Below are positions 1 through 64,000 of a stretch of DNA of 64,000 bases, in pieces; positions within the stretch are counted from its first letter, which is position 1; every line of letters begins with the position of its first letter. The DNA comes from Roseovarius sp. MMSF_3359 (GTDB taxonomy: Bacteria > Pseudomonadota > Alphaproteobacteria > Rhodobacterales > Rhodobacteraceae): positions 1-64,000 of the forward strand of contig NZ_JASHJC010000006.1 of the NCBI RefSeq assembly GCF_030733385.1, in the 5' to 3' direction. The notes beneath the pieces were generated by a model, which worked only from the letters and a program-made list of their open reading frames with translations, was not told the origin of the DNA and made no database searches. Made by a program: the position numbers and the translations under genes.

Positions 1-576
1 ACAAACTGGCCGCGTAAGGCGATCAAACCCAAACCAAGGACTCTCCGCAAGGTGGAGGAAACTTGGGGCTCAGGTCAGCACGGCAACACATTGAAAGCTG
101 AAATAGAAAGCGAGTGCGGTAAAACCCGAAAAGGCAAACCCGGAAACATACAAGGTCTAGCCAGGATGCTGCTGGCCGAGCCTAACCACTTAGGCATTTC
201 GAAAGCGATCGCAGCAATTGATCAATTCATCGAAAGCTCCGCCGCGGGTTTCTCTGACGTAAAGGTCGATCTAAAGCGCGAGTTCTGGGAATCGCAAAGG
301 CTTGTACAGCATGAAGACGCCTCCCAAGGCTACGCCGAAATCACTATGCGCCGCAGTGTAATGCGACCCAAACCCCTACCGAAGACGCTTTCTACCGTTC
401 ACAAAGCTAAGGGTCTCGAGTGCAGCAATACCATGATCATGCATTGTGACCGTGCCAGCTTTGGGAACACGATTTACGGAAGATGCAAGCTTTATGTGGC
501 ACTCAGCCGTGCCAAATCGTCGTTGGCAATAGTTCTTCCAAAAACGAACCCTAGTCCTCTTTTCAAGCTTGGGTAA
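1..576 (+). CDS. UvrD/Rep-type superfamily 1 helicase, C-terminal end (partial)
   Basis: The frame is open from base 1, so this is the 3' end of a longer gene that starts before the window. The first in-frame start-like codon is GTG at 52. Two SF1 helicase motifs are visible near the C-terminus: STVHKAKGLE (motif V region, about residues 114-123 counted from the GTG) and LYVALSRAK (motif VI, about 147-155). These place it among UvrD-like DNA/RNA helicases. It ends about 270 bp before the GHKL ATPase gene on the same strand. UvrD-like helicases are common in defence modules (for example GajB of Gabija), but the diagnostic N-terminus is missing, so membership in a named system cannot be judged. 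Base composition is less GC-rich than the chromosome further right. Confidence 0.7.
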   Translation, partial: TNWPRKAIKPKPRTLRKVEETWGSGQHGNTLKAEIESECGKTRKGKPGNIQGLARMLLAEPNHLGISKAIAAIDQFIESSAAGFSDVKVDLKREFWESQRLVQHEDASQGYAEITMRRSVMRPKPLPKTLSTVHKAKGLECSNTMIMHCDRASFGNTIYGRCKLYVALSRAKSSLAIVLPKTNPSPLFKLG

Positions 577-849
577 CTGCTAACCTTGAACGCGCCACCG
601 AGTCGATATCAGCTTCTCGGAAACCGTAAGACAATACAGTGCGGCAAACTCTTGGGTTGCAAAACAACCATTCAATGAAACCTGTGTCGACACTTAAAAA
701 CACTACATGGTAAGGAAGGATTTGGCGATTAAGCTGAGGTCCTGGCAAGCGACTATTTACGATGGACAAAGCGGGATGTGGCAACGAACCTGGGCTTGGG
801 AAAACTTCATGGATGCTTTGCATTGTCTTATTGTGCGGGAGTTTGTGTG

Positions 850-1926
850 ATGATCGATCAAGATCGTCTGGTGACTGAGTTAAACAAAGGATGGGTCTAC
901 GCGAGTGATCCATTGGTCTTTTTTCGCGGTTACGACAGTTTTTCCGAGTTTCTCAGAACGGCCGAAAGCTTTGATCCAATCCGACTATTGAAGCACTATG
1001 AGCAGACCATCACTCACAAGACCCAGCCAAATGACCAAGTGTTGCGTTTTCAGCTTCTTAGAATGGCCCGCCAGAAGGGAGACGAAGTTGGCACTGAAGA
1101 CTTCTATCGTTTCGCGGATGATTTGGTGTCGAGACGTTGCGTCACAAATTTCGACGAGAGATCTGTAAACTTTTTGGCCTACCAAGGGACTATTTCACGT
1201 GGTGACGACGTGTTTGCGGCATTGCGGAAGGATATTAGTCGGCCTAACCAAGAACTTCGAATCCGTCGAAAGCTTCTTCGGGTGTTCGACAGGTTCGACG
1301 ATCAGAACAAGAAAACTTTCTTTGGAAGCCTGCTTGGAAATGATGGAAGGGGCACCAAACTCTTCGATGCTATCAGCAGTATACACCATCAAGTCATTGA
1401 CAACATCGATCATTGGATGGACTACCCACAGAACCCAAACAAGACAGAGCGGAACCAGAAACTATTTGGAGACACTCTCGTATTTCGTGTGTCGAGAATT
1501 TCCTACTCAACGCACCTTCAGACAAGCTTTGCTAACCAAAGCCCAGATTTGCGCGGTTACCTTTCCAGTCATGCGGAGCTTACAGGTAGACAGGAAACTC
1601 GGTTTTGGAAGTTAGACTACTTCGATAATGGCAGGGGGATTGTTGAAAACCTTAGGCAGTTTGGGCGTTTCCCGAGCACTGAGTTCACACTCAAAGATGC
1701 AATAGAACAAAATCTTTCGATCCGCGGGGACGTTGGACCTGAGCGGAGAAAGGGAGAAGGATACTCAATTGTAATTGATGAGGCTAGGAACGTAGCCGGA
1801 TATGTGTCAATCCATTCGGGTGGAGAACGGGTCTTCATTTCACCTCAAACAAACTCTCAATTGGTCAGCGAACCTACTACGGAGTTCAAGTTTGGCACCC
1901 ACTTGAGCCTTATTTTTCCAGGATAA
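850..1926 (+). CDS. GHKL-type ATPase domain protein, possible conflict-system component
   Basis: A 358-residue soluble protein from ATG 850, preceded by GGGAG; longer in-frame starts back to 778 have no better ribosome site. The C-terminal third looks like a GHKL (gyrase/Hsp90/histidine kinase/MutL) nucleotide-binding domain. It has DNGRGI at about residues 259-264 (DxGxG box), KGEGYS at about 301-306 (G2-like glycine box) and a final FGTHLSLIFP strand (GT box). A possible N box (HHQVIDNIDHW) lies about 75 residues before the DxGxG box, an unusually long gap. The N-terminal 170 residues are charged, mostly helical and unrecognised. No histidine-kinase dimerisation helix or transmembrane segment is seen, so this is probably not a sensor kinase. 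The next gene starts 5 bp after the stop, implying co-translation. Function is unknown; a regulatory or remodelling ATPase for its partner is my inference. Confidence 0.6.
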   Translation: MIDQDRLVTELNKGWVYASDPLVFFRGYDSFSEFLRTAESFDPIRLLKHYEQTITHKTQPNDQVLRFQLLRMARQKGDEVGTEDFYRFADDLVSRRCVTNFDERSVNFLAYQGTISRGDDVFAALRKDISRPNQELRIRRKLLRVFDRFDDQNKKTFFGSLLGNDGRGTKLFDAISSIHHQVIDNIDHWMDYPQNPNKTERNQKLFGDTLVFRVSRISYSTHLQTSFANQSPDLRGYLSSHAELTGRQETRFWKLDYFDNGRGIVENLRQFGRFPSTEFTLKDAIEQNLSIRGDVGPERRKGEGYSIVIDEARNVAGYVSIHSGGERVFISPQTNSQLVSEPTTEFKFGTHLSLIFPG

Positions 1927-1931
1927 TTTGA

Positions 1932-4214
1932 GTGAAGTTTGTTCAGATTCAAGAGGTAGGTATTGGGGAGCTGGTTCCTACTGAACCGGTTCTGAAGCGA
2001 TCTCTAAAACACGCGATCAATTCTCTCTACGAAAGGCTACGCAACGAAAATGTAGACTTTGCATCCGTAAGCTCCGCATACTTTCGGCTGGATCCGTCGA
2101 TCAATTGGAGTTCGCACCGCAAAGTACTCATGGAGGTAGCGTATTCACTTCGAAAGTTGGCGAGCAGCCGATTTCCAAAAGCGCAATGCTACTTACTGTT
2201 TTGTGCAGACTTTGAGCATCACCTTACAACGATGAACGGCAAAGTGCCACCTAACGAAGCCAGTTTGATCACTGATCTTCGTGAAGAAGAACTGCGAAAA
2301 CTAGCCAATGAATCGGGCGCATTGTACGAAGGCAACCGGTTCCACTTCTTCAGGTTGCCGTCCGGTCAAACAGCAGACTTCTTCCTACGTACCGGCAACT
2401 GCTTGGCCAGGCGGGAATCCTTGCACATTCTGGCCTTTTGGGCGCTACCAAGTTTAGAGACAACCAATCTAATAATTTGTGACACTTGGAGCATATCCAC
2501 TCTGGGCATGTACCTTGCTAGATTGGCCGAACAATACACAGGAAGACGATATGATTGCCAATACCTGTCCAAGTACCTTAGCGAAGACATTGCCTCGTCC
2601 AGCGAAGTACTAGAACTGCTCGAGCAGGCTTCAGACGGCCGCATCGCACCGATTTTCCTCGTCAGCGCTCTTTCAAGCGGCAGAAGCCTTCGCACCTATG
2701 TGGAGGCGTTCGGCACGTTGTTTGAAGATGAAAAACCTTCTGTTGTCACAGTCTATTTGCTAGGCCAAAGTTTAGCCCCCGATTTGGAAGCTAGCATTGA
2801 CGTACTTGTGCTGTGTAGTCTGGCGGATATCCTCGAAGCGCGAGGTCTTCATGGCTTAGTAGATGATGTCAGTCTGGAAGAAGGGCAAAAGATCTTCACG
2901 ATTGATGCGCAGACCTACTTTCCTCGATATTTTGAGCCAAAGGAACATCGGTTCACTCCGAGCAAATTCACGGCGAAGTCAAAACAGTTTTTTGAAACTT
3001 ATGCTGGATACCAGATTTTTTCTGTTTGCAAAGATGGCTCTTCGAACACAAAGCTCAATTTGCGGCGACACCATGCGTTCCATGTAGACATCCTTAAGCT
3101 GGTGTCGTCTAGTGAGTTTCGGGTGAGAATTGCAAAGCTTGTCAAATCACTCGACCGTCCGACACACATCGTTCATCTGAAGAAACCTGCGGATGCAAGG
3201 TTCGCCCAAGTCGTATCTGAGTGCTTTCCTGACGATTCACCGATCGATTTGATTGAATGCTCGGGATATCGGCGTATTCCTAAGAGGCAAGACATCCTAC
3301 GGGTTCTTGCGGACCCAAACGCCAACGTCTGGTTCCTCGATGCAATGTACATTAGCGGTCAAAGCACTGCTCAAGACTTCGAACAAGGGCTTCGGTCTGG
3401 ACTAAGTACGCAAGGTTTGAGCGAGTATCCGTCGAGGATCTCTTTTCTGGTGGGACTTTTGCGTCCAGACCTAAGTGCAAAAATCACCAGCGACAACGGG
3501 ACGATGATAAGACTCAGCTGCCCTACTAGGCACGGGGAAATCGTTGTAAACTCTGTTGAAGAGGTTTTGCTTCCAAATTGGGATCACACACAATGCCCTT
3601 GGTGCAAAGAGCGCGAATTACATACCCTCCTTTTGTCAAAGCATGCTCTGGACGGTATGTCAGGAAAGGAGAAGGCATACATTGAAGGTCGTTTGACACT
3701 CCTCGCGGAAGGCCGGCGTCAGGGATTAAGGAACAACCTTTTCTTTAAGCGATATCCTGAACACCAGTTCGAATTCAACAAAGGTTCTTTGTGGTTCGAC
3801 TGGTCAGTTGTGCGAGAAAAGGGGCTATCCGAGTCGGAGGCGGACATAATGCTCGCGGTTGCATCTGCGTTACAGTATTGGCGCGATGATTACGGTTCTA
3901 AGACTCCTGCTCAATACCTGCTGGATCAGCAATCGTGTTTTGGCGTCAACGTATACAATGAGTCCTTTCTTCGCGCTGCAATATGGCGATCCTTGAAGCG
4001 GCGCGAAGTGGATACATTTCTGAACGATAGTTACCGAAAAGAGTTGTTAGTGCGAGTTTTCGACGCCGGCGGGGCCGCCGATGCGACGGACGAGTTCGTT
4101 TTGGGTTGGGAGGCCTCCAAGCTCTTGGGGCGCTATTTGCCAAGGGTCATTGGCAAGGATCGGTTTGATGCAATCGACTGGAACTACCTAAAGTGGACAT
4201 GCCTAGCAATCTAA
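1932..4214 (+). CDS. Large protein with two degenerate phosphoribosyltransferase-like segments and a CxxC motif
   Basis: A 760-residue soluble protein starting at GTG 1932, 5 bp after the GHKL gene. Two segments resemble the type I PRTase fold. The first is about residues 137-320: an OPRT-like stretch FRLPSGQTADFF, then NLIICDTWSIS, then FLVSALSSGRSL at 242-253 in the position of the PRPP-binding loop. The second is about 407-520, with VWFLDAMYISGQSTA at 466-480 in the equivalent loop. The classic acidic pair of the PRPP loop is missing in the first copy and only one Asp (D470) remains in the second, so catalysis is doubtful; ligand binding is possible. CPWC at 555-558 with a nearby His could hold a metal. 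The C-terminal 180 residues are unrecognised. Tight linkage to a GHKL ATPase and proximity to a helicase and an RNA-repair island suggest a conflict or stress role, by inference only. Confidence 0.5.
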   Translation: MKFVQIQEVGIGELVPTEPVLKRSLKHAINSLYERLRNENVDFASVSSAYFRLDPSINWSSHRKVLMEVAYSLRKLASSRFPKAQCYLLFCADFEHHLTTMNGKVPPNEASLITDLREEELRKLANESGALYEGNRFHFFRLPSGQTADFFLRTGNCLARRESLHILAFWALPSLETTNLIICDTWSISTLGMYLARLAEQYTGRRYDCQYLSKYLSEDIASSSEVLELLEQASDGRIAPIFLVSALSSGRSLRTYVEAFGTLFEDEKPSVVTVYLLGQSLAPDLEASIDVLVLCSLADILEARGLHGLVDDVSLEEGQKIFTIDAQTYFPRYFEPKEHRFTPSKFTAKSKQFFETYAGYQIFSVCKDGSSNTKLNLRRHHAFHVDILKLVSSSEFRVRIAKLVKSLDRPTHIVHLKKPADARFAQVVSECFPDDSPIDLIECSGYRRIPKRQDILRVLADPNANVWFLDAMYISGQSTAQDFEQGLRSGLSTQGLSEYPSRISFLVGLLRPDLSAKITSDNGTMIRLSCPTRHGEIVVNSVEEVLLPNWDHTQCPWCKERELHTLLLSKHALDGMSGKEKAYIEGRLTLLAEGRRQGLRNNLFFKRYPEHQFEFNKGSLWFDWSVVREKGLSESEADIMLAVASALQYWRDDYGSKTPAQYLLDQQSCFGVNVYNESFLRAAIWRSLKRREVDTFLNDSYRKELLVRVFDAGGAADATDEFVLGWEASKLLGRYLPRVIGKDRFDAIDWNYLKWTCLAI

Positions 4215-4451
4215 CATTCCACTTGTAGTGACCAATCATGCATTTTTTTGCTTCCGCAGCGAATGTCTCCTTCGACGGGCCGCAGCGTAGCATGCTGGAT
4301 GTCTCGTCAGGGTCGGCTTTGGGCCGCAATTCTCGCCCATCTCGGTATCAGAATTTTTGCAATCAGACTTCGTGATCTCAAACCACGTTCCACTCCAACA
4401 GGCTGACCGTGAGAACGAACCCATCTCGCTCCCGAAGCGACCGTTTCTGAT

Positions 4452-7007
4452 TTACAATCTTGGGTCGACTGGCTCACTTTCCAACGCAAGCACTGCCAAT
4501 GCGCACTCGTGCACCTTGGAAAGTGGAAACCCTTCAACAAACCTATGCAGCCCTTCAAAACCGAGTTTAAATTCCCGTTCTGCAAGCGAGAATTTGCGGC
4601 CCAGCCCGCGCTGCCGGAGGCGCTCAATATTCTCAGGCAGGTCATAGTCGGGACCATATATTATCCGAAGATAGTCACGTCCGCGCACTTTCATTGCAGG
4701 TTGGATCAGACCTTTGTCGCCACGCAGGATAAATGCGTTGGGTTTGAACACCAGCCCTTCCCCTCCCGAGCCAGTGTGTTTCATCCACCAGTCAATGACC
4801 GTCTCGCGATCAGCCGCATTATTCAGGTCAATGCGTTTCCAGCCGGTCGTTTGCAGGATCGGATCGGTGGCGGCCAATTTTCCCAGAGTTTCCATATGCC
4901 AGGTATGGGGCTGATCCACATAAACCATGCCTTCGCTCGCCAGGATGTGGAACGGCGCTATGCGGTAGTCCTCAATAATGTCCGCTGCCCAGCAGTACCC
5001 GTCGATTGTCTGTCCCATGAGTTCCGCGTTGGAAAACTGGGTTTCTGCACGCGCGCTCAACGCATCCAGCCCATCGATTTCCCCAGCTTTGGAAATTGCC
5101 TCGAGCAATGCCGAAGCGGATGATTTTGCCGCCGTCACCGTTGGCAGGTATTGCCGTTTGAGCAACTCCTGCGCCTTGGCAGACCAGGACATAAGTTCAG
5201 CGTCAAGAAGCACCCAGTCGGTCTGAAGTTCTTCCCACAGATCCGCTGAATGCATTGCATTTCCAATTCGCGCAACAACTGCGGCTTCTTCGGACTCGTC
5301 CTTGAAGAAGGGTCGCCCGGTACGCGTATAGTTCACGCCTGCTTTGCCGTCTTCCACGCCAAATCGGGCCTTTGCGGCGTCCGCATCCTTGGCGACCACC
5401 AACAAGGCACGCGATCCCATGTGTTTTTCTTCGACAACCAGGTCGGTCACACCCCGGCTAGCGAAATGGTCCATCGCCTGATTGGGATGTTCCAGAAAAG
5501 GGCCTTCTGGTGCCGTTGGGCATGCGGCCATCGTGGGCGGCAGATAGATCAGCCATCTGGGATCAACGGCAAAACGGCTCATGACCTCCAGCGCGGCAAG
5601 ACTGTTTTCTTCGGGAATTTGCAAGGTGGATTTGAACCGTGTTTCGATTCGCATCTTGGTTGCATAATCGTCGAAATAAAGCAGACGGTCATGATCCTGT
5701 TGTGCGGACAGGGATTGGTCAGCATCCCAAGGTTTTGCGGGGATCGCATATTGCATTTTCGCAGGAACGGAAACCGTTTCTCGCTCGGGCCACCGCAATG
5801 CGGTAAGCTTGCCGCCAAAAACACATCCCGTGTCGATGCACATGGTGTGGTTCAGCCATTCGGCCTCGGCCATTGGCGTGTGGCCAAAAACGACATCCGC
5901 CTTGCCACGGTAATCGCGCGCCCATTCCAAACGCACGGGCAGGCCAAACTCATCAACCTCGCCAGTTGTCTCGCCGAACATCGCGAAATTACGTACATGA
6001 CCGGAGCCGCGCCCGTGCATTTCTTCTTTCAGGCCGGCGTGGGCAATGACCAGCTTGCCATCGGCCAACCAGGCATGAGAGCGCAAATCCCAAATGAAGT
6101 CCGAGACCCGTCTGCGGAAGGTCTCCGAGGTTTTTTCAAGCTCAGCGACGGTCAGATCCAGACCATGTGCCTGTGTCACATTCCGGCCCTTCAGCCATTT
6201 GTTCAGCTTGAAGTCGTGATTGCCAATCACGCAGCGGCCAGAGCCTTCATCGCACATGCCCATGACAAGGCGCAAAGCATCCAGATTGCGCGGACCCCGG
6301 TCCGTGATATCACCGACAAAGAACGCCGTACGGCCTTCCGGATGACGGGCGCGGATCAGGTCCTCGGAACCGGTTTCGAATGGGTCTATCACATATCCGA
6401 GATTTCCAAGCAATTCGGTCAATTCATCAAAGCAGCCGTGAATGTCACCGATGATGTCAAAGGGACCATGATCAGTGCGGTTGTCCGTCCATAGGGGTTC
6501 ACGCACAATCTCCAGCGCATCCACTTCCTCGGGGGATTTCATGATCTGAACTTGACGGAAGCCCTCTTTCTGCAAACCGCGCACGCCTCGTCTGAGTGAC
6601 TTGGCATGATTGCGTGCCACGTGTTCCCCAAAGTCGCGGTTAGGGCGGTTTTGATTGCGTTCATGGCAAATCTTGGGGTCGATATCGAGCACCAGCGCCA
6701 CAGGCAACGCATGATATTTGCGTGCCAGCTGCACGAGCTTTGCCCGATCCTCGCGTTTCACTGATGTGGCATCAATAACGGTCATCAACCGGCGCTTCAG
6801 CCGAATGGATGCCGTGTAATTGAGCAGATCGAAAGCATCGCCCGTCGCGGCAAGATCGGTTTCATCGTCCGAAACAATCGCCCGGCAGGCATCAGAAGAC
6901 ACAATCTCGGTTTCCAGAAAATGCTTGCGCGCAAAGCCGGACTTGCCCGAGCCGGTGGCGCCGATCAGAACAACAAGAGCAAAATCGGGGATGGAAATCT
7001 TGGTCAT
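4452..7007 (-). CDS. pnkp: Pnkp: RNA 5'-kinase / 3'-phosphatase / ligase
   Basis: An 851-residue trifunctional RNA-repair enzyme, about the usual length for bacterial Pnkp. Domains in order: an N-terminal kinase with P-loop GATGSGKS (16-23); a metallophosphoesterase with GDIHG (187-191), GDITDRG (232-238), GNHD (262-265) and GHTP (375-378) metal-ligand motifs; and a C-terminal nucleotidyltransferase/ligase with EEKHMGSR, where K528 is the expected adenylylated lysine. With Hen1 it heals and seals broken RNA, classically tRNA cut by ribotoxins, and the sealed site gains a 2'-O-methyl. Its ATG overlaps the stop of the upstream nucleotidyltransferase gene (ATGA), so it is the translationally coupled last gene of the rsr-RNA-rtcB-hen1 operon. 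The end converges on the PRTase-like gene with a 237-bp gap. Confidence 0.95.
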   Translation of the reverse strand: MTKISIPDFALVVLIGATGSGKSGFARKHFLETEIVSSDACRAIVSDDETDLAATGDAFDLLNYTASIRLKRRLMTVIDATSVKREDRAKLVQLARKYHALPVALVLDIDPKICHERNQNRPNRDFGEHVARNHAKSLRRGVRGLQKEGFRQVQIMKSPEEVDALEIVREPLWTDNRTDHGPFDIIGDIHGCFDELTELLGNLGYVIDPFETGSEDLIRARHPEGRTAFFVGDITDRGPRNLDALRLVMGMCDEGSGRCVIGNHDFKLNKWLKGRNVTQAHGLDLTVAELEKTSETFRRRVSDFIWDLRSHAWLADGKLVIAHAGLKEEMHGRGSGHVRNFAMFGETTGEVDEFGLPVRLEWARDYRGKADVVFGHTPMAEAEWLNHTMCIDTGCVFGGKLTALRWPERETVSVPAKMQYAIPAKPWDADQSLSAQQDHDRLLYFDDYATKMRIETRFKSTLQIPEENSLAALEVMSRFAVDPRWLIYLPPTMAACPTAPEGPFLEHPNQAMDHFASRGVTDLVVEEKHMGSRALLVVAKDADAAKARFGVEDGKAGVNYTRTGRPFFKDESEEAAVVARIGNAMHSADLWEELQTDWVLLDAELMSWSAKAQELLKRQYLPTVTAAKSSASALLEAISKAGEIDGLDALSARAETQFSNAELMGQTIDGYCWAADIIEDYRIAPFHILASEGMVYVDQPHTWHMETLGKLAATDPILQTTGWKRIDLNNAADRETVIDWWMKHTGSGGEGLVFKPNAFILRGDKGLIQPAMKVRGRDYLRIIYGPDYDLPENIERLRQRGLGRKFSLAEREFKLGFEGLHRFVEGFPLSKVHECALAVLALESEPVDPRL

Positions 7008-7828
7008 GCTGCACCCCCCACGAAAGCTCTGCCATTTACGATTTGCCGCAACAATTCGTCGCCTTCTGCCATCAAGTCCGACCGTTCTTCCTCTTTTGCC
7101 ACGACTTCAGCCCAAGCAATCTGATCGTGAATGAAAGCATCAATCATCGGAATACGCGCGCCACGCCCTATTTCCTTGGCTGCAGATTTAAGGACCAGAA
7201 GCCGTTCAATATGTTCGATGAGTTCCCGACCCAGAGACTGTCCCTGGACCAGCGCCTGCAGGTTCATAGGTGGCTGTACCGCTGGGTTTTGCCTGATCCA
7301 TGAAATCGCCAGAGCGGGCCGCAGGATGTAGAAGTATTTTTTCAAAGACACATCTGGGTTGTTCCCGACATGCTTGTCCCATTGCTTAACCGCTAGGTTG
7401 CGATAGTGATGCAGGCAGCTTTCGCCAAATGTGGTTTTGTCCGCAAATTGGATCAGACGGTCACAGACCGCATCATTCCAGCGATACCGGATCGGGCTCG
7501 ACAGCCATTCCAGCATCACCGGATTGGGTTTGATCAGAAGGCCAAGCGCTTTGCGAATATCCCAGCCGTTGATGTCCCAGTCGCCTTCGATGGGCAGTTC
7601 TATGACATCGCGACCGGGCTCAATGCTGAGATACCAGTCAGGTTGGCGGGCATAGATGAACCGCACATCGTAATCGCTGTCGGGCGACGGAAATCCCCAG
7701 GCACGGCTGCCGCTTTCGATGGCAAAGAGGATACGCACACCATGATCGGCCTCCAAGGCAGTTAGCTTGGATTGAATGATCGCTTCGATATCCGGCGCTA
7801 CGGATGGGACAAAAACAGGCAGGCTCAT
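7004..7828 (-). CDS. Nucleotidyltransferase-domain protein of the RNA-repair operon
   Basis: A 274-residue protein of the MNT-like / DNA polymerase beta-type nucleotidyltransferase superfamily. The signature is near the N-terminus: IESGSRAWGFPSPDSDYDVR (about residues 38-57) holds the GS helix and the paired acidic metal ligands DSDYD. The rest is helical. It overlaps hen1 upstream and pnkp downstream by 4 bp each (ATGA both times), so the three products are probably made in fixed proportion. Such proteins (COG3541-like) accompany Pnkp/Hen1 in other bacteria, but their substrate is not established as far as I know. Adding nucleotides to trimmed RNA 3' ends before ligation is an attractive inference only. 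Confidence 0.85.
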   Translation of the reverse strand: MSLPVFVPSVAPDIEAIIQSKLTALEADHGVRILFAIESGSRAWGFPSPDSDYDVRFIYARQPDWYLSIEPGRDVIELPIEGDWDINGWDIRKALGLLIKPNPVMLEWLSSPIRYRWNDAVCDRLIQFADKTTFGESCLHHYRNLAVKQWDKHVGNNPDVSLKKYFYILRPALAISWIRQNPAVQPPMNLQALVQGQSLGRELIEHIERLLVLKSAAKEIGRGARIPMIDAFIHDQIAWAEVVAKEEERSDLMAEGDELLRQIVNGRAFVGGAA

Positions 7829-9222
7829 ACGGCATCCTCCTGTTTGAACACAGCCATCTGCGATGGGCCGCCATGGGTGTCGTCAACCGGCCCCAACGGC
7901 GTGAAACTGACGCTATAACCATGTTCTTCAGCCACCTTATTGGCCCAGCTTTCGAATTCCGCCCGGGTCCATTCGAACCGGTGATCCGGATGGCGCAGTT
8001 TGCCGTCCTTCAGACCGTCGAACAGCACATTATATTCGCGGTTGGGTGTCGTCATCACCACCATGCGCGGACGGGCATCGGCAAAGAGCGACAAAACAAG
8101 CGCCGACAAGCGGTGTGGTTCGATATGTTCGATCACCTCGACCAGCGTTGCGGCATCAAAGCCCTGCCAACGCCGGTCCCCATAAGTCAGGCTGCCCATT
8201 TGTAGTCTGACTCGCTCAGCCATGGCGTCCCCGGCCTGATTGAGCCGCAGCTTGCGATGCGCCGCCTCCAAGGTTCTCACTGACGCATCCACGCCAACAA
8301 TGCGCGCCAGCCCGCGTTCCTTGATCAGCCGCGACATCAGCTTGCCTTCACCGCATCCCAAATCAAGAACCGAAGTGACATTGTTCTGCCTAAGCACCTC
8401 TGCCACCGTATCCAACCGCAACGCATGCAAGCGCAATGGCTTTTCAAGCTGCTCTTCAGGCTTGATCTTCGGAGCTTCCTCCGGTTCTTCTTCCTGCGGC
8501 GCCGTCTCTTCGAGGCGGGTAAGGGCCATATTCATCAATGATCTACGATGCTTCAAGGCGCGCCGTGTGATGAGTTGCTTGTCCGGATGCTCGGACAACC
8601 ATCCGTCACCCTTCGCTAGAAGCTTGTCGATCTCTTCTTCGCTGACATAGTAATGCTTGAAGTTGTCCAGGACGGGCATCAGCACATAAAGATGCTTGAG
8701 AATGTCCGCGAGGCGCAGTGTTGCGGCCAGACGCAGATCGACAACCTGCGCTTCGCCGATCTCTGACGGTGAGAGTATGGAATAGCCCAATGGCTCGAAC
8801 AAACGTTTGACCAGGTTCAGATCACCCGACAAGGCGACAGGCACAACGCGGATTTCGAACCGGAGCGCACGGTCCGCCAGAGCCTGTCGATCCTTCGATT
8901 TCCCAGCTATCGTCTGGGCAAAGGCCCGCCCCATCGCGACCGACAGAAATGAACTTGCCGCAAAAGGGCGGTCATTCACATATTGCGCCAGTAGACCATC
9001 GCTGTGCCGGTTTTTTCCACGCACCAGGCCGACCGGATCGACATCGAGATGCATCACAGCTGTTGTCCGGTCTTGAGATTTTTCCGGATAGAAAATCGTG
9101 ACCTCACCGACCGACGTATCTCGTGTATGCATGTGGTCAGGATGCTTGTGCAGCAAGAATCCAAGATCACTCGCGGCGTAATCAGCATCATCGGCTGCGG
9201 TAAGAGTAATTTCGATCTGCAT
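7825..9222 (-). CDS. hen1: Hen1: 3'-terminal RNA ribose 2'-O-methyltransferase
   Basis: About 465 residues from ATG 9222; an upstream in-frame TTG at 9237 is less likely because bacterial Hen1 begins near the MQIEITLT strand. The N-terminal half is the Hen1-specific ligase-activating domain, starting with ASDLGFLLHKHP. The C-terminal half is a Rossmann methyltransferase with SAM loop LDLGCGEG (about 286-293), the metal-ligand block EVIEHIEPH (about 362-370) and TTPNREYN. In the Pnkp/Hen1 pathway this enzyme methylates the 2'-OH at the break before sealing, protecting the junction from being cut again. A charged Glu/Pro-rich linker (about 242-262) joins the halves. The stop overlaps the start of the nucleotidyltransferase gene. 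Confidence 0.94.
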   Translation of the reverse strand: MQIEITLTAADDADYAASDLGFLLHKHPDHMHTRDTSVGEVTIFYPEKSQDRTTAVMHLDVDPVGLVRGKNRHSDGLLAQYVNDRPFAASSFLSVAMGRAFAQTIAGKSKDRQALADRALRFEIRVVPVALSGDLNLVKRLFEPLGYSILSPSEIGEAQVVDLRLAATLRLADILKHLYVLMPVLDNFKHYYVSEEEIDKLLAKGDGWLSEHPDKQLITRRALKHRRSLMNMALTRLEETAPQEEEPEEAPKIKPEEQLEKPLRLHALRLDTVAEVLRQNNVTSVLDLGCGEGKLMSRLIKERGLARIVGVDASVRTLEAAHRKLRLNQAGDAMAERVRLQMGSLTYGDRRWQGFDAATLVEVIEHIEPHRLSALVLSLFADARPRMVVMTTPNREYNVLFDGLKDGKLRHPDHRFEWTRAEFESWANKVAEEHGYSVSFTPLGPVDDTHGGPSQMAVFKQEDAV

Positions 9223-9322
9223 AATGTGGTCAATCAAGAACGCTTTGAAGTTTAAGGCTTAAATGTCGATTTGGGCGGATACAAGGCGGCGAATTCGTTC
9301 TGTGTTCAAACTGGAGCCTAAC

Positions 9323-9336
9323 GCCCATGAATGGGC
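9323..9336 (-). other. Short stem-loop between rtcB and hen1
   Basis: GCCCAT and ATGGGC with a 2-nt gap form a perfect 6-bp palindrome in the 132-bp rtcB-hen1 spacer. No T-run follows on the minus strand, so it is not a standard terminator. It may mark an RNA processing point or limit read-through into hen1. Confidence 0.35.
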
Positions 9337-9354
9337 TGCAAAGGTCGCCAGTGA

Positions 9355-10770
9355 TTACCGGCGGCCTTTCTTCTTGTTTTTCCAGAACGGCGGCACATCT
9401 CCTGCCATGATGCAGCCGTAAGGGTCGATATAGTCTTCGATCTCGGCCAGATCATAAGATTTGATCTGGGCAACCACATTGTCGGCGTTCTTGTAGCTCG
9501 ACGGCAGCTCCGACGCGTCCACGCCACCGGCGTGAAAGCGCACGTCCAGACCTTCGGTTTCCGCCTTCAGCATCTGCTCAGGCGTGACCGATCCCATCCG
9601 GCGTTTATGCTCGGAACGCGAATAGTTGCGCCCTGCACCATGCGGGCTGAAGCCCAGACCATGATCGGCGTCCTTGCCACGCACAACGAGTACGGGTTCG
9701 GACATGTTCAGCGGAATGAGCGTGAGCCCTGTCGCATCCGAGGCGTATCCATCCCAGGCAGGGGTCGCGCCCTTGCCATGGTAATAGATATCGCCCCGCT
9801 TGAAGACGAAGTTGTGCTCGTTCCAGAACCGCTCGCCCACATCACCCACGCGCGCGGCCTCGACCGTTGCTTGGTGGATGGCGTTGTGGTTGGCCTTGGT
9901 CCACTTACGGATCAGCTGCAGTGCCTCCCAATAGTCACGACCTTCCTCAGTATCTGCCGGGATCCAGGCATTCTGCTTGGCAGTCTCGGGCGACAGTTCT
10001 TTGCGGAACTTCTCGGCCACATGCATCCCATGCTTATACAAAACCGCCCCCGGTCCGCGCGACCCGTGGTGGGTCACGATCGCGGTCCGTCCGGTTTTGC
10101 GCGAGCGTCCGACAAACAGGAAGTGGTTCCCGTCTCCTTGTGTGCCCATGTGCTCCTGCGCCATGCGCAGGGATTTCGGGTTGTCCAGAAACCGATTTTC
10201 GCGAAACGCATCCATCAGCTTCATCGAGGTCGTAAACCGCTGGCCCTGAGGCCGACCGCCGGGCCCGAAATGCGTGACCGACTGGGCCGCATCCAACACA
10301 GCCTTGGGATCGGCATTGCCCAGATCGGTGATCATGACCGAACAGCAGATGTCAGCCGAGTGCATCCCCGGATGGATCGCATTACGCGCCGCTGCCACAC
10401 CCCCAACCGGGATGGTGCCAACAGGCCCAGCCGGACAGGCATCGGGCATGATGGCTCCCGCCTCAATTGTCGGCGTGCGCATCAGAGCGGTCATGGTTTC
10501 GCGTACCTTGTCGACATTGTCTTCCTCGTCCGGATGATCCATGTCGATGTTTTCATGAAACGGCACTTCACCGGGCGCGCGCAGGTCCAGCGTCACCGGA
10601 GCGGGAGGAATCTCGCCCTCCAGTTCCTGCCGGATACGCACCAGTCCGAACCCTTCGGTGCGCATCTCATTCGCACGCGCCAACAGCGCCGGGAATTGCT
10701 TGCCGGGGCGATGCCCCCATTCCTTCAGGTGTTCACCGGTAATCGGGTAGTTTGTGTTTTCGCTACTCAT
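9355..10770 (-). CDS. rtcB: RtcB-family RNA ligase (copy 1, divergent type)
   Basis: 471 residues; a 3'-phosphate/5'-OH RNA ligase using GTP and Mn2+. Conserved blocks are present but altered from the classic enzyme. HSADICCSV (137-145) replaces the usual DIGCGM; C142 or C143 should be the metal cysteine. GTQGDGNHF (209-217) replaces GTLGxGNHF, and THHGSRG (233-239) replaces HSGSRG. KGATPAWDG and SPHGAGR (H377 as the expected guanylylated histidine) are clear. It lies directly after the Y-RNA/tRNA array and 118 bp before hen1-NT-pnkp, so one operon carries two chemically different sealing routes. A small hairpin at 9323-9336 lies in the rtcB-hen1 gap. The start codon has no strong ribosome-binding site, so translation may depend on processing of the RNA array upstream. 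Confidence 0.92.
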   Translation of the reverse strand: MSSENTNYPITGEHLKEWGHRPGKQFPALLARANEMRTEGFGLVRIRQELEGEIPPAPVTLDLRAPGEVPFHENIDMDHPDEEDNVDKVRETMTALMRTPTIEAGAIMPDACPAGPVGTIPVGGVAAARNAIHPGMHSADICCSVMITDLGNADPKAVLDAAQSVTHFGPGGRPQGQRFTTSMKLMDAFRENRFLDNPKSLRMAQEHMGTQGDGNHFLFVGRSRKTGRTAIVTHHGSRGPGAVLYKHGMHVAEKFRKELSPETAKQNAWIPADTEEGRDYWEALQLIRKWTKANHNAIHQATVEAARVGDVGERFWNEHNFVFKRGDIYYHGKGATPAWDGYASDATGLTLIPLNMSEPVLVVRGKDADHGLGFSPHGAGRNYSRSEHKRRMGSVTPEQMLKAETEGLDVRFHAGGVDASELPSSYKNADNVVAQIKSYDLAEIEDYIDPYGCIMAGDVPPFWKNKKKGRR

Positions 10771-10794
10771 CTATCCATCTCACTCTAACATCGG

Positions 10795-10922
10795 TCACGG
10801 CGACAAGGGGTTGGTGAAACATTTTCAACTGCTCTATCCAACTGAGCTACATCGCGGAATGCGATGGCGGGGCTCGAACCCGCGACCAGGTGATTATGTA
10901 GTTCCACCGGCATTCGCCGTGA
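10795..10922 (-). ncRNA. Y RNA with circularly permuted tRNA module (copy 1)
   Basis: 128 nt. The outer stem TCACGGCGA pairs with TCGCCGTGA, and the inner stem GGTGGAAC pairs with GTTTCACC. The bulge carries GGCGAATG and CCTTGTC, close to the bacterial Ro60-binding motifs (GNCGAAN0-1G and CNUUGANC, from memory). The apical part is a tRNA in swapped order. The 3' half comes first, with T stem GCGGG/CCCGC around TTCGAGC and then acceptor strand CATCGC. A 5-nt loop ATTCC follows, then the 5' half GCGATG-TA with a D arm GCTC...GAGC. The acceptor stem is therefore a closed hairpin (10850-10866), and the anticodon region opens into the Y stem. This matches the architecture of YrlA-type Y RNAs, with near-native tRNA sequence. 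It cannot be aminoacylated because it has no free acceptor end. Confidence 0.85.
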
Positions 10923-10931
10923 TATTTCGGG

Positions 10932-11009
10932 TCCGGAGGACAAGAGGTTCGTGAGAGGCCTTTCGGCGGTTCGTTTCAAGCGATGTACTCCCACGGGCAT
11001 TCCCCCGGA
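10932..11009 (-). ncRNA. Short Y RNA (copy 2)
   Basis: 78 nt. Outer stem TCCGGGGGA/TCCTCCGGA (9 bp with one G-U), GAATGCC/ACCTCTTGT internal loop, inner stem CGTGGGAG/CTCTCACG. Both stems differ in sequence from the other copies yet stay paired, so the structure is under selection. The apical part is not tRNA-like; it has a small hairpin GCC-GAAA-GGC with a GNRA loop. It probably binds the neighbouring Ro60 protein without a tRNA-like effector module. Confidence 0.75.
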
Positions 11010-11027
11010 TGCTTTCCTTTCATTCTT

Positions 11028-11102
11028 TGGCTCGGCTGGCAGGGATCGAACCTGCGACATCCTGATTAACAGTCAGGCGCTCTACCGCTGAGCTACAGCC
11101 GA
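11028..11102 (-). tRNA. tRNA-Asn(GUU), complete cloverleaf with encoded CCA
   Basis: 75 nt. Acceptor TCGGCTG/CAGCCGA pairs perfectly, followed by discriminator G and CCA. D stem GCTC/GAGC; anticodon stem CCTGA/TCAGG with loop CTGTTAA (anticodon GTT); 5-nt variable loop; T stem GCAGG/CCTGC with loop TTCGATC. It is a fully foldable tRNA embedded in an RNA-repair operon. Its acceptor differs from the tRNA-Asn I expect in this group, so it is probably a second, specialised copy. tRNA-Asn(GUU) is a known target of anticodon nucleases such as colicin E5, so a decoy or reporter role is possible (inference). Confidence 0.88.
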
Positions 11103-11118
11103 ATATGTTCTCTTGATC

Positions 11119-11162
11119 GCTATTCCATACGGGAAACCGTTTTCCACTTTCCCCGGAATAGC
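11119..11162 (-). ncRNA. Long hairpin between RNA units
   Basis: GCTATTCC (minus strand, from 11162) pairs perfectly with GGAATAGC (to 11119), and an inner GGGAAA/TTTCCC pair stacks inside with a G-rich/A-rich loop. No T-run follows on either strand. It lies between Y copy 3 and the tRNA-Asn. It could be a processing spacer or a further small RNA; it lacks the Y-RNA core motif. Confidence 0.5.
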
Positions 11163-11169
11163 TCTGTGG

Positions 11170-11325
11170 CCCCGGCGACAAAGGAGAAGAAACAACCCGG
11201 GACCCGCCCCGCATCCGAATGGGTGGATGCGTTTGCCGTCTGGGCGCCTGCAAGGAGGGGAGTTGAACCCGCTCGGTGTACCCCGGAAGGGTGCTGCAAT
11301 GTAGTTCCTTCGGCATTCGCCGGGG
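11170..11325 (-). ncRNA. Y RNA with degenerate tRNA-like module (copy 3)
   Basis: 156 nt, the longest copy. Outer stem CCCCGGCGA/TCGCCGGGG, GAATGCC and CTTTGTC bulge, inner stem GAAGGAAC/GTTTCTTC. The inner stem covaries with the other copies (GGTG/CACC there, GAAG/CTTC here). The apical module has a T-arm-like GCGGG-TTCAACT stretch with imperfect pairing and an extra hairpin GCATCC/GGATGC reminiscent of a long variable arm, so a class II tRNA (Leu/Ser type) origin is possible. The swapped-half arrangement is less clear than in copies 1 and 5. Confidence 0.7.
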
Positions 11326-11338
11326 TTTTCTTGATAGT

Positions 11339-11468
11339 ATGGCGACAAGGGGTTGATGAAACAATTTGCCCGGTGCTCTGCATATTTGAGCTATACGCCG
11401 CATCGGCGCAACGTGGTCGCTAACCGCGCATCTCCGGGGTGGACTGTAGTTCCATCGGCATTCGCCAT
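11339..11468 (-). ncRNA. Y RNA with permuted tRNA-like module (copy 4)
   Basis: 130 nt. Outer stem ATGGCGA/TCGCCAT, GAATGCC/CCCCTTGT bulge, inner stem GATGGAAC/GTTTCATC. In the apical part an acceptor-like hairpin ACGTTGC-(6 nt)-GCGGCGT (11395-11414) joins a decayed T-arm region to a 5' half with D arm GCTC...GAGC. The order again is 3' half, closed acceptor, 5' half. The T arm pairs poorly, so this copy seems to have drifted furthest from tRNA while keeping its Y stem. Confidence 0.72.
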
Positions 11469-11492
11469 TTGTTTCCTTTCATTCATTTCATC

Positions 11493-11567
11493 TGATGTGC
11501 CCGATGGGGATCGAACCCACGACGCACCGCTTAAAAGGCGGTTGCTCTACCACTGAGCTTCGGGCGC
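11493..11567 (-). tRNA. tRNA-Lys(UUU)-like gene with altered ends
   Basis: Acceptor GCGCCCG against CGGGCAC has one C-A mismatch at the second pair; the 3' end reads A-TCA instead of CCA. D stem GCTC/GAGC; anticodon stem ACCGC/GCGGT with loop CTTTTAA (anticodon TTT); T stem GTGGG/CCCAT with loop TTCGATC. The core is intact but the acceptor end is damaged, so charging would need CCA repair, or the RNA serves a non-coding role. It begins 3 nt after the end of Y copy 5, implying a shared precursor. tRNA-Lys(UUU) is the classic target of the anticodon nuclease PrrC. Confidence 0.8.
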
Positions 11568-11570
11568 GTG

Positions 11571-11696
11571 CCCCGGCGACAAGGTGTTGGTGAAACGAAC
11601 CTGCTCTACCTGACTGAGCTACATCGCAACGCGATGGCGGGATTCGAACCCGCGACACGGAGATTATGATCTGTAGTTCCACCGGCATTCGCCGAG
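11571..11696 (-). ncRNA. Y RNA with circularly permuted tRNA-Met-like module (copy 5)
   Basis: 126 nt. Outer stem TCGGCGA/TCGCCGG, GAATGCC/ACCTTGT bulge, inner stem GGTGGAAC/GTTTCACC. The apical tRNA is permuted. The 3' half has ATCATAATCT (CAU-like anticodon context), T stem GCGGG/CCCGC around TTCGAAT and acceptor CATCGC. A 3-nt loop GTT follows, then the 5' half GCGATG-TA with D arm GCTC...GAGC and AGGTT. The last pairs with AATCT to rebuild a 5-bp anticodon stem that leads into the Y stem. The closed acceptor is at 11622-11636. The 3' half resembles elongator tRNA-Met. Copies 1 and 5 share the acceptor stem, so one is probably a duplicate of the other. Confidence 0.87.
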
Positions 11697-11764
11697 ATTT
11701 TTCGCATTTAAGGCAAGCAGCGCGGTATAAGGTCCCGCCCATGCCAGAGAGCGCCCGCAAGAGT

Positions 11765-11820
11765 GACGGAGTCGAACCGCCAAGTTCCTCTGGTCGTGCC
11801 CCCGCACTGTCTGCGCTAAA
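11765..11820 (-). ncRNA. tRNA-like remnant (T arm plus D-arm-like hairpin)
   Basis: A T arm GGCGG-TTCGACT-CCGTC (11765-11781) and a hairpin CGCA/TGCG (11803-11815) in D-arm position are visible, but I find no matching acceptor strands or anticodon stem. No Y core motif flanks it. It is probably a decayed tRNA copy or another module fragment within the array. Confidence 0.45.
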
Positions 11821-11855
11821 CGCGATGTTCTTTCCTTTTTTGTTTCGTTTCGGAT

Positions 11856-11932
11856 GGGTCAGGCGGACAAGTCTGATTGTGAGACGGCGACATTACCTAA
11901 AAATGTAGTCCCACAGGCATTCCGCCTGACCC
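11856..11932 (-). ncRNA. Short Y RNA (copy 6), adjacent to the Ro60 stop codon
   Basis: 77 nt. Outer stem GGGTCAGGCGGA/TCCGCCTGACCC is 12 bp and perfect. GAATGCC and CTTGT form the internal loop; the inner stem TGTGGGAC pairs with GTCTCACA. The apical loop holds a small ACATT/AATGT hairpin. It starts 4 nt after the Ro60 stop codon, which is the classic position for a Y RNA next to its protein. It has no tRNA-like part. Confidence 0.83.
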
Positions 11933-11936
11933 TCTT

Positions 11937-13493
11937 TCATATTTCGATCTTCTCGATCTCACCAACCCAGTGATCTGGGCCGGTCTGACCGTTGGCAAAC
12001 GCCGCGATCTGGTCAAAGACCGCATCCGAGAACCCGCCGACATTCAACACATCTCCACGTGTCTGCGCCTGCGTGGTCCCGTATGGAGCGATGTCGATGC
12101 AGACCAGCTTGGCCTTTGGGTTGCGACGCTTGATCGCTTCCCATTCCTTCAACATCGCCGTGCCCTGTCCGCCGGCGCGGGCATCTACCCACGACTGGTT
12201 GTCAGACACGAACACCACCAGATCCGGTGCACGACCACGATCGTTCAGCCACTTCAGCGGCGCGGAACAGTTTGTTCCACCACCAGCCAGAGCGGCCAGA
12301 CGCTCGGCATTGGTCAGGATCGTGTCGCGCGGCTCCAGACGTACGTCACGCACGTCGAAGTCGAACGGCAGAACCTGACAACCACGGTTCACGCGCTGGA
12401 ATGACGCGGCCACAAGGGCTGCTACATCCACGTGACGCACGGCCGAGGTGGCGCCTGGGCGATACCCGGTCACAGACCAGGTCATGGACCCGGAGACGTC
12501 CGGACACACGATCACCTGACCCGCGATCTTTGGCACGTTCTGCACCGCGATTTCCATCGCATCATGCAGGGCGTCAACGATCTCGCGCGGCATCTCGCTG
12601 TTCACGTTCTGCGCCGCCACCATCAACTGGTACGGAAACGCACGTGCCTTGGCGATAGCCTCGGGGTTGCGCAGCAATGCCGCCACGTGACCCATGTTCT
12701 TTGCCACGCCGAAAACACCGTGACGCTGAAACGTATTCAGGTTCTGGCGCAACATCTGCCACGAGCCTTTACGTGCGATCCGCGCCCAGTGGGCGGAGGA
12801 CAATTCCAACTGCGTCAGCATCTGGAACGGCACGTCAGGCACCGGGCCTTTGCCGGTTTCCTTGAATGCCATCCACTCCTGCACAGCCGGTGGCAGCAAA
12901 GCCACCTCGCACGGCCGCCCGACGATCCAGGCAAACAGCGCCTCCCGTTCAGCCGATACTGGTTTCGGATGCACCATCTTGATCACGTCAGCCAAAGACG
13001 GGTCGTTCCCGATATTGGCGTTCAGCAGCGCCCAGTCAGACGCGGTGTTCAGCCAGTTCTGCACCATAGCTTTAGGCGCAGAACCCAATGACTTACGACC
13101 AGTCTGGCCGGAACGGATAACCTGCACAAAGGTACGCAGCATTTTGCCGTTATCGACCACACGGCCAAAAGCCGAACGGAACAAGACCGGATCACGCCGG
13201 GCCAGAACAGCCAGCAACACGGCAGGCATATCCTTCATGTATCCCGAACGGCGGGCATAGATTGCAGCCTGCGCCAGATAACGAGGTTCAACAGACTCGG
13301 CCACGTCCAGAACATATTCCAGTTCCTCCTGCGGCGACTGATAGAACATGCCCCCGAAAGTGCCGGTTACAGCGACTTGAGCCAGAGCATGGGCATCGGA
13401 ATAAGCGTAGGCCGGTGCCGCGTGGGCATTCTTTGCAGTTGCTTTCGGCGGCAACCGGCCTTTGATCGATGCAAACACGGATTTGTTCGCCAT
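11937..13493 (-). CDS. rsr: Ro60/Rsr ortholog (TROVE domain protein)
   Basis: 518 residues from ATG 13493, chosen because GAGGAA lies 7 nt upstream; an in-frame ATG at 13508 has none. The N-terminal two-thirds is the HEAT-like TROVE ring (LEYVLDVAESVEPRYLAQAAIYAR, split here as LEYVLDVAES and LAQAAIYAR; later FQRHGVFGV). The C-terminal part is a von Willebrand A domain with an intact MIDAS motif DVSGS at about 332-336. Ro60 rings bind the ends of misfolded RNA and Y RNAs; in Deinococcus a Y RNA tethers Ro60 to PNPase. Here the gene heads the operon, with six Y-RNA-like elements directly downstream, and is divergent from rtcR, as in the rsr-yrlA-rtcBA arrangement of enterics. Confidence 0.95.
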   Translation of the reverse strand: MANKSVFASIKGRLPPKATAKNAHAAPAYAYSDAHALAQVAVTGTFGGMFYQSPQEELEYVLDVAESVEPRYLAQAAIYARRSGYMKDMPAVLLAVLARRDPVLFRSAFGRVVDNGKMLRTFVQVIRSGQTGRKSLGSAPKAMVQNWLNTASDWALLNANIGNDPSLADVIKMVHPKPVSAEREALFAWIVGRPCEVALLPPAVQEWMAFKETGKGPVPDVPFQMLTQLELSSAHWARIARKGSWQMLRQNLNTFQRHGVFGVAKNMGHVAALLRNPEAIAKARAFPYQLMVAAQNVNSEMPREIVDALHDAMEIAVQNVPKIAGQVIVCPDVSGSMTWSVTGYRPGATSAVRHVDVAALVAASFQRVNRGCQVLPFDFDVRDVRLEPRDTILTNAERLAALAGGGTNCSAPLKWLNDRGRAPDLVVFVSDNQSWVDARAGGQGTAMLKEWEAIKRRNPKAKLVCIDIAPYGTTQAQTRGDVLNVGGFSDAVFDQIAAFANGQTGPDHWVGEIEKIEI

Positions 13494-13567
13494 TTTTTTG
13501 TTCCTCATATTTGGTGAGGACGTTTTGGCATGATGTTCGGTTCACCTGAAAGAAAATCGAACACTCA

Positions 13568-13581
13568 ATCAATTCATTGAT
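13568..13581. promoter_or_regulatory. Palindrome in the rtcR-rsr divergent region, candidate operator
   Basis: ATCAAT-TC-ATTGAT is a perfect 6-2-6 palindrome in the 173-bp AT-rich region between divergent rsr and rtcR, about 75 bp from the rsr start. It is a plausible binding site for RtcR or another regulator. I found no convincing -24/-12 sigma-54 element directed at rsr in this region. Confidence 0.35.
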
Positions 13582-13666
13582 ATTAAAGTAAAAATATGGA
13601 GTTTGAGTTTTCGTACGCGCACATATACTATCTAATGGTATCGCTATTTATAAACTTGGATACGCA

Positions 13667-15229
13667 ATGAAGAACGTGGTCATCGGCTTTCTCGGAACCC
13701 AGTTGGATATGGGCAAGAAAAGGCGTTGGAAACCGACACCTAGCCTTGTCAGCCATGATCACTTCAAGGTGGATCGGCTCGAGATTCTCTATGACATGCG
13801 ATTCAATCGTCTAGCCAAGCAGGTTCAGCGTGAGATCGAGGAAACGTCACCTGAGACGGAAGTGTTGCTTCAGCAGCTTGACCTGAACGACCCGTGGGAT
13901 TTTCAGGAGGTCTATGGCAAGCTGTTCGACTTCGCGCGGTCCTATGGGTTTGACGATGAACGCGAACGGTACCATGTGCATCTGACCACCGGGACACATG
14001 TGGCGCAGATCTGCTGGTTCCTGCTGACGGAAAGCCGCCATGTACCAGCGCGACTGATCCAGACCGGCCCACCCGGACCGGATGAGGAGGTGCCAAAGTT
14101 CGATGTCATCGACCTGGACCTGAGCCGCTATAACGCACTTCAGCAGCGCTTCGATCAGCTGTCGCGGGAACATAGCGACCAGCTGAAGGGTGGGATCGAA
14201 ACACGCAATACAGAATACAACGATCTGATTGACAGGGTTGAGTTGGTCGCCAGCAATTCCGACGAACCTATCCTGCTGCTCGGCGAAACCGGCACTGGAA
14301 AGACCGAACTGGCCGAGCGAATTCATAGCCTCAAACTCGATCGACGCCGCGTCAAAGGCCGTCTGGTCCACGTGAATTGCGCAACATTGAACGGGCCAGA
14401 TGCCATGGCGACGCTTTTTGGTCAGCGCCGCTCTTACCTTGGGGCGGCAGGGACTGAACGCAGCGGGTTGTTGCGCGAAGCGGATGGCGGTGTCCTGTTT
14501 CTGGATGACGTGGACGAGTTGAACACCAACATGCAGTCGGTTCTGCTGCATGCGATTGAAACCGGGCGGTTTTATCCACTGGGGTCCGACCACGAAATCT
14601 CAAGCCGGTTTCACCTGATCGCCGGGGCAAACCGAGATCTGCGTGGTCTGACGGCTTCTGGACAGTTTCGCCCTGATCTGCTGGCCCGGCTGAACACATG
14701 GAGCTTCACGTTGCCCGCGCTGCGCAATCGCACCGAGGATATCGAAGCAAATCTACTGCACGAGCTGGATCGCTGCGAAAGAGATTTGGGCACACATGTC
14801 GGTTTCAACTCCGATGCCCGCGCCCAATATCTGGCCTTCGCCAAAGACCCGGGCACCCATTGGCCGGGAAACTTCCGTGACTTCTCGGGCTCGATCCGTC
14901 GTTTGTGCACGCTTGCACCACGCGGGCGGATCACAAGGGCGATGGTCGCGACCGAAATCGAAACGCTTCAAACTGATTGGAAATCGGCCCAGTCGAATGA
15001 TGATTTCAAGCTGGTTGCAGATGTGATGGGCGACGCCGTTTCTGATGTGGATCCGTTTGATCTTGTTCAGCTGGCCGAGGTGATCCGGACCTGCCGCAAG
15101 TCTTCAAGCCTAAGCGCCGCCGGGCGCGCCTTGTTTGCCGTGTCGCGCAGCAAACGAAAAACCCAGAACGATGCAGATCGGCTGCGGAAATATCTTGGAA
15201 AGTTTGGTTTGGAGTGGGGTGCAATCTAG
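13667..15229 (+). CDS. rtcR: RtcR: CARF-AAA+ transcription regulator of RNA repair, GAFTGA loop replaced
   Basis: 520 residues. The N-terminal about 180 residues form the CARF-like sensor (IGFLGTQLDMG, YHVHLTTGTHVAQICW), which in enteric RtcR responds to tRNA-derived RNA fragments. The central AAA+ domain has Walker A GETGTGKT (206-213) and Walker B VLFLDD (276-281). The C-terminal helix-turn-helix lies at about 455-515. Where sigma-54 activators carry GAFTGA, this protein has SYLGAA (residues 257-262, after LFGQRR). Without that loop it may not open sigma-54 promoters; NtrC of Rhodobacter capsulatus is a known precedent for activation of sigma-70 promoters without the loop. It is divergent from rsr and probably controls that operon. 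Confidence 0.93.
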   Translation: MKNVVIGFLGTQLDMGKKRRWKPTPSLVSHDHFKVDRLEILYDMRFNRLAKQVQREIEETSPETEVLLQQLDLNDPWDFQEVYGKLFDFARSYGFDDERERYHVHLTTGTHVAQICWFLLTESRHVPARLIQTGPPGPDEEVPKFDVIDLDLSRYNALQQRFDQLSREHSDQLKGGIETRNTEYNDLIDRVELVASNSDEPILLLGETGTGKTELAERIHSLKLDRRRVKGRLVHVNCATLNGPDAMATLFGQRRSYLGAAGTERSGLLREADGGVLFLDDVDELNTNMQSVLLHAIETGRFYPLGSDHEISSRFHLIAGANRDLRGLTASGQFRPDLLARLNTWSFTLPALRNRTEDIEANLLHELDRCERDLGTHVGFNSDARAQYLAFAKDPGTHWPGNFRDFSGSIRRLCTLAPRGRITRAMVATEIETLQTDWKSAQSNDDFKLVADVMGDAVSDVDPFDLVQLAEVIRTCRKSSSLSAAGRALFAVSRSKRKTQNDADRLRKYLGKFGLEWGAI

Positions 15230-15266
15230 CCAGACGGACGCGAGATATCCGGACGCCCATGCTTAC

Positions 15267-16510
15267 TTATTCGGCGGCTATATCTTGTATGCGGCCTTCT
15301 AGCCCCGACGCATGCGCAGCCACCTTTGGGTCGGCGCTATTGGCCAAAAGCCAACCCTGAATCTGTGCAGGGCTGTGTTTTTGACCTCCTAACCGCTGTT
15401 CGAAAACCGACGCCAAATCATCTTCACCGGGGAAGAAGCGTTCAAACAGGCGGCGGGCTGTAGCCGCGTTTACCATTCCAAGTTCGGTGTGCACGTCGGC
15501 GCGGCCGGGTCGGATCAGGGCCGGGTCCAGCTTTTCCTTGTGGTTCGTTGTCATAACCAGGGCACGCCCTTCCTGAGCTGCGACGCCGTCGATGGCATTG
15601 AGCAAGCCCGAGAAGCTGACGCCCGAGCGTTTCTCGCCACCTTCGCGCTGCGTAAACACAGCGTCCACATCCTCGATTGCGATCAGCGACCCCTTGGGGC
15701 ACACATCATCGCTTCACGCAGATCATCATCCGTCAGCGTGACGCGCCCGATATCCAGCGACGCGATATCCAATGACAGGTCTGACGCCAGCGCGCGAATG
15801 AGGCTCGACTTGCCCGTGCCCGGAGGGCAGTAAAACAGATACCCACGCCGCCAGGGAACACCACGTTCCGCGTACCAGTCGCTAGCTCTATAGAACCAAC
15901 GCATGTCCTCCAGCACTTTCTCGATGCGATCGTCATCCACCAGCACCGTGTTGATGGAACGGCGTGGGACATCGCCGACATGATCCCACCAATCCCCCTT
16001 CAGAATATGGAGGCCAGGGCCGATGCGATCCCTGGTCTGGGAAAGTGCGCGTCCCTCGGCGATCCAGCCCAGTATCGTCTCGACCTTTCCGAAAAGAACG
16101 GTGACGTTCAGCACTTCCATTGGCCGCTGGTTGTGCGATGCGCCCACTTTTGACTTTTCATTGATGTCGCGCCCCAGACGACAGATTTTCCCTCGCCAGA
16201 AGAACCAATGCTGGCCCGGTGCGGGCGCATAGCCCTTTGTTCCCCGTGCCCATTTCCCATCCGTCATACGCACATGGCGCGAATGGGACAGAACGTTGTT
16301 CTGCTCCATCCAGATACAGAAATGGCGATAGGCGGCGCTCCGGTTGTCGAGTGTCAGGCTCACCCAGACGCGCCGAACAATCACACGGTACAGGGCCATG
16401 AATGCGACGCGTAGAAAGGCTGCCGCGACCCCAAATGCCCCGAGCGCCACGTCGCCCGCGAAAAAATCGCTGGTCAGGGCGCTGGTCAGGAATTGATCGA
16501 ATGCGTCTAT
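15267..16510 (-). pseudogene. BCS1-like AAA+ ATPase, frameshifted
   Basis: Two reading frames together give one BCS1-type AAA+ protein of about 410 residues. The upstream part (16510-15683) has a hydrophobic N-terminus, the BCS1-specific region and Walker A PPGTGKSS. The downstream part (15704-15267) has Walker B SLIAIEDVDAVF, MTTNHKEKLDPALIRPGRAD and the lid. They are joined by a missing base in the run at 15691-15700 (after MMCAP; the next frame continues KGSLIAIED). The frame extends 20 residues above the GTG at 16450 to an ATA at 16510 (KIDAFDQFLTSAL), which looks like the true N-terminus with its start codon lost. It directly follows prfH and ends facing rtcR. It may be dying, expressed by frameshifting, or a sequencing error. 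Confidence 0.8.
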
Positions 16511-16511
16511 C

Positions 16512-17153
16512 TTAGCCCCCTTTCACTTCGCGAAAACCGCGACCCTTGAAGCACCGCACCGGATTGCCGCGTTCGTGCGCATAGTGTAGCTCGTTACGGC
16601 TCGCCTTTTGGGCGGATTCATCCGCTGCGGCTTGGGCGGCCATCAGATGCTGCAGGCGTTCCAATGCCAGTGATTTGTTGCGATGCTGCGAACGCTCTTC
16701 GCGCGCCACCGCCGAAAGCCCCGTTGACCGATGCGTCGCCCGCACCGCGCTGTTGGTTGTGTTCTGGTGCTGCCCACCAGGGCCGCCCGCCCGGAAGGTA
16801 TCAAAAGTGACGTCGCTCGCTTGAATGCGTTCAGGCGTCCGCACCGATGCAGGCAGGTCGTACACCCCGATGAACCAGTTGGCCCGCTTATGCGTTGGAC
16901 GCAGATTGCTTTGCGCCCGCCACCGGATCGTACCGCGCCATTTCTTGGCGAAAGCATCTGCATCTGCGCCGCTGATCACAGCCACCGCAGATTTGAAACC
17001 ATGTATTGTACGCGCCCCATTGGTATCAAAATCGACCGCGAAGAATTTGGCTTCACGGCGCATCACCTCCAGCACGCCCGCAACGGCTTGCTGGCACTCT
17101 GCTGGGCCACTGCCACTGGTGACCAGGAGTGAGATATGTCTGGGGGCAGTCAT
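16512..17153 (-). CDS. prfH: PrfH: peptide chain release factor H
   Basis: 213 residues, short compared with RF1/RF2 because the codon-recognition domain is reduced. The catalytic loop RAGGPGGQHQN is intact, with GGQ at 126-128. The C-terminal basic helix (SQHRNKSLALERL) is the usual ribosome-contacting part. PrfH releases peptides from ribosomes stalled by damaged 16S rRNA decoding centres, after which RtcB reseals the rRNA. The gene overlaps rtcB2 upstream by 4 bp (ATGA), the hallmark PrfH/RtcB2 pairing. Confidence 0.93.
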   Translation of the reverse strand: MTAPRHISLLVTSGSGPAECQQAVAGVLEVMRREAKFFAVDFDTNGARTIHGFKSAVAVISGADADAFAKKWRGTIRWRAQSNLRPTHKRANWFIGVYDLPASVRTPERIQASDVTFDTFRAGGPGGQHQNTTNSAVRATHRSTGLSAVAREERSQHRNKSLALERLQHLMAAQAAADESAQKASRNELHYAHERGNPVRCFKGRGFREVKGG

Positions 17154-18283
17154 GATCGTCTCCCGTCACGCGTTTTCTTGAAGGTCAGGAGCGGATGGAA
17201 CTCCGCCACAGAATGCGCAGCACCTGTGCGGTCCAGGTCTTCGGCGACGGACCTGGCCGATTTGTAAGCCAAGGGCGCTTCTTCGATCAGAAGGTTGCGA
17301 TCTTCGCATAGAATTCGGCCACCGAAGGTGTTGCGCTGCATGGCCTCAAGGTCTGATTTCTTGGCCCGCACGCGACCATGCATCGAGGATCGGTCGTAGC
17401 GCCGCCCGGCACCATGAGCGAGGCTGCGAAGCGCATCAACATGGCCAATGGGGAACATCAGGTAGCTGGCACTTGCCCGCGACCCGGCAAGCGGAACAAA
17501 TCCTTGCTCGGCGACTGCCGCGCCTTTGCGGTGCAACCAGCGATCACCATGTTGCACAAGCAGGTTGTGCGGGGCATCGACCAACAGCATCAGATCTGCT
17601 CGCAGCGCCTCCGCTGCCCGTTCTGCAATGACCTGACGATTGAGGCGGGCCCACCGAACCGCTTTGTCATGATCTTTCAGATAGATCTGAGCTGCGTCAC
17701 TATCCTCTTGCAGTCCGGCGTAGGACCCTTGGGGCACTACCTCTAGAACGGCATTGCCAAAACCACGCGACCCGGAATGCACCAACAGATAAAGGCATGA
17801 TGTATAGAGGCCAGTGCTGTCATCCGCCTCGGCCAAGGTCTGAACCTCGCAGAAATGATTGCCGCCACCAACCGTGCCGAGCGATGTGGCAAACAGATCG
17901 GTCGGCAGACCAATTTCTTCCAGTCTCCAGCGTTGGTCTTCAGATGCAGGTTCGCCAAGAACGCGCATCCGGCGCAGCGCCTTCTCCAGTTTCAGTTTCC
18001 GCACAGGCAGATCAAGCTGGAATAGCGACATGCCACAGCCGATGTCATTGCCGATAAGCTGCGGGAAAATGTGGTCCGCCAGAACGGCACAACCAACGGG
18101 CCCGAATTTGCCTGGGTGCAAATCTGGAAAAGCCGCGATCTTTTGCACGCCGGTCCAGCCAGCGATCTCTTCGAGTTGTTGTTCGGCCCGTCCTTCGATC
18201 CAGGCCGCAGATGTATAGAATTTTGTGATGATGGCGTCGCCGGACACAGCTGACACACGACCATCCAAGACAGAATTGCCCAT
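17150..18283 (-). CDS. rtcB2: RtcB2: RtcB-family RNA ligase paired with PrfH
   Basis: 377 residues from ATG 18283 (MGNSVLDGRV); the frame continues upstream to 18343 but without family-like sequence. Canonical RtcB motifs are intact: DLHPGK, NDIGCGM (metal Cys, about 79-85), GTVGGGNHF (about 136-144), HSGSRGFG (about 169-176) and LAHGAGR with the guanylylated His. This is the type that works with PrfH on ribosomes cut in 16S rRNA, for example by colicin E3-like toxins. Its classic active site contrasts with the altered motifs of the first RtcB in this island, so the two are probably not redundant. Confidence 0.93.
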   Translation of the reverse strand: MGNSVLDGRVSAVSGDAIITKFYTSAAWIEGRAEQQLEEIAGWTGVQKIAAFPDLHPGKFGPVGCAVLADHIFPQLIGNDIGCGMSLFQLDLPVRKLKLEKALRRMRVLGEPASEDQRWRLEEIGLPTDLFATSLGTVGGGNHFCEVQTLAEADDSTGLYTSCLYLLVHSGSRGFGNAVLEVVPQGSYAGLQEDSDAAQIYLKDHDKAVRWARLNRQVIAERAAEALRADLMLLVDAPHNLLVQHGDRWLHRKGAAVAEQGFVPLAGSRASASYLMFPIGHVDALRSLAHGAGRRYDRSSMHGRVRAKKSDLEAMQRNTFGGRILCEDRNLLIEEAPLAYKSARSVAEDLDRTGAAHSVAEFHPLLTFKKTRDGRRS

Positions 18284-18625
18284 GTGATAGTACCCAATAA
18301 ACGTATGTAGATGCGCGAGCAGCAAGCCGGCGAACTGGATCAAACCTGATCTGATTTCAGCTTAGGTGTTGATCGGCCCCGAAAGGGCGAAATAACGAAT
18401 AAGCATGTATGTCCCTTTCCTTGTTGGGGGTTACGATTTGGGTCCAATGAACCAATTGGAGGTCTTCAATTAAGTGGGATTGCTGATTCCCTCAACAGTC
18501 TTGAACTTGCTGATTCCAAGTCGTGTCCAAATAACAACACGACTGTGCCCCTATGGTTACCATCAAGCTTCTCTGCGAAGCGTGTACAATTGATACGTTT
18601 GGCGATCGAATGGGTCAAACTGCCA
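18284..18625. other. Intergenic region upstream of rtcB2, with a possible short leader ORF
   Basis: 342 bp between rtcB2 and the transposase remnant. On the minus strand a 14-codon frame MLIRYFALSGPINT (18406-18362, TAA stop) is preceded by GGAAAGGGA, a fair ribosome site. It could be a leader peptide sensing ribosome function ahead of rtcB2-prfH, or chance. The rest (18430-18625) probably contains decayed transposon end sequence; I see no other gene or terminator. Confidence 0.35.
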
Positions 18626-19828
18626 TCAAACCTGAAGGATCAAATGCTGTTCTCTCTCCTGGAAAACCTCTTTGGTTGGAGACAAAGCGCATCGATCCAT
18701 GATCGCCTTCTCCCACCCAGCAACATCTCTCATGGATGTGTCCACATAGCCAGGTGTGGACTTACCGAGGTTGGGATCGGAGTAGTTTCGTCGAAACTGT
18801 TTGAGCGCGAAGCCTTCCGGGCAAATGTATTGGTCGTTGGCTTCATCATATTCAAACTCGAACCGCGTCCATGCCCCGTCTTTGCGTTTCGAATGATCAA
18901 TAACCAGGATGAACGGGATGATCCCGCGCTTCTTGACCAACCAGCCTAAGTTACCGCTTGAACCATATGCCGTGTCCGCTGCTAGCCAGTCTGGTCTGAT
19001 CCCAAACCGTCGCTCGGTACGATCAAGAATGGTTTGCGAAGCACCCACCTCGGCCTGTCGGATGGCTCGCGTTGCCTCAACGTCCATGATAACAGAACTC
19101 TTCGTGTCGATCAGGTAGTTCGTGGCATAAGCGAAATAGGGTCTGCTCTCCTCGGCACGTGTCCATTGGGCGGCCGGATCCGACTTGGCGAAGAACTTAG
19201 GTTGCACCGGCTAGGCTGCACCGAAGGCCGCATCGTCAAGCGTTTCAAGACACTCTCTAGCCGCACGTTTACTTGCGTTTCGAGCGACATCTTCGTTCCA
19301 ATCCTTGATGGCAATGGAACGGGCTTTGTTGGCATCACCAGCGATCAGGCTGGCGTCGACAGCAAAGCCTTCGTCGGGCACGAGGTCGTCGGTAAGGCAG
19401 CGCTCAACTATCGCTTCAAAGATGTGACGCAGCATGTCACTTTCCCGGAACTTGCCGTGTCGGTACCGCGAGAAGGACGAGTGATCTGGCACCTTGTCAT
19501 CCAGTCCGAGCCGACAAAACCAGCGATACGCCAAACTGAGATGTACTTCTTGGCAAAGCCGACGCTCTGGACGAATACCCATGACATAGCCAATGACCAG
19601 CATCCGGACGATAAGCTCAGGATCAATCGAAGGGCGGCCCTTGTAGCTATAGAAGGGCTTTAACCTCTCCCGCATGTCGCCCACGTCGAGGAAACGGTCG
19701 ATCTCTGTCAGGACGTGATTGGGCGGGACATGTGCGTCCAAATCGAACCCAGAAAACAGCTGCGCTTCAACCTTTTGAATCCCCATCATCGCTCGATCTT
19801 CCCCATCTCGATATATCGAGTGAATCAA
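18626..19828 (-). pseudogene. IS1182-type transposase remnant with in-frame amber stop
   Basis: The N-terminal half (19828-19211) contains the IS1182-family start (SGFDLDAHVPPNHVL) and SYKGRPSIDPELIVRMLVIG-like sequence, ending ...DDAAFGAA. A TAG at 19213-19211 interrupts it. The same frame resumes as PVQPKFFAKSDPAAQWT and YLIDTKSSVIMDVEAT, followed by a DDE-type core (ADTAYGSSGNLGWL). The C-terminus ends early at 18626 without the usual conserved tail. No clear terminal inverted repeats were found. The element is inactive and marks the right edge of the RNA-repair island. Confidence 0.8.
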
Positions 19829-20138
19829 ACGGCTTGCCGCACTACAACAAACAGTTTTTCAACAGCCTGGACGGAACATGCTGACACTGGCGCTCTACAC
19901 GCAAACGTTTGATATGTCCGCGATCTGTATGTTCGTGTCCGTTTGGGTTTCGCAGTCGCGGCGAATGACCGCTAAGCGGGTTGCGACCGCAGCATTACGA
20001 AAGCCACTTGAGTGACCGCAATGGGCTCAAAGCAAACTTTGGCAACAAAACCAACCAGAGAGGTTTTTATTGCCACGCCCTTGGCCCCGAATGAAAAACC
20101 CGTGATATACTGCCCAGACAACACCGACGGATCGCCGA
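19829..20138. other. Intergenic region at the island/chromosome junction
   Basis: 310 bp between the transposase remnant and the desaturase gene. It contains repetitive-looking GTTCGTGTCCGTTTGG and GAATGACCGCTAAGCGG words of a kind seen in roseobacter intergenic DNA. I see no gene, tRNA end or direct repeat that would mark an attachment site. Confidence 0.4.
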
Positions 20139-21026
20139 ATGGACCACAAAGCCTTCATCGAGACCCTGCCGCCCAATACCATTGCTGCCCTGAACGAAAA
20201 GGCGGATGCGCCGGGGCTGCGGCATCTTGCGGGTCACGCGGCACTGATCGTGGGCTTCGGGTTCTGGATCGCGCTGGGTCTACCATTCTGGCAATTGGTG
20301 CTCGTTGCGCAAGGGATCGCCATTTGCTTCCTATTCACCCTTGAACATGAGGCCACCCACAAGACCCCGTTTCAGAACGAAGAGATCAACGAATGGGTCG
20401 GGCGGGTCTGCGGCGTGCTGATCGCGCTGCCCTTTGAATGGTTCCGGTACTTTCACCTCGCCCATCACCGGCACACCAACATCCCCGGCAAAGACCCCGA
20501 ATTGCTCGCCGGGGCGAAACCCGAAACCATCGGTGCCTATCTGGTCCATGTCACTGGCATCCCGTTCTGGGTCGACATGCTGGACCGGATCATCGGCAGC
20601 GCCTTTGGTCGCGATCCGGGCGATTTCGTCCCGAAACGCGCCCATGCCCGTGTGATTGCCGAGGCGCGCTGGATGCTCCTGATCTATGGGCTGGTCATTG
20701 CCAGCCTCTTTGTCACGCCCTTCCTCTTCTGGGTCTGGCTGCTGCCCTGCCTTCTGGGGCAGCCCTTCCTGCGCCTCTACCTTCTGGCTGAACATGGCCG
20801 CTGCGCCTTTGTCGCCGACATGCTGGAAAACACCCGCACGACCTATACCAACCGGATCGTGCGCTTCCTCGCGTGGAACATGCCTTATCATGTCGAACAC
20901 CACACCCTGCCGCAGGTGCCGTTTCACAAACTGCCCGTCCTGCATGCCTATATGCAGGGTCGTCACAAGGTCACATCGGATGGGTATGTCGAGTTCACCC
21001 GCGAGTATATGCGCAGTCTCGACTGA
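20139..21026 (+). CDS. Membrane fatty acid desaturase family protein
   Basis: 295 residues. The three histidine boxes of the di-iron desaturase/hydroxylase family are present: HEATH (about 71-75), HLAHH (about 108-112) and HVEHH (about 255-259). Several hydrophobic segments lie between them. It probably desaturates or hydroxylates a lipid or carotenoid-type substrate in the inner membrane; the exact substrate cannot be read from the sequence. The start at ATG 20139 fits the family length. It is followed 78 bp later by a methyltransferase gene on the same strand. Confidence 0.85.
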   Translation: MDHKAFIETLPPNTIAALNEKADAPGLRHLAGHAALIVGFGFWIALGLPFWQLVLVAQGIAICFLFTLEHEATHKTPFQNEEINEWVGRVCGVLIALPFEWFRYFHLAHHRHTNIPGKDPELLAGAKPETIGAYLVHVTGIPFWVDMLDRIIGSAFGRDPGDFVPKRAHARVIAEARWMLLIYGLVIASLFVTPFLFWVWLLPCLLGQPFLRLYLLAEHGRCAFVADMLENTRTTYTNRIVRFLAWNMPYHVEHHTLPQVPFHKLPVLHAYMQGRHKVTSDGYVEFTREYMRSLD

Positions 21027-21103
21027 GACAACAGAGCGACGCGTTTTGAGATCGTCGCTTGCCCGGTTAGACTGAACCCGTGAGAAGGGTACCGGGGGGA
21101 GAC

Positions 21104-21910
21104 ATGTCAGACCCATACGCAGATCTCGGGAATGCCGAGGAGACCGTACAAACCGCCATTGCCGATGCCATGGATGCGCGCAGTGTCGATCCTGCGCAGG
21201 TTGCCATGCGCCATGCCTACATGTCGGAAATCACACTGCCTTCCGGTGCCTTTGCCGTCGAAATGGGCAGCGGGACAGGCCATGTCACCCGTGATCTGGT
21301 CACGTTGGTCGGGGCGGAACACGCGCTTGGTATCGAGCCGTCGCAGATCATGACGGACCGCGCACGGCAGCACCACTCGGATCTGGCCGCGCTGGAGTTT
21401 CAGGTGGGCGATGCCAAGGTAACCGGGCTGGGCGATGACAGTGTCGATCTTGTGCTGATGCACACGCTGCTATGCCATGTGCCGGGCGCCGAGGACGTGG
21501 TGACCGAGGCGTTTCGCATCCTCAAACCCGGCGGGATACTGGCCGTCTTCGATGGCGATTATGACACCACAACCGTGGCCATCGGGGATTTCGATCCGCT
21601 GGAGCCGGTTGTGAAATACATGATTGACGTGAATGTCCATAACCTCTGGCTGCCGCGCAAACTGGTGCCGCTGGTATCAGCGGCCGGGTTCATCCCGGGA
21701 CAATTGCGCGCCCATAGTTACCTGGCCCATGGTGATGCCGCCTATTTCATGACCGTGATCGACCGGGCCCTGATCCGGATGCAATCCGAGGGGCTGCTGA
21801 CGCCCAAGGGCGCGCAAGGATTGCTGTCCGAGGCGCAAACACGGATCGCCGAGAACCGGTTTTACGGCTTCATGTCCTATCTCAGCCTGATTGCGACAAA
21901 GCCGGGTTAG
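21104..21910 (+). CDS. Class I SAM-dependent methyltransferase
   Basis: 268 residues from ATG 21104, directly after GGGGGAG; the frame is open upstream to 21080. SAM-binding motif I is VEMGSGTGHVTRDL, followed by the acidic strand end LGIEPS and motif LMHTLLCHVPGAEDV. It resembles UbiE/Methyltransf_25-type small-molecule methyltransferases; the substrate is unknown. Its position behind the desaturase could mean a shared lipid or pigment pathway (inference). Confidence 0.82.
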   Translation: MSDPYADLGNAEETVQTAIADAMDARSVDPAQVAMRHAYMSEITLPSGAFAVEMGSGTGHVTRDLVTLVGAEHALGIEPSQIMTDRARQHHSDLAALEFQVGDAKVTGLGDDSVDLVLMHTLLCHVPGAEDVVTEAFRILKPGGILAVFDGDYDTTTVAIGDFDPLEPVVKYMIDVNVHNLWLPRKLVPLVSAAGFIPGQLRAHSYLAHGDAAYFMTVIDRALIRMQSEGLLTPKGAQGLLSEAQTRIAENRFYGFMSYLSLIATKPG

Positions 21911-21982
21911 AGAGCGCGCAGTCTTGCAAGCGCGCGCCATGCGGGGTAACCCGCCTTCGGACTTATTTGCAGGACATGAGTG

Positions 21983-23056
21983 ATGGACGATCTACGCGAC
22001 AAATACCTGACAGCGATTGCCAATGCTGCCGATGAGGCCGCGCTCGAGGATCTGCGCGTGCAGGCCGTGGGCAAGAAGGGCGAGGTCAGCCTGCAGATGC
22101 GCGAGCTGGGCAAGATGACGCCCGAGGAGCGTCAGGTCGCCGGGCCCAAGCTCAACGCGCTCAAGGACGAGCTCAACTCCGCGCTGGCCGCCAAGAAACA
22201 GGCCCTGGGTGATGCGGCGCTCGACGAGCGGCTCAAGACTGAATGGCTGGACGTGACCCTGCCTGGCCATCGCCGCCGCCCCGGCACGATCCACCCGATC
22301 AGCCAGGTCACCGAAGAGGTGACCGCGATCTTTGCCGATATGGGCTTCTCGGTGGCCGAGGGGCCGCAGGTTGAGAGCGACTGGTACAATTTCGACGCGC
22401 TGAACATCCCCGGCCACCACCCCGCGCGGGCAGAGATGGACACGTTCTATATGCACCGCGAGGAAGGTGATAATCGCCCGCCGCACGTGCTGCGCACCCA
22501 TACCTCGCCGGTGCAAATCCGCTCGATGCAGGAACACGGCGCGCCCATCCGGGTGATCGCCCCGGGCCGCGTTTATCGTGCCGATTACGATATGACCCAC
22601 ACACCAATGTTCCACCAGGTCGAAGGGCTGGCGATTGACCGGGATATCTCCATGGCGAACCTGAAATGGTGCCTTGAGGAATTCGTGAAGGCGTTTTTCG
22701 AGGTCGACGATGTGGAACTGCGCTTCCGCGCGTCGCATTTCCCCTTTACCGAGCCGTCGGCCGAGGTCGATATCCGCTGCTCGTGGGAAGGGGGTACGCT
22801 CAAGATCGGCGAAGGCGATGACTGGTTGGAGATTCTGGGGTCTGGCATGGTCCACCCCCACGTGCTGCGCTCGGGCAATATCGACCCGGACGAGTGGCAA
22901 GGCTTCGCCTTCGGCGTTGGCATCGACCGCATCGCCATGTTGAAATACGGCATCCCCGACCTCCGCGCGTTCTTCGACTCAGACCTGCGGTGGCTGAGGC
23001 ATTACGGGTTTGCGAGCCTCGACGTGCCGACGCTGCATGGCGGGTTGTCGCGCTAA
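21983..23056 (+). CDS. pheS: Phenylalanine-tRNA ligase alpha subunit
   Basis: 357 residues from ATG 21983 (a GTG lies one codon earlier). An N-terminal coiled-coil tRNA-binding region (about 1-90) is followed by the class II catalytic core: motif 2 region [11 protein letters not shown], substrate-pocket [16 protein letters not shown], and motif 3 [17 protein letters not shown]. Together with PheT it forms the (alpha-beta)2 enzyme that charges tRNA-Phe. pheT lies 1.5 kb downstream, separated by a small membrane protein and an esterase gene. Confidence 0.97.
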
Positions 23057-23368
23057 ATGTATTATCTGGGCGTATTGATCGCTCGGTATATCGATTGGTG
23101 CGAAGCCGTTCAGCCGCGTCTGAAGCGATGGATTGGTTATGCAGTATTTTTTGGTGTTGCCACCACGGTTTGCGTCATAATTCTGGTTTTGCCGACGCCG
23201 TTTAACTTGATCTTCTTGTTGACAGGAGGGTTTGTTATTCCGCCTGCTTTGCTGGAGTTCTTTTCTGCACATTCGAAGTATTGGCAGCGGCAGGATGAGA
23301 TAAAGCGTGAGATGAGGCAACGCAGCCTCAAGGTTCAAGAACTGCTGAAAAAGACCAAGTGGAAGTAA
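23057..23368 (+). CDS. Small membrane protein, unknown function
   Basis: 103 residues; the ATG immediately follows the pheS stop codon, suggesting coupled translation. Two hydrophobic segments (about 27-45 IGYAVFFGVATTVCVIILV and 50-68) are flanked by basic residues, and the last 35 residues form a charged helix rich in K/R/E/Q. Codon use is less GC-rich than pheS. I do not recognise a family. Confidence 0.65.
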   Translation: MYYLGVLIARYIDWCEAVQPRLKRWIGYAVFFGVATTVCVIILVLPTPFNLIFLLTGGFVIPPALLEFFSAHSKYWQRQDEIKREMRQRSLKVQELLKKTKWK

Positions 23369-23496
23369 GAAAGGTTTGCTTCGAAATCGACGAAACGCGA
23401 TGGCCAGACCGCGGGATGGCGATGCAACGATTGTGGAGCGCACTTTTCCCTACCAAGTCAGCAAACCCTCGTGACACGGCGCATACACCTGCAAAT

Positions 23497-23522
23497 CGCC
23501 AGCCCTTGCGGGCGGTCTGGCG
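23497..23522. other. Stem-loop in the gap after the small membrane gene
   Basis: CGCCAG and CTGGCG flank an inner GCCC-TTGC-GGGC hairpin. No T-run follows on either strand, so a factor-independent terminator is unlikely. The remaining 275-bp gap (23369-23643) shows no convincing gene. Confidence 0.35.
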
Positions 23523-23646
23523 ATCGTGCGGCGGCTTTGCCTTGGTTCCGCGCAGGGTGCCTTACTTCCGCGTCCTCTAACAGTCTTGTGACGTGACAAC
23601 TCGGGCGCACTGGATACATTCCCGTTAAGCAAGACGGGAATGTATG

Positions 23647-24453
23647 ATGCGAAAGCTGGTTTTGGTGCTCTTGGTTCTCTTCGCCCTTCCGGCGTTCGCG
23701 ACTGACAGGGCGAACCCGGCCTGCCATGAAGAAATCCCCTGCCAACTGGGTGATCGCTCTTACCACGTCAAGGAACCGGACGGTTGGGATGGCACCTCGC
23801 CCCTGCCCGTTCTGCTGCATTTCCACGGCTGGATGCGGCAAGGCAGCCTGATCGTCAAACACCAGCGTATCTCGGGCGCGACGCGGCGGCGCGGGGTTCT
23901 GCTCCTGGCGCCCAACGGCCATCGCAAGACCTGGGATTTCTGGGACGATGACACCGATGATGTGGCCTTCGCCGCCGCGGTGATCGAGGACGCCGCCAAA
24001 CGCTATCCCATCGACCGGTCGCGGATCTATGTCTCGGGCTATTCCTACGGTTCGGCCATGGCGTGGCGCTATGCCTGTGAAAACGGCGCGGGTGTTGCGG
24101 CCTTGCTGGCCATTTCCGGCACCTTGCGGCAGGACGAGACCTGCCCCGAAGCGCCGCGGGAAGTACGCCATGTCCATGGCACCGCCGATACGGTGATGGA
24201 TTTCCCCATGGGGCCGGGCGGGGACCGAACCTTTCCCGTCGCACTCTGGCGGGAGAAATTCGGCTGCGGCGCGGCGCGCAAAGACGGCCCATGGCAAGCG
24301 GTCGAGTGGTTGACGCTTGAGCGGATCACCTGGCGCGAGTGCGCCACAGGTACGGTCACGCTCGACCTGCACGATGGTGGCCATTTCATCCCGCATGGCT
24401 GGATCGGGTGGCAGTTGGATCAACTCCTTGGCCGCACACCCGCCTACCCGTGA
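23647..24453 (+). CDS. Secreted LpqC / PHB-depolymerase-like esterase
   Basis: 268 residues (ATG 23647; another ATG one codon earlier). A signal peptide MRKLVLVLLVLFALPAFA is evident with cleavage after AFA. The alpha/beta-hydrolase core has HFHGW (oxyanion region), nucleophile elbow GYSYGS, HGTADTV for the acid, and HDGGHF for the catalytic His. The family includes polyhydroxybutyrate depolymerases and feruloyl/LpqC esterases; the signal peptide points to an extracytoplasmic esterase. It sits between pheS and pheT without functional relation to them. Confidence 0.85.
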   Translation: MRKLVLVLLVLFALPAFATDRANPACHEEIPCQLGDRSYHVKEPDGWDGTSPLPVLLHFHGWMRQGSLIVKHQRISGATRRRGVLLLAPNGHRKTWDFWDDDTDDVAFAAAVIEDAAKRYPIDRSRIYVSGYSYGSAMAWRYACENGAGVAALLAISGTLRQDETCPEAPREVRHVHGTADTVMDFPMGPGGDRTFPVALWREKFGCGAARKDGPWQAVEWLTLERITWRECATGTVTLDLHDGGHFIPHGWIGWQLDQLLGRTPAYP

Positions 24454-24551
24454 CCCCGCTTTTTGCCGGCAACACCCGCTCCGGGCTTCCCACCTTTGCG
24501 CATATCCGTTAAAGCGCACGGGACGTTTGATAGACCCGCGGAAGACCGACC

Positions 24552-26951
24552 ATGAAATTCACGCTGTCCTGGCTGCATGACCACCTTGAGACCACCGCAT
24601 CGGTGACCGAGATTTCCGAGGCGCTGACCGATCTTGGCCTTGAGGTCGAGGGGGTTGAAAACCCGGCCGAGCGGCTGGCGGATTTTACCATCGGCAAGGT
24701 CATCCATGCCGAGCAGCACCCCGATGCGGACCGCCTGCGCGTCTGCAAGGTTCTGACCGACGAGGGTGAATTGCAGATCATCTGCGGTGCGCCCAATGCG
24801 CGGACCGGGATCACCGCCGTGATCGCCAAACCGGGGACCTATGTGCCCGGGATCGACACCACGATCGGCGTCGGCAAGATCCGCGGGATCGAAAGCCACG
24901 GCATGATGTGTTCCGAACGCGAAATGGAACTGAGCGACGAACATGACGGCATCATCGAGCTGCCCTCGGGCGAGGTGGGCGAGCGGTTCGTGGATTGGTT
25001 GGCGGCGAATGATCCGTCCAAGGTCGATCCGGTGATCGAAATCGCGATCACGCCGAACCGGCCGGATGCGCTTGGCGTGCGTGGTATTGCGCTGGACCTG
25101 GCTGCGCGGGGCCTTGGCACCATGAAACCGGCCAAGACTGCCCATATCGAAGGCCAGTTCGCCAGCCCGATTGCGATCACGATTGACGAGGACACGCGAA
25201 CAGGCGGCTGCGAGGTGTTTGGTGGGCGCCTGATCCGGGGCGTTACCAATGGGCCAAGCCCCGAATGGCTGCAGAAGCGGCTGCGCGCCATCGGGTTGCG
25301 GCCGATTTCGGCACTGGTCGATATCACCAATTTCTTCACCTATGACCGCAACCGTCCGCTGCACGTTTTTGACGCCGACAAGGTGAAGGGCAACCTGCGG
25401 GTGCACCGCGCCGAAGGCGGCGAAACCCTCGTGGGCCTTGATGAGAAGGAATACACGTTTGGCCCCGGTCAGGTGGTGATTTCCGACGATGAGGGCATCG
25501 AGAGCATCGGCGGCATCATGGGCGGCCTCGCCACGGGATGTACCGAGGCGACGACCAACGTGTTCCTTGAGGCCGCGGTGTGGGACCATATCCAGATCGC
25601 GACCACGGGCCGTGCGCTCAAGATCAATTCCGACGCGCGTTACCGCAATGAGCGCGGCATCGACCCCGCGTTCAACATGGAGGCGCTGGATCTTGCGACG
25701 CAGATGATCATCGACCTCTGCGGTGGGGAGCCATCGAACCTCGTCGTTGCGGGCGAAGTGCCGGATGTGAGCCGGGCCTATACGCTCGACCCCGCGCGGG
25801 TGCAGTCACTGGTAGGGATGGACATTCCCGAATCCGAGCAACGTCAGACCCTGACCGCCCTTGGCTTCCGCATGGAGGGCAACCAGGCGCAGGTGCCAAG
25901 CTGGCGCCCTGATGTGATGGGCGAGGCCGATCTGGTGGAAGAGGTGGCGCGGGTTGCGTCGCTCACGAAACTCGTCGGGAAACCGATGCCCCGTACACAA
26001 ACCGGTGTGCCCAAGCCGATCCTGTCACTGACGCAGAAACGTGAGCAGATCGCCCGGCGCACGACGGCGGCGCTTGGGTACAACGAATGCGTCACCTACA
26101 GCTTCATCGACCAGGCCAGTGCCGCGCTCTTCGGTGGTGGCGACGATGCCACGATGCTGGCCAATCCGATCAGTTCCGAGATGAGCCATATGCGCCCGGC
26201 GCTCCTACCCGGTCTGCTGCAGGCCGCCGCCCGTAATCAGGCGCGGGGGCAGATGAACGTCGCCCTTTTCGAGGTCGGACAGGCCTTCCATGGCGGCGAA
26301 CCGGGTGAGCAGCATTTGCTGGTCAGCGGCCTTCTGGTCGGCCAGACGGGCCCCAAGGATGTGCATGGCGCGGCGCGGGCGGTCGATATCTATGACGTCA
26401 AGGCCGACGCCGAGGCGGTGCTGTCGGCGCTTGGCGCCCCGGCCAAGGTTCAGATCCTGCGCGGCGGGCGCGAATGGTGGCATCCGGGCCGCCACGGCAT
26501 GATCTGCCTTGGGCCCAAGAAGGTGTTGGGCATTTTTGGCGAGATCCATCCGCGGATCCTCAAGGCGATGGATGTCAAAGGGCCTGCCATGGGCTTCACG
26601 ATCTGGCCTGCGGAAATCCCGCAGCCGCGCAACCAGACCGCCAACCGTGGCGCGCTCGAGCTGCGTGATCTGCAAGCGGTCGAACGCGATTTCGCCTTCG
26701 TGGTCGATGCGGATGTCGAGGCGCTGACCCTGGTCAATGCGGCGGCGGGTGCCGACAAGGCCCTGATCGAAGACGTGCGCATCTTTGACGAATTCATCGG
26801 CGGCAGCCTGGGCGAGGGCAAGAAATCCCTTGCCATGACCGTGCGCCTGCAACCGACCGAGACGACGCTGAAAGATGCGGATATCGAGGCCGTCAGCGCC
26901 AAGATCGTCGAAAAGGTGACCAAAGCGACGGGCGGCACCCTCCGGGGGTAG
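24552..26951 (+). CDS. pheT: Phenylalanine-tRNA ligase beta subunit
   Basis: 799 residues, normal for the bacterial subunit. It has an N-terminal EMAP/OB tRNA-binding domain (about 40-150, VCKVLTDEGELQIICGAPN region), B3/B4 editing domain (SALVDITNFFTYD, HVFDADKV), B5 DNA-binding-like domain, catalytic-like core (YRNERGIDPAFN), and C-terminal ferredoxin-fold anticodon-binding domain (ERDFAFVVDADVEA...SLAMTVRLQP). It provides tRNA-Phe binding and editing of misactivated tyrosine. The following acetyltransferase starts at or just after its stop. Confidence 0.97.
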   Translation: MKFTLSWLHDHLETTASVTEISEALTDLGLEVEGVENPAERLADFTIGKVIHAEQHPDADRLRVCKVLTDEGELQIICGAPNARTGITAVIAKPGTYVPGIDTTIGVGKIRGIESHGMMCSEREMELSDEHDGIIELPSGEVGERFVDWLAANDPSKVDPVIEIAITPNRPDALGVRGIALDLAARGLGTMKPAKTAHIEGQFASPIAITIDEDTRTGGCEVFGGRLIRGVTNGPSPEWLQKRLRAIGLRPISALVDITNFFTYDRNRPLHVFDADKVKGNLRVHRAEGGETLVGLDEKEYTFGPGQVVISDDEGIESIGGIMGGLATGCTEATTNVFLEAAVWDHIQIATTGRALKINSDARYRNERGIDPAFNMEALDLATQMIIDLCGGEPSNLVVAGEVPDVSRAYTLDPARVQSLVGMDIPESEQRQTLTALGFRMEGNQAQVPSWRPDVMGEADLVEEVARVASLTKLVGKPMPRTQTGVPKPILSLTQKREQIARRTTAALGYNECVTYSFIDQASAALFGGGDDATMLANPISSEMSHMRPALLPGLLQAAARNQARGQMNVALFEVGQAFHGGEPGEQHLLVSGLLVGQTGPKDVHGAARAVDIYDVKADAEAVLSALGAPAKVQILRGGREWWHPGRHGMICLGPKKVLGIFGEIHPRILKAMDVKGPAMGFTIWPAEIPQPRNQTANRGALELRDLQAVERDFAFVVDADVEALTLVNAAAGADKALIEDVRIFDEFIGGSLGEGKKSLAMTVRLQPTETTLKDADIEAVSAKIVEKVTKATGGTLRG

Positions 26952-26956
26952 TGCGG

Positions 26957-27391
26957 ATGGGGTATGTCATTCGCCGCGCCATGCCGTCGGATGCCGCAAC
27001 CCTGACCGATTGTATCACGGCCGCCTATGCGGATTACGTCCGGCAAGGCATCGACCTGCCCCCGGTATCCGAGGGCGTGTTGATGGACATCCGCGACAAT
27101 GTTGTCCGGGTCGCCGCGGATGGCACCCACATCCTGGGCGGTGTGATCCTGTCGGTCCGGGGTGAGACCGCCGATCTCATGAACATCGCCGTTCATCCCG
27201 GCGCCGCGGGGCGGGGTGTCGGCCGGGCGCTGATGGCGGCGGCGCTTGAGGCGGCGCGGGCAGCCGGACACACGACCATGGAGCTTGCTACCCATCGCGA
27301 CCTGCCCCACAACGTGGCGCTCTACGAGCATCTGGGGTGGAAAGTCACCCGGCGGGACGGGGTGAAGGTCCATATGGCCTTCGATTTATAG
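26957..27391 (+). CDS. GNAT-family N-acetyltransferase
   Basis: 144 residues from ATG 26957; a GTG at 26951 overlapping the pheT stop is an alternative. The typical GNAT pattern is present: opening IRRAMPSDAATL, beta-4 strand LMNIAVHPGAAGRGVGRALM (the acetyl-CoA pyrophosphate loop is GAAGRGVGRAL) and the C-terminal ALYEHLGWK. The acyl acceptor is unknown. It is probably co-transcribed with pheT. Confidence 0.85.
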   Translation: MGYVIRRAMPSDAATLTDCITAAYADYVRQGIDLPPVSEGVLMDIRDNVVRVAADGTHILGGVILSVRGETADLMNIAVHPGAAGRGVGRALMAAALEAARAAGHTTMELATHRDLPHNVALYEHLGWKVTRRDGVKVHMAFDL

Positions 27392-27421
27392 CGTCTAACG
27401 AAACACCTCGGACATCAACAA

Positions 27422-28309
27422 TCAGCCACCGTCGAGCGGCAGCGCCGGATAGGCGTCGCAGATTTCATCCCAATGCGCCTGATAGCTTTCGGTCAACAAC
27501 GCGGCTTCCTCCGGGGTCCAAATGGAATAGGTCGGATTGGCGTCGGAGATCGGAAACTTGCGCTTGATCCTGCGCACAATCTGGCGCGGCTTCAGGTCCG
27601 GGCCGCCCGCCTGCAACCTGGCCTGGACTTTCGCGACCGCACGTCCCGACAAGGTTTGATTGGCGCGTCTCTGCGGCGCCGCGCGGAACGGTCCGACCAT
27701 CTCTTTGAAAACCTGTTGCTCGACTTGTGCAAAATTCTCGTAGCGCCAGAGTTTGAGTTGTGCCGCCGGAAAGGCGCTGCGCAGGTCGGCAATAACGTCA
27801 ATCCAACTCCGGTCCATCAGGAGAAACGCCAGTTGAAGGTCTTCGGTATCGAACATCCTCCCAAACCGCAGTGCCGTGGTGACATTCGACGAGACAAAAG
27901 GGCCGTAATCCCGCAACGAAAAGAGAATCGTCACGTTGGGATGGTTCAATGCCGCCGGCAGCTTCGACAGGCGGCGTCGAATGCCGGGATAAAGTGATTT
28001 CTGCGCGAGATTGTGGCCGGTGGAGCCGATGAAATTCTCCTCGGACAACACGATCCGTTGCGTGGTGGTATCGGCTGCCAAGGCCGAAAGCTGCACCGTC
28101 ACGCCTGGCATTTTTTCGGCACCATCCGCACGGGCGGCCTTTTCACCGCGCCGCAGGTCGCGGGGCAGGATCAGGGCCGTGCCTGCCCGCCTCAGATCTT
28201 CCCGCTTGGTGTTGAGGGCGTTTTGCAGATAGGTCGTCGCCGTCTTGTGCGCGCCCAGATGCACAACGAGCTTACGGGTCTTCACGAACTGCCACAGTGG
28301 ATCGCTCAA
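27422..28309 (-). CDS. Sulfotransferase-like P-loop protein
   Basis: 295 residues. The N-terminus VVHLGAHKTATTYLQNAL resembles the 5'-phosphosulfate-binding loop of PAPS-dependent sulfotransferases and related roseobacter proteins; ILFSLRDYGPFVSSN resembles the 3'-phosphate-binding region (usually RdP..R..S). The rest is not conserved enough to name a substrate. Its start overlaps the stop of the LysR gene upstream (ATGA), so the two form an operon. It could modify a surface polysaccharide or lipid, by analogy only. Confidence 0.65.
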   Translation of the reverse strand: MSDPLWQFVKTRKLVVHLGAHKTATTYLQNALNTKREDLRRAGTALILPRDLRRGEKAARADGAEKMPGVTVQLSALAADTTTQRIVLSEENFIGSTGHNLAQKSLYPGIRRRLSKLPAALNHPNVTILFSLRDYGPFVSSNVTTALRFGRMFDTEDLQLAFLLMDRSWIDVIADLRSAFPAAQLKLWRYENFAQVEQQVFKEMVGPFRAAPQRRANQTLSGRAVAKVQARLQAGGPDLKPRQIVRRIKRKFPISDANPTYSIWTPEEAALLTESYQAHWDEICDAYPALPLDGG

Positions 28310-29205
28310 TGCCCCTTACCCCGCTGCAGAAAATCCGCCAGCGCATCGAAGACAAGCCGGATCCGGCGGCTGGTGTGCAGCTCACGATGGGTGGTAAGCC
28401 AGACCGGAAACCGGACCGGTTCCATCCCGGGCAGGACGCGCTCGATGCCCGGCGTGGCTTCCGCCACCTCGTCCGACATGGCGGTGATGCCGAACCCCTG
28501 CCGTGTGTATTCCCATGCGACGACGCCGCTCTGACTGCCGAGCCGGAAGTTGTCGTGGCTGACCGGCAGGCCCATCGGCAGGTAATGCCCCAACATCTCG
28601 TCTACATCGCCGAAGCTGATAAAGTCATGCCCAGCCAGGTCGGTCAGTTTTGCGGGCCGCCCGCGACGGTCGAGATATTCGGTGGCGGCGTAAAGATGCG
28701 CCGTCGCCTCTGTCACCAGCCGCGCAATCAGGTCGGGCTGGTCCGGTCGGACATGGCGGATGGCAATATCCGCCTCGCGCCGCATCAGGTCGCGGATATC
28801 ATTGGCAGCGACCACGTCGATCACCAGTTTCGGCGCCTGCTGCCGCAATTTCCGCAGAACCGGCGGCAACAGGTGGGCCGAGAAGATATCGCTTGCGGTG
28901 ATCCTGATCCGGCCTTCGATGGATTGCGCCTGTCCGCTCGCCGCCAACGCCACGCGCCTGGCGGCATCTCCCATGGCGCGGGTATGTTCGAGGAGTTCCA
29001 TACCAGCGGTGGTCAGGTTGAGCGATCGCCCGATACGCTCGAAGAGCATGATTTCCAACGCCTCTTCCAGCGCGGCGACCTGACGGCTCAGCGTGGGTTG
29101 CGTCAGGCCAAGCGCGCGTGCGGCTGCTGAAAGTGAGCCCTCTTCGGCCGTCGCAAGGAACGCTCGCAGATGGTTCCAATCAAAATTGTCAGGCACTAAA
29201 TTCAT
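28306..29205 (-). CDS. LysR-family transcription regulator
   Basis: 299 residues. N-terminal winged helix-turn-helix: DWNHLRAFLATAEEGSLSAA then RALGLTQPTLSRQVAALEEAL (about 9-50). The C-terminal substrate-binding domain covers about 90-295. It is divergent from a SAM methyltransferase gene with an 85-bp gap, the usual LysR arrangement, so that gene is the likeliest target. The downstream sulfotransferase-like gene is translationally coupled. The inducer is unknown. Confidence 0.9.
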   Translation of the reverse strand: MNLVPDNFDWNHLRAFLATAEEGSLSAAARALGLTQPTLSRQVAALEEALEIMLFERIGRSLNLTTAGMELLEHTRAMGDAARRVALAASGQAQSIEGRIRITASDIFSAHLLPPVLRKLRQQAPKLVIDVVAANDIRDLMRREADIAIRHVRPDQPDLIARLVTEATAHLYAATEYLDRRGRPAKLTDLAGHDFISFGDVDEMLGHYLPMGLPVSHDNFRLGSQSGVVAWEYTRQGFGITAMSDEVAEATPGIERVLPGMEPVRFPVWLTTHRELHTSRRIRLVFDALADFLQRGKGH

Positions 29206-29290
29206 GCAAATATGTATATGCTAACTGCAGATTTGCGCAATTTATAAATGGTATTTGTATGAGTATATGCGCTCTCAAAGGAGAGACACC

Positions 29291-29917
29291 ATGCAGACCG
29301 ATGCAACATTCTGGGACGGTATCGCGCCCAAATACGCCAAATCACCGATCAAGGACGTGCCAGCTTACGAATATACGCTGAGTCGAACGCGGTCCTACCT
29401 CAAGCCGACCGATACGGCGCTTGAACTCGGGTGCGGCACCGGTGGCACTGCCCTGAAACTTGCGGATCACGTGGCCCATCTGACCGCCACTGACCTTTCT
29501 GATGCCATGCTGGATTTCGGCCGCGCCAGGGCAGGTGATGCGTCCAACATCACCTTTGAGCGCAGCGATATCGACAACGCCCCCGAAGGGTCATTTGATG
29601 TTGTCATGGCGTTCAGCCTGCTTCACCTGGTCCGCGATACGGATGCGGCCCTTGCGCAGATCAACCGACGGCTTCGCCCCGGTGGGCTTTTCATTTCGAA
29701 GACGCCGTGTAATCCCGAAAGCGGTGCGCCGCTGGGTTATCGGCTGATACGCCTGGTGCTGCCACTGATCCAGCTTGTTGGCAAAGCGCCATATGTGAAC
29801 TTCATGAATGTGCGCGCGTGGGATGCCAAGGTGACCGCCGCCGGTTTCGACATCATCGAATCCGGCAACCATCCTGCCAATCCGCCTGCGCGTTACCTGG
29901 TGGCCCGCAAGCGATAG
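29291..29917 (+). CDS. SAM-dependent methyltransferase
   Basis: 208 residues from ATG 29291, preceded by AAAGGAGAG at good spacing; the open frame upstream is non-coding. SAM motif I LELGCGTGGTAL, acidic motif LTATDLSDAML, and SFDVVMAFSLLHLV are standard class I features. A hydrophobic stretch RLIRLVLPLIQLVGKAPYV near residue 155-172 may contact the membrane or a lipid substrate. It is divergent from the LysR gene. Confidence 0.85.
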   Translation: MQTDATFWDGIAPKYAKSPIKDVPAYEYTLSRTRSYLKPTDTALELGCGTGGTALKLADHVAHLTATDLSDAMLDFGRARAGDASNITFERSDIDNAPEGSFDVVMAFSLLHLVRDTDAALAQINRRLRPGGLFISKTPCNPESGAPLGYRLIRLVLPLIQLVGKAPYVNFMNVRAWDAKVTAAGFDIIESGNHPANPPARYLVARKR

Positions 29918-29979
29918 GATTTGCCCCTGTCGCGCCCGGGCGCTACATGCGAAGGCATCACAACGCAACGAGGCCCGAC

Positions 29980-30429
29980 ATGACCCTGAACATCTATCTT
30001 TCCGGCGAAATCCACACCGATTGGCGTGAACAGATCATCGAAGGGGCGAAGGGACTGGATGTGAGCTTCTCCAGCCCGGTGACAGATCACGGGGCCTCGG
30101 ATGATTGCGGTGTGGCGATCCTGGGCGCGGAAGACGACAAGTATTGGCACGATCACAAGGGTGCCATGATCAACGCGATCCGGACCCGCAAGGGCATCCA
30201 TGATGCCGATGTGGTCGTGGTGCGGTTTGGCGAGCAGTACAAGCAGTGGAACGCGGCCTTCGACGCGGGCTATGCGGCCGCGCTCGGGAAATCGCTGATC
30301 ATCCTGCAGCGGCCCGAACATGATCACCCGCTCAAGGAGGTGGACGCGACGGCCCTCGCCGTGGCACGCGAACCGTCCCAGGTGGTCGAAATCCTGCGTT
30401 ACGTCCTCGACGGTAGCCTGCCAAAATAG
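29980..30429 (+). CDS. YtoQ family protein
   Basis: 149 residues from ATG 29980. The sequence matches the YtoQ family from start to end (LNIYLSGEIHTDWREQI, FSSPVTDHGASDDCG, YKQWNAAFDAGYAAALGK). The fold resembles nucleoside 2-deoxyribosyltransferase-like Rossmann domains (the FGEQYKQWNAAFDAGYA segment). No function is established that I know of. Confidence 0.85.
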   Translation: MTLNIYLSGEIHTDWREQIIEGAKGLDVSFSSPVTDHGASDDCGVAILGAEDDKYWHDHKGAMINAIRTRKGIHDADVVVVRFGEQYKQWNAAFDAGYAAALGKSLIILQRPEHDHPLKEVDATALAVAREPSQVVEILRYVLDGSLPK

Positions 30430-30432
30430 TCT

Positions 30433-30538
30433 CTAACACGGCCAAAAACGACCGAATTCGGCAGTAACTCGCTTTGCGGGAAAACGAGACGTTTTTTCCC
30501 ATTAAAAGAGTCTGCGTGTTTTTTGCATTCCGTGTTAG
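30433..30538. repeat. Perfect 9-bp inverted repeat arms flanking the mscL upstream region
   Basis: CTAACACGG at 30433-30441 and its exact complement CCGTGTTAG at 30530-30538 bracket an 88-bp AT-rich stretch just after ytoQ and 52 bp before mscL. They could form a long cruciform or RNA stem, or be the ends of a small lost element. No T-run follows. Confidence 0.4.
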
Positions 30539-30590
30539 GAACTTCCTGCGGGCGCGAACGGGCCGCGGGAACAAACATGGTGAGGGACAC

Positions 30591-30986
30591 ATGATTCAGG
30601 AATTCAAAGACTTCATTGCTAAGGGCAATGTCATGGACATGGCGGTAGGTATTATCATCGGCGCCGCATTCACAGCGATCGTTACATCCATGGTGGATGA
30701 TCTGATCACACCGATCATCAGCCTGTTTACCGGCGGCATTGATTTCTCGAGCATGGGTGTGCGCCTGTCGGAAGGTGAAGACGGCGCGGTTTTTGCCTAT
30801 GGCAATTTCATCATGGCGCTTATCAACTTCCTGATCATTGCCTGGGTGGTCTTCCTGCTGGTCAAGATGGTCAACCGGGTCAAGGAAGCCGCCGAAAAGC
30901 CTGAAGAGGCGGCGCCCGAGGTCGAAACCGGCCCGAGCGAGCTTGATGTTCTGCTCGAAATCCGCGACTCGCTGGCGAAAAAATAG
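30591..30986 (+). CDS. mscL: Large-conductance mechanosensitive channel
   Basis: 131 residues from ATG 30591, after GAGGG. The family N-terminus is clear: [24 protein letters not shown], split as [18 protein letters not shown] and [10 protein letters not shown]. There are two transmembrane helices (about 15-45 and 72-98) with a short periplasmic loop and a C-terminal amphipathic helix. It forms a pentameric pore releasing solutes on hypo-osmotic shock. A terminator follows at 31011-31036, and mscS lies directly beyond. Confidence 0.96.
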
Positions 30987-31010
30987 CCTAGGGAAATCCG
31001 TACCGAAGAA

Positions 31011-31036
31011 GGGCCCGCCATGGTGCGGGCCCTTTT
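31011..31036 (+). terminator. Terminator after mscL
   Basis: GGGCCCGC and GCGGGCCC form an 8-bp perfect stem with a CATGGT loop, followed by TTTT. A standard factor-independent terminator. Confidence 0.85.
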
Positions 31037-31094
31037 AGTCTGTCGCTCTGCGTGGCAATGAAGCGGCGCGAATACTGTTTGGGGAAAGAGGTGG

Positions 31095-31895
31095 ATGGAA
31101 CAAGTCATTGAACAGGCTCTGAGCTATGGGCCGCTCGTGATCGACGCGGCCAAGGCATTGATTGTGCTTATCATCGGCTGGCTGGTGGCGGGGATTGTCG
31201 CCCGGCTGGTCAGTCGCAAGGTCAATGCCAACGAGAATATCGACAACACGATCGGCAATTTTGCCGCCAACCTGGTGAAATGGGTCATCCGCCTGATGGT
31301 GGTGATGGCGGTCCTCGGGATTTTCGGGATCGAGGCCACCAGTCTTGTCGCCGTCATGGGCGCGGCGACGCTGGCCATCGGCATGGCCCTGCAAGGCACG
31401 CTCAGCGATCTGGCCGCCGGGCTGATGCTGGTCATTTTCCGTCCTTACCGGCAGGGTCAGTATGTCGATATCGGCGGTACCTCCGGCACGGTCGAGCAGA
31501 TCGCGCTTTTCTTCACCGAGCTGACCACGCCTGACAATGTTCAGATCATCGTGCCGAACGGCAAGGCCTGGGGTGAGATCATCCGGAATTATTCCTATCA
31601 CAAGACCCGCCGTCTGGATCTGGTCTTCGGGATTGACTACGAGGATGACGCCGAGGCCGCGAAGGCGCTCATTTCGGGGATCGCCGACGCCGAACCGCGT
31701 ATTCACAAAGATCCCGAACCCTGGGTCCGTGTGACCAATTTGGGCGAGAGTAGTGTCGATTTGACCGCGCGGCTTTGGTGCGACAATGCCGAATACTGGG
31801 ATCTGAAGTTCACCCTGACACAGCAGATCAAGGAAGCGATGGACGACAAGGGGATCTCGATCCCTTATCCGCACCGAACGATGGTGCAGCGATAG
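31095..31895 (+). CDS. mscS: Small-conductance mechanosensitive channel (MscS family)
   Basis: 266 residues. Three transmembrane helices (about 12-33, 58-80, 85-110); the third is the pore helix rich in Gly/Ala (VAVMGAATLAIGMALQGTLSDLA, split as VAVMGAATLAIGMAL and QGTLSDLA), followed by the cytoplasmic beta and vestibule domains (VDIGGTSGTVEQIALF, IIVPNGKAWGEIIRNYS). Length matches E. coli MscS. It acts with the adjacent mscL as a second osmotic safety valve. Confidence 0.95.
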   Translation: MEQVIEQALSYGPLVIDAAKALIVLIIGWLVAGIVARLVSRKVNANENIDNTIGNFAANLVKWVIRLMVVMAVLGIFGIEATSLVAVMGAATLAIGMALQGTLSDLAAGLMLVIFRPYRQGQYVDIGGTSGTVEQIALFFTELTTPDNVQIIVPNGKAWGEIIRNYSYHKTRRLDLVFGIDYEDDAEAAKALISGIADAEPRIHKDPEPWVRVTNLGESSVDLTARLWCDNAEYWDLKFTLTQQIKEAMDDKGISIPYPHRTMVQR

Positions 31896-31901
31896 CCCCG
31901 A

Positions 31902-31931
31902 AAAACGGGCGCCCAGAATTGTGGGCGCCCG
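31902..31931 (-). terminator. Terminator for the acidic-protein gene (minus strand)
   Basis: CGGGCGCCC and GGGCGCCCG form a 9-bp stem with an 8-nt loop. The T-run lies on the minus strand (CCCGTTTTTCG), so it mainly stops transcripts from the minus-strand gene at 31962-32279. Converging mscS transcripts may use the same stem. Confidence 0.8.
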
Positions 31932-31961
31932 CCATGGTCTGTCTGCGCAAGCTCAGGGAGC

Positions 31962-32279
31962 TCAGCCAACGACGGAGGATGAACTGGACGAGGTGGCGGA
32001 TGTGGTGTCGTAGACATAAGGCCCAGGCCCCTGTTGCCCGTTTCCAGCCGTTGTTTTTCCGGAAACCGAAGCAGACGTGACAAACACGAACGCATCCTTG
32101 TTTTCATCGTCCCATGCGATGCTGCCGCTCGGTGCCTTGTCGGTGTGCAGCGACAGGTTTCCGGTTACATCTTCAACGCTGTCCTCTGCGTCGCTTGGGT
32201 CGGCTTCGTCGAAATCGGTCACATCGGCGACCGCAGTGTCAAGAACCTGAAAGTCATAATCAAAATCAAAAAATGGCAT
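31962..32279 (-). CDS. Small acidic protein, unknown function
   Basis: 105 residues from ATG 32279, with GGAGGAT at ideal spacing. The composition is extreme: many Asp/Glu in the first 45 residues and a Ser/Thr/Gly-rich tail ending in seven consecutive Ser before VVG (counting SSSSSS). No signal peptide, membrane segment or known domain is visible. The good ribosome site and dedicated terminator argue that it is expressed. It could be a calcium-binding or unorthodox secreted protein, but nothing in the sequence proves this. Confidence 0.65.
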   Translation of the reverse strand: MPFFDFDYDFQVLDTAVADVTDFDEADPSDAEDSVEDVTGNLSLHTDKAPSGSIAWDDENKDAFVFVTSASVSGKTTAGNGQQGPGPYVYDTTSATSSSSSSVVG

Positions 32280-32384
32280 AATATCCTCCTATGAATGATG
32301 CCGGTTAAGTGACAACAACCACGGGAAGATGACGGGATTAGTTTCGCGGCTTAGGTTCTGCGCGATCACATATCTGTGAACCGC

Positions 32385-32861
32385 TTAGCGGCACTTCTTG
32401 GCGATCTCGCGGTTCAGCAACCCGGTTTCCACCAGCAGGCAGCGGTCGCGCGCCTCGTAGTAGTACCCACGCGCATACCACATCACCGCCCGGTCCATAT
32501 TGCCGTCCGAGACCATCCAGGCCCCGCGCAGGTATTTCACGGCCCACTTCAGGTTGGTTTCCGCATCGAGCAGATCGCTCGGTTTGCCGCGAAAGCCCAT
32601 TTGCCCTGCGGTTTCGGGCAGGATCTGCATCAGGCCGTAATAGGGACCGTTGCGCGCCCGGGGACGATAATCGCTTTCGCGCTGAATGACCTTGTGCACC
32701 AGCGGGCGGGGCACCTCGTAATGATCCGCATAGATATTGATGAGGTTGCGCAGGGCCGGTGTTTCATTTGGATAAAGCTCCGGTTCCGCCGGAGTACGGT
32801 CATTGGACGACCCACAAGCCGCCAGCAACAAAACCAAGGCCATCACACCAAACCGCCGCAT
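32385..32861 (-). CDS. Lytic transglycosylase lipoprotein (SLT domain)
   Basis: 158 residues from ATG 32861 after GAGGAGG. A lipoprotein signal MRRFGVMALVLLLAAC places Cys16 as the lipidated residue. The mature part is an SLT/lysozyme-like domain: VIQRESDYRPRARN with the catalytic Glu, YYGLMQILPETA, and NLKWAVKYL. It cleaves peptidoglycan strands at the outer face of the membrane. The domain is short but complete enough to be active. Confidence 0.88.
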   Translation of the reverse strand: MRRFGVMALVLLLAACGSSNDRTPAEPELYPNETPALRNLINIYADHYEVPRPLVHKVIQRESDYRPRARNGPYYGLMQILPETAGQMGFRGKPSDLLDAETNLKWAVKYLRGAWMVSDGNMDRAVMWYARGYYYEARDRCLLVETGLLNREIAKKCR

Positions 32862-33002
32862 ACTGATATGCCTCCTCAACGCGTCTCTTGGGCACAAAAA
32901 CCCGGAATGGCATCCCGGCACAAGTGAAACCGGAGGCGAAAGCAGGAATTTGCCATGGGCATCACCGGCTTGCCAAGCGGCCCGCGGCGAGGCCCGCGTT
33001 TG

Positions 33003-34556
33003 TCAAAACACCAAAGCAGGCAGCCAGGTGGCCAGGCCGGGCATGAGCCAGATCACCCCGATTCCGACGATCTGCAACACGATGAAGGGCGCGACACCGG
33101 CATAGATCTGACCGGTGGTAATCTCGGGCGGCGCGGCCCCGCGCAGGTAGAAGAGCGAAAAGCCGAAGGGCGGGGTGAGGAACGAGGTCTGCAGGTTGAT
33201 CGCGATCAGGATCGCCAGCCAGATCGGGTCATGCCCCATGAGGATCAGCGCCGGCGCCACAAGGGGCAGGACGATCACGGTGATCTCGACGAAATCGAGG
33301 AAGAAACCGAGCACGAAGATGATCGCCATGGCAAAGATCAATGCCCCGGTCGGCCCACCCGGCAAGCCCGTCAGGATGTCATGAACCCGCACGTCGCCAC
33401 CGAGACCGACGAAGACGAGCGAAAAGACGCTCGCCATCACGATGGTCGCGAAAATCATCGCGGTCACGGTCATGGTTGTCGTGACCGCCCCGGCCAGCAT
33501 ATCGCGCAGGTGCAGCCGCCGGAGTGACGCGAGAATCGCCGCCATGCCCACCAGCAGCAGCAGGCCGTAGACCACCGCCAGAGCGTAGCTTGCAGCGCCC
33601 GCGTCGCTTCGCTGCAACCGCACCGGCGCGAGGCCCGCGGCAACTGCGAGCACCAGGAGCGCCACGACCCCGGCGAGGATGAGTTTGCGGTTCACGCCCT
33701 GCCGCGCCCCGGCCATCAGGATCGCGCCGATGGCACCCACGGCAGCGGCCTCGGTTGGGGTGGCGATCCCACCAAGTATCGCGCCAAGAACCGCGATGAT
33801 GAGCATGACCGGCGGCGCCACCGCGCCCGCCACCTCCGCGAAAGCGGGCCGCCCTTCGGGGGTCGGGGCCGGCGGCATGTCATCGGGTCGGAACCAGCCG
33901 CGGACCAGGACGTAAAGAATGTAGATCGCTACCAGCGTCAGGCCGGGGATCAACGCGCCGGCGAAAATCTGACCCACGGAAATGGTTTCGACCGAGAACT
34001 TGCCCTGCTCGTATTGCGCCTGTTGATAGGCGCTCGACATTACATCGCTCAGGATGATGAGGAGGGTCGAGGGCGGGATGATCTGCCCCAATGTCCCGGC
34101 GGTGCAGACCAACCCGGAAGCGAGGCGCGGGTCGTAGCCGGTGCGCAACATCGTCGGCAGCGCGATCAGGCCCATGGCGATCACCGTCGCCCCCACGATA
34201 CCGGTCGAGGCCGCCAGCAAGGCGCCGACAAGGATGACCGAGATCCCGAGACCCCCCCGAAGCTGCCCGAAGAGCCGGCCCATCGTGTCGAGCAGATCTT
34301 CGGCAATCTTGGAGCGTTCCAGCACAACACCCATCATGACGAAAAGCGGGATGGCGATCAGGACATCATTGGTGATGACCCCGAACACCCGCTGTCCCAA
34401 GGCGCCGAGGAGGCCGATATTCATCACGCCGAGCGCATAGCCAAGATAGGCAAATCCGATGGCGACACCGGCGATGGCGAAACTCACCGGGAAGCCCAGC
34501 AGGATCGCAGCCATGAGCGCGGCGAACATGATGAGGTCGAGATATTCGAGGATCAT
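33003..34556 (-). CDS. dctM: TRAP transporter large permease (DctM)
   Basis: About 517 residues from ATG 34556, which overlaps the dctQ stop (ATGA). At least twelve hydrophobic helices carry the DctM-family pattern (FPVSFAIAGVAIGFAYLG, ASTGIVGATVIAMGLIALP, GQIIPPSTLLIILSDV). A long insertion with extra hydrophobic segments around residues 255-330 makes it larger than the common 430-residue form. Together with DctQ and DctP it imports an organic acid-type solute using the sodium gradient. Confidence 0.93.
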   Translation of the reverse strand: MILEYLDLIMFAALMAAILLGFPVSFAIAGVAIGFAYLGYALGVMNIGLLGALGQRVFGVITNDVLIAIPLFVMMGVVLERSKIAEDLLDTMGRLFGQLRGGLGISVILVGALLAASTGIVGATVIAMGLIALPTMLRTGYDPRLASGLVCTAGTLGQIIPPSTLLIILSDVMSSAYQQAQYEQGKFSVETISVGQIFAGALIPGLTLVAIYILYVLVRGWFRPDDMPPAPTPEGRPAFAEVAGAVAPPVMLIIAVLGAILGGIATPTEAAAVGAIGAILMAGARQGVNRKLILAGVVALLVLAVAAGLAPVRLQRSDAGAASYALAVVYGLLLLVGMAAILASLRRLHLRDMLAGAVTTTMTVTAMIFATIVMASVFSLVFVGLGGDVRVHDILTGLPGGPTGALIFAMAIIFVLGFFLDFVEITVIVLPLVAPALILMGHDPIWLAILIAINLQTSFLTPPFGFSLFYLRGAAPPEITTGQIYAGVAPFIVLQIVGIGVIWLMPGLATWLPALVF

Positions 34557-35059
34557 GTGCGGGCAGTCCCGACCAATGTCGCGAGTTTGGACAGCAGACA
34601 CGCCAGCGACTGGATCAGGAGCAGAATGCAGAAGGCCGGGATCAATGTCTTGAGCAGGAAGACTGCCGGAATGCCGCCCACGGAAAGCGGCCCCTCAAAG
34701 ATCGCCCAGGCGTTCCGGACCGATGGCCAGGACCAGTAGAGCAGTGCCAGCATCGATGGGATCAGCAGGACCACATGGCCAAAAATGTCGATCCGCGCCT
34801 GACCCGCATCCGAGGCTTTGGCCTGGAAGATATCGACCCGAACATGGTCATCGACCAGAAGCGTATACCCGGCCCCGAGCATGAAAAGCGTGGCATGCAT
34901 GTAGAGGACGCTTTCGTTGAGCGCGATGGAGCTGAACCCATAGACATAGCGCAGGACAACGACGAGGAACTGCACCAGCACCATCAGAAGCGCCAGCCAA
35001 CGAACAATGCGGCCCACCGCGCGGTTGATGGCATCAAGATGCTCGGCAAGGCGGTTCAT
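34553..35059 (-). CDS. dctQ: TRAP transporter small permease (DctQ)
   Basis: 168 residues with four predicted membrane helices and the DctQ-like sequence VVLRYVYGFSSIALNES after helix 1. It overlaps dctM by 4 bp. The gap to dctP (257 bp) contains two GC-rich stem-loops that may lower permease expression relative to the binding protein. Confidence 0.9.
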   Translation of the reverse strand: MNRLAEHLDAINRAVGRIVRWLALLMVLVQFLVVVLRYVYGFSSIALNESVLYMHATLFMLGAGYTLLVDDHVRVDIFQAKASDAGQARIDIFGHVVLLIPSMLALLYWSWPSVRNAWAIFEGPLSVGGIPAVFLLKTLIPAFCILLLIQSLACLLSKLATLVGTART

Positions 35060-35088
35060 GCTGCGCCCGCAAAAGTATTTGATGGATT

Positions 35089-35105
35089 GCCCGGCATTGC
35101 CGGGC
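35089..35105. other. Stem-loop upstream of dctQ
   Basis: GCCCGGCA and TGCCGGGC form an almost perfect 8-bp palindrome in the dctP-dctQ gap, without a following T-run on the minus strand. It probably shapes the mRNA between the binding-protein and permease genes. Confidence 0.4.
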
Positions 35106-35277
35106 CGCGCCCGACCCTACCCCCGGGAGGGCGCATGGGCAAGGTTGCGCACCACACCATTGATCCGCAGGCTCCCGGGGTTCCGAGCCAAACTGACGTC
35201 GCCTGCGCCCACCCAGGCTCGGGCGCGGCCCTATGGAGTTTCATGGTTAGCTCGATCACGGTTCTATTGCCCCTTTT

Positions 35278-35308
35278 CGGCCCGGCGCGGCAAACCCACG
35301 CCGGGCCG
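35278..35308. other. Strong stem-loop downstream of dctP
   Basis: CGGCCCGGCG and CGCCGGGCCG form a perfect 10-bp stem 9 bp after the dctP stop codon. On the minus strand the sequence after it is A-rich (AAAAGGGG), so it is not a clear terminator. A stabilising 3' stem that favours high binding-protein mRNA is a common arrangement in TRAP operons. Confidence 0.5.
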
Positions 35309-35316
35309 AGTCCGAC

Positions 35317-36402
35317 TTAATACCCCAGCACCATCGCCCGGGCGTTCATCTGACCGTTATCGGCATGCACCATATAGGCGCCGACCGAATCGCGATAGGC
35401 GACGAAGCTCTCGGCGATCCGTGCGACCAGCTCATCTTCGTCCGTGCGTAGCCCGTCGATCACGGTTTTGGCCGCGGCACCCATGGCCATCACGACTTCA
35501 TCCGGCAGTTTGCGGGGTATCACGCCCTCGTCGGCCACCAGTTTCTGCAACGCGAGCGCGTGTTTGGTCTCGTACTCGGTCCAGACGTCGTTGTAGAGGC
35601 TCGAACACGCGGTGCTGACCACGAGTTTCAGGTCATCGGGTAGTTCTTCATAGGCTGCGAGGTTCACGCCGCATTCCTCGGCCGAACTCGGCTCGCCGAT
35701 CCCCGGCCAATAGTAGTTCTTGGCGATCTGGTGATAGCCCAACGCGCTGTCGGTCCATGGCCCGATGAATTCGCCCGCATCCAGCGCGCCCGATTGCAAC
35801 GCCTGGAACATCGCGGGGCCGGACATGGCTTGTACCGCCATGCCGATCTCGGCGCACATTTCCGAGGCCAGACCCGTGGTGCGGTATTTCACGCCCTTGA
35901 GGTCATCGACCGAATTGATCTCGTCCCGGAACCAGCCGAACCATTGCGGCCCGGAATTGCCGCATAGGAACGGCTTGATGCCGAACCGGCCATACATCTC
36001 ATCATAAAGCGCCTGACCACCGCCATGGACCATCCAGCCCACCTGCTCATCCGCGCGCAGGCCGAAAGGTTGTGAACCAAAGAGCAGGATACCCTTGGAT
36101 TTCGACCCCCAATAGGCCGGCACCGCGTGGTAAAGATGTGCGGTCCCTTCCGAGACCGCATCGAATACGCCGCGACCCGGCACGATCTCTCCGGCGGCAT
36201 GCAGCGTCACCTCGATCCGCCCGCCTGACAACGTGGTGATCCGGTCGGCCAGCGTCTGCGCCGCGACGCCCGGACCAGGCAGGTTCTTGGGCCATGCGGT
36301 GACCATCGACCATTGCCGCACATCCTGCGCTATCGCCGGGCTGGCCAGCGCCGCCGCTGCGGACCCAACGGCCCCGGCCCGGATAAATTCACGTCTTTTC
36401 AT
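35317..36402 (-). CDS. dctP: TRAP transporter substrate-binding protein (DctP family), Tat signal
   Basis: 361 residues. A twin-arginine signal MKRREFIRAGAVGSAAAALA ends near ASPAIAQ, so it is exported folded. The mature part fits the TRAP/DctP ligand-binding family: TLSGGRIEVTLHAAGEIVPG, YWGSKSKGILLFGSQPFGL, DLKGVKYRTTGLASEMCAEIG with the conserved Arg that binds a ligand carboxylate. It resembles 2-oxo acid/lactate-type binding proteins that bind as dimers. Located downstream of hutI-hutU, so urocanate or another histidine-derived acid is a possible ligand (inference). Confidence 0.9.
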   Translation of the reverse strand: MKRREFIRAGAVGSAAAALASPAIAQDVRQWSMVTAWPKNLPGPGVAAQTLADRITTLSGGRIEVTLHAAGEIVPGRGVFDAVSEGTAHLYHAVPAYWGSKSKGILLFGSQPFGLRADEQVGWMVHGGGQALYDEMYGRFGIKPFLCGNSGPQWFGWFRDEINSVDDLKGVKYRTTGLASEMCAEIGMAVQAMSGPAMFQALQSGALDAGEFIGPWTDSALGYHQIAKNYYWPGIGEPSSAEECGVNLAAYEELPDDLKLVVSTACSSLYNDVWTEYETKHALALQKLVADEGVIPRKLPDEVVMAMGAAAKTVIDGLRTDEDELVARIAESFVAYRDSVGAYMVHADNGQMNARAMVLGY

Positions 36403-36429
36403 ATTAACTTCCTCCTTGCTTCAATTCTA

Positions 36430-37083
36430 TTATGCCTTGCCTTCGAGCCCATCCGCCGCCGCGCCGGACGCCCCCGGGATGCGCATTTCAAATGTTTCGG
36501 TCACGCAGGTGTAGTCATAATACCCCATCCGCGCGATCGGCTTGATCTTCGGGATGTCGAGCTTACCATCGGGGGTGAGCACCGCATCGTCCACATGGAT
36601 ACGTTCGACCACGCCATAGACCACGTCGATGCTGCCCACCGGGGAATTGCCGGGCAGGCGATGCGTGCTCAGGTAGCGGCATTCGAAATGGCAGGGGCTG
36701 GCGGCGATCCGCGCACCGGGGGCATCGGTGCAATCGGCCTTGGTCATGCCCGCCGCCGCGAATTCGTCTTCGTCCGGTCCGACCGCCATGGCCGATATGT
36801 TAACCGCCTCGCGCAATTCCCATGTGGCCATGTTCCAGACGAACCACCCGGTTTCTTCGGCGTTGACCACCGTGTCCTTGCGCCGTCCATCCGGGTATTG
36901 GTTAGCGGCGAACATCACCATCGGCGGATCGAAGGTCAGGTTCTGCCACTGGCTGTAGGGCGCAAGGTTATGAACGCCATCGGGGCTAAGCGTCGAGAGC
37001 CACCCGATCGGGCGCGGCACAGTGCAGGATTTGAACGGCGAATAGGGTAACGGGCAGGCCTCTCGCCCTGGCGCATATTCCAT
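36430..37083 (-). CDS. Flavin reductase-like FMN-binding protein
   Basis: 217 residues from ATG 37083 (MEYAPG; another ATG two codons earlier). The split-barrel flavin reductase pattern is visible: SPFKSCTVPRPIGWLSTLS near the N-terminus, NLAPYSQWQNLTFDPPMVMF, and NAEETGWFVWNMAT. It binds FMN and could supply reduced flavin to an oxygenase or act on its own substrate. It lies between the hut genes and the TRAP transporter on the same strand. Confidence 0.85.
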   Translation of the reverse strand: MEYAPGREACPLPYSPFKSCTVPRPIGWLSTLSPDGVHNLAPYSQWQNLTFDPPMVMFAANQYPDGRRKDTVVNAEETGWFVWNMATWELREAVNISAMAVGPDEDEFAAAGMTKADCTDAPGARIAASPCHFECRYLSTHRLPGNSPVGSIDVVYGVVERIHVDDAVLTPDGKLDIPKIKPIARMGYYDYTCVTETFEMRIPGASGAAADGLEGKA

Positions 37084-37085
37084 GC

Positions 37086-37499
37086 TCAACCCTCCCCAAT
37101 CATCTCAAGCGTGGTGTCACAGGCATGACCATCGAAGAACGCCGCCAGCACGTTGTCAAACACCGATCCATCACCCGTGGCCCGAAACAGCGTCATGCAG
37201 GAGCGCAGTTTGAGCGTATCCACGGGCCCGAAGATGGCGCGCGCGGGTGTGCCACGGTGCGGCATTAGGGCGCCGCTGATCTCTTTCAATCGCGCGCCGA
37301 GCAGCTCATGCGTCAGGTAATCACGTGCCTCAGCTATGTCCGCGATGCCATAGTGCTCAGCCGTAGGCGACCGCCCCAATCCACGCAATTGGGGAAAGAC
37401 GAACCACATCCAATGGGTCCTTTTCCGACCCGCCCTGATCTCTTCCAGCGGGGTCGGCCAGATGCGAGCTTGGGCGTCTATGAACCGCTCGAGGCTCAC
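37086..37499 (-). CDS. DUF1810 family protein
   Basis: 137 residues from GTG 37499, which overlaps the hutU stop (GTGA). It matches DUF1810 over its length ([51 protein letters not shown]). The family has no settled function; its relation to histidine use is unclear. Overlaps with hutU upstream and the flavin reductase downstream indicate one operon. Confidence 0.82.
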
Positions 37500-39175
37500 C
37501 CCAGGATACCGGGCAGGTTCAGCCCGTGTTCGCGGGCACAATCGAGCGCGATGTCGTATCCCGCATCCGCGTGGCGCATCACCCCGGTCGCCGGATCGTT
37601 CCAGAGCACGTTGGCGATACGGCGGTCGGCATCCTCAGACCCGTCGCAGCAGATCACCATGCCGGAATGCTGGCTGAACCCCATTCCGACACCGCCGCCG
37701 TGATGCAGTGAGACCCATGTTGCCCCGCTGGCGGTATTCAGAAGCGCGTTCAGAAGCGGCCAGTCACTCACCGCGTCGCTGCCATCCTTCATCGCCTCGG
37801 TTTCGCGGTTTGGGCTTGCAACAGAGCCCGAATCGAGGTGATCCCGCCCGATCACGACGGGTGCCGAAAGCTCTCCGCTGCGGACCATCTCGTTGAACGC
37901 AAGGCCCAGCTTGTGGCGCACGCCCAGACCAACCCAGCAGATCCGCGCAGGAAGGCCCTGAAAACTGATCCGCTCCTTCGCCATGTCGAGCCAGTTGTGC
38001 AGATGCGGATCATCAACCAACTCCTTCACCTTGGCGTCGGTCTTGTAGATGTCTTCCGGATCTCCGCTGAGTGCGCACCACCGGAACGGCCCGATGCCCC
38101 GGCAGAAGAGCGGGCGGATATAAGCCGGCACAAATCCGGGGAAGGCAAAGGCGTTTTCCAGACCCTCTTCAAGCGCAACTTGTCGGATATTGTTGCCATA
38201 ATCCAATGTCGGCACGCCCGCGTTCCAGAAATCGACCATGGCGGCCACATGGGTCTTCATGCTGGCGCGCGCGGCCTTTTCCACGGCTTTCGGGTCGCTT
38301 TCCTGCTTGGCGCGCCATTCGCCCACGGACCAGCCCTGCGGTAGGTAGCCATGCACCGGGTCATGGGCACTGGTCTGATCGGTGACGATATCCGGTTTGA
38401 TGCCGCCGTTCTTCATGATTTCAACCAGCCGCGGAAAGATATCCGCGGCATTACCAATCAGAGCCACGGATTTCGCCTCGCCCGCCTTGGTCCAGCGGTC
38501 GATCATCTCCAATGCGTCTTCAAGCGAATGGGTTTTTTCGTCCACATATCGTGTGCGCAGGCGAAAATCGGCGCGGGTTTCGTCACATTCCACCGCGAGG
38601 CAGCAGGCCCCGGCCATCACGGCCGCCAGCGGCTGCGCACCACCCATACCCCCAAGACCCCCGGTCAGGATCCACTTACCAGTCAGGTTGCCGTCAAAAT
38701 GTTGCCGCCCGGCCTCGACAAAGGTCTCGTACGTCCCCTGCACGATCCCCTGAGAACCGATGTAGATCCAAGACCCGGCAGTCATTTGGCCATACATCGC
38801 CAGGCCCTTCTTATCGAGTTCGCTGAAATGATCCCAATTGGCCCAATGCGGCACCAGGTTGCTGTTCGCAATGAGCACACGCGGCGCGTCCTTGTGGGTT
38901 CGGAACACGCCCACCGGCTTGCCGGACTGCACCAACAGTGTCTGATCGTCTTCCAGATCCTTGAGTTGGGCGACAATAGTGTCGAAATCAGCCCAGGTCC
39001 GCGCCGCGCGTCCGATCCCGCCATAGACCACCAATTCATGCGGGTTTTCGGCCACATCGGGGTGCAGGTTGTTCATCAGCATCCGCATCGGCGCCTCGGT
39101 CAGCCAGCTCTTGGTGCTGATTTCGGGGCCGGTATCGGGATAGATGTCGCGGGTATTGTGACGGGGGTTGGTCAT
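37496..39175 (-). CDS. hutU: Urocanate hydratase
   Basis: About 559 residues from ATG 39175. Highly conserved start ([20 protein letters not shown]) and NAD-binding region ([13 protein letters not shown]), plus the catalytic-site segment [17 protein letters not shown]. It converts urocanate to imidazolonepropionate with tightly bound NAD+. It follows hutI in the same operon; no histidine ammonia-lyase gene is present in the window. Confidence 0.97.
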
Positions 39176-39255
39176 CAAAAGCTCTCTCTCGGTCGTCTAC
39201 GGCAGCCGTAGGTCAGGTGTGGCGCGGTGCGGGTTTGGTGCGGCAGGCAAGCGGG

Positions 39256-40446
39256 TTACGTCTCACCTCCGAATATGCGGCGCGCTAGGGGGTTGAAGCC
39301 AATGCGGTAGGCAAGTTCAGCAGGGTTAGAGACGTTCCAGACGGCCAGATCCGCACGTTTCCCGGGCGCGATCACCCCGCAATCGTCCAACCCCAACGCC
39401 TGGGCCGCGTGTTTTGTCACCCCTGCCAACGCCTCTTCCGGTGTCATCCGAAAGAGCGTGCAGCCCATGTTCATGGTCAGCAGGAGCGAGGTCAGCGGTG
39501 ACGACCCGGGATTGCAATCCGTGGCCAGCGCCATCGGCACGCCGTGATCGCGAAACGCGCCAACCGGCGGGATTTGCGTTTCGTGCAATGTGTAAAACGC
39601 GCCGGGCAAAAGAACGGCAACGCTTCCCGAAGCGGCAAGCGCCTTGGCGTCTGCGTCGGTGGCATATTCCACGTGATCCGCGGAGAGCGCGCCATAGTCG
39701 GCGGCGAGTTTCGTCCCGCCGATATTGCTCAACTGCTCCGCATGGAGCTTGACCGGCAGGCCCAAGGCCCGCGCCTTGTCAAAGACGCGCGCGATCTGCG
39801 CCGTGTCAAAGGCGATGCCCTCACAGAACCCGTCGACCGCATCGACGAGCCCCTCCGCATGGGCAGCTTCCAGTGTCGGCAGGCAGACCCGGTCGATATA
39901 TTCATCCGCGCGGCCGGCAAATTCCGCGGGTACCGCATGGGCGCCGAGATACGTGATGCGGACGCGCACCGGTCGCGCATCACCAATCGCGCGCGCCACG
40001 CGTAGCATCTTCAACTCGCTGTCCTGATCGAGGCCATAGCCGGACTTGATTTCAATGACACTGACGCCTTCGGCCAGAAGGGCATCCACGCGGGTCAGCG
40101 CATCGGCCAGAAGATCCGCCTCCGAGGTTTCGCGGGTTGCGGTCACCGTCGAGACGATGCCACCGCCTGCGCGCGCGACCTCTTCGTAACTCGCCCCATT
40201 CAGCCGCATCTCGAACTCAGCGGCGCGATTGCCGCCAAACACCACATGGGTATGGCAATCAATCAGCGCTGGCGTAATCAGGCAACCACCCATGTCCTGA
40301 CCGGGTTCATCCATCTCCGGCGGTAGATCAGCCTCGGCGCCTACCCAGGAAATAAGACCCTGTTTCACCTCAATTGCTGCATTTTCGATCAACCCATAGG
40401 GCTGATCCCCAGTCATCCTGGCCACGGTCGCATTCCGCAAAAGCAT
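39256..40446 (-). CDS. hutI: Imidazolonepropionase
   Basis: 396 residues. The amidohydrolase fold has the metal-binding HTHVVF motif near residue 66, AEFEMR, the KSGYGLD segment, KLHAEQLSN and the ATDCNPGS motif holding the catalytic Asp. It hydrolyses imidazolonepropionate to formiminoglutamate. It is the first gene of the hut operon; the HutC-type operator lies 38 bp upstream of its start. Confidence 0.97.
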
Positions 40447-40483
40447 GCAAACAACTTTCTTGCTAAGGGGTCATTTGGCGTTA

Positions 40484-40499
40484 TTATGTATATACATAA
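40484..40499. promoter_or_regulatory. HutC operator, perfect palindrome
   Basis: TTATGTATATACATAA is a perfect 16-bp palindrome with the TGTATATACA core known for HutC repressors. It lies between divergent hutI and hutC, 38 bp upstream of hutI, where binding would block the hut promoter and probably hutC itself. Urocanate should release the repressor. Confidence 0.85.
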
Positions 40500-40647
40500 A
40501 AATCCTGTCAAGCAGGAGGAGGCACACTTTGGTATCAAGCCGCCTGCGCAACGGCTGTGTCGAAACCGTCACGACCGCCACCGACCTTGCTTGCGATGAA
40601 GACCGCCCGGTGTATACCAAGAAAACGCCGCCGCCCGGGGACCCGAG

Positions 40648-41352
40648 ATGAGCCACCAACCTTTCCGAAACTGGCAAGCCATTCAGGCGGAGGTCCTGCG
40701 CCGTATCCATGCCCGCGAATGGCCGCCCGGTCACACGATCCCGAACGAGGCTGACTTGGCCCGTGAATTTGGCTGTGCCCGCGCGACGGTCAACCGTGCG
40801 CTGCAATCGCTGGCCGACGCGGGCCTGCTGGAGCGGCGCCGCAAGGTTGGGACGCGCGTGGCGCTCCACCCGGTCGGCAAGGCGACGGTCGACATCCCGA
40901 TCCTCCGGCAGGAGATCGAGGATCGCGGCCTTCGATATCGATATCAACTGATTTCCCGCAATGTGGAGGCCGCGCCGCCGCATCTCCGGACCGAGGCGGC
41001 TGCTTTGCACATCACCGCGCTGCATTGGGCCGATGAGATGCCTTATGTGTTCGAGGACCGCTGGATCGACACCGAGACGGCTCCTGATGCTTTGGAGCAA
41101 TCGTTTGACGAGATCAGCGCGAATGAATGGCTGGTAACCACGGCGCCCTATACCCATGGCGATATCAGTTTCACCGCGCAGCCCGCCACAGGGGCGTTGA
41201 CCACGTGGCTCAACATCCCGGACAACACGCCGGTTTTTGTCATCGAGCGGACCACCTGGGACCGCGATGCGCCAATCACGGCGGTCAAGCTGACCTATGC
41301 CCCCGGCTATCGGATCCACACGGTGATCGGCACTGGACCAATGGCATTTTAG
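40648..41352 (+). CDS. hutC: HutC: GntR-family repressor of histidine use
   Basis: 234 residues. N-terminal GntR winged helix (WQAIQAEVLRRI, IPNEADLAREFGCARATVNRAL) and C-terminal UTRA ligand domain (YVFEDRWIDTETAP, LTTWLNIPDNTPVFVIERTTW). Divergent from hutI across the operator palindrome, so it represses hutI-hutU in the absence of urocanate. An SDR gene follows 37 bp downstream. Confidence 0.93.
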   Translation: MSHQPFRNWQAIQAEVLRRIHAREWPPGHTIPNEADLAREFGCARATVNRALQSLADAGLLERRRKVGTRVALHPVGKATVDIPILRQEIEDRGLRYRYQLISRNVEAAPPHLRTEAAALHITALHWADEMPYVFEDRWIDTETAPDALEQSFDEISANEWLVTTAPYTHGDISFTAQPATGALTTWLNIPDNTPVFVIERTTWDRDAPITAVKLTYAPGYRIHTVIGTGPMAF

Positions 41353-41388
41353 CTTGATTAGAGACTGTTTCAGCCGGAGAGCACGACA

Positions 41389-42141
41389 ATGATCACCTAT
41401 GATTTTTCGCGGAAAGTGGCGGTGGTGACCGGTGCGGGGGGCGGCATGGGGCTTGCCATTTCCAACCTCATTCTGAACGCGGGCGGGCGCGTGGTCATGA
41501 TCGACCTCAAACCGGAACCCGAGGAGATTGCCGGGTCTCCGGACCGCCGGGTTTACGCCAGGGGAGATCTGACCGAACCGGGATTTGTCTCCGAGACGAT
41601 CGACCAGGGCGCGGCCCGGTTCGGGCGCATCGACTATCTGGCGAACGTGGCGGGTGTTCTGCGGTTTGGCGACGATGCCTCGCTTCTGGATATGGACATG
41701 GCGATCTGGGATCAGGTGTTCGATACCAATCTCAAGTCTATGGTGCACACGGCGCGCGCGGCGGTGCCGCATATGCGGGCGGCCGGGGGCGGGGCGATGG
41801 TGCATTTCTCTTCGACGCAATGTTTGCGCGGCGATCCCCTGCCGCAGGATGCTTATTCCACCGCCAAAGCGGGGGTTGGCGCGCTGTCGCGGTCGCTGGC
41901 GATGCAATTGGCGGGCGACGGCATCCGATCCAACGCGATCTACCCGGGCCTCACCGAAACGCCGCTTCAGGCGCGGTGGGACACACCCGACAAGATCGCC
42001 GAGGCCGGAAGCTGGGTCCCGATGGGGCGGATCGGCACACCGGAGGAACTGGCCCACGCGGCAGTTTATCTTTTGTCGGACGGCGCCTCTTACATCACCG
42101 GCATTGACCTTGTGGTCGATGGTGGGCTGTTGCTGAAGTAG
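41389..42141 (+). CDS. Short-chain dehydrogenase/reductase
   Basis: 250 residues. Cofactor loop VVTGAGGGMGLAI at about 12-24, NVAG, and the catalytic YSTAKAG motif. It oxidises or reduces an unknown alcohol/ketone with NAD(P). It follows hutC closely on the same strand, but a role in histidine breakdown is not evident. Confidence 0.88.
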   Translation: MITYDFSRKVAVVTGAGGGMGLAISNLILNAGGRVVMIDLKPEPEEIAGSPDRRVYARGDLTEPGFVSETIDQGAARFGRIDYLANVAGVLRFGDDASLLDMDMAIWDQVFDTNLKSMVHTARAAVPHMRAAGGGAMVHFSSTQCLRGDPLPQDAYSTAKAGVGALSRSLAMQLAGDGIRSNAIYPGLTETPLQARWDTPDKIAEAGSWVPMGRIGTPEELAHAAVYLLSDGASYITGIDLVVDGGLLLK

Positions 42142-42148
42142 GCGGGGG

Positions 42149-43003
42149 TCAGCCTTCTTCGGCCAGAAGCGCGGCCAACCCGTCGCGATAGGTGGGATAG
42201 CGGAGCTTCACGCCCAGCTCGCTCTTGATCCGGCGGTTCGAGATGCGTTTCGATTCGGAATAGAAGCTGCGCGCCATCGGGCTCATCTCGGCCTCTTCAA
42301 AAGGGATCGCGGGCGGCAGGGGCATGCCCAGAAGTTCTGCCGCGTGACCGATCACATCCTGCGGTGGCGCGGGTTCGTCATCACAGACGTTATAGGCCCG
42401 GCCCGGATTGGGCTGCGCGATGGACGCGGCCAGGACCTGCGCGATGTCGTCCACATGGATGCGGCTGAAAATCTGGTTCTTCTTGATGATGCGCCGCGCG
42501 GTACCCTGCCGGACCTTGGCAAACGGGCCACGCCCGGGGCCGTAGATCCCGGCCAGCCGAAAGATATGAACTGGCAGATCGGGAATGGCCTGCCAGCGTT
42601 CTTCGGCCTCTTTGCGCATGATCCCGCGTTCGGTGGAGGGCCGCAATTCGGCCTCCTCTTCGGTCCATTCGCCGTTGTGGTTGCCATAGACACCGGTGGT
42701 CGAAAGATAGCCGAACCACGTCAACCGCGGCGCGGCTTCTTTGATCTTGTCGGCATACCGGTTGTAGACGGGATCGCCCTCCTCGCGCGGGCCGGCAGAG
42801 ACTAGCATATGGGTCGCCTCGGCAAAACCGGCCTCGAGATCGCCATCGGGCCACAGGACCGGGATGATGCCGGTTTCCTCAAGCGCTTCGGCCTTATCGG
42901 GGTTGCGCGTGGTGCCATAGATTGTCCAGCCCTGCGGGATCAGCACCCGTGCCAGCGCCTGCGCCGAATATCCATGACCGAAGGAGAGCAGCGTTTTTGT
43001 CAT
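42149..43003 (-). CDS. NAD-dependent epimerase/dehydratase-like protein (YeeZ type)
   Basis: 284 residues. An extended-SDR fold begins LLSFGHGYSAQALARVL with a GHGYSA cofactor loop; STTGVYG and the later RLAGIYGPGR follow. The active-site Tyr-x3-Lys is not obvious, as in other YeeZ-like members. The role is unknown; it converges with the SDR gene, leaving only 7 bp. Confidence 0.82.
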   Translation of the reverse strand: MTKTLLSFGHGYSAQALARVLIPQGWTIYGTTRNPDKAEALEETGIIPVLWPDGDLEAGFAEATHMLVSAGPREEGDPVYNRYADKIKEAAPRLTWFGYLSTTGVYGNHNGEWTEEEAELRPSTERGIMRKEAEERWQAIPDLPVHIFRLAGIYGPGRGPFAKVRQGTARRIIKKNQIFSRIHVDDIAQVLAASIAQPNPGRAYNVCDDEPAPPQDVIGHAAELLGMPLPPAIPFEEAEMSPMARSFYSESKRISNRRIKSELGVKLRYPTYRDGLAALLAEEG

Positions 43004-43051
43004 GTCCCCTTAATGAGAGGCCCCGCGGACAGAGGCAAGGGCAACCGCAAT

Positions 43052-44038
43052 TCAGGCGTGCATCTTTTTCTTTCGTGCGCGGGTGGTGGCGGTCGCGTCG
43101 TCGCTGCCGTCGTGGAAAGTGCCGAACCAGCGGTCCCAGGGCATTTCCTGGTTGCCATAATTGCATTCGTAGTAGCGGTGGTGCAGCTGGTGATAGAATG
43201 TCCCCAAAGCCAGCCTGCGTTTGTCCTTGATGAGCAGGTCCTCATACCCGGTATGGGTCATTGCGGCCCCCGGGCCGAGGTAGATCACATGGAAAATCAA
43301 AAGGATCGGGTCCGTCGGGACAATCCAGTGGATGCAGAGCGACGAGACATAGAGGAGATGTTCAACCGGGTGCATCGAAAACCCGGACCACGGCCCGATA
43401 CTGACGTTGCGGTGATGCAGGGAATGCACGTACTTGTAGAGAAAGGGCACATGCAGCAGCCGGTGCACCCAGTAAAAGTGAAACGCTGACCAGATCGGCA
43501 ACAGGACGAGCGTCATCACGAACCAGACCGGGTTGCTGGCGGGCGTGATCGTAGGCGCGATGCCGTTTGCCATCAGCCACATGGTCACCACCTGAAACGC
43601 GGTGAGAAAGAACACCCCGCTGGTCAGCGACCAGAACATGTTGTCATGCACCTGGTTCGAGAAACTCCAGAGCCGGTTGCCCTTGGCCTGTCCCCGGCGG
43701 TCGAATTTCAGGATCATCCCCTGGCCCTTGCGCATGTAGAAATACCAGTGAAGGCCGCCAGCGACCGCGATCACGAGACCCATGTTCAGCGCCCAGGTCT
43801 GCAGGATCCAACCGGCGGCAAAGCTCTGCGCCGTCTCGAGCGAGGGGTAGAGCGTAAGCCATGTGACAACCGCCAGGATCACCATCATCACCCGCTCGCT
43901 CAGGGTCAGCCAGTTGCGGGCAAACCAGCGCAGGAGGAACCCGGGGCGCGGTGGCCACCGAAAGACCGACGGATCCTGCAGCGGCAGATCGGGGTGGTAG
44001 TTCCATTCGCGGGATTGTTTGCCTGTGGTGTCAGACAT
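43052..44038 (-). CDS. Sterol desaturase / fatty acid hydroxylase family membrane protein
   Basis: 328 residues with four or more hydrophobic helices. The di-iron histidine motifs are present: HRLLH, HSLHHRN and HQLHHRYYE. Such enzymes hydroxylate or desaturate lipids; the substrate is unknown. It lies 31 bp after the class II aldolase gene on the same strand, so the two may be co-transcribed. Confidence 0.87.
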   Translation of the reverse strand: MSDTTGKQSREWNYHPDLPLQDPSVFRWPPRPGFLLRWFARNWLTLSERVMMVILAVVTWLTLYPSLETAQSFAAGWILQTWALNMGLVIAVAGGLHWYFYMRKGQGMILKFDRRGQAKGNRLWSFSNQVHDNMFWSLTSGVFFLTAFQVVTMWLMANGIAPTITPASNPVWFVMTLVLLPIWSAFHFYWVHRLLHVPFLYKYVHSLHHRNVSIGPWSGFSMHPVEHLLYVSSLCIHWIVPTDPILLIFHVIYLGPGAAMTHTGYEDLLIKDKRRLALGTFYHQLHHRYYECNYGNQEMPWDRWFGTFHDGSDDATATTRARKKKMHA

Positions 44039-44069
44039 TGGTGCAACCTCTTGGATCGGGGGCGTGGGG

Positions 44070-44825
44070 TCAGGAGGCGTAGGCCGACCCTTCTTCGTCC
44101 AGAATGGCTTTGAGCTCCGACAGATGCTGCTCGGCCTGGCCGGGGTAGTTCTCCAGTTCCTGCGCGGTCTTCTCCGCGATCTCGTCGGACAGGAGGCGCA
44201 GCGGCTGCCCGGTCCAGAGCGCCTTGATATAGGTCTCGCAGGCGCGCTCGAAATAGTAGAGCCGGTTGAAGGTCTCTGCCACGGTCTGACCGATGACCAT
44301 GATGCCGTGATTGCCCATGACCAGCACGGTTTTGGACGGGTCCGTCAGGTTGGCGCAGCACCGCTCGGCCTCTTCCTCGAACGCGAGCCCGCCGAAATGA
44401 TCGTCGACCGCGACGCGGTTGTAGAAGGTCGCGGTGTTCTGGTCGATGGGCGGCAGGGTGCTGTCGGCAAGAGAGGCCAGAACCGTGGCATAGATCGAAT
44501 GCACATGCAGGGCGCATCGGGCATGCGGGCACATCCGATGCAGCGCACCATGCAGGCCCCATGCGGTCGGGTCGGGCGCGTTCGGTGTCTCCAGCGTCCT
44601 GGGATCATTGGCATCCAGCAGCAGAAGATCAGACGCCTTGATGCGGCTGAAATGAACCTGGTTCGGGTTCATCAGGAATTGCGTGCCATCCTCGTTCACC
44701 GCCAGCGAAAAGTGGTTCGCAACGGCCTCGTGCATGTTCAACCGTTCGGTCCAGCGGAATGCGGCGGCAAGATCAACGCGCTCCTGCCAATGGTCCATAT
44801 TGGGGCGAAGTTCGGTGACGGACAT
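44070..44825 (-). CDS. Class II aldolase/adducin family protein
   Basis: 251 residues. The metal-binding HVHSIYAT (HxH) motif, DDHFGGLAF and GNHGIMVIG are characteristic of this family, which includes fuculose-phosphate aldolases and many uncharacterised lyases. Divergent from a LysR regulator 106 bp away, which probably controls it. The substrate is unknown. Confidence 0.88.
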   Translation of the reverse strand: MSVTELRPNMDHWQERVDLAAAFRWTERLNMHEAVANHFSLAVNEDGTQFLMNPNQVHFSRIKASDLLLLDANDPRTLETPNAPDPTAWGLHGALHRMCPHARCALHVHSIYATVLASLADSTLPPIDQNTATFYNRVAVDDHFGGLAFEEEAERCCANLTDPSKTVLVMGNHGIMVIGQTVAETFNRLYYFERACETYIKALWTGQPLRLLSDEIAEKTAQELENYPGQAEQHLSELKAILDEEGSAYAS

Positions 44826-44931
44826 GCGGAAAAGCTCCCTTCTTTGCTTGTCCCTGATGCTGCATGGCGTGGCGATTCTTTACCAACGAAAAAATTATCG
44901 TCATAGTATTAGTATGACTAATGGATAAATT

Positions 44932-45834
44932 ATGGCACTGCGCAAACCGCTCCCTCCGCTGAACTGGCTTCGCGCGTTCGAGGCTGCCGCGCGGCATCTT
45001 TCCTTCACCGCCGCTGCGGCTGAGTTGAACATGACGCAAAGCGCGGTCAGTCAGCAGATCAAATCGCTTGAGGGTCATATGGGCCGGGCGCTTTTTCACC
45101 GCCATCCGCGGGCTCTGGAGTTGACGGTGACCGGTGCGAGCTACCTGCCGATCGTGCGCGATGCCTTCCGCACGCTCTCCCGGGGTACGATGGCGGTGAC
45201 CGGCGGAACCGAGAACGTGGTGCAGGTCCATGCCAACATGAGCTTTGGCACCTTCTGGCTCGCGCCGCGGCTGGGCCGGTTCTATGCCCGTCACCCCGAT
45301 CTGCGCCTCAACATCACCGCGGAATTGTGGGAGCAGGTGTCCGGCATCGCCCCCGGGGCGGATATCGAAATCCGCTACTCCGTCCGGCCTTCCGAAGGGA
45401 TCGTCACGCAAAAGCTGGTGCAGGACTACGCCTATCCGGTGGCGCCGCCCGGATGGACCGGCACGCTCGATGACATCCCGAATGAGACCCTGTTCGACTG
45501 CGCCAACCTGATGGCCACCTGGGCGGCCTGGGGCGAAGATCTTGGCCTTGACTGGTCAGGGTTGAACGTGACCTACGCCACGACCTATGCGGTGGCCCTG
45601 TCGGCGGCGGTCGCCGGGTCGGGCCTCTGCATGGCGCATGACACGATCGCGGGCAGGTTGATCGCAGAGGGACGTTTGCAGCGCCTATTCGATCACCGCG
45701 CCGAGATGCAGGAAGCCTATTACCTCGTCACCGCACCGCACATAGAGGAGGTCCCCGGCGCGCTGGCCTTTGTCGATTGGCTGCTCGAAGAGATGGACCT
45801 GGATCAGAGGGGTCGAGACGCGACCCAGGCATAG
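44932..45834 (+). CDS. GcvA-type LysR transcription regulator
   Basis: 300 residues. The start LPPLNWLRAFEAAARHLSFT and LNMTQSAVSQQIKSLE form the DNA-binding domain; the effector domain follows with the GcvA-like FGTFWLAPRLGRFYARHPDL. Divergent from the aldolase gene. The 3' end overlaps the converging VOC gene by 31 bp. Confidence 0.9.
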   Translation: MALRKPLPPLNWLRAFEAAARHLSFTAAAAELNMTQSAVSQQIKSLEGHMGRALFHRHPRALELTVTGASYLPIVRDAFRTLSRGTMAVTGGTENVVQVHANMSFGTFWLAPRLGRFYARHPDLRLNITAELWEQVSGIAPGADIEIRYSVRPSEGIVTQKLVQDYAYPVAPPGWTGTLDDIPNETLFDCANLMATWAAWGEDLGLDWSGLNVTYATTYAVALSAAVAGSGLCMAHDTIAGRLIAEGRLQRLFDHRAEMQEAYYLVTAPHIEEVPGALAFVDWLLEEMDLDQRGRDATQA

Positions 45835-46223
45835 CCGTTTTCGCACAAGATATAGGTCTCGCGCAGGCCATGTGGTTTGTCCGCCGGAGCTTGGAGTACA
45901 TGTGCGCCAAAGGTTTCCGCTTTTGCCGCTGCCTCGTCGGGATCGCTATGATAGAGCCTGATTTCCAGCCCAGCACCGCGCGCACCGGCCTCGGGCAGAA
46001 GCCCCAGCAGCGGGTTGGAATGATAGGTGCCGTCACTGTGCAACTGCATGACCTGACCGTGGTATCGCAGGATCGCGAAATCCTTGGTCGGCTGGTGCGC
46101 CGTCATGCCGAAAACCTCTGACAGAAAAGCGACCTCCGCTGGCACATCACGCACCAGGAGGTTCAGACCGATACCAGTCAGGGAGGCGCCGAAATCCTCG
46201 GCGCTGATCGTATCGTAGTCCAT
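45804..46223 (-). CDS. VOC (glyoxalase/bleomycin resistance) family protein
   Basis: 139 residues from ATG 46223 (a weaker start at 46238). It has the VOC opening LTGIGLNLLVRDVPAEVAFL and FGMTAHQPTKDFAILRYHG, followed by a second beta-alpha-beta-beta-beta unit (LEIRLYHSDPDEAAAKAE). The metal ligands typical of true glyoxalases are only partly visible, so the reaction is unknown. It overlaps the LysR gene end-to-end. Confidence 0.8.
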   Translation of the reverse strand: MDYDTISAEDFGASLTGIGLNLLVRDVPAEVAFLSEVFGMTAHQPTKDFAILRYHGQVMQLHSDGTYHSNPLLGLLPEAGARGAGLEIRLYHSDPDEAAAKAETFGAHVLQAPADKPHGLRETYILCENGYAWVASRPL

Positions 46224-46329
46224 GGCCGTCCTCCTCATGAGGCGGCAGCTTGATACTCGCCAAGAGCCGTGTCAACGTGCGCCCAACGCCCGGGCCGCAA
46301 ACGCAGGTTGGCAAGGTTCGGGCGAGGCC

Positions 46330-47829
46330 ATGCAGGACGTCATCATGAACACGCACGACCAGAGCACGGATCTGCTGACGCTCCCGCGTCATCCGGCACA
46401 GGAGTTCACCGATGCCAAGGCGGCGGTGGACCGGTTGGTGGAGCTCTATGAGACCGCTGTCGCGTTTCTCTGCACCGAGTTTCACAAGGCGATGGGTGGG
46501 GATGTCCCCGCAAGGCGGGTGCGGGCCTACTATCCGGAAGTGCGCATTACGACGACGTCTTTCAGCACGGTCGACAGCCGGTTGAGCTTTGGTCATGTCT
46601 CGGCGCCCGGTACCCACGCGGCCACGATCACGCGGCCAACGCTTTTTCGCAAATATCTCGAACAACAGATCGGCCTCCTTCTGGAGAACCACCATGTGCC
46701 GGTCTGCATTGCCGCGTCGGAAACCCCGATCCCAGTACATTTCGCGGTGGCGAATGACCCGGGCATCACCGTGCCGCAGGAAGGGGCCGCCGATTTTACC
46801 CTGCGCGACAAGTTCGACGTACCGGACCTGAGCACGACCAATGATGATATCGTCAACGGCACCTATACGCCCGGCCCCGATGGCGTCGGGCCGCTGGCCC
46901 CGTTTTCGGCGCAACGGGTGGATTATTCGCTGGCGCGGCTGGCGCATTATACGGCGACCGATCCGGCGCATTTCCAGAACCATGTTCTATTCACCAACTA
47001 CCAGTTCTACGTCTCGGAATTCGAAGCCTATGCGCGGCAGGCCCTCGCTGATCCCGAGAGCGGCTACACCGCGTTTGTGAGCACCGGCAACACGCAGATC
47101 ACCGCACCTGATGGTGTTCTTGCGACCCCGGCGCAGATGCCGCAAATGCCGTCCTACCACCTCAAGCGCGCCGACGGCAAAGGCATCACGCTCGTCAATA
47201 TTGGCGTGGGTCCTTCCAACGCCAAAACCGCCACTGACCATATCGCGGTATTGCGGCCCCATGCCTGGTTGATGGTCGGCCATTGCGCGGGCTTGCGCAA
47301 TTCGCAGAACCTCGGCGATTTCGTGTTGGCCCACGCCTATCTGCGCGAGGATGGGGTACTTGATGCCGACATCCCCGCCTGGGTGCCGATCCCGGCGCTG
47401 GCGGAAATCCAGATCGCGCTGGAGCAGGCCGTCGCCTCGGAGACGCGGCTTGAAGGCTATGATCTCAAGCGGGTGATGCGGACCGGTACGGTTGCGAGCC
47501 TCGACAACCGGAACTGGGAGCTCCGGGACCAAAGCGGCCCGGTGCAACGCCTCAGCCAGTCCCGGGCGATTGCCCTCGACATGGAAAGTGCGACCATTGC
47601 CGCCAATGGCTTCCGGTTTCGCGTCCCTTATGGCACCTTGCTTTGCGTTAGCGACAAGCCGCTGCATGGCGAATTGAAATTGCCCGGTATGGCCAGTGAT
47701 TTCTATAAAACACAGGTCGCGCGCCACCTGATGATCGGGATTCGGGCGATGGAGACATTGGCCGAAATGCCGCTTGAACGCCTGCATAGTCGCAAATTAC
47801 GGTCATTTGACGAGACCGCCTTCCTCTGA
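46330..47829 (+). CDS. amn: AMP nucleosidase
   Basis: About 499 residues from ATG 46330 with GGCGAGG upstream (ATG 46345 is an alternative). The N-terminal AMP nucleosidase-specific region (EFTDAKAAVDRLVELYETA) and C-terminal nucleoside-phosphorylase fold (WLMVGHCAGLRNSQNLGDFV, ALDMESATIAANGFRFRVP) match Amn. It hydrolyses AMP to adenine and ribose 5-phosphate, adjusting adenylate pools. Confidence 0.95.
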   Translation: MQDVIMNTHDQSTDLLTLPRHPAQEFTDAKAAVDRLVELYETAVAFLCTEFHKAMGGDVPARRVRAYYPEVRITTTSFSTVDSRLSFGHVSAPGTHAATITRPTLFRKYLEQQIGLLLENHHVPVCIAASETPIPVHFAVANDPGITVPQEGAADFTLRDKFDVPDLSTTNDDIVNGTYTPGPDGVGPLAPFSAQRVDYSLARLAHYTATDPAHFQNHVLFTNYQFYVSEFEAYARQALADPESGYTAFVSTGNTQITAPDGVLATPAQMPQMPSYHLKRADGKGITLVNIGVGPSNAKTATDHIAVLRPHAWLMVGHCAGLRNSQNLGDFVLAHAYLREDGVLDADIPAWVPIPALAEIQIALEQAVASETRLEGYDLKRVMRTGTVASLDNRNWELRDQSGPVQRLSQSRAIALDMESATIAANGFRFRVPYGTLLCVSDKPLHGELKLPGMASDFYKTQVARHLMIGIRAMETLAEMPLERLHSRKLRSFDETAFL

Positions 47830-47960
47830 CCCGGCGTAAATCAGCAAAAAACACACTAAAATCTCTTGCTTTACGCCACTATTCGTTGTGTTTGGACACA
47901 AGATAGCGTTAGATTACGCCAATGAGGCCCAATAGCCGGGCAGATGAAGGAGACCATAAA

Positions 47961-48248
47961 ATGGCAAAACCAATGACCAAAACCCAGCTTGTTTCTGCTC
48001 TGGCCGACGAGATGGGCAGCGACAAGAAAACCGCAAGTGGCGCGCTGGACGCCGTGATCTCGATCATCACGCGCGAAGTTTCCGGCGGTGGCGCCGTGAC
48101 CCTGCCCGGCGTCGGCAAGATCTACTGCCGTGAACGCCCCGAGCGCATGGTCCGCAACCCGGCCACCGGTGAGCAGATCAAGAAAGACGCCGACAAGGTG
48201 GTCAAGATGACCATTGCCAAGGCTCTGAAAGACAGCGTCAACGGCTGA
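47961..48248 (+). CDS. HU-family DNA-binding protein
   Basis: 95 residues from ATG 47961, preceded by GAAGGAGA. The HU/IHF fold is clear: TKTQLVSALADEMGSDKKTA, VTLPGVGKIYCRERPERM, RNPATGEQIKKDA. It bends and compacts DNA as a dimer. Basic residues in the arm (CRERPERMVRNPATG) are retained. A terminator follows at 48276-48300. Confidence 0.95.
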   Translation: MAKPMTKTQLVSALADEMGSDKKTASGALDAVISIITREVSGGGAVTLPGVGKIYCRERPERMVRNPATGEQIKKDADKVVKMTIAKALKDSVNG

Positions 48249-48275
48249 TCTTGTAATCCAGACCAGTTTCGGAAA

Positions 48276-48300
48276 GGGTCGCCCGTGGGGCGGCCCTTTT
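48276..48300 (+). terminator. Terminator after the HU gene
   Basis: GGGTCGCCC and GGGCGGCCC pair over 9 bp (one G-U) with a 3-nt loop, followed by TTTT. Confidence 0.85.
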
Positions 48301-48318
48301 CAGTTTCGGAGCAGGTTG

Positions 48319-49188
48319 ATGGACATTCGGGCAATCGTGGCGGGGCTCTGCTTTGCCTTCATGTGGTCGAGCGCCTTTACCTCGGCACGGATCATCGTCG
48401 CCGCGGCCCCGCCGCTGACCGCCCTGTCTCTGCGGTTTCTCATCTCGGGCCTTCTGGGCGTGCTGATCGCCTGGATGTTGGGGCAGAGTTGGCGGCTTAC
48501 CAGGGCGCAATGGCGGGCGACGATCATCTTCGGCATCTGTCAGAACGCGCTTTACCTCGGCCTCAATTTCGTCGCCATGCAAACCATCGAAGCCTCCCTC
48601 GCCGCGATTGTCGCTTCGACCATGCCGCTCCTCGTGGCGCTGGCAGGTTGGGCCTTTTTCGGGGAGCGCGTCGGCACTCTGGGCATGATCGGCCTCATCG
48701 CGGGGCTGATCGGCGTCATCATCATCATGGGTGCGCGCCTGCAAGGGGGCATCGACATGATGGGGCTTGGCCTTTGCGTGCTTGGCGTGATCGCCCTGAC
48801 CTTTGCCACGATGATGGTGCGCGGGGCCACGTCCGGGGGCAATTTCCTGATGGTGGTGGGGTTGCAGATGCTGGTCGGCAGCGCCGTCCTCAGTGTTGCC
48901 GCCGCCGCGACCGAGACCATCGAGATCACCTGGAGCTGGCAGTTGATCGCCGCCTTCGCCTATACCACGCTGATCCCTGGGTTGGCGGCAACGCTTGTCT
49001 GGTTCTGGCTGGTCAACCGCATCGGCGCGGTCAAGGCCGCCACCTTCCACTTCCTCAATCCTTTCCTCGGCGTGGTCATCGCCGCGCTGATCCTCGGTGA
49101 GGCCTTGGGCCTGCGCGAAATGCTGGGGGTCGCGGTGATCGCCGCCGGTATTCTGGCCGTCCAGCTTTCAAAGCAAGCGCGACGCTGA
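48319..49188 (+). CDS. EamA-family (DMT superfamily) transporter
   Basis: 289 residues from ATG 48319 after GGAGCAGG. Ten hydrophobic helices in two EamA repeats (first MWSSAFTSARIIVAAAPPLT, second from about residue 150 FATMMVRGATSGGNF). It probably exports small metabolites such as amino acids; the substrate is not readable. Confidence 0.9.
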   Translation: MDIRAIVAGLCFAFMWSSAFTSARIIVAAAPPLTALSLRFLISGLLGVLIAWMLGQSWRLTRAQWRATIIFGICQNALYLGLNFVAMQTIEASLAAIVASTMPLLVALAGWAFFGERVGTLGMIGLIAGLIGVIIIMGARLQGGIDMMGLGLCVLGVIALTFATMMVRGATSGGNFLMVVGLQMLVGSAVLSVAAAATETIEITWSWQLIAAFAYTTLIPGLAATLVWFWLVNRIGAVKAATFHFLNPFLGVVIAALILGEALGLREMLGVAVIAAGILAVQLSKQARR

Positions 49189-49214
49189 AATATCCAGATT
49201 CCAGGCGCGCTGGA

Positions 49215-50321
49215 TCAGCCGATTACCCCGCGTGGGCCATCTCCCACCTGACCCCGGTGCAACAGAAGGTGATCGAGGATCACGCACGCCATCATCGCTT
49301 CACCCACCGGGACTGCGCGGATGCCGACGCAGGGGTCATGGCGGCCTTTGGTCACCACCTCGGTGGGCGTGCCGTCCATGCGGATGGATTTGCGCGGGCT
49401 GAGGATCGAGGAGGTCGGTTTGACCGCAAAGCGCACCACGATGTCCTGTCCGGTCGATATCCCACCAAGGATGCCGCCTGCGTGGTTGGATGAATAGACC
49501 GGTTGGCCGTCATTCCCCATGAAGATCTCGTCAGCGTTTTCGGTTCCCTTGAGCATCGCGGCGGCCATACCCTCGCCGATCTCGACGCCCTTTACCGCGT
49601 TGATCGACATCATCGCCGCGGCCAGGTCGGTGTCGAGCTTGCCATAGACCGGCGCGCCAAGGCCGGCGGGTGCGCCTTGTGCGACCACTTCGACAATCGC
49701 GCCGACGGAGTTGTGATCCTTGCGCAGTTTTTGCAGGTAAGCCTCCCACGTGGGCGCGGCTTCGGCATCTGGGATCCAGAAATCATTGCCGTCGATCGCG
49801 TCCCAGTCGAACCGGGTGCGGTCAATCTCCATCTCGCCCATGCGGGTCATGTAGCCCTTGATGCGGATTCCCGGCACCAGCGCATCCAGCGCCGCCCGGG
49901 CAATCCCGCCCGCCGCCACGCGCGCGGCCGTTTCGCGGGCCGAACTGCGCCCGCCGCCACGGTAATCGCGAATCCCGTATTTCTGATGATAGGTGATATC
50001 GGCATGACCGGGCCTGAACGTCTGGGCGATATCGCCGTAATCTTTCGACCGCTGATCGGTGTTCTCGATCATCAACTGGATCGGTGTGCCGGTTGTCTGC
50101 CCCTCGAACACTCCGGACAGGATCCGCACCGCATCGGGTTCGTTGCGCTGCGTCATGTTCTTGTTCTGACCCGGGCGGCGCTTGTCGAGCCACTGCTGCA
50201 ACATCGCCTCATCCACCGCGATGCCTGGCGGGCAGCCATCGACCGTCGCCCCCAGGGCGGGTCCGTGGCTCTCGCCCCAGGTGGTGACACGAAACAGATG
50301 TCCGAATGAATTAAGGCTCAT
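49215..50321 (-). CDS. aroC: Chorismate synthase
   Basis: 368 residues. Signature stretches: [52 protein letters not shown] and [17 protein letters not shown]. It converts EPSP to chorismate using reduced FMN, the last shared step of aromatic amino acid synthesis. It stands alone on the minus strand, converging with the EamA gene. Confidence 0.97.
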
Positions 50322-50426
50322 CGCAAGGCTCCTTCGGCGCCGGTCTAACGGCGCAGCGTCTCTGGCTCAAGCCTAAAGGCCGCCGTGCGAAGAGAGGTTG
50401 GCAATGCGAAGCGTTCGAGACGCAGG

Positions 50427-50888
50427 TCAGTGCGGGAATTCAACCACCTTCGAGAAGCAGTCGATCATGTCCAAAGCCCTGACGAAACTGTCGCCCAGAT
50501 TGTCTTTGACGATGTAGCCCGCGATGTTGTTGTCATAGGCATTGGCCACGTCGGCGGGCGCATCGGAGGACGAAAGCACGAAAATGACCAGCCGATGCAG
50601 GGCCGGATCCTTGCGGACCTCTTCGAGAAATTCAAAGCCGGTCATGCGTGGCATGTTGAGGTCAAGCGTCACAAGGTAAGGCGGCAGGGCCTGCGCCTCG
50701 TCCAGTTCAGCCCTGAGCAGATCAAGCGCCTCGCGCCCGTCCCGCGCCACCTGCACCGGATTGATGATCCTGAGCTTCTTCAGGGCGCGTTTGATTGCCA
50801 GGACACTGACCTGATCGTCATCAACGATCAGGAACTTGACCGGTTGCGTCGGTATCGTGACGACCGGATGCGGCTCGATTGCGGTCAT
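50427..50888 (-). CDS. Single-domain response regulator
   Basis: 153 residues, only a CheY-like receiver. Acidic pocket DDD (23-25), phospho-acceptor D76 in LVTLDLNMP, switch region VLSSSD and Lys in GYIVKD. It resembles the Rcp1-type regulators that pair with phytochrome-like kinases. No output domain. A soluble histidine kinase gene lies 606 bp away on the other strand. Confidence 0.92.
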   Translation of the reverse strand: MTAIEPHPVVTIPTQPVKFLIVDDDQVSVLAIKRALKKLRIINPVQVARDGREALDLLRAELDEAQALPPYLVTLDLNMPRMTGFEFLEEVRKDPALHRLVIFVLSSSDAPADVANAYDNNIAGYIVKDNLGDSFVRALDMIDCFSKVVEFPH

Positions 50889-51494
50889 GTTTTCCCCCTC
50901 ACGGCAGCCTCAAGCCGCCCGCTTCCTCTTTTGGACCGGCGTCATCCGGGCCGGCAATTCGACTTCACCCTTCTGGTCGCGAAAGCCGCCTGGATTTCAG
51001 GGAAAGCAACCATCGCCTGCCCTCAACGTCTCCGTGGTCAATTTCGTGCCTGCGTGTTGGCACGATCGCGGCCACGGTGGAGAAAGCAGCTTGGTAGGCA
51101 CCCAGAGCCGGGCGGTGGTGGTCAAAGCCAATGGAATGCTGTTCACCCGCGATAGCTCATGCCCCAACGCTTTCGGCAACCAAGGCTGCAACTTAAGGGA
51201 GAACTCGTTAATCTTCGGTTAACGAAGTTGAACGCGCGGTTATTCCGTCGTTGATATGGCCCGTTTAAATCGCGTGGCCACGTTTTCGTCGCTTTGAGGC
51301 TATGAGGCCAATCATAACCGCAGTCCAGGCGAGGGGGTCTTCGAGACGCATGGACCATGCCTGCGGCGCTGCCGCGCAAGGCACAGCCGAAAGACAAAAT
51401 TTGTGGGGTAATTCCCACGCTGCGATTTGGCGATTAACCAACAATTATCACTTCTCAAATAGACCCTTGGGCCTAGCTGGAATTGAGGTGTCAC
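50889..51494. other. 606-bp divergent region between response regulator and kinase
   Basis: No convincing gene is present. A hairpin CGTTAA-TCTTCGG-TTAACG lies at 51206-51224. The region is long for a promoter pair and could hold a small RNA or a decayed gene; short open frames inside it show no family features or good ribosome sites. Confidence 0.4.
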
Positions 51495-52229
51495 ATGGGA
51501 ATTCGTCAAGTCAATACGTCCGGTTCAGACGGCGACGGGTCATCGGCCAGGCAGGCAAGTTCCAGCGAGTTCGAGGATTTCATCTATCTCCTCAGCCATG
51601 ACATCCGAAATTCCGTTCGTGCGCTGCTCGAAGTGCCGCAATGGATTCAGGATGATCTTGTCGAAGCGGGTTATCGCATCAATCAACCGCTTCAGGAAAA
51701 TCTCGCCCTGATGAACATCCACACGCGGCGTCTTGACCGGATGCTCATCGATCTTCTGGTCTATTCGCGGGCTGGACGGATGCAGGTTGTCAAATCGGTG
51801 GATATCTCCGAAGCCATCGCAATCGTGTTGGATCAACTGACAATTCCGTCCGGATTCAAAATCGACCTGAACCTGAAATGTGCTGAAATCCGGATGGGCG
51901 ACCGCGATATCCTGACGCTGTTCTCGGCGCTGATTTCGAACGCTGTCAAACATCACGACCTGAAAGAGGGGCATTTGACGATCTCGTCCGTTCGTCGGGC
52001 GGGGAACTGCATCATCACCGTCACCGACGATGGGCCGGGCATTCCCGAAGAATACCGCGAGCGTGTCTTCGAAGTGATGACGACGCTGAAGCCCCGCGAT
52101 GAGATCGAAGGAAGTGGCATGGGTCTGGCGCTTGTCCGAAAGATTGTCGAGATTTATGGCGGCGAGATTTCCTGGTTGTCGAAAGAGGGTGAACGCGGCA
52201 CGTCGATCGAGCTCACTTTCCCAAACTGA
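51495..52229 (+). CDS. Soluble sensor histidine kinase without sensor domain
   Basis: 244 residues from ATG 51495, after GAGGTG. HisKA with H35 in LLSHDIRNS, then a HATPase domain with N149 (LISNAVKHHD), DDGPGI (178-183) and GSGMGLALV (206-214). There is no membrane helix or recognisable sensor; the first 25 residues are Ser/Gly-rich. It probably takes its signal from a partner or is the output half of a split kinase, and may phosphorylate the divergent response regulator. Confidence 0.92.
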   Translation: MGIRQVNTSGSDGDGSSARQASSSEFEDFIYLLSHDIRNSVRALLEVPQWIQDDLVEAGYRINQPLQENLALMNIHTRRLDRMLIDLLVYSRAGRMQVVKSVDISEAIAIVLDQLTIPSGFKIDLNLKCAEIRMGDRDILTLFSALISNAVKHHDLKEGHLTISSVRRAGNCIITVTDDGPGIPEEYRERVFEVMTTLKPRDEIEGSGMGLALVRKIVEIYGGEISWLSKEGERGTSIELTFPN

Positions 52230-52266
52230 GGGCCACCCGCGGTTCCAGAAACTGAGCAGTCGCAGC

Positions 52267-52293
52267 AAGGCTCCGGATATCCGGAGCCTTTTT
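52267..52293. terminator. Bidirectional terminator
   Basis: AGGCTCCGG-AT-ATCCGGAGCCT style perfect palindrome (52268-52289) flanked by A and T runs serves both the kinase gene and the converging RpiR gene. Confidence 0.85.
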
Positions 52294-52316
52294 GGTATCC
52301 CGGGTGCATCGGCTAT

Positions 52317-53183
52317 TCAACTGATGTCCCGCACCTCCTCCAACCGGCGGTTGCGGCTTTCGACCTCGGCAATGCGGTTTGTGGCATCGGGTCCGACACG
52401 GCCCGCCAGCATGCCGATGAGCGTCTCGACCAGGAAAACCGTGGCGACATAGGACGAATAGAAATGCGGGCTTTCCGATGCCACGAGCAAGCCCACATCC
52501 GCATGACGCAGGGCGGGACAGGTGTGGCTGTCGGTAATGACCAGCACGAAAACGCCGCTTTGTTTCGCGATCTCGGCGGCAAGCAGGGCTTTGCGCGCGA
52601 AGGGCGGTTTGGTCACGATAACGAGGGCATCACCCTTTCGCAGCCCGGCAAGCCCGCTGCCGAGTGAGGCCCCCATCCGGTCGGCCATATGCCAGTCGTC
52701 ACTCAGGAAACTGGCCATGTAGAGCATGTATTCCGCGATGCCTGCTGACCCCAATTCCCCCAACACCAGCACCCGCCGGGCCGCATAAAGATGGTCGACC
52801 GCCATGTCGAGCTGCCGGATATCAATCGTATCCTCAAGCCTTTCGAGATTGCGCAGGCAGGCGCGGCGATGCTCTTGAAAGAAATCGAGCGTGCCGGCCT
52901 CGTGATCGTGCCACAACCGGTCCGCCCGGTCCGCAAAACTGTTGACGCGCCGGTCGATCTTGCCGCGCATTACATCGCGGATTTGCTCGAAACTCTCGTA
53001 TTCCAGCACCCGTGCGAGCCGTGAAAACGTCGCGGGCGCCAGCCCGGCATCTTGCGCCACCGACCGCAGGCTTCGGGTGGCAACTGCAACCGGGTTCGCG
53101 GCGATGAAGTCCCCCGCCTCACGCAATCGCGTGCTGAGGCCTTGATACTTCCGCGCCAGTCTCTGTTCGAACGATACTTCCAA
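52317..53183 (-). CDS. MurR/RpiR-family transcription regulator
   Basis: 288 residues. N-terminal RpiR helix-turn-helix (AQDAGLAPATFSRLARVLEY) and C-terminal SIS sugar-isomerase-like domain (VLVLGELGSAGIAEYMLYMA, GDALVIVTKPPFARKALLAA). It is divergent from an aminotransferase-BKACE operon with a 106-bp gap and probably controls it; the ligand may be an amine or keto acid rather than a sugar. Confidence 0.9.
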   Translation of the reverse strand: MEVSFEQRLARKYQGLSTRLREAGDFIAANPVAVATRSLRSVAQDAGLAPATFSRLARVLEYESFEQIRDVMRGKIDRRVNSFADRADRLWHDHEAGTLDFFQEHRRACLRNLERLEDTIDIRQLDMAVDHLYAARRVLVLGELGSAGIAEYMLYMASFLSDDWHMADRMGASLGSGLAGLRKGDALVIVTKPPFARKALLAAEIAKQSGVFVLVITDSHTCPALRHADVGLLVASESPHFYSSYVATVFLVETLIGMLAGRVGPDATNRIAEVESRNRRLEEVRDIS

Positions 53184-53289
53184 GATGCCGTGCCTTCCCC
53201 GTCGTAACTATTCGTGAATGTTTCAGGTGTTTCACATATTGTCAATTGATGATCCATCTGTTTCAAAAGACGTAGATCAGGAGCTTGTC

Positions 53290-54612
53290 ATGAATCACGT
53301 CTTTCCAAGACACACCAAATCCCTGCCGCCCCGCGCCGTGCGTGGCGAAGGCGCTTATCTTTTCGATGCCAGCGGCAAACAGTATCTGGACGGGTCCGGC
53401 GGCGCCGCGGTGTCCTGCCTCGGTCATTCAGACCCGGATGTGATCGCCGCGATCAAGGCGCAGATCGACGAGATGGCTTTTGCCCATACTGGCTTCTTTA
53501 CGTCGAATGCGGCCGAATCCCTCGCTGACCGGCTGATTGAACATGCGCCGGGCGACCTTGACCGTGTGTATTTCGTCTCGGGTGGTTCTGAAGCTGTTGA
53601 GGCTGCTTTGAAACTCGCGCGGCAGTATTTCCTGGAGATCGGACAGACGCAGCGGTCGCGTTTCATCGCCCGTCGGCAAAGCTATCACGGTAACACTCTT
53701 GCGGCGCTGGCGACGGGCGGAAATGCCTGGCGCAAGGAGCCTTTTGCGCCGCTGATGATCGACACATCGCATATCGCGCCCTGCTATGAGTATCGTGACC
53801 GGGCAGACGGTGAAACCGCCGAAGACTACGGCCTGCGCGCTGCCAATGAACTGGAAGAAGAGCTGCAGCGGGTCGGTCCCGAAAACGTCATCGCCTTCAT
53901 CGCCGAACCTGTCGTGGGGGCTACCGCCGGGGCGGTGCCGCCGGCGTCCGGATATTTCAAACGCATCCGCGAGATTTGCGACCGACACGGGATCCTGTTG
54001 ATCCTTGATGAGGTGATGTGCGGGATGGGGCGGACCGGGAGTTTCTTTGCCTGCGAACAGGACGGGATCAGCCCCGACATCGTGACCATCGCCAAGGGTC
54101 TTGGGGCCGGTTATCAGCCCATCGGGGCGACCCTTTGCACGCGCGCGATCTATGACGCGATCGAAAACGGGTCTGGCTTTTTTCAACATGGGCATACCTA
54201 TGTTGGCCATCCGACCGCATGCGCCGCCGCCGATGTCGTCGTCTCCAAACTGACCGAAGGCGGGCTGACGGAACGGGCGAAAACCATGGGCGAAAAACTC
54301 GACGCGGCCCTCAAGAACGCCTTCGCACAGCACCCGCATATCGGCGATATCCGCGGGCGCGGCATGTTTCGCGGGATTGAGTTTGTCGAAGATCGCGCAA
54401 GCAAGGCGCCGTTCGATCCGTCGCTTGGGATCAATAAGAAACTCAAGAAAGCCTGTTTTGAGGCTGGGCTGATCTGCTATCCGATGGGCGGGACGATTGA
54501 CGGCAAACAAGGCGATCATATTCTGCTTGCGCCGCCGTTCATCGTGACCGATGCGCAGATTGACGAACTGGTGTCGAAGCTCGATATCGCCATCGGAAAC
54601 GTCCTTTCATGA
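53290..54612 (+). CDS. Class III PLP-dependent aminotransferase
   Basis: 440 residues from ATG 53290; the frame upstream is promoter region. Class III pattern: GSGGAAVSCLGHSDPDV, VSGGSEAVEAALKLARQYF, LILDEVMCGMGRTGSF and IAKGLGAGYQPIGA with the PLP-binding Lys. It transfers an amino group from an omega-amino acid or amine to a keto acid. Its stop overlaps the start of the BKACE gene, suggesting a short catabolic pathway. Confidence 0.92.
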   Translation: MNHVFPRHTKSLPPRAVRGEGAYLFDASGKQYLDGSGGAAVSCLGHSDPDVIAAIKAQIDEMAFAHTGFFTSNAAESLADRLIEHAPGDLDRVYFVSGGSEAVEAALKLARQYFLEIGQTQRSRFIARRQSYHGNTLAALATGGNAWRKEPFAPLMIDTSHIAPCYEYRDRADGETAEDYGLRAANELEEELQRVGPENVIAFIAEPVVGATAGAVPPASGYFKRIREICDRHGILLILDEVMCGMGRTGSFFACEQDGISPDIVTIAKGLGAGYQPIGATLCTRAIYDAIENGSGFFQHGHTYVGHPTACAAADVVVSKLTEGGLTERAKTMGEKLDAALKNAFAQHPHIGDIRGRGMFRGIEFVEDRASKAPFDPSLGINKKLKKACFEAGLICYPMGGTIDGKQGDHILLAPPFIVTDAQIDELVSKLDIAIGNVLS

Positions 54613-55388
54613 TGCCGTTGCCCGCATTGATGGTCGCGCCGAACGGGGCGCGGCTTGGCAAGGCGGATCATCCCGCCATCCCGCTGACACTGGATGAGAT
54701 TGTCGCAACCGCCCGCGACTGTCACGTCGTCGGGGCCGACGGCCTCCACCTGCATCTGCGCGATGAGGGTGGCGCACATATTCTCGATAGCGGCCGTTAC
54801 CGTGAGGCGGTGCAGGAATTATCCCGCGCCGTCCCCGGCATGGCGGTTCAGATCACCACCGAAGCGGTCGGCAAATACACCTCGGCCCAACAACGCGCCG
54901 TTGCCCTCACATCGGGGGCGTCGCTGGTGTCGACATCTATCCGCGAAATCATGGCGGATACCGATGAAGAAACAGCCCGGCAGTTCTTCGAAGAAGCCCG
55001 CGGCGCGTCAATATCGTTGCAGGTCATCCTCTATGATCTGGCTGATCTCGAATTGCTGCGCACGGTCCTGAGCCAACAGATGTTTTTTGATCCCGGGTTT
55101 CAGGTCCTTTTCGTCCTGGGCCGATATTCGGCGGGTCAGGAAAGCCACCCAGATGATCTGCACCCGTTCACGGCCTGGATGGACACGAATGGATGGCGCC
55201 CGGATTGGGCCGTTTGCGCCTTTGGCCGGGGCGAAACCGCGTGTCTTGACCATGCCCATAGGCTGGGTGGCAAATTGCGGGTCGGGTTCGAAAACTCGCT
55301 TTGGGGGCGCGACGGACGCCTTGCACGCGACAACGCGCAACGGGTGCGGGAAATCGCGGAATGTCGCGTAGGTGACAGCGCGGCATAA
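54609..55388 (+). CDS. BKACE family (3-keto-5-aminohexanoate cleavage-like) enzyme
   Basis: 259 residues; ATG 54609 overlaps the aminotransferase stop (ATGA). The DUF849/BKACE family is seen from VAPNGARLGKADHPAIPLT, HLHLRDEGGAHILDSGRY (metal-binding HxH), VQITTEA, and GFENSLWGRDG near the C-terminus. Members condense beta-keto acids with acetyl-CoA. Shorter than the usual 270-310 residues. The substrate is presumably the keto acid made by the neighbouring aminotransferase (inference). Confidence 0.88.
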   Translation: MMPLPALMVAPNGARLGKADHPAIPLTLDEIVATARDCHVVGADGLHLHLRDEGGAHILDSGRYREAVQELSRAVPGMAVQITTEAVGKYTSAQQRAVALTSGASLVSTSIREIMADTDEETARQFFEEARGASISLQVILYDLADLELLRTVLSQQMFFDPGFQVLFVLGRYSAGQESHPDDLHPFTAWMDTNGWRPDWAVCAFGRGETACLDHAHRLGGKLRVGFENSLWGRDGRLARDNAQRVREIAECRVGDSAA

Positions 55389-55500
55389 CAGATTGACCCC
55401 GGCAATGCCTTGCTAAATTTTCCCGAAACACTTGCCAACTACGATCGAGGCTTTACAGGGTAGGAGCAGCACGCGCCGCCCGGCAATGAAAGGATCGCGA

Positions 55501-56112
55501 ATGGCAAATCACCTGTACAAGAACGACCTTCCCGACGGGCTTGATTTGGGGCCGGTGGTCGCCATCGACTGCGAGACGATGGGGCTGAACCCGCATCGCG
55601 ACCGGCTTTGTGTGGTGCAGATGTCCGGCGGGGATGGCGATGCGCATCTGGTGCAGGTCACACGGGGCCAGACCGAGGCGCCAAATCTCGCCGCCCTGCT
55701 GGAAAACCCGGACGTGCTCAAACTTTTCCACTTTGGCCGGTTTGATATTGCGGCGATGTACCATGCGTTCGGCGCACTTGCCGCGCCGGTCTATTGCACC
55801 AAGATCGCAAGCAAGTTGATCCGGACATATACCGACCGCCACGGCCTCAAGAACTTGCTGCAGGAATTGCTCAATGTCGACGTCTCGAAGCAGCAACAAT
55901 CGTCCGATTGGGGTGCCGAGGACCTGACCGAGGCGCAGCTTGACTATGCCGCATCCGACGTCCTGCACCTGCATCAGCTGCGTGATGCACTCAACATCCG
56001 GCTTGAGCGCGAGGGCCGCATGGAACTCGCTCAGGCCTGCTTCGATTTCCTGCCGACCCGCGCAAAGCTCGACCTTGAAGGCTGGCCGGAAATCGACATC
56101 TTTGCGCATTGA
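55501..56112 (+). CDS. RNase D-like 3'-5' exonuclease
   Basis: 203 residues from ATG 55501. DEDDy exonuclease motifs: AIDCETMGL (Exo I), LFHFGRFDIAAM (Exo II) and LDYAASDVLHL with Tyr and Asp (Exo III). It lacks the HRDC domains of full-length RNase D, so it is the short alphaproteobacterial form. It may trim tRNA or other structured RNAs. Its stop overlaps the lptC start. Confidence 0.9.
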   Translation: MANHLYKNDLPDGLDLGPVVAIDCETMGLNPHRDRLCVVQMSGGDGDAHLVQVTRGQTEAPNLAALLENPDVLKLFHFGRFDIAAMYHAFGALAAPVYCTKIASKLIRTYTDRHGLKNLLQELLNVDVSKQQQSSDWGAEDLTEAQLDYAASDVLHLHQLRDALNIRLEREGRMELAQACFDFLPTRAKLDLEGWPEIDIFAH

Positions 56113-56726
56113 TGGCACTTTCGGACAATCTCTACTCGCGCGTCGTCGCCTGGATGAAAATCATCCTGCCGCTGGCGGCGCTTGGGATCTTGTCCACCTT
56201 GTTCCTGATCTCGCGGACCATTGACCCGACCGAGTCGATCCCGGTTGCCCAGATCGACCTTGAACAGCGCGCGCAGGAACTCGGCGCGACGAACCCGTCT
56301 TTTGCCGGGGTCACGGATAACGGCGACGAAGTGGCCTTCCAATCGGTGCGCGCCCGTCCCGACCCGGAAGACCCCGAACACCTGCTGGCAACGGATGTGA
56401 CCGCGCAGCTCAACCTGACATCGGGCGCTGTCATTGACATCACATCCGACAATGCCGACATGCATCAAAGTGAGCTGACCGCGACGCTTGACGGAAATGT
56501 GCATATCAGCACGACAACCGGCTATGTCATGACGACAGACGAGCTGTGGACGCGCCTCGATCAGCTTTATGCCGAGACGCCTGGACAGGTTGACGGCACC
56601 GGTCCTCCGGGGGACCTGACGGCGGGCAAGATGCTCCTCAAGACGAACCCCGAGACGGGTCAGGCAGAATTGATTTTTACAGAGGGCGTCAAGTTGATAT
56701 ACACTCCCAACGAACCCAAGGAATAA
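56112..56726 (+). CDS. lptC: LptC: periplasmic LPS export protein
   Basis: 204 residues from ATG 56112, overlapping the stop of the RNase D-like gene. One N-terminal membrane helix (IILPLAALGILSTLFLI) anchors a beta-jellyroll periplasmic domain. It bridges the LptB2FG transporter to LptA for LPS transport. First of the lptC-lptA-lptB set. Confidence 0.9.
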   Translation: MALSDNLYSRVVAWMKIILPLAALGILSTLFLISRTIDPTESIPVAQIDLEQRAQELGATNPSFAGVTDNGDEVAFQSVRARPDPEDPEHLLATDVTAQLNLTSGAVIDITSDNADMHQSELTATLDGNVHISTTTGYVMTTDELWTRLDQLYAETPGQVDGTGPPGDLTAGKMLLKTNPETGQAELIFTEGVKLIYTPNEPKE

Positions 56727-56731
56727 TTCCC

Positions 56732-57235
56732 GTGCATCGTTTTCAGAAACTCGTTTTTGCCCTTTGTGTTTCAATGACACCGGTGATGTCGACGGCGCAG
56801 GGTGCACAGGTGGCCTTTGGCAGTACCCAGCAGGACAGCAATCTGCCGGTTGAGGTGACTTCCGATAATCTGAACGTGAATCAGAATGACGGCACGGCCG
56901 TGTTCACCGGGAATGTCCTGATTGGACAGGGGCAGATGCGCCTCTGGGCGCCCAGGGTTCTGGTTGTCTATCTCGAAGATCAAAGCGGCATCGAAAGCCT
57001 CAATGCAACCGGAGGTGTAACGATTGTCAGCGGCGAAGATGCCGCCGAAGCCCGTCAGGCGGACTATAACGTGCAGACGGGCCTTATCGAGATGTATGGT
57101 GACGTCCTGCTAATCCAGGGCGTGAATGCGTTAACCGGCGACAAGATGTTCATCGACACCAAGGCCGGCACGGCCCGCGTGACCGGGCGCGTCAAGACCG
57201 TCTTGCGGCCAGAGTCGGAATCCGAGACCGAGTAA
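56732..57235 (+). CDS. lptA: LptA: periplasmic LPS-binding protein
   Basis: 167 residues from GTG 56732. Signal peptide FALCVSMTPVMSTAQG with likely cleavage near AQG; the mature part has the OstA-like beta-jellyroll pattern (VEVTSDNLNVNQNDGTAVFT, LTGDKMFIDTKAGTARVTG). It forms the periplasmic bridge for LPS. Its stop codon directly abuts the lptB ATG. Confidence 0.92.
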   Translation: MHRFQKLVFALCVSMTPVMSTAQGAQVAFGSTQQDSNLPVEVTSDNLNVNQNDGTAVFTGNVLIGQGQMRLWAPRVLVVYLEDQSGIESLNATGGVTIVSGEDAAEARQADYNVQTGLIEMYGDVLLIQGVNALTGDKMFIDTKAGTARVTGRVKTVLRPESESETE

Positions 57236-57994
57236 ATGGTAAAACCAGACTTAAAAATTGCCCATCAGAATACCGGGCTGCAGATCGAGAACCTCCGGAA
57301 AAGCTATGCCAAGCGCGTTGTCATTCGCGATGTCTCGCTCAACCTGAACCAGGGTGAGGTCGTGGCCCTTCTGGGCCCGAACGGGTCGGGCAAGACCACG
57401 ACCTTCTATGCGGTGGCTGGTCTGGTCTATCCCGAGGGGGGCCATGTCACCATCGACGGGCGGGAGGTGACGAACCTGCCCATGTACCGGCGCGCCAAAC
57501 TGGGCATCGGGTACCTGCCACAGGAGATGTCGATCTTTCGGGGGATGTCGGTCGAAGACAATATCATGGCGATCCTCGACATCTCGGTTTCCCAACGGCA
57601 CAAACGCCGTGAACGGCTTGAAGAGTTGCTCTCCGAGTTCTCTATCGAACACCTGCGCCGTGCGCCAGCACTGGCCCTTTCGGGCGGAGAACGTCGCCGG
57701 GTCGAAATTGCCCGCTGCCTGGCCGCGCACCCCAAATACCTGCTTCTGGACGAACCATTTGCCGGCGTTGACCCGATTTCCGTCGGCGATATCAGGCACC
57801 TGGTTGCCGATCTCAAGAAACGCGGCATTGGCGTGCTGATCACCGACCACAATGTCCGCGAAACGCTGGAAATCGTTGATCGCGCTTACATTTTGCACGA
57901 CGGTAAGGTGCTGATGTCCGGCAACCCGGAAGAAGTGGTCGAAAACGAAAACGTGCGCCGCGTTTATCTTGGTGACAATTTTCGCATTTCCTGA
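57236..57994 (+). CDS. lptB: LptB: LPS export ATPase
   Basis: 252 residues. ABC ATPase with Walker A GPNGSGKT (47-54), signature [15 protein letters not shown] and Walker [11 protein letters not shown], ending in the LptB-type [12 protein letters not shown]. It drives LPS extraction from the inner membrane. In many proteobacteria rpoN follows; here the next gene is hpf. Confidence 0.96.
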
Positions 57995-58238
57995 TCGCCA
58001 CCGAAGTGATCGAAAAAGCTGGGCGGATTCCTCCTTCACGCATTGACATCCACCTCAAAACGGGCGTCAATTGGGGCATGACATTTGTGTATCGCGAATT
58101 GTCCAACAGAGTCGCCCCGCTTGTCGGGCCGGGTTTCGGGCAAGCATATCAAATGTCTTTTTTCTGCATTCGGAGCTGAATTTCGGGAAGGTGCCTGGCA
58201 CCCCGCCCGCTGCCGAACTGTCATATGAAGGAGACAAG

Positions 58239-58802
58239 ATGCGCTATCAAATCAGTGGAAAACAGATCGACATCGGCGAGGCGCTGCAAATCCACGTAAA
58301 GGACGAACTGGGCGCGGCAGTGGCGAAATATGCAGAACGTCCAACAGACGCCCATGTCACCTTCTCGAAAAGCGCCAGCGAATTCGTTTGCGAATCCGTG
58401 GTTCATCTTTCCACCGGTCTGACCGCGCAGGCCAAGGCCCATGCGCATGAAATCTATGCGGCGTTCGATTCCTGCTGTGACAAGATGGAAAAACAGCTCC
58501 GTCGATACAAGCGTAGGTTGAAAGATCATCACAACAATCGGTCAGAACCGGTTGAAATCTCCGGAGCCTCCTCTTATATCCTCGCCTCGGAAGGCGAAGA
58601 AGCAGAATCAGAACCCGATAGCCTGCAACCGATCATCGTCGCAGAGATGGAAACCAACATCCCGTCTCTGTCGGTAGGTGAAGCCGTGATGCAGATGGAG
58701 CTGGCGGGTGCCCCTGTTCTGGTTTTTCGGAAAGAGGGCAAGGATGGATTGAACGTGGTGTACCGTCGCGATGACGGGAACATCGGCTGGATTGATCCGT
58801 AA
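58239..58802 (+). CDS. hpf: Ribosome hibernation promoting factor, long form
   Basis: 187 residues from ATG 58239, after GAAGGAGA. An N-terminal S30AE domain (MRYQISGKQIDIGEALQIHV to about residue 100) and a C-terminal dimerisation domain (SVGEAVMQMELAGAPVLVFR, GNIGWIDP) make it the long HPF that forms 100S ribosomes. The gap from lptB (244 bp) probably carries its own promoter. Ribosome protection fits with the rRNA-repair genes elsewhere in the window, but there is no direct link. Confidence 0.95.
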   Translation: MRYQISGKQIDIGEALQIHVKDELGAAVAKYAERPTDAHVTFSKSASEFVCESVVHLSTGLTAQAKAHAHEIYAAFDSCCDKMEKQLRRYKRRLKDHHNNRSEPVEISGASSYILASEGEEAESEPDSLQPIIVAEMETNIPSLSVGEAVMQMELAGAPVLVFRKEGKDGLNVVYRRDDGNIGWIDP

Positions 58803-58853
58803 ATCTGGGGTTTGGGCAATGTCGCTCTGATCCTGTCGGAGCGACAAGAAAAT

Positions 58854-59318
58854 ATGACAATGTCAGTTATCCTCAAACCAGAGGCCGTGCGGGTTCTTTC
58901 GTCCGCCAGCAGCAAGAAACGCCTGCTGCATGAAATCGGCGGCATCGCCGAACAGGCCTATGGCGTCGATCATTCCTCTGCCGTCGAGGCGCTCCATGAA
59001 CGGGAGAGCCTTGGCCCAACCGGCGTCGGGAAAGGCGTGGCCTTGCCGCATGCACGGATCGACGGGCTTGAAAAGGTCGTGGGCGCGCTCGTTCTGCTTG
59101 ATACACCGATCGACTTCGATGCGGTTGACCGCCAGCCTGTTGATCTGGCCTTCGCGCTTTTCGCCCCGCGCGAGGCCGGTGTCGAACACCTCAAGGCGCT
59201 TGCATTGGTCTCCCGCACCCTGCGCGATCAATCCATCTGTGCCAAACTGCGGGCGAACCAGGATCCGGCGACGCTTTATACCATCGTGACGGAATCGCAG
59301 GCGGTGCAGGCGGCGTAA
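58854..59318 (+). CDS. ptsN: PtsN: nitrogen PTS enzyme IIA
   Basis: 154 residues from ATG 58854. PTS EIIA-2 fold with phosphorylated His in GVALPHARIDG (H66) and LLDTPIDFDAVDRQPVDLAF. It regulates potassium and nitrogen/carbon functions through its phosphorylation state. Located after hpf as in other proteobacteria. Confidence 0.95.
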   Translation: MTMSVILKPEAVRVLSSASSKKRLLHEIGGIAEQAYGVDHSSAVEALHERESLGPTGVGKGVALPHARIDGLEKVVGALVLLDTPIDFDAVDRQPVDLAFALFAPREAGVEHLKALALVSRTLRDQSICAKLRANQDPATLYTIVTESQAVQAA

Positions 59319-59327
59319 GATCCGCCG

Positions 59328-60755
59328 CTACTGCCAGGCTTCAAACCCGAACATCATGTAGTCGCGCTGATAAGCCGCTTTCGTCAGGCTTTCGATCTCG
59401 TCATCGTAGATCTCGGAAAGCGGGAAGGGTGTGTCCGGCGCGGGCTGAACCGGCCGCGGTGGATTTTCGTACCCGAGCTGTGTGGCAAGGGCGGTCAGGT
59501 GGCTTTCCATCTCCTCTTCGCGGATCACCCTGTCGGGCACTGAAAACCGGGCCATCCCCTGGATGAGCGAGGTCTGCGAGGCCCAATGGGCATCGACGCG
59601 CAACCCGGTCTGGCCGGACAGGTTGGCGCGCAAGAACTCCAGAAACGCGACAAAAGCCTGACGGTGGGCACGCCGGTCATAGGTGGCATCCGGCCAAGAC
59701 CCCGGAATGGGCAGCTTGTGAAAATTCTTCAGTGTCTTGCGGATATCGGCAAAGGCCTCGTCGTCTTGCTTCAGCACCTTCTCGCAAAACGCCGCATGGG
59801 CGCGGGCGACGGGGTGGCGGATCACTGTGAAGCTGCGATGCAGACCCGACCGGCGTTTCCATTGCCGCAGGGCCTTTTGGTTGAACTGCCGCGGCAGATC
59901 GCCCGGTGTCACCCCATCAAGCGCCGCGAGCCAGGAACACACCGCGTCTTCGGGACCGGACCGCACCGGCATGTAGAGCAGAGGCGCCGTCGCCCCAGTG
60001 ACATATCCCGGCACCGCCGCCCCGCGGCGCGGCTCGAAATTGGGGGTCCGCGAGAGGTTGAAGAAATCGGTCTTGGCAAGCGCCTCTTCCATCTCCTGAT
60101 AGTTCGAGACTTTGCTCTCTAACGGCTTTGGGTTCTGCTTCTTGAGGGAGGCATCAAGCCGGTCCAACTGATCTTCCGCGCCGAGATACCGCGCTAGTCC
60201 GTTGATGACATCGACATCCCTGAGATTTTCATAGGCCACGTAAAACGCGGTCTGGCCGGTGATCTGCAGGCAGTTCATCACATGCACCTGAAAGGCCTGC
60301 AATTGCCCGAGATATTGTTCAAACTCGGCAATATCAAAGCTGATCTTGCTGTCCCGGCGGCGTTTCACGTTGGTCAGCTTCCACTGCCCCGTGATCTGCG
60401 CGATCTTCCACGAGACATAGCTTTCCAAGGGGTTCCGCGTCAGGATCACCTTGGCGCAACGCGGGTCATCCAGGCAAAGCTCCAGCGCCCGAGCATCATG
60501 GTCATGGAAAAATCGGAAACCCCCGATGCCGCTCGATTTGTCCCTGATCGTGTTGATCAGGCGTTCTGGATCGGCATCGCGCATCGCCAGGGTCATGTCC
60601 CGGATCTCGGTCTGGTTTGGATAGCCGATGAAATGCGGGTTGAATGCCTCGCCATGACATTCGATATCCGCGAACCGGTTCAAATTCGCTTCAAGGAAGT
60701 TCGACCCGGTGCGCATCTCGGCAAAGACCACGAAGTAATCGAATTTACCGGCCAT
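59328..60755 (-). CDS. Double sulfotransferase-domain protein
   Basis: 475 residues. The N-terminal half (about 1-230) has the PAPS-binding loop FAEMRTGSNFLEANLNRF and the 3'-phosphate motif ILTRNPLESYVSWKIAQ of sulfotransferases (NodH/LPS type). The C-terminal half (about 250-470) looks like a second sulfotransferase-type module (PLLYMPVRSGPEDAVCSWLA, SFTVIRHPVARAHAAFCEKV). A fusion of two transferases is unusual. It starts a minus-strand cluster with glycosyltransferases, suggesting sulfation of a surface glycan. Confidence 0.8.
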   Translation of the reverse strand: MAGKFDYFVVFAEMRTGSNFLEANLNRFADIECHGEAFNPHFIGYPNQTEIRDMTLAMRDADPERLINTIRDKSSGIGGFRFFHDHDARALELCLDDPRCAKVILTRNPLESYVSWKIAQITGQWKLTNVKRRRDSKISFDIAEFEQYLGQLQAFQVHVMNCLQITGQTAFYVAYENLRDVDVINGLARYLGAEDQLDRLDASLKKQNPKPLESKVSNYQEMEEALAKTDFFNLSRTPNFEPRRGAAVPGYVTGATAPLLYMPVRSGPEDAVCSWLAALDGVTPGDLPRQFNQKALRQWKRRSGLHRSFTVIRHPVARAHAAFCEKVLKQDDEAFADIRKTLKNFHKLPIPGSWPDATYDRRAHRQAFVAFLEFLRANLSGQTGLRVDAHWASQTSLIQGMARFSVPDRVIREEEMESHLTALATQLGYENPPRPVQPAPDTPFPLSEIYDDEIESLTKAAYQRDYMMFGFEAWQ

Positions 60756-60761
60756 CTTGGG

Positions 60762-62459
60762 TCATCGCACCAGGTAAGGTTTGCGTTTGCTCGGCGCCGG
60801 TTCGTGCAGATCATGCGCGACAGGAAAATCGCCCATCAGATAGGGGTGCATGCCCTGGTTCTTGAGGTTCTGGAGGAACTGCCCAAAGCCTTTGAGGTCC
60901 GCCATTTTCGGCACCTCCGCCAGGCCCCGGACCTGCTGCTGACCGATTTCGTCGATGATGGTCTGCAGCGGCTCCATCGGCGCCTCGATGAATTCGGCCA
61001 TCGTCCAGATCCGCACGCGCGCCTTGGACCAGGTCGACCGCAGCGTTTCCAGGTGTTTGCTTTCGATCTGCTGCAACAAGGCTGCCTCGCGCCGGATGTC
61101 CGAGAAATTACCGTTCGATTGAAACAGAGGTACGGCCCAGGCGCCGGTGATCACCGACACCTGCGCATTGGGATCCTTCGCGATGTCCCATTCGATCGCC
61201 TGATTGTCGCGCGGTCCGAATTGAAAACACTGCCGTTCGCCCCGCGTGTTCCAGATCAGGTTGGCCAGAAAGGCGCGCGGATTGTAGTCGCGGAGCTGCG
61301 CGCTGTCGCTGAGCGCGCCGTTGATGACCGACTGCCCGTCGGAAAACTCCGCCCGTTCCGGCGCAAAGAGATGGCCGTGAACCCTCGTACCGGTGACCTT
61401 GGCAAGCCAGCCTTCGAAATTCTCGAACAGATCGCTGAACCCTTCGAAAACCGAATATTGCCCGCAGGTCAGCCCGTTTTCGCGGGTTTCCACCGGGAAT
61501 CGGCTCTGCATATAGAGGCCCGCGCGGCCACGGGTGCGCCGCTCAACCGCCTTGGCGAAGATCCGGTCGATCTTGCCGGGGTTCGGCTCGGTCCGTTTCA
61601 TTGCGCCGGACGGGTCGGTCAGGAATGCATCATAGAGACGGTTCGCAAACGGCCAGATTTTGCGGGCAACAAAACAGTCCGACCGGCGCAGCAATTGCAG
61701 GTGGTCGTCGTAAAAAATATGCGGCTTACCCTGGTAGTCGAATTTCGACAGCGTTAGTGACCTGCTTTCGATCTGGCGGGAGTATTGCCGCGCCAGGGTC
61801 TGGAAATAGCTCTCGTCCGGGATCCAGACTTTGCTGAAATACCGGTCATAGGTCTCGCGCTCGGGATCTTGCAGGATCGCCGAAAGGGTCTGCCGGGTCA
61901 GGCACCACCACTGGCTGCCCATATGCGGTACGATCCCGTTGGGGATCTTGCGCTTCAGGCCGACAAACCGCTGGAACGCCACGTATCGGTCGAACAGGTA
62001 CTTGTTCTTGCGCCACGAAAACGGAAACCGCATCGTGAATCGTTCCTGATCCAGCCCGCCGATGGTCCAGGGCACATCCGCGGTGGTCGCGGATTCGATG
62101 AAGTCCGTGTGCGGGCGCTCGGCCAGGTAATCGAGAAGCTCCTGCACCGGACGAAGTGGCAGGCAAGATCCGGACGCCAGATAGACATGGCGCACGTCGG
62201 GAAATTCATCGAGCATCATTTGCGATGCCTGCTGCGTGGCCGCCACCAGCCCCCACGTTCCCCATTCGCAGCGGTGTCTTTTGCTGAACCGGATGTCCGG
62301 TACGTCCGACAGCGCGTTGACGAATGCGTTGTACTCCTTCTGCGGCACGGATTTATCGGCGTGGATCACCAGCGGGCAGCCCGCGGCAGACCAATGCCGA
62401 ACCACCTGCTCGGCACGATCAAAGGCCGTGTGGACCAGCATGACGATCCCGACACTCAC
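60762..62459 (-). CDS. Branch-type (core-2/I-branching) glycosyltransferase with C-terminal extension
   Basis: 565 residues. The N-terminal part (about 1-250) matches Branch-family beta-1,6-N-acetylglucosaminyltransferases: MLVHTAFDRAEQVVRHW, HADKSVPQKEY, HVYLASGSCLPLRPVQELLD, HMGSQWWCLTRQTLSAIL. The C-terminal 300 residues match a domain usually found with this family in roseobacters (DUF5928, from memory). It probably adds sugars to an exopolysaccharide or capsule. It ends 6 bp before the sulfotransferase gene. Confidence 0.85.
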   Translation of the reverse strand: MSVGIVMLVHTAFDRAEQVVRHWSAAGCPLVIHADKSVPQKEYNAFVNALSDVPDIRFSKRHRCEWGTWGLVAATQQASQMMLDEFPDVRHVYLASGSCLPLRPVQELLDYLAERPHTDFIESATTADVPWTIGGLDQERFTMRFPFSWRKNKYLFDRYVAFQRFVGLKRKIPNGIVPHMGSQWWCLTRQTLSAILQDPERETYDRYFSKVWIPDESYFQTLARQYSRQIESRSLTLSKFDYQGKPHIFYDDHLQLLRRSDCFVARKIWPFANRLYDAFLTDPSGAMKRTEPNPGKIDRIFAKAVERRTRGRAGLYMQSRFPVETRENGLTCGQYSVFEGFSDLFENFEGWLAKVTGTRVHGHLFAPERAEFSDGQSVINGALSDSAQLRDYNPRAFLANLIWNTRGERQCFQFGPRDNQAIEWDIAKDPNAQVSVITGAWAVPLFQSNGNFSDIRREAALLQQIESKHLETLRSTWSKARVRIWTMAEFIEAPMEPLQTIIDEIGQQQVRGLAEVPKMADLKGFGQFLQNLKNQGMHPYLMGDFPVAHDLHEPAPSKRKPYLVR

Positions 62460-62475
62460 CTTTGCTGCCCTTTTC

Positions 62476-63462
62476 TCATGCCCAGTTCCCCTTTGACATC
62501 AGCCCAAGGATCTCCAATTGGCGCCAGTTTATATACTTTTCGGACCATTTGCACCAAAGCTCTGGGCTCTGGCTCAGGTGCTCGGCATAGGCCTTGTATT
62601 CAGCGCCCGATGAATAATGTTGTTTGCGTTCAAGTTCCTCAACGGCCTTGTCGGTGAACGTGTCGATGAATTTGGCGTGGAGTAAAACGCCGCTTGCCTG
62701 CTCTCCGCCGAGTTGTTCGTAAACCTTGTTCAGACCGCGCGGCAAAAGCATGTGCGTGGAGCTGACATAGGTGTAGCGCCGGTCCCATTTCACCAGGGGG
62801 ATCTTGTTGAGTGCGGGTGCCAACCGTGGTGCGTCCTGGAAAAAGACACGCGCCCTGGGTCCGCCTTGGATCCACAGGTTACCGTAGATCGGGTTCTTTT
62901 CGATCGTGTAATTGCCGGGATCAAACCAACTTGCGATCTCGATCGGGTTCTGTCCCGATCTATAAGGGACCTGGTCAACGCGTCCCTTCGGATACATGTC
63001 CAGCAACATCGCACCAAAAGAGCGTACCTGACTGACGTCCAGCCAATCCGTCAGGGCGCGGATGGGTCGGGTATCGCAGAACGGATAGACGAACAGTTCA
63101 TCAGGATCGACCACGAGCGTCCAGTGCCCATGGGCATATTTGTTCTGCAACCAGTTCAGCCAGTCGACACCGAAACGGGCGGCCTTGTAGCTGGCCCGCG
63201 TGGTCCACAAGGAAACGTCTTTTTGGCCGGCGAGGTATTCACGTCCGCCATCGCCGCTGTCATTGTCGACACAAAGGAAATGCGAGACGCCAAGATCGCG
63301 GTAGTACTGCAAGAAATACGGCAGGCGCACCATCTCGTCACGCAGGGTGCAAAAAAGCAGGACATCGCCCGGTTTGATCGCGCCGGTCCGGTCCGCCACC
63401 GGCCGCAGCGAGAAATGCTTGCGATACGCCCTGACCTTGTAGCGTTTTCGCCGCAACCTCAT
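62476..63462 (-). CDS. Glycosyltransferase, GT2/GT92-like
   Basis: 328 residues from ATG 63462; a TTG at 63486 is a possible longer start. GT-A-like core: LFCTLRDEMVRLPYFLQYYR, VDNDSGDGGREYL, and the metal-binding VVDPDELFVYP. The C-terminal 110 residues are shared with the next gene, including TYVSSTHMLLPRGLN and ASGVLLHAKFI. It probably extends a surface glycan. Confidence 0.85.
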   Translation of the reverse strand: MRLRRKRYKVRAYRKHFSLRPVADRTGAIKPGDVLLFCTLRDEMVRLPYFLQYYRDLGVSHFLCVDNDSGDGGREYLAGQKDVSLWTTRASYKAARFGVDWLNWLQNKYAHGHWTLVVDPDELFVYPFCDTRPIRALTDWLDVSQVRSFGAMLLDMYPKGRVDQVPYRSGQNPIEIASWFDPGNYTIEKNPIYGNLWIQGGPRARVFFQDAPRLAPALNKIPLVKWDRRYTYVSSTHMLLPRGLNKVYEQLGGEQASGVLLHAKFIDTFTDKAVEELERKQHYSSGAEYKAYAEHLSQSPELWCKWSEKYINWRQLEILGLMSKGNWA

Positions 63463-63680
63463 GCGATATGATTGCCATAGGCCCAAAAGTCAGATCTCCG
63501 GTCCGCGAATGGTCGATGCATAAACATCTAGCTGACTGGCATTAACTAAAAGTTTTTTGATTTCGCAACTCCGCCCTGCACGTTTTGGAAAATATAAGGC
63601 AGGTTGCCCGGGTGAGGGAAAGCCCGTGATCCGAGATTGGGTAAATCCGGTAGAAATCCCAAGCGTCTGTTGCGCTTACG

Positions 63681-64000
63681 CTACCACGTGCCGCGCCGCA
63701 TCAGACCCAGATCCACCAACTGCCGCCAGCCTGTGTAACGTGTCGAGCCTGGTTGCCAAAGGTCAGGGGACAGCGCGAGAGCATCGTAATACGCATCATG
63801 TGCCGCCCATTTCGTATATTGCTGACCGCGCCGCTGGTCCTCTTGCGCCCTGGCGCCGATACCGGGCAAGAACTTGGTATGGAGCAGGACCCCCGATGGC
63901 GCATCCGCGCCCATTGGGTCGAAACATCTGTTCAGGTCCGGCGGCAGAGCCACATGGGTCGAACTGAGATAGGCATAGGATTGACGCCATTTGATCAGGG
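63681..64000 (-). CDS. Glycosyltransferase paralog, C-terminal part (cut by window end)
   Basis: The frame is open to the end of the window. The sequence LIKWRQSYAYLSSTHVALPP...SGVLLHTKFL...TGWRQLVDLGLMRRGTW parallels the C-terminus of the preceding glycosyltransferase almost segment by segment, so the two are tandem duplicates that have diverged. The N-terminal catalytic part lies outside the window. Confidence 0.85.
   Translation of the reverse strand, partial: LIKWRQSYAYLSSTHVALPPDLNRCFDPMGADAPSGVLLHTKFLPGIGARAQEDQRRGQQYTKWAAHDAYYDALALSPDLWQPGSTRYTGWRQLVDLGLMRRGTW

Follow-up and report, generated by a model that had tools for sequence, protein, structure and literature searches.

The first genes of a draft-genome contig from Roseovarius sp. 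MMSF_3359 raise the question of whether two closely spaced reading frames, here called A and B, form a functional unit, and if so, of what kind. The stretch of DNA that was analyzed (the window) is 64,000 nucleotides long, and it begins at the first base of contig C34, which belongs to a 4.5-Mb draft genome. A first-pass annotation, made from the letters alone, had described the two genes as a coupled GHKL ATPase and double phosphoribosyltransferase (PRTase)-like protein and had proposed that they were a candidate for an undescribed conflict module. Searches of Pfam and NCBIfam returned no family that matches A or B, and a sequence search of the PDB with the pair gave matches at the level of chance.

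Gene A (positions 850-1926, + strand) encodes a protein of 358 amino acids; its start codon is ATG at 850, or GTG at 778, and its stop codon ends at 1926. Gene B (1932-4214, + strand) has a GTG start and encodes a protein of 760 amino acids. Both open reading frames are intact and co-directional, with 5 nucleotides between them, and the pair is AT-richer than its surroundings, with a GC content of 0.47-0.49 compared to 0.51-0.66 in the remaining genes of the window. On both points the initial description was accurate.

The pair is related to a listed defense candidate

The claim that the pair is undescribed did not survive, as PADLOC-DB already lists relatives under the name PDC-M65, a two-gene candidate. 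The PDCs are putative defense candidates that were obtained by a guilt-by-embedding approach, and most of them are without validation (PMC12988326). None of the papers searched names PDC-M65. With PADLOC, protein B matched PDC-M65B in partial stretches (E 5e-20), and the PDC-M65A model (PDLC04764) gave no hit to the window A protein. The A homologs at four loci with a PDC-M65B-matching B (L019-L022) do match PDC-M65A, with E values from 1e-15 to 1e-37, and independent profiles showed that the window A is homologous to these PDC-M65A-type proteins (E 2e-4 to 3e-8). When the profiles were built from other lineages only, A (E 3e-8) and B (E 8e-45) were the top matches among the 362 open reading frames of the window.

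The window pair also has A directly upstream of B, which is the arrangement specified for PDC-M65; the two-gene order is identical and the sizes are similar (the PDC-M65 models have 398 and 763 amino acids). The difference is one of clade and of motifs. In the B tree, the window protein groups with Rhodobacteraceae-type proteins and the L051 protein, apart from the PDC-M65 main clade, with a support of 0.998. The A tree agrees with the B tree except for L051, whose placement in the A tree has poor support. The sister clade also differs by a Gln in place of Glu in the N-box of A, and by a half-kept second loop and a CPWC motif in B, which are described below. The pair is therefore best called a divergent variant of PDC-M65, a candidate that is already listed and mechanistically unexplained, and a sister clade of PDC-M65 exists that the current detection models miss.

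A and B are inherited as a unit

Homologs were searched for using B, the PDC-M65B model, and an alignment as queries. They were present in 4 of 295 other genomes of the family, 4 of 384 other genomes of the class, and 6 of 397 other genomes of the phylum; the search of the order gave 3 of 390 genomes, all three of which were already in the family set. Close relatives of B were found in genomes named Tabrizicola, Pseudotabrizicola, and Frigidibacter, and further homologs are carried on plasmids of Rhizobium, Pantoea, Pseudomonas, Cupriavidus, Burkholderia, Spirosoma, and others. Members of the main clade occur on plasmids and on two viral contigs. Queries from the window clade found none on the plasmids and viral contigs, none of the phage GenBank records encodes relatives of the pair, and scans of viral sequences with the single proteins gave no matches.

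The coupling of the two genes held in every case, with A located directly upstream of B on the same strand at all 23 of the 23 loci that have a recognizable B. The A-B junctions range from -53 to +6 nucleotides, with one larger value in Spirosoma, where B is split into two annotated reading frames. A is split at L052 and B at L050, and one further locus (L011) has fragments of B only, without A. Conversely, each strong match to the A profile across 398 genomes was in a genome that also has B. The A and B distance matrices were correlated (r=0.88, a value reached by 0 of 2000 permutations), and dN/dS was 0.05-0.11 for both genes within the Tabrizicola-like clade, where several of the dS values are saturated. 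Taken together, the constant pairing, the matrix correlation, and the low dN/dS demonstrate that A and B are co-inherited as a unit under purifying selection.

Gene A encodes a GHKL-superfamily protein

Protein A consists of a helical N-terminal half followed by a C-terminal GHKL (Bergerat-fold) domain. In profile-profile comparisons, A aligned to the CheA-type HATPase_c with a probability of 95.7% (E 1e-8), in agreement with its initial designation as a GHKL ATPase, while an orotate PRTase (OPRT) control showed no match to the A profile. The columns that are kept in nearly all A homologs are the Bergerat-fold motifs. By alignment, these are the N-box, Q181-xxx-N185 (1390-1404); the G1 box (DxGxG), D259-N-G-R-G263 (1624-1638), in which the D and both G residues are invariant; the G2 box (GxG), G302-E-G304 (1753-1761); and the GT motif, G349-T350 (1894-1899), all on the + strand. 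The AlphaFold (AF2) model of A was poor, with a pLDDT of 43. The remaining matches to the A profile across the 398 genomes were weak, and the three that were checked were all histidine kinases with a HATPase_c domain. In the profile alignment with anti-sigma kinases, similarity was found at the level of the N-box only.

A hydrolytic GHKL protein has a catalytic Glu four residues before the N-box Asn, and in the window A this position is occupied by Gln181. The alignment places Q-xxx-N in the window protein, the Tabrizicola-like proteins, and L051, and E-xxx-N in most of the others. Judging from the motif, the substitution of the base in the window subclade may leave ATP binding without hydrolysis.

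Gene B encodes a tandem of diverged PRTase folds

Protein B is composed of two diverged PRTase folds in tandem and a conserved C-terminal helical domain. Domain 1 (approximately residues 130-290; 2319-2801, + strand, boundaries approximate) contains the OPRT-like motif LPSGxxxDxFxRxGN, and its best Foldseek hits are OPRT and UMP synthase; its profile matches to OPRT are at the motif level (E 0.03), and the model is of low confidence in this region. Domain 2 (approximately residues 349-559; 2976-3608, + strand) is modeled well over residues 390-470 or so (pLDDT 77-89, compared to 52 for B overall). When residues 349-559 were compared to hypoxanthine-guanine PRTase (HGPRT) structures using VIA-align, the Z score was 10.5, and 328 chains had a Z of at least 8. 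Foldseek with B ranked the orotate PRTases best, with PyrR also among the hits. The two halves of B align to each other in register as an internal repeat (E 2e-4). The type I PRTase fold is thus recognized in domain 2 by structure, and in domain 1 by the Foldseek OPRT hits, the motif, and the internal repeat only.

Active type I PRTases have an acidic pair in the PRPP loop, and this pair is not present in either loop of B. At the first site (SALSSG, 2664-2681), the pair is missing in 23 of the 23 aligned B proteins, all of which have ISASxSG or a similar sequence. At the second site (DAMYISG, 3339-3359), one acidic residue remains; most homologs have VAxAxxxG here, the window B has LDAMYISG, and L051 has LDDVFITG. 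Across the aligned homologs, the PRPP loop has therefore eroded fully at the first site and to varying degrees at the second, and the fold searches and the alignment agree with the earlier description of two PRTase-like segments with eroded loops. The CxxC motif that had been noted is CPWC at residues 555-558 (3594-3605). It is specific to the subclade, being seen in the alignment only in most of the window clade (L008 has CPWK) and in the divergent L051.

In comparison to the orotate and hypoxanthine-guanine phosphoribosyltransferases, B shares the fold of its domains and, in the first half, the OPRT-like SG motif, but the acidic pair is missing or half-kept, the domains are in tandem, and a helical C-terminal domain has been added. 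The regulatory PRTases of the PyrR type are similar in that PyrR reuses the PRTase fold for ligand sensing. PyrR keeps its PRPP loop and binds RNA. In B the acidic pair of this loop is lost or half-kept, and no evidence of PyrR-like RNA binding was found. The strongest signature of B is in its C-terminal helices, [FY]N[DE]xxxxAxxxRxxxxxE, which in the window protein reads NExxLRAAxWRSLxxxE (3957-4007) and is among its most conserved stretches. No toxin, nuclease, or membrane domain was recognizable in B.

Homologous pairs are located in defense islands and mobile elements

The neighbors of the homologous pairs, surveyed as a list of cases without a background of random loci, include many known defense genes of varied kinds, and so the defense setting that was originally suggested for the pair is borne out. 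On the Pseudomonas aeruginosa plasmid pBJ86 (L040, 8779-19485), a PDC-M65-like pair is located immediately 5′ of a qat operon. On a viral contig (L053, 1222-9498), the genes after A and B, on the same strand, encode a STAND NTPase and SIR2 (PDC-S25). Elsewhere the pair adjoins SIR2 and a short pAgo (L050), a Lamassu-like LmuA (L044), or an AbiLi/AriA-like ATPase (L022), and is found inside or beside type I restriction-modification genes (L021 and L048), next to TIR and ThiF/multiubiquitin genes (L043), or next to a DpdF-like helicase and a ResIII/PLD protein (L008). Mobile-element genes were also observed near the pair, namely the conjugation genes TraC/TraD of an ICE at L046 and strawberry-notch/DUF7146 genes at L009. 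One copy is flanked by thyX and dgt. Homologs that stand singly in housekeeping contexts, or proteins lacking the GHKL and PRTase folds, would have spoken against a conflict module, and neither was found.

In the window itself, the pair lies behind the C-terminal part of a helicase (1-576, + strand), which had been described as UvrD-like. The fragment is real, and it is the tail of the Gabija helicase GajB, as its relatives pair with GajA. The end of another contig of the same genome (C22:442500-454467, L121) carries pieces of GajA and a 104-residue N-terminal piece of GajB, followed by IS3-type sequence that is 94% identical to an IS3-family element. In the source genome, gajA is in several frames and gajB is split between C22 and C34, so that both components of Gabija are present but broken. 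The two contigs are likely to be joined at this point because they hold two complementary pieces of the only gajB detected, and the window pair would then follow a Gabija operon that was broken by an IS3-type element. The helicase was ruled out as a third member of the module: GajA is the partner of its close relatives, and the A-B loci that were examined do not have it as a constant neighbor.

Possible function of the pair

Our data indicate that A and B probably constitute one candidate defense module, a GHKL protein with a degenerate double PRTase, directed against mobile elements and most likely against phages. No anti-phage assay on any member of the family was found, and among the papers searched, the only one to combine GHKL ATPase, phosphoribosyltransferase, and anti-phage was a survey of jumbo phages, which is on other proteins. 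A figure in the DefensePredictor paper lists a validated PRTase system (PMC13092281), which may or may not belong to the A-B family.

How such a module might operate can be outlined tentatively. A would be an ATP-controlled conformational switch that binds ATP, possibly with slow hydrolysis or phosphotransfer. B would not perform the standard PRPP transfer; rather, its PRTase clefts would bind a nucleotide-like ligand and thereby sense infection. The A-B complex would be inactive in normal cells, a change in the ligand during infection would release it, and the conserved C-terminal domain of B would then deliver an output that stops growth, this being the least supported step of the proposal. 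These switch-and-sensor steps, taken alone, are doubtful in their details. In a more specific version, the GHKL protein, once loaded with ATP, would control a tandem PRTase that has lost catalysis and gauges a nucleotide or another PRPP-like metabolite that phage replication disturbs, possibly via phosphorylation of the Ser-rich former PRPP loop; this version is rather unlikely to be right as worded. If it is true, worn-down enzymes of nucleotide metabolism under GHKL control would be a new bacterial route of infection sensing. The folds and the pairing give PDC-M65, as a listed candidate, a biochemical hypothesis that can be tested.

The same motifs could be read differently. A might be a GHKL protein kinase, similar to SpoIIAB or CapK, that turns B on or off by phosphorylating a conserved Ser, for example in the ISASxSG loop. 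As in kinases, the GHKL domain of A is at the C-terminus, and it is not followed by a transducer domain; the A profile is closest to the histidine-kinase HATPase_c, the N-box E-xxx-N-xxx-H recalls the anti-sigma kinases, and the loop serines of B are nearly invariant. CapK, which also has a C-terminal GHKL domain and is part of a gene pair at defense loci, phosphorylates CapS and so controls immune operons (PMC13373217). However, CapK is an HTH-STAS-GHKL protein with a STAS-wHTH partner, whereas the partner of A is a double PRTase, no HTH or STAS domain was found in the window pair, and the A profile aligns poorly to anti-sigma kinases; a kinase switch of this type is considered unlikely. The graded second loop bears on a possible enzymatic role, in which domain 2 of B would retain transferase or nucleosidase activity, a nucleotide signal would be its product or its substrate, and A would activate it. 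L051 retains the canonical loop, one acidic residue is retained in the window B, and the loop Gly is largely retained, but the VAxAxxxG of most homologs lacks the pair that binds PRPP, and we regard residual catalysis as quite unlikely.

That the hydrolytic Glu of GHKL is retained in most homologs, and that several neighboring genes act on DNA, would suit a clamp of the MORC or MutL type that is driven by ATP and acts on invading DNA, with B as its loading or regulatory partner, and prokaryotic GHKL (paraMORC) proteins near restriction-modification genes are known (PMC3710099). The C-terminal position of the GHKL domain without a transducer domain, together with the failure to recognize any DNA-binding domain, makes a clamp very unlikely. 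Finally, PRTase folds and GHKL domains are common in metabolism and signaling, and the copy flanked by thyX and dgt would fit a metabolic or stress module for nucleotide-pool regulation that travels on mobile elements. Given the sporadic distribution of the pair and its repeated closeness to many unrelated defense systems, such a role outside of defense is highly improbable.

Other genes of the window

The RNA-repair island beside the pair is genuine and consists of Pnkp, RlaP, Hen1, and RtcB-like genes (4452-10770, - strand) and a Ro60-like gene of the same set. It was ruled out as a part of the module, since it converges on B from the opposite strand and no such genes were noticed at the homologous loci that were examined.

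The RtcB-like gene is separated from the Ro60-like gene by an array of tRNAs and Y-RNA-like genes (10794-11936, - strand). YrlA scored above the threshold twice (10794-10920 and 11570-11695), and weak matches were seen to a third YrlA (11336-11468) and to YrlB (11856-11932). The array also contains tRNA-Asn, tRNA-Lys, and six copies of a 33-nucleotide repeat. A probable RtcR-type regulator (13667-15229, + strand), divergent from the Ro60-like gene, would complete the island. It is followed by a putative BCS1-like AAA ATPase (15267-16450, - strand) that is apparently split into two overlapping reading frames.
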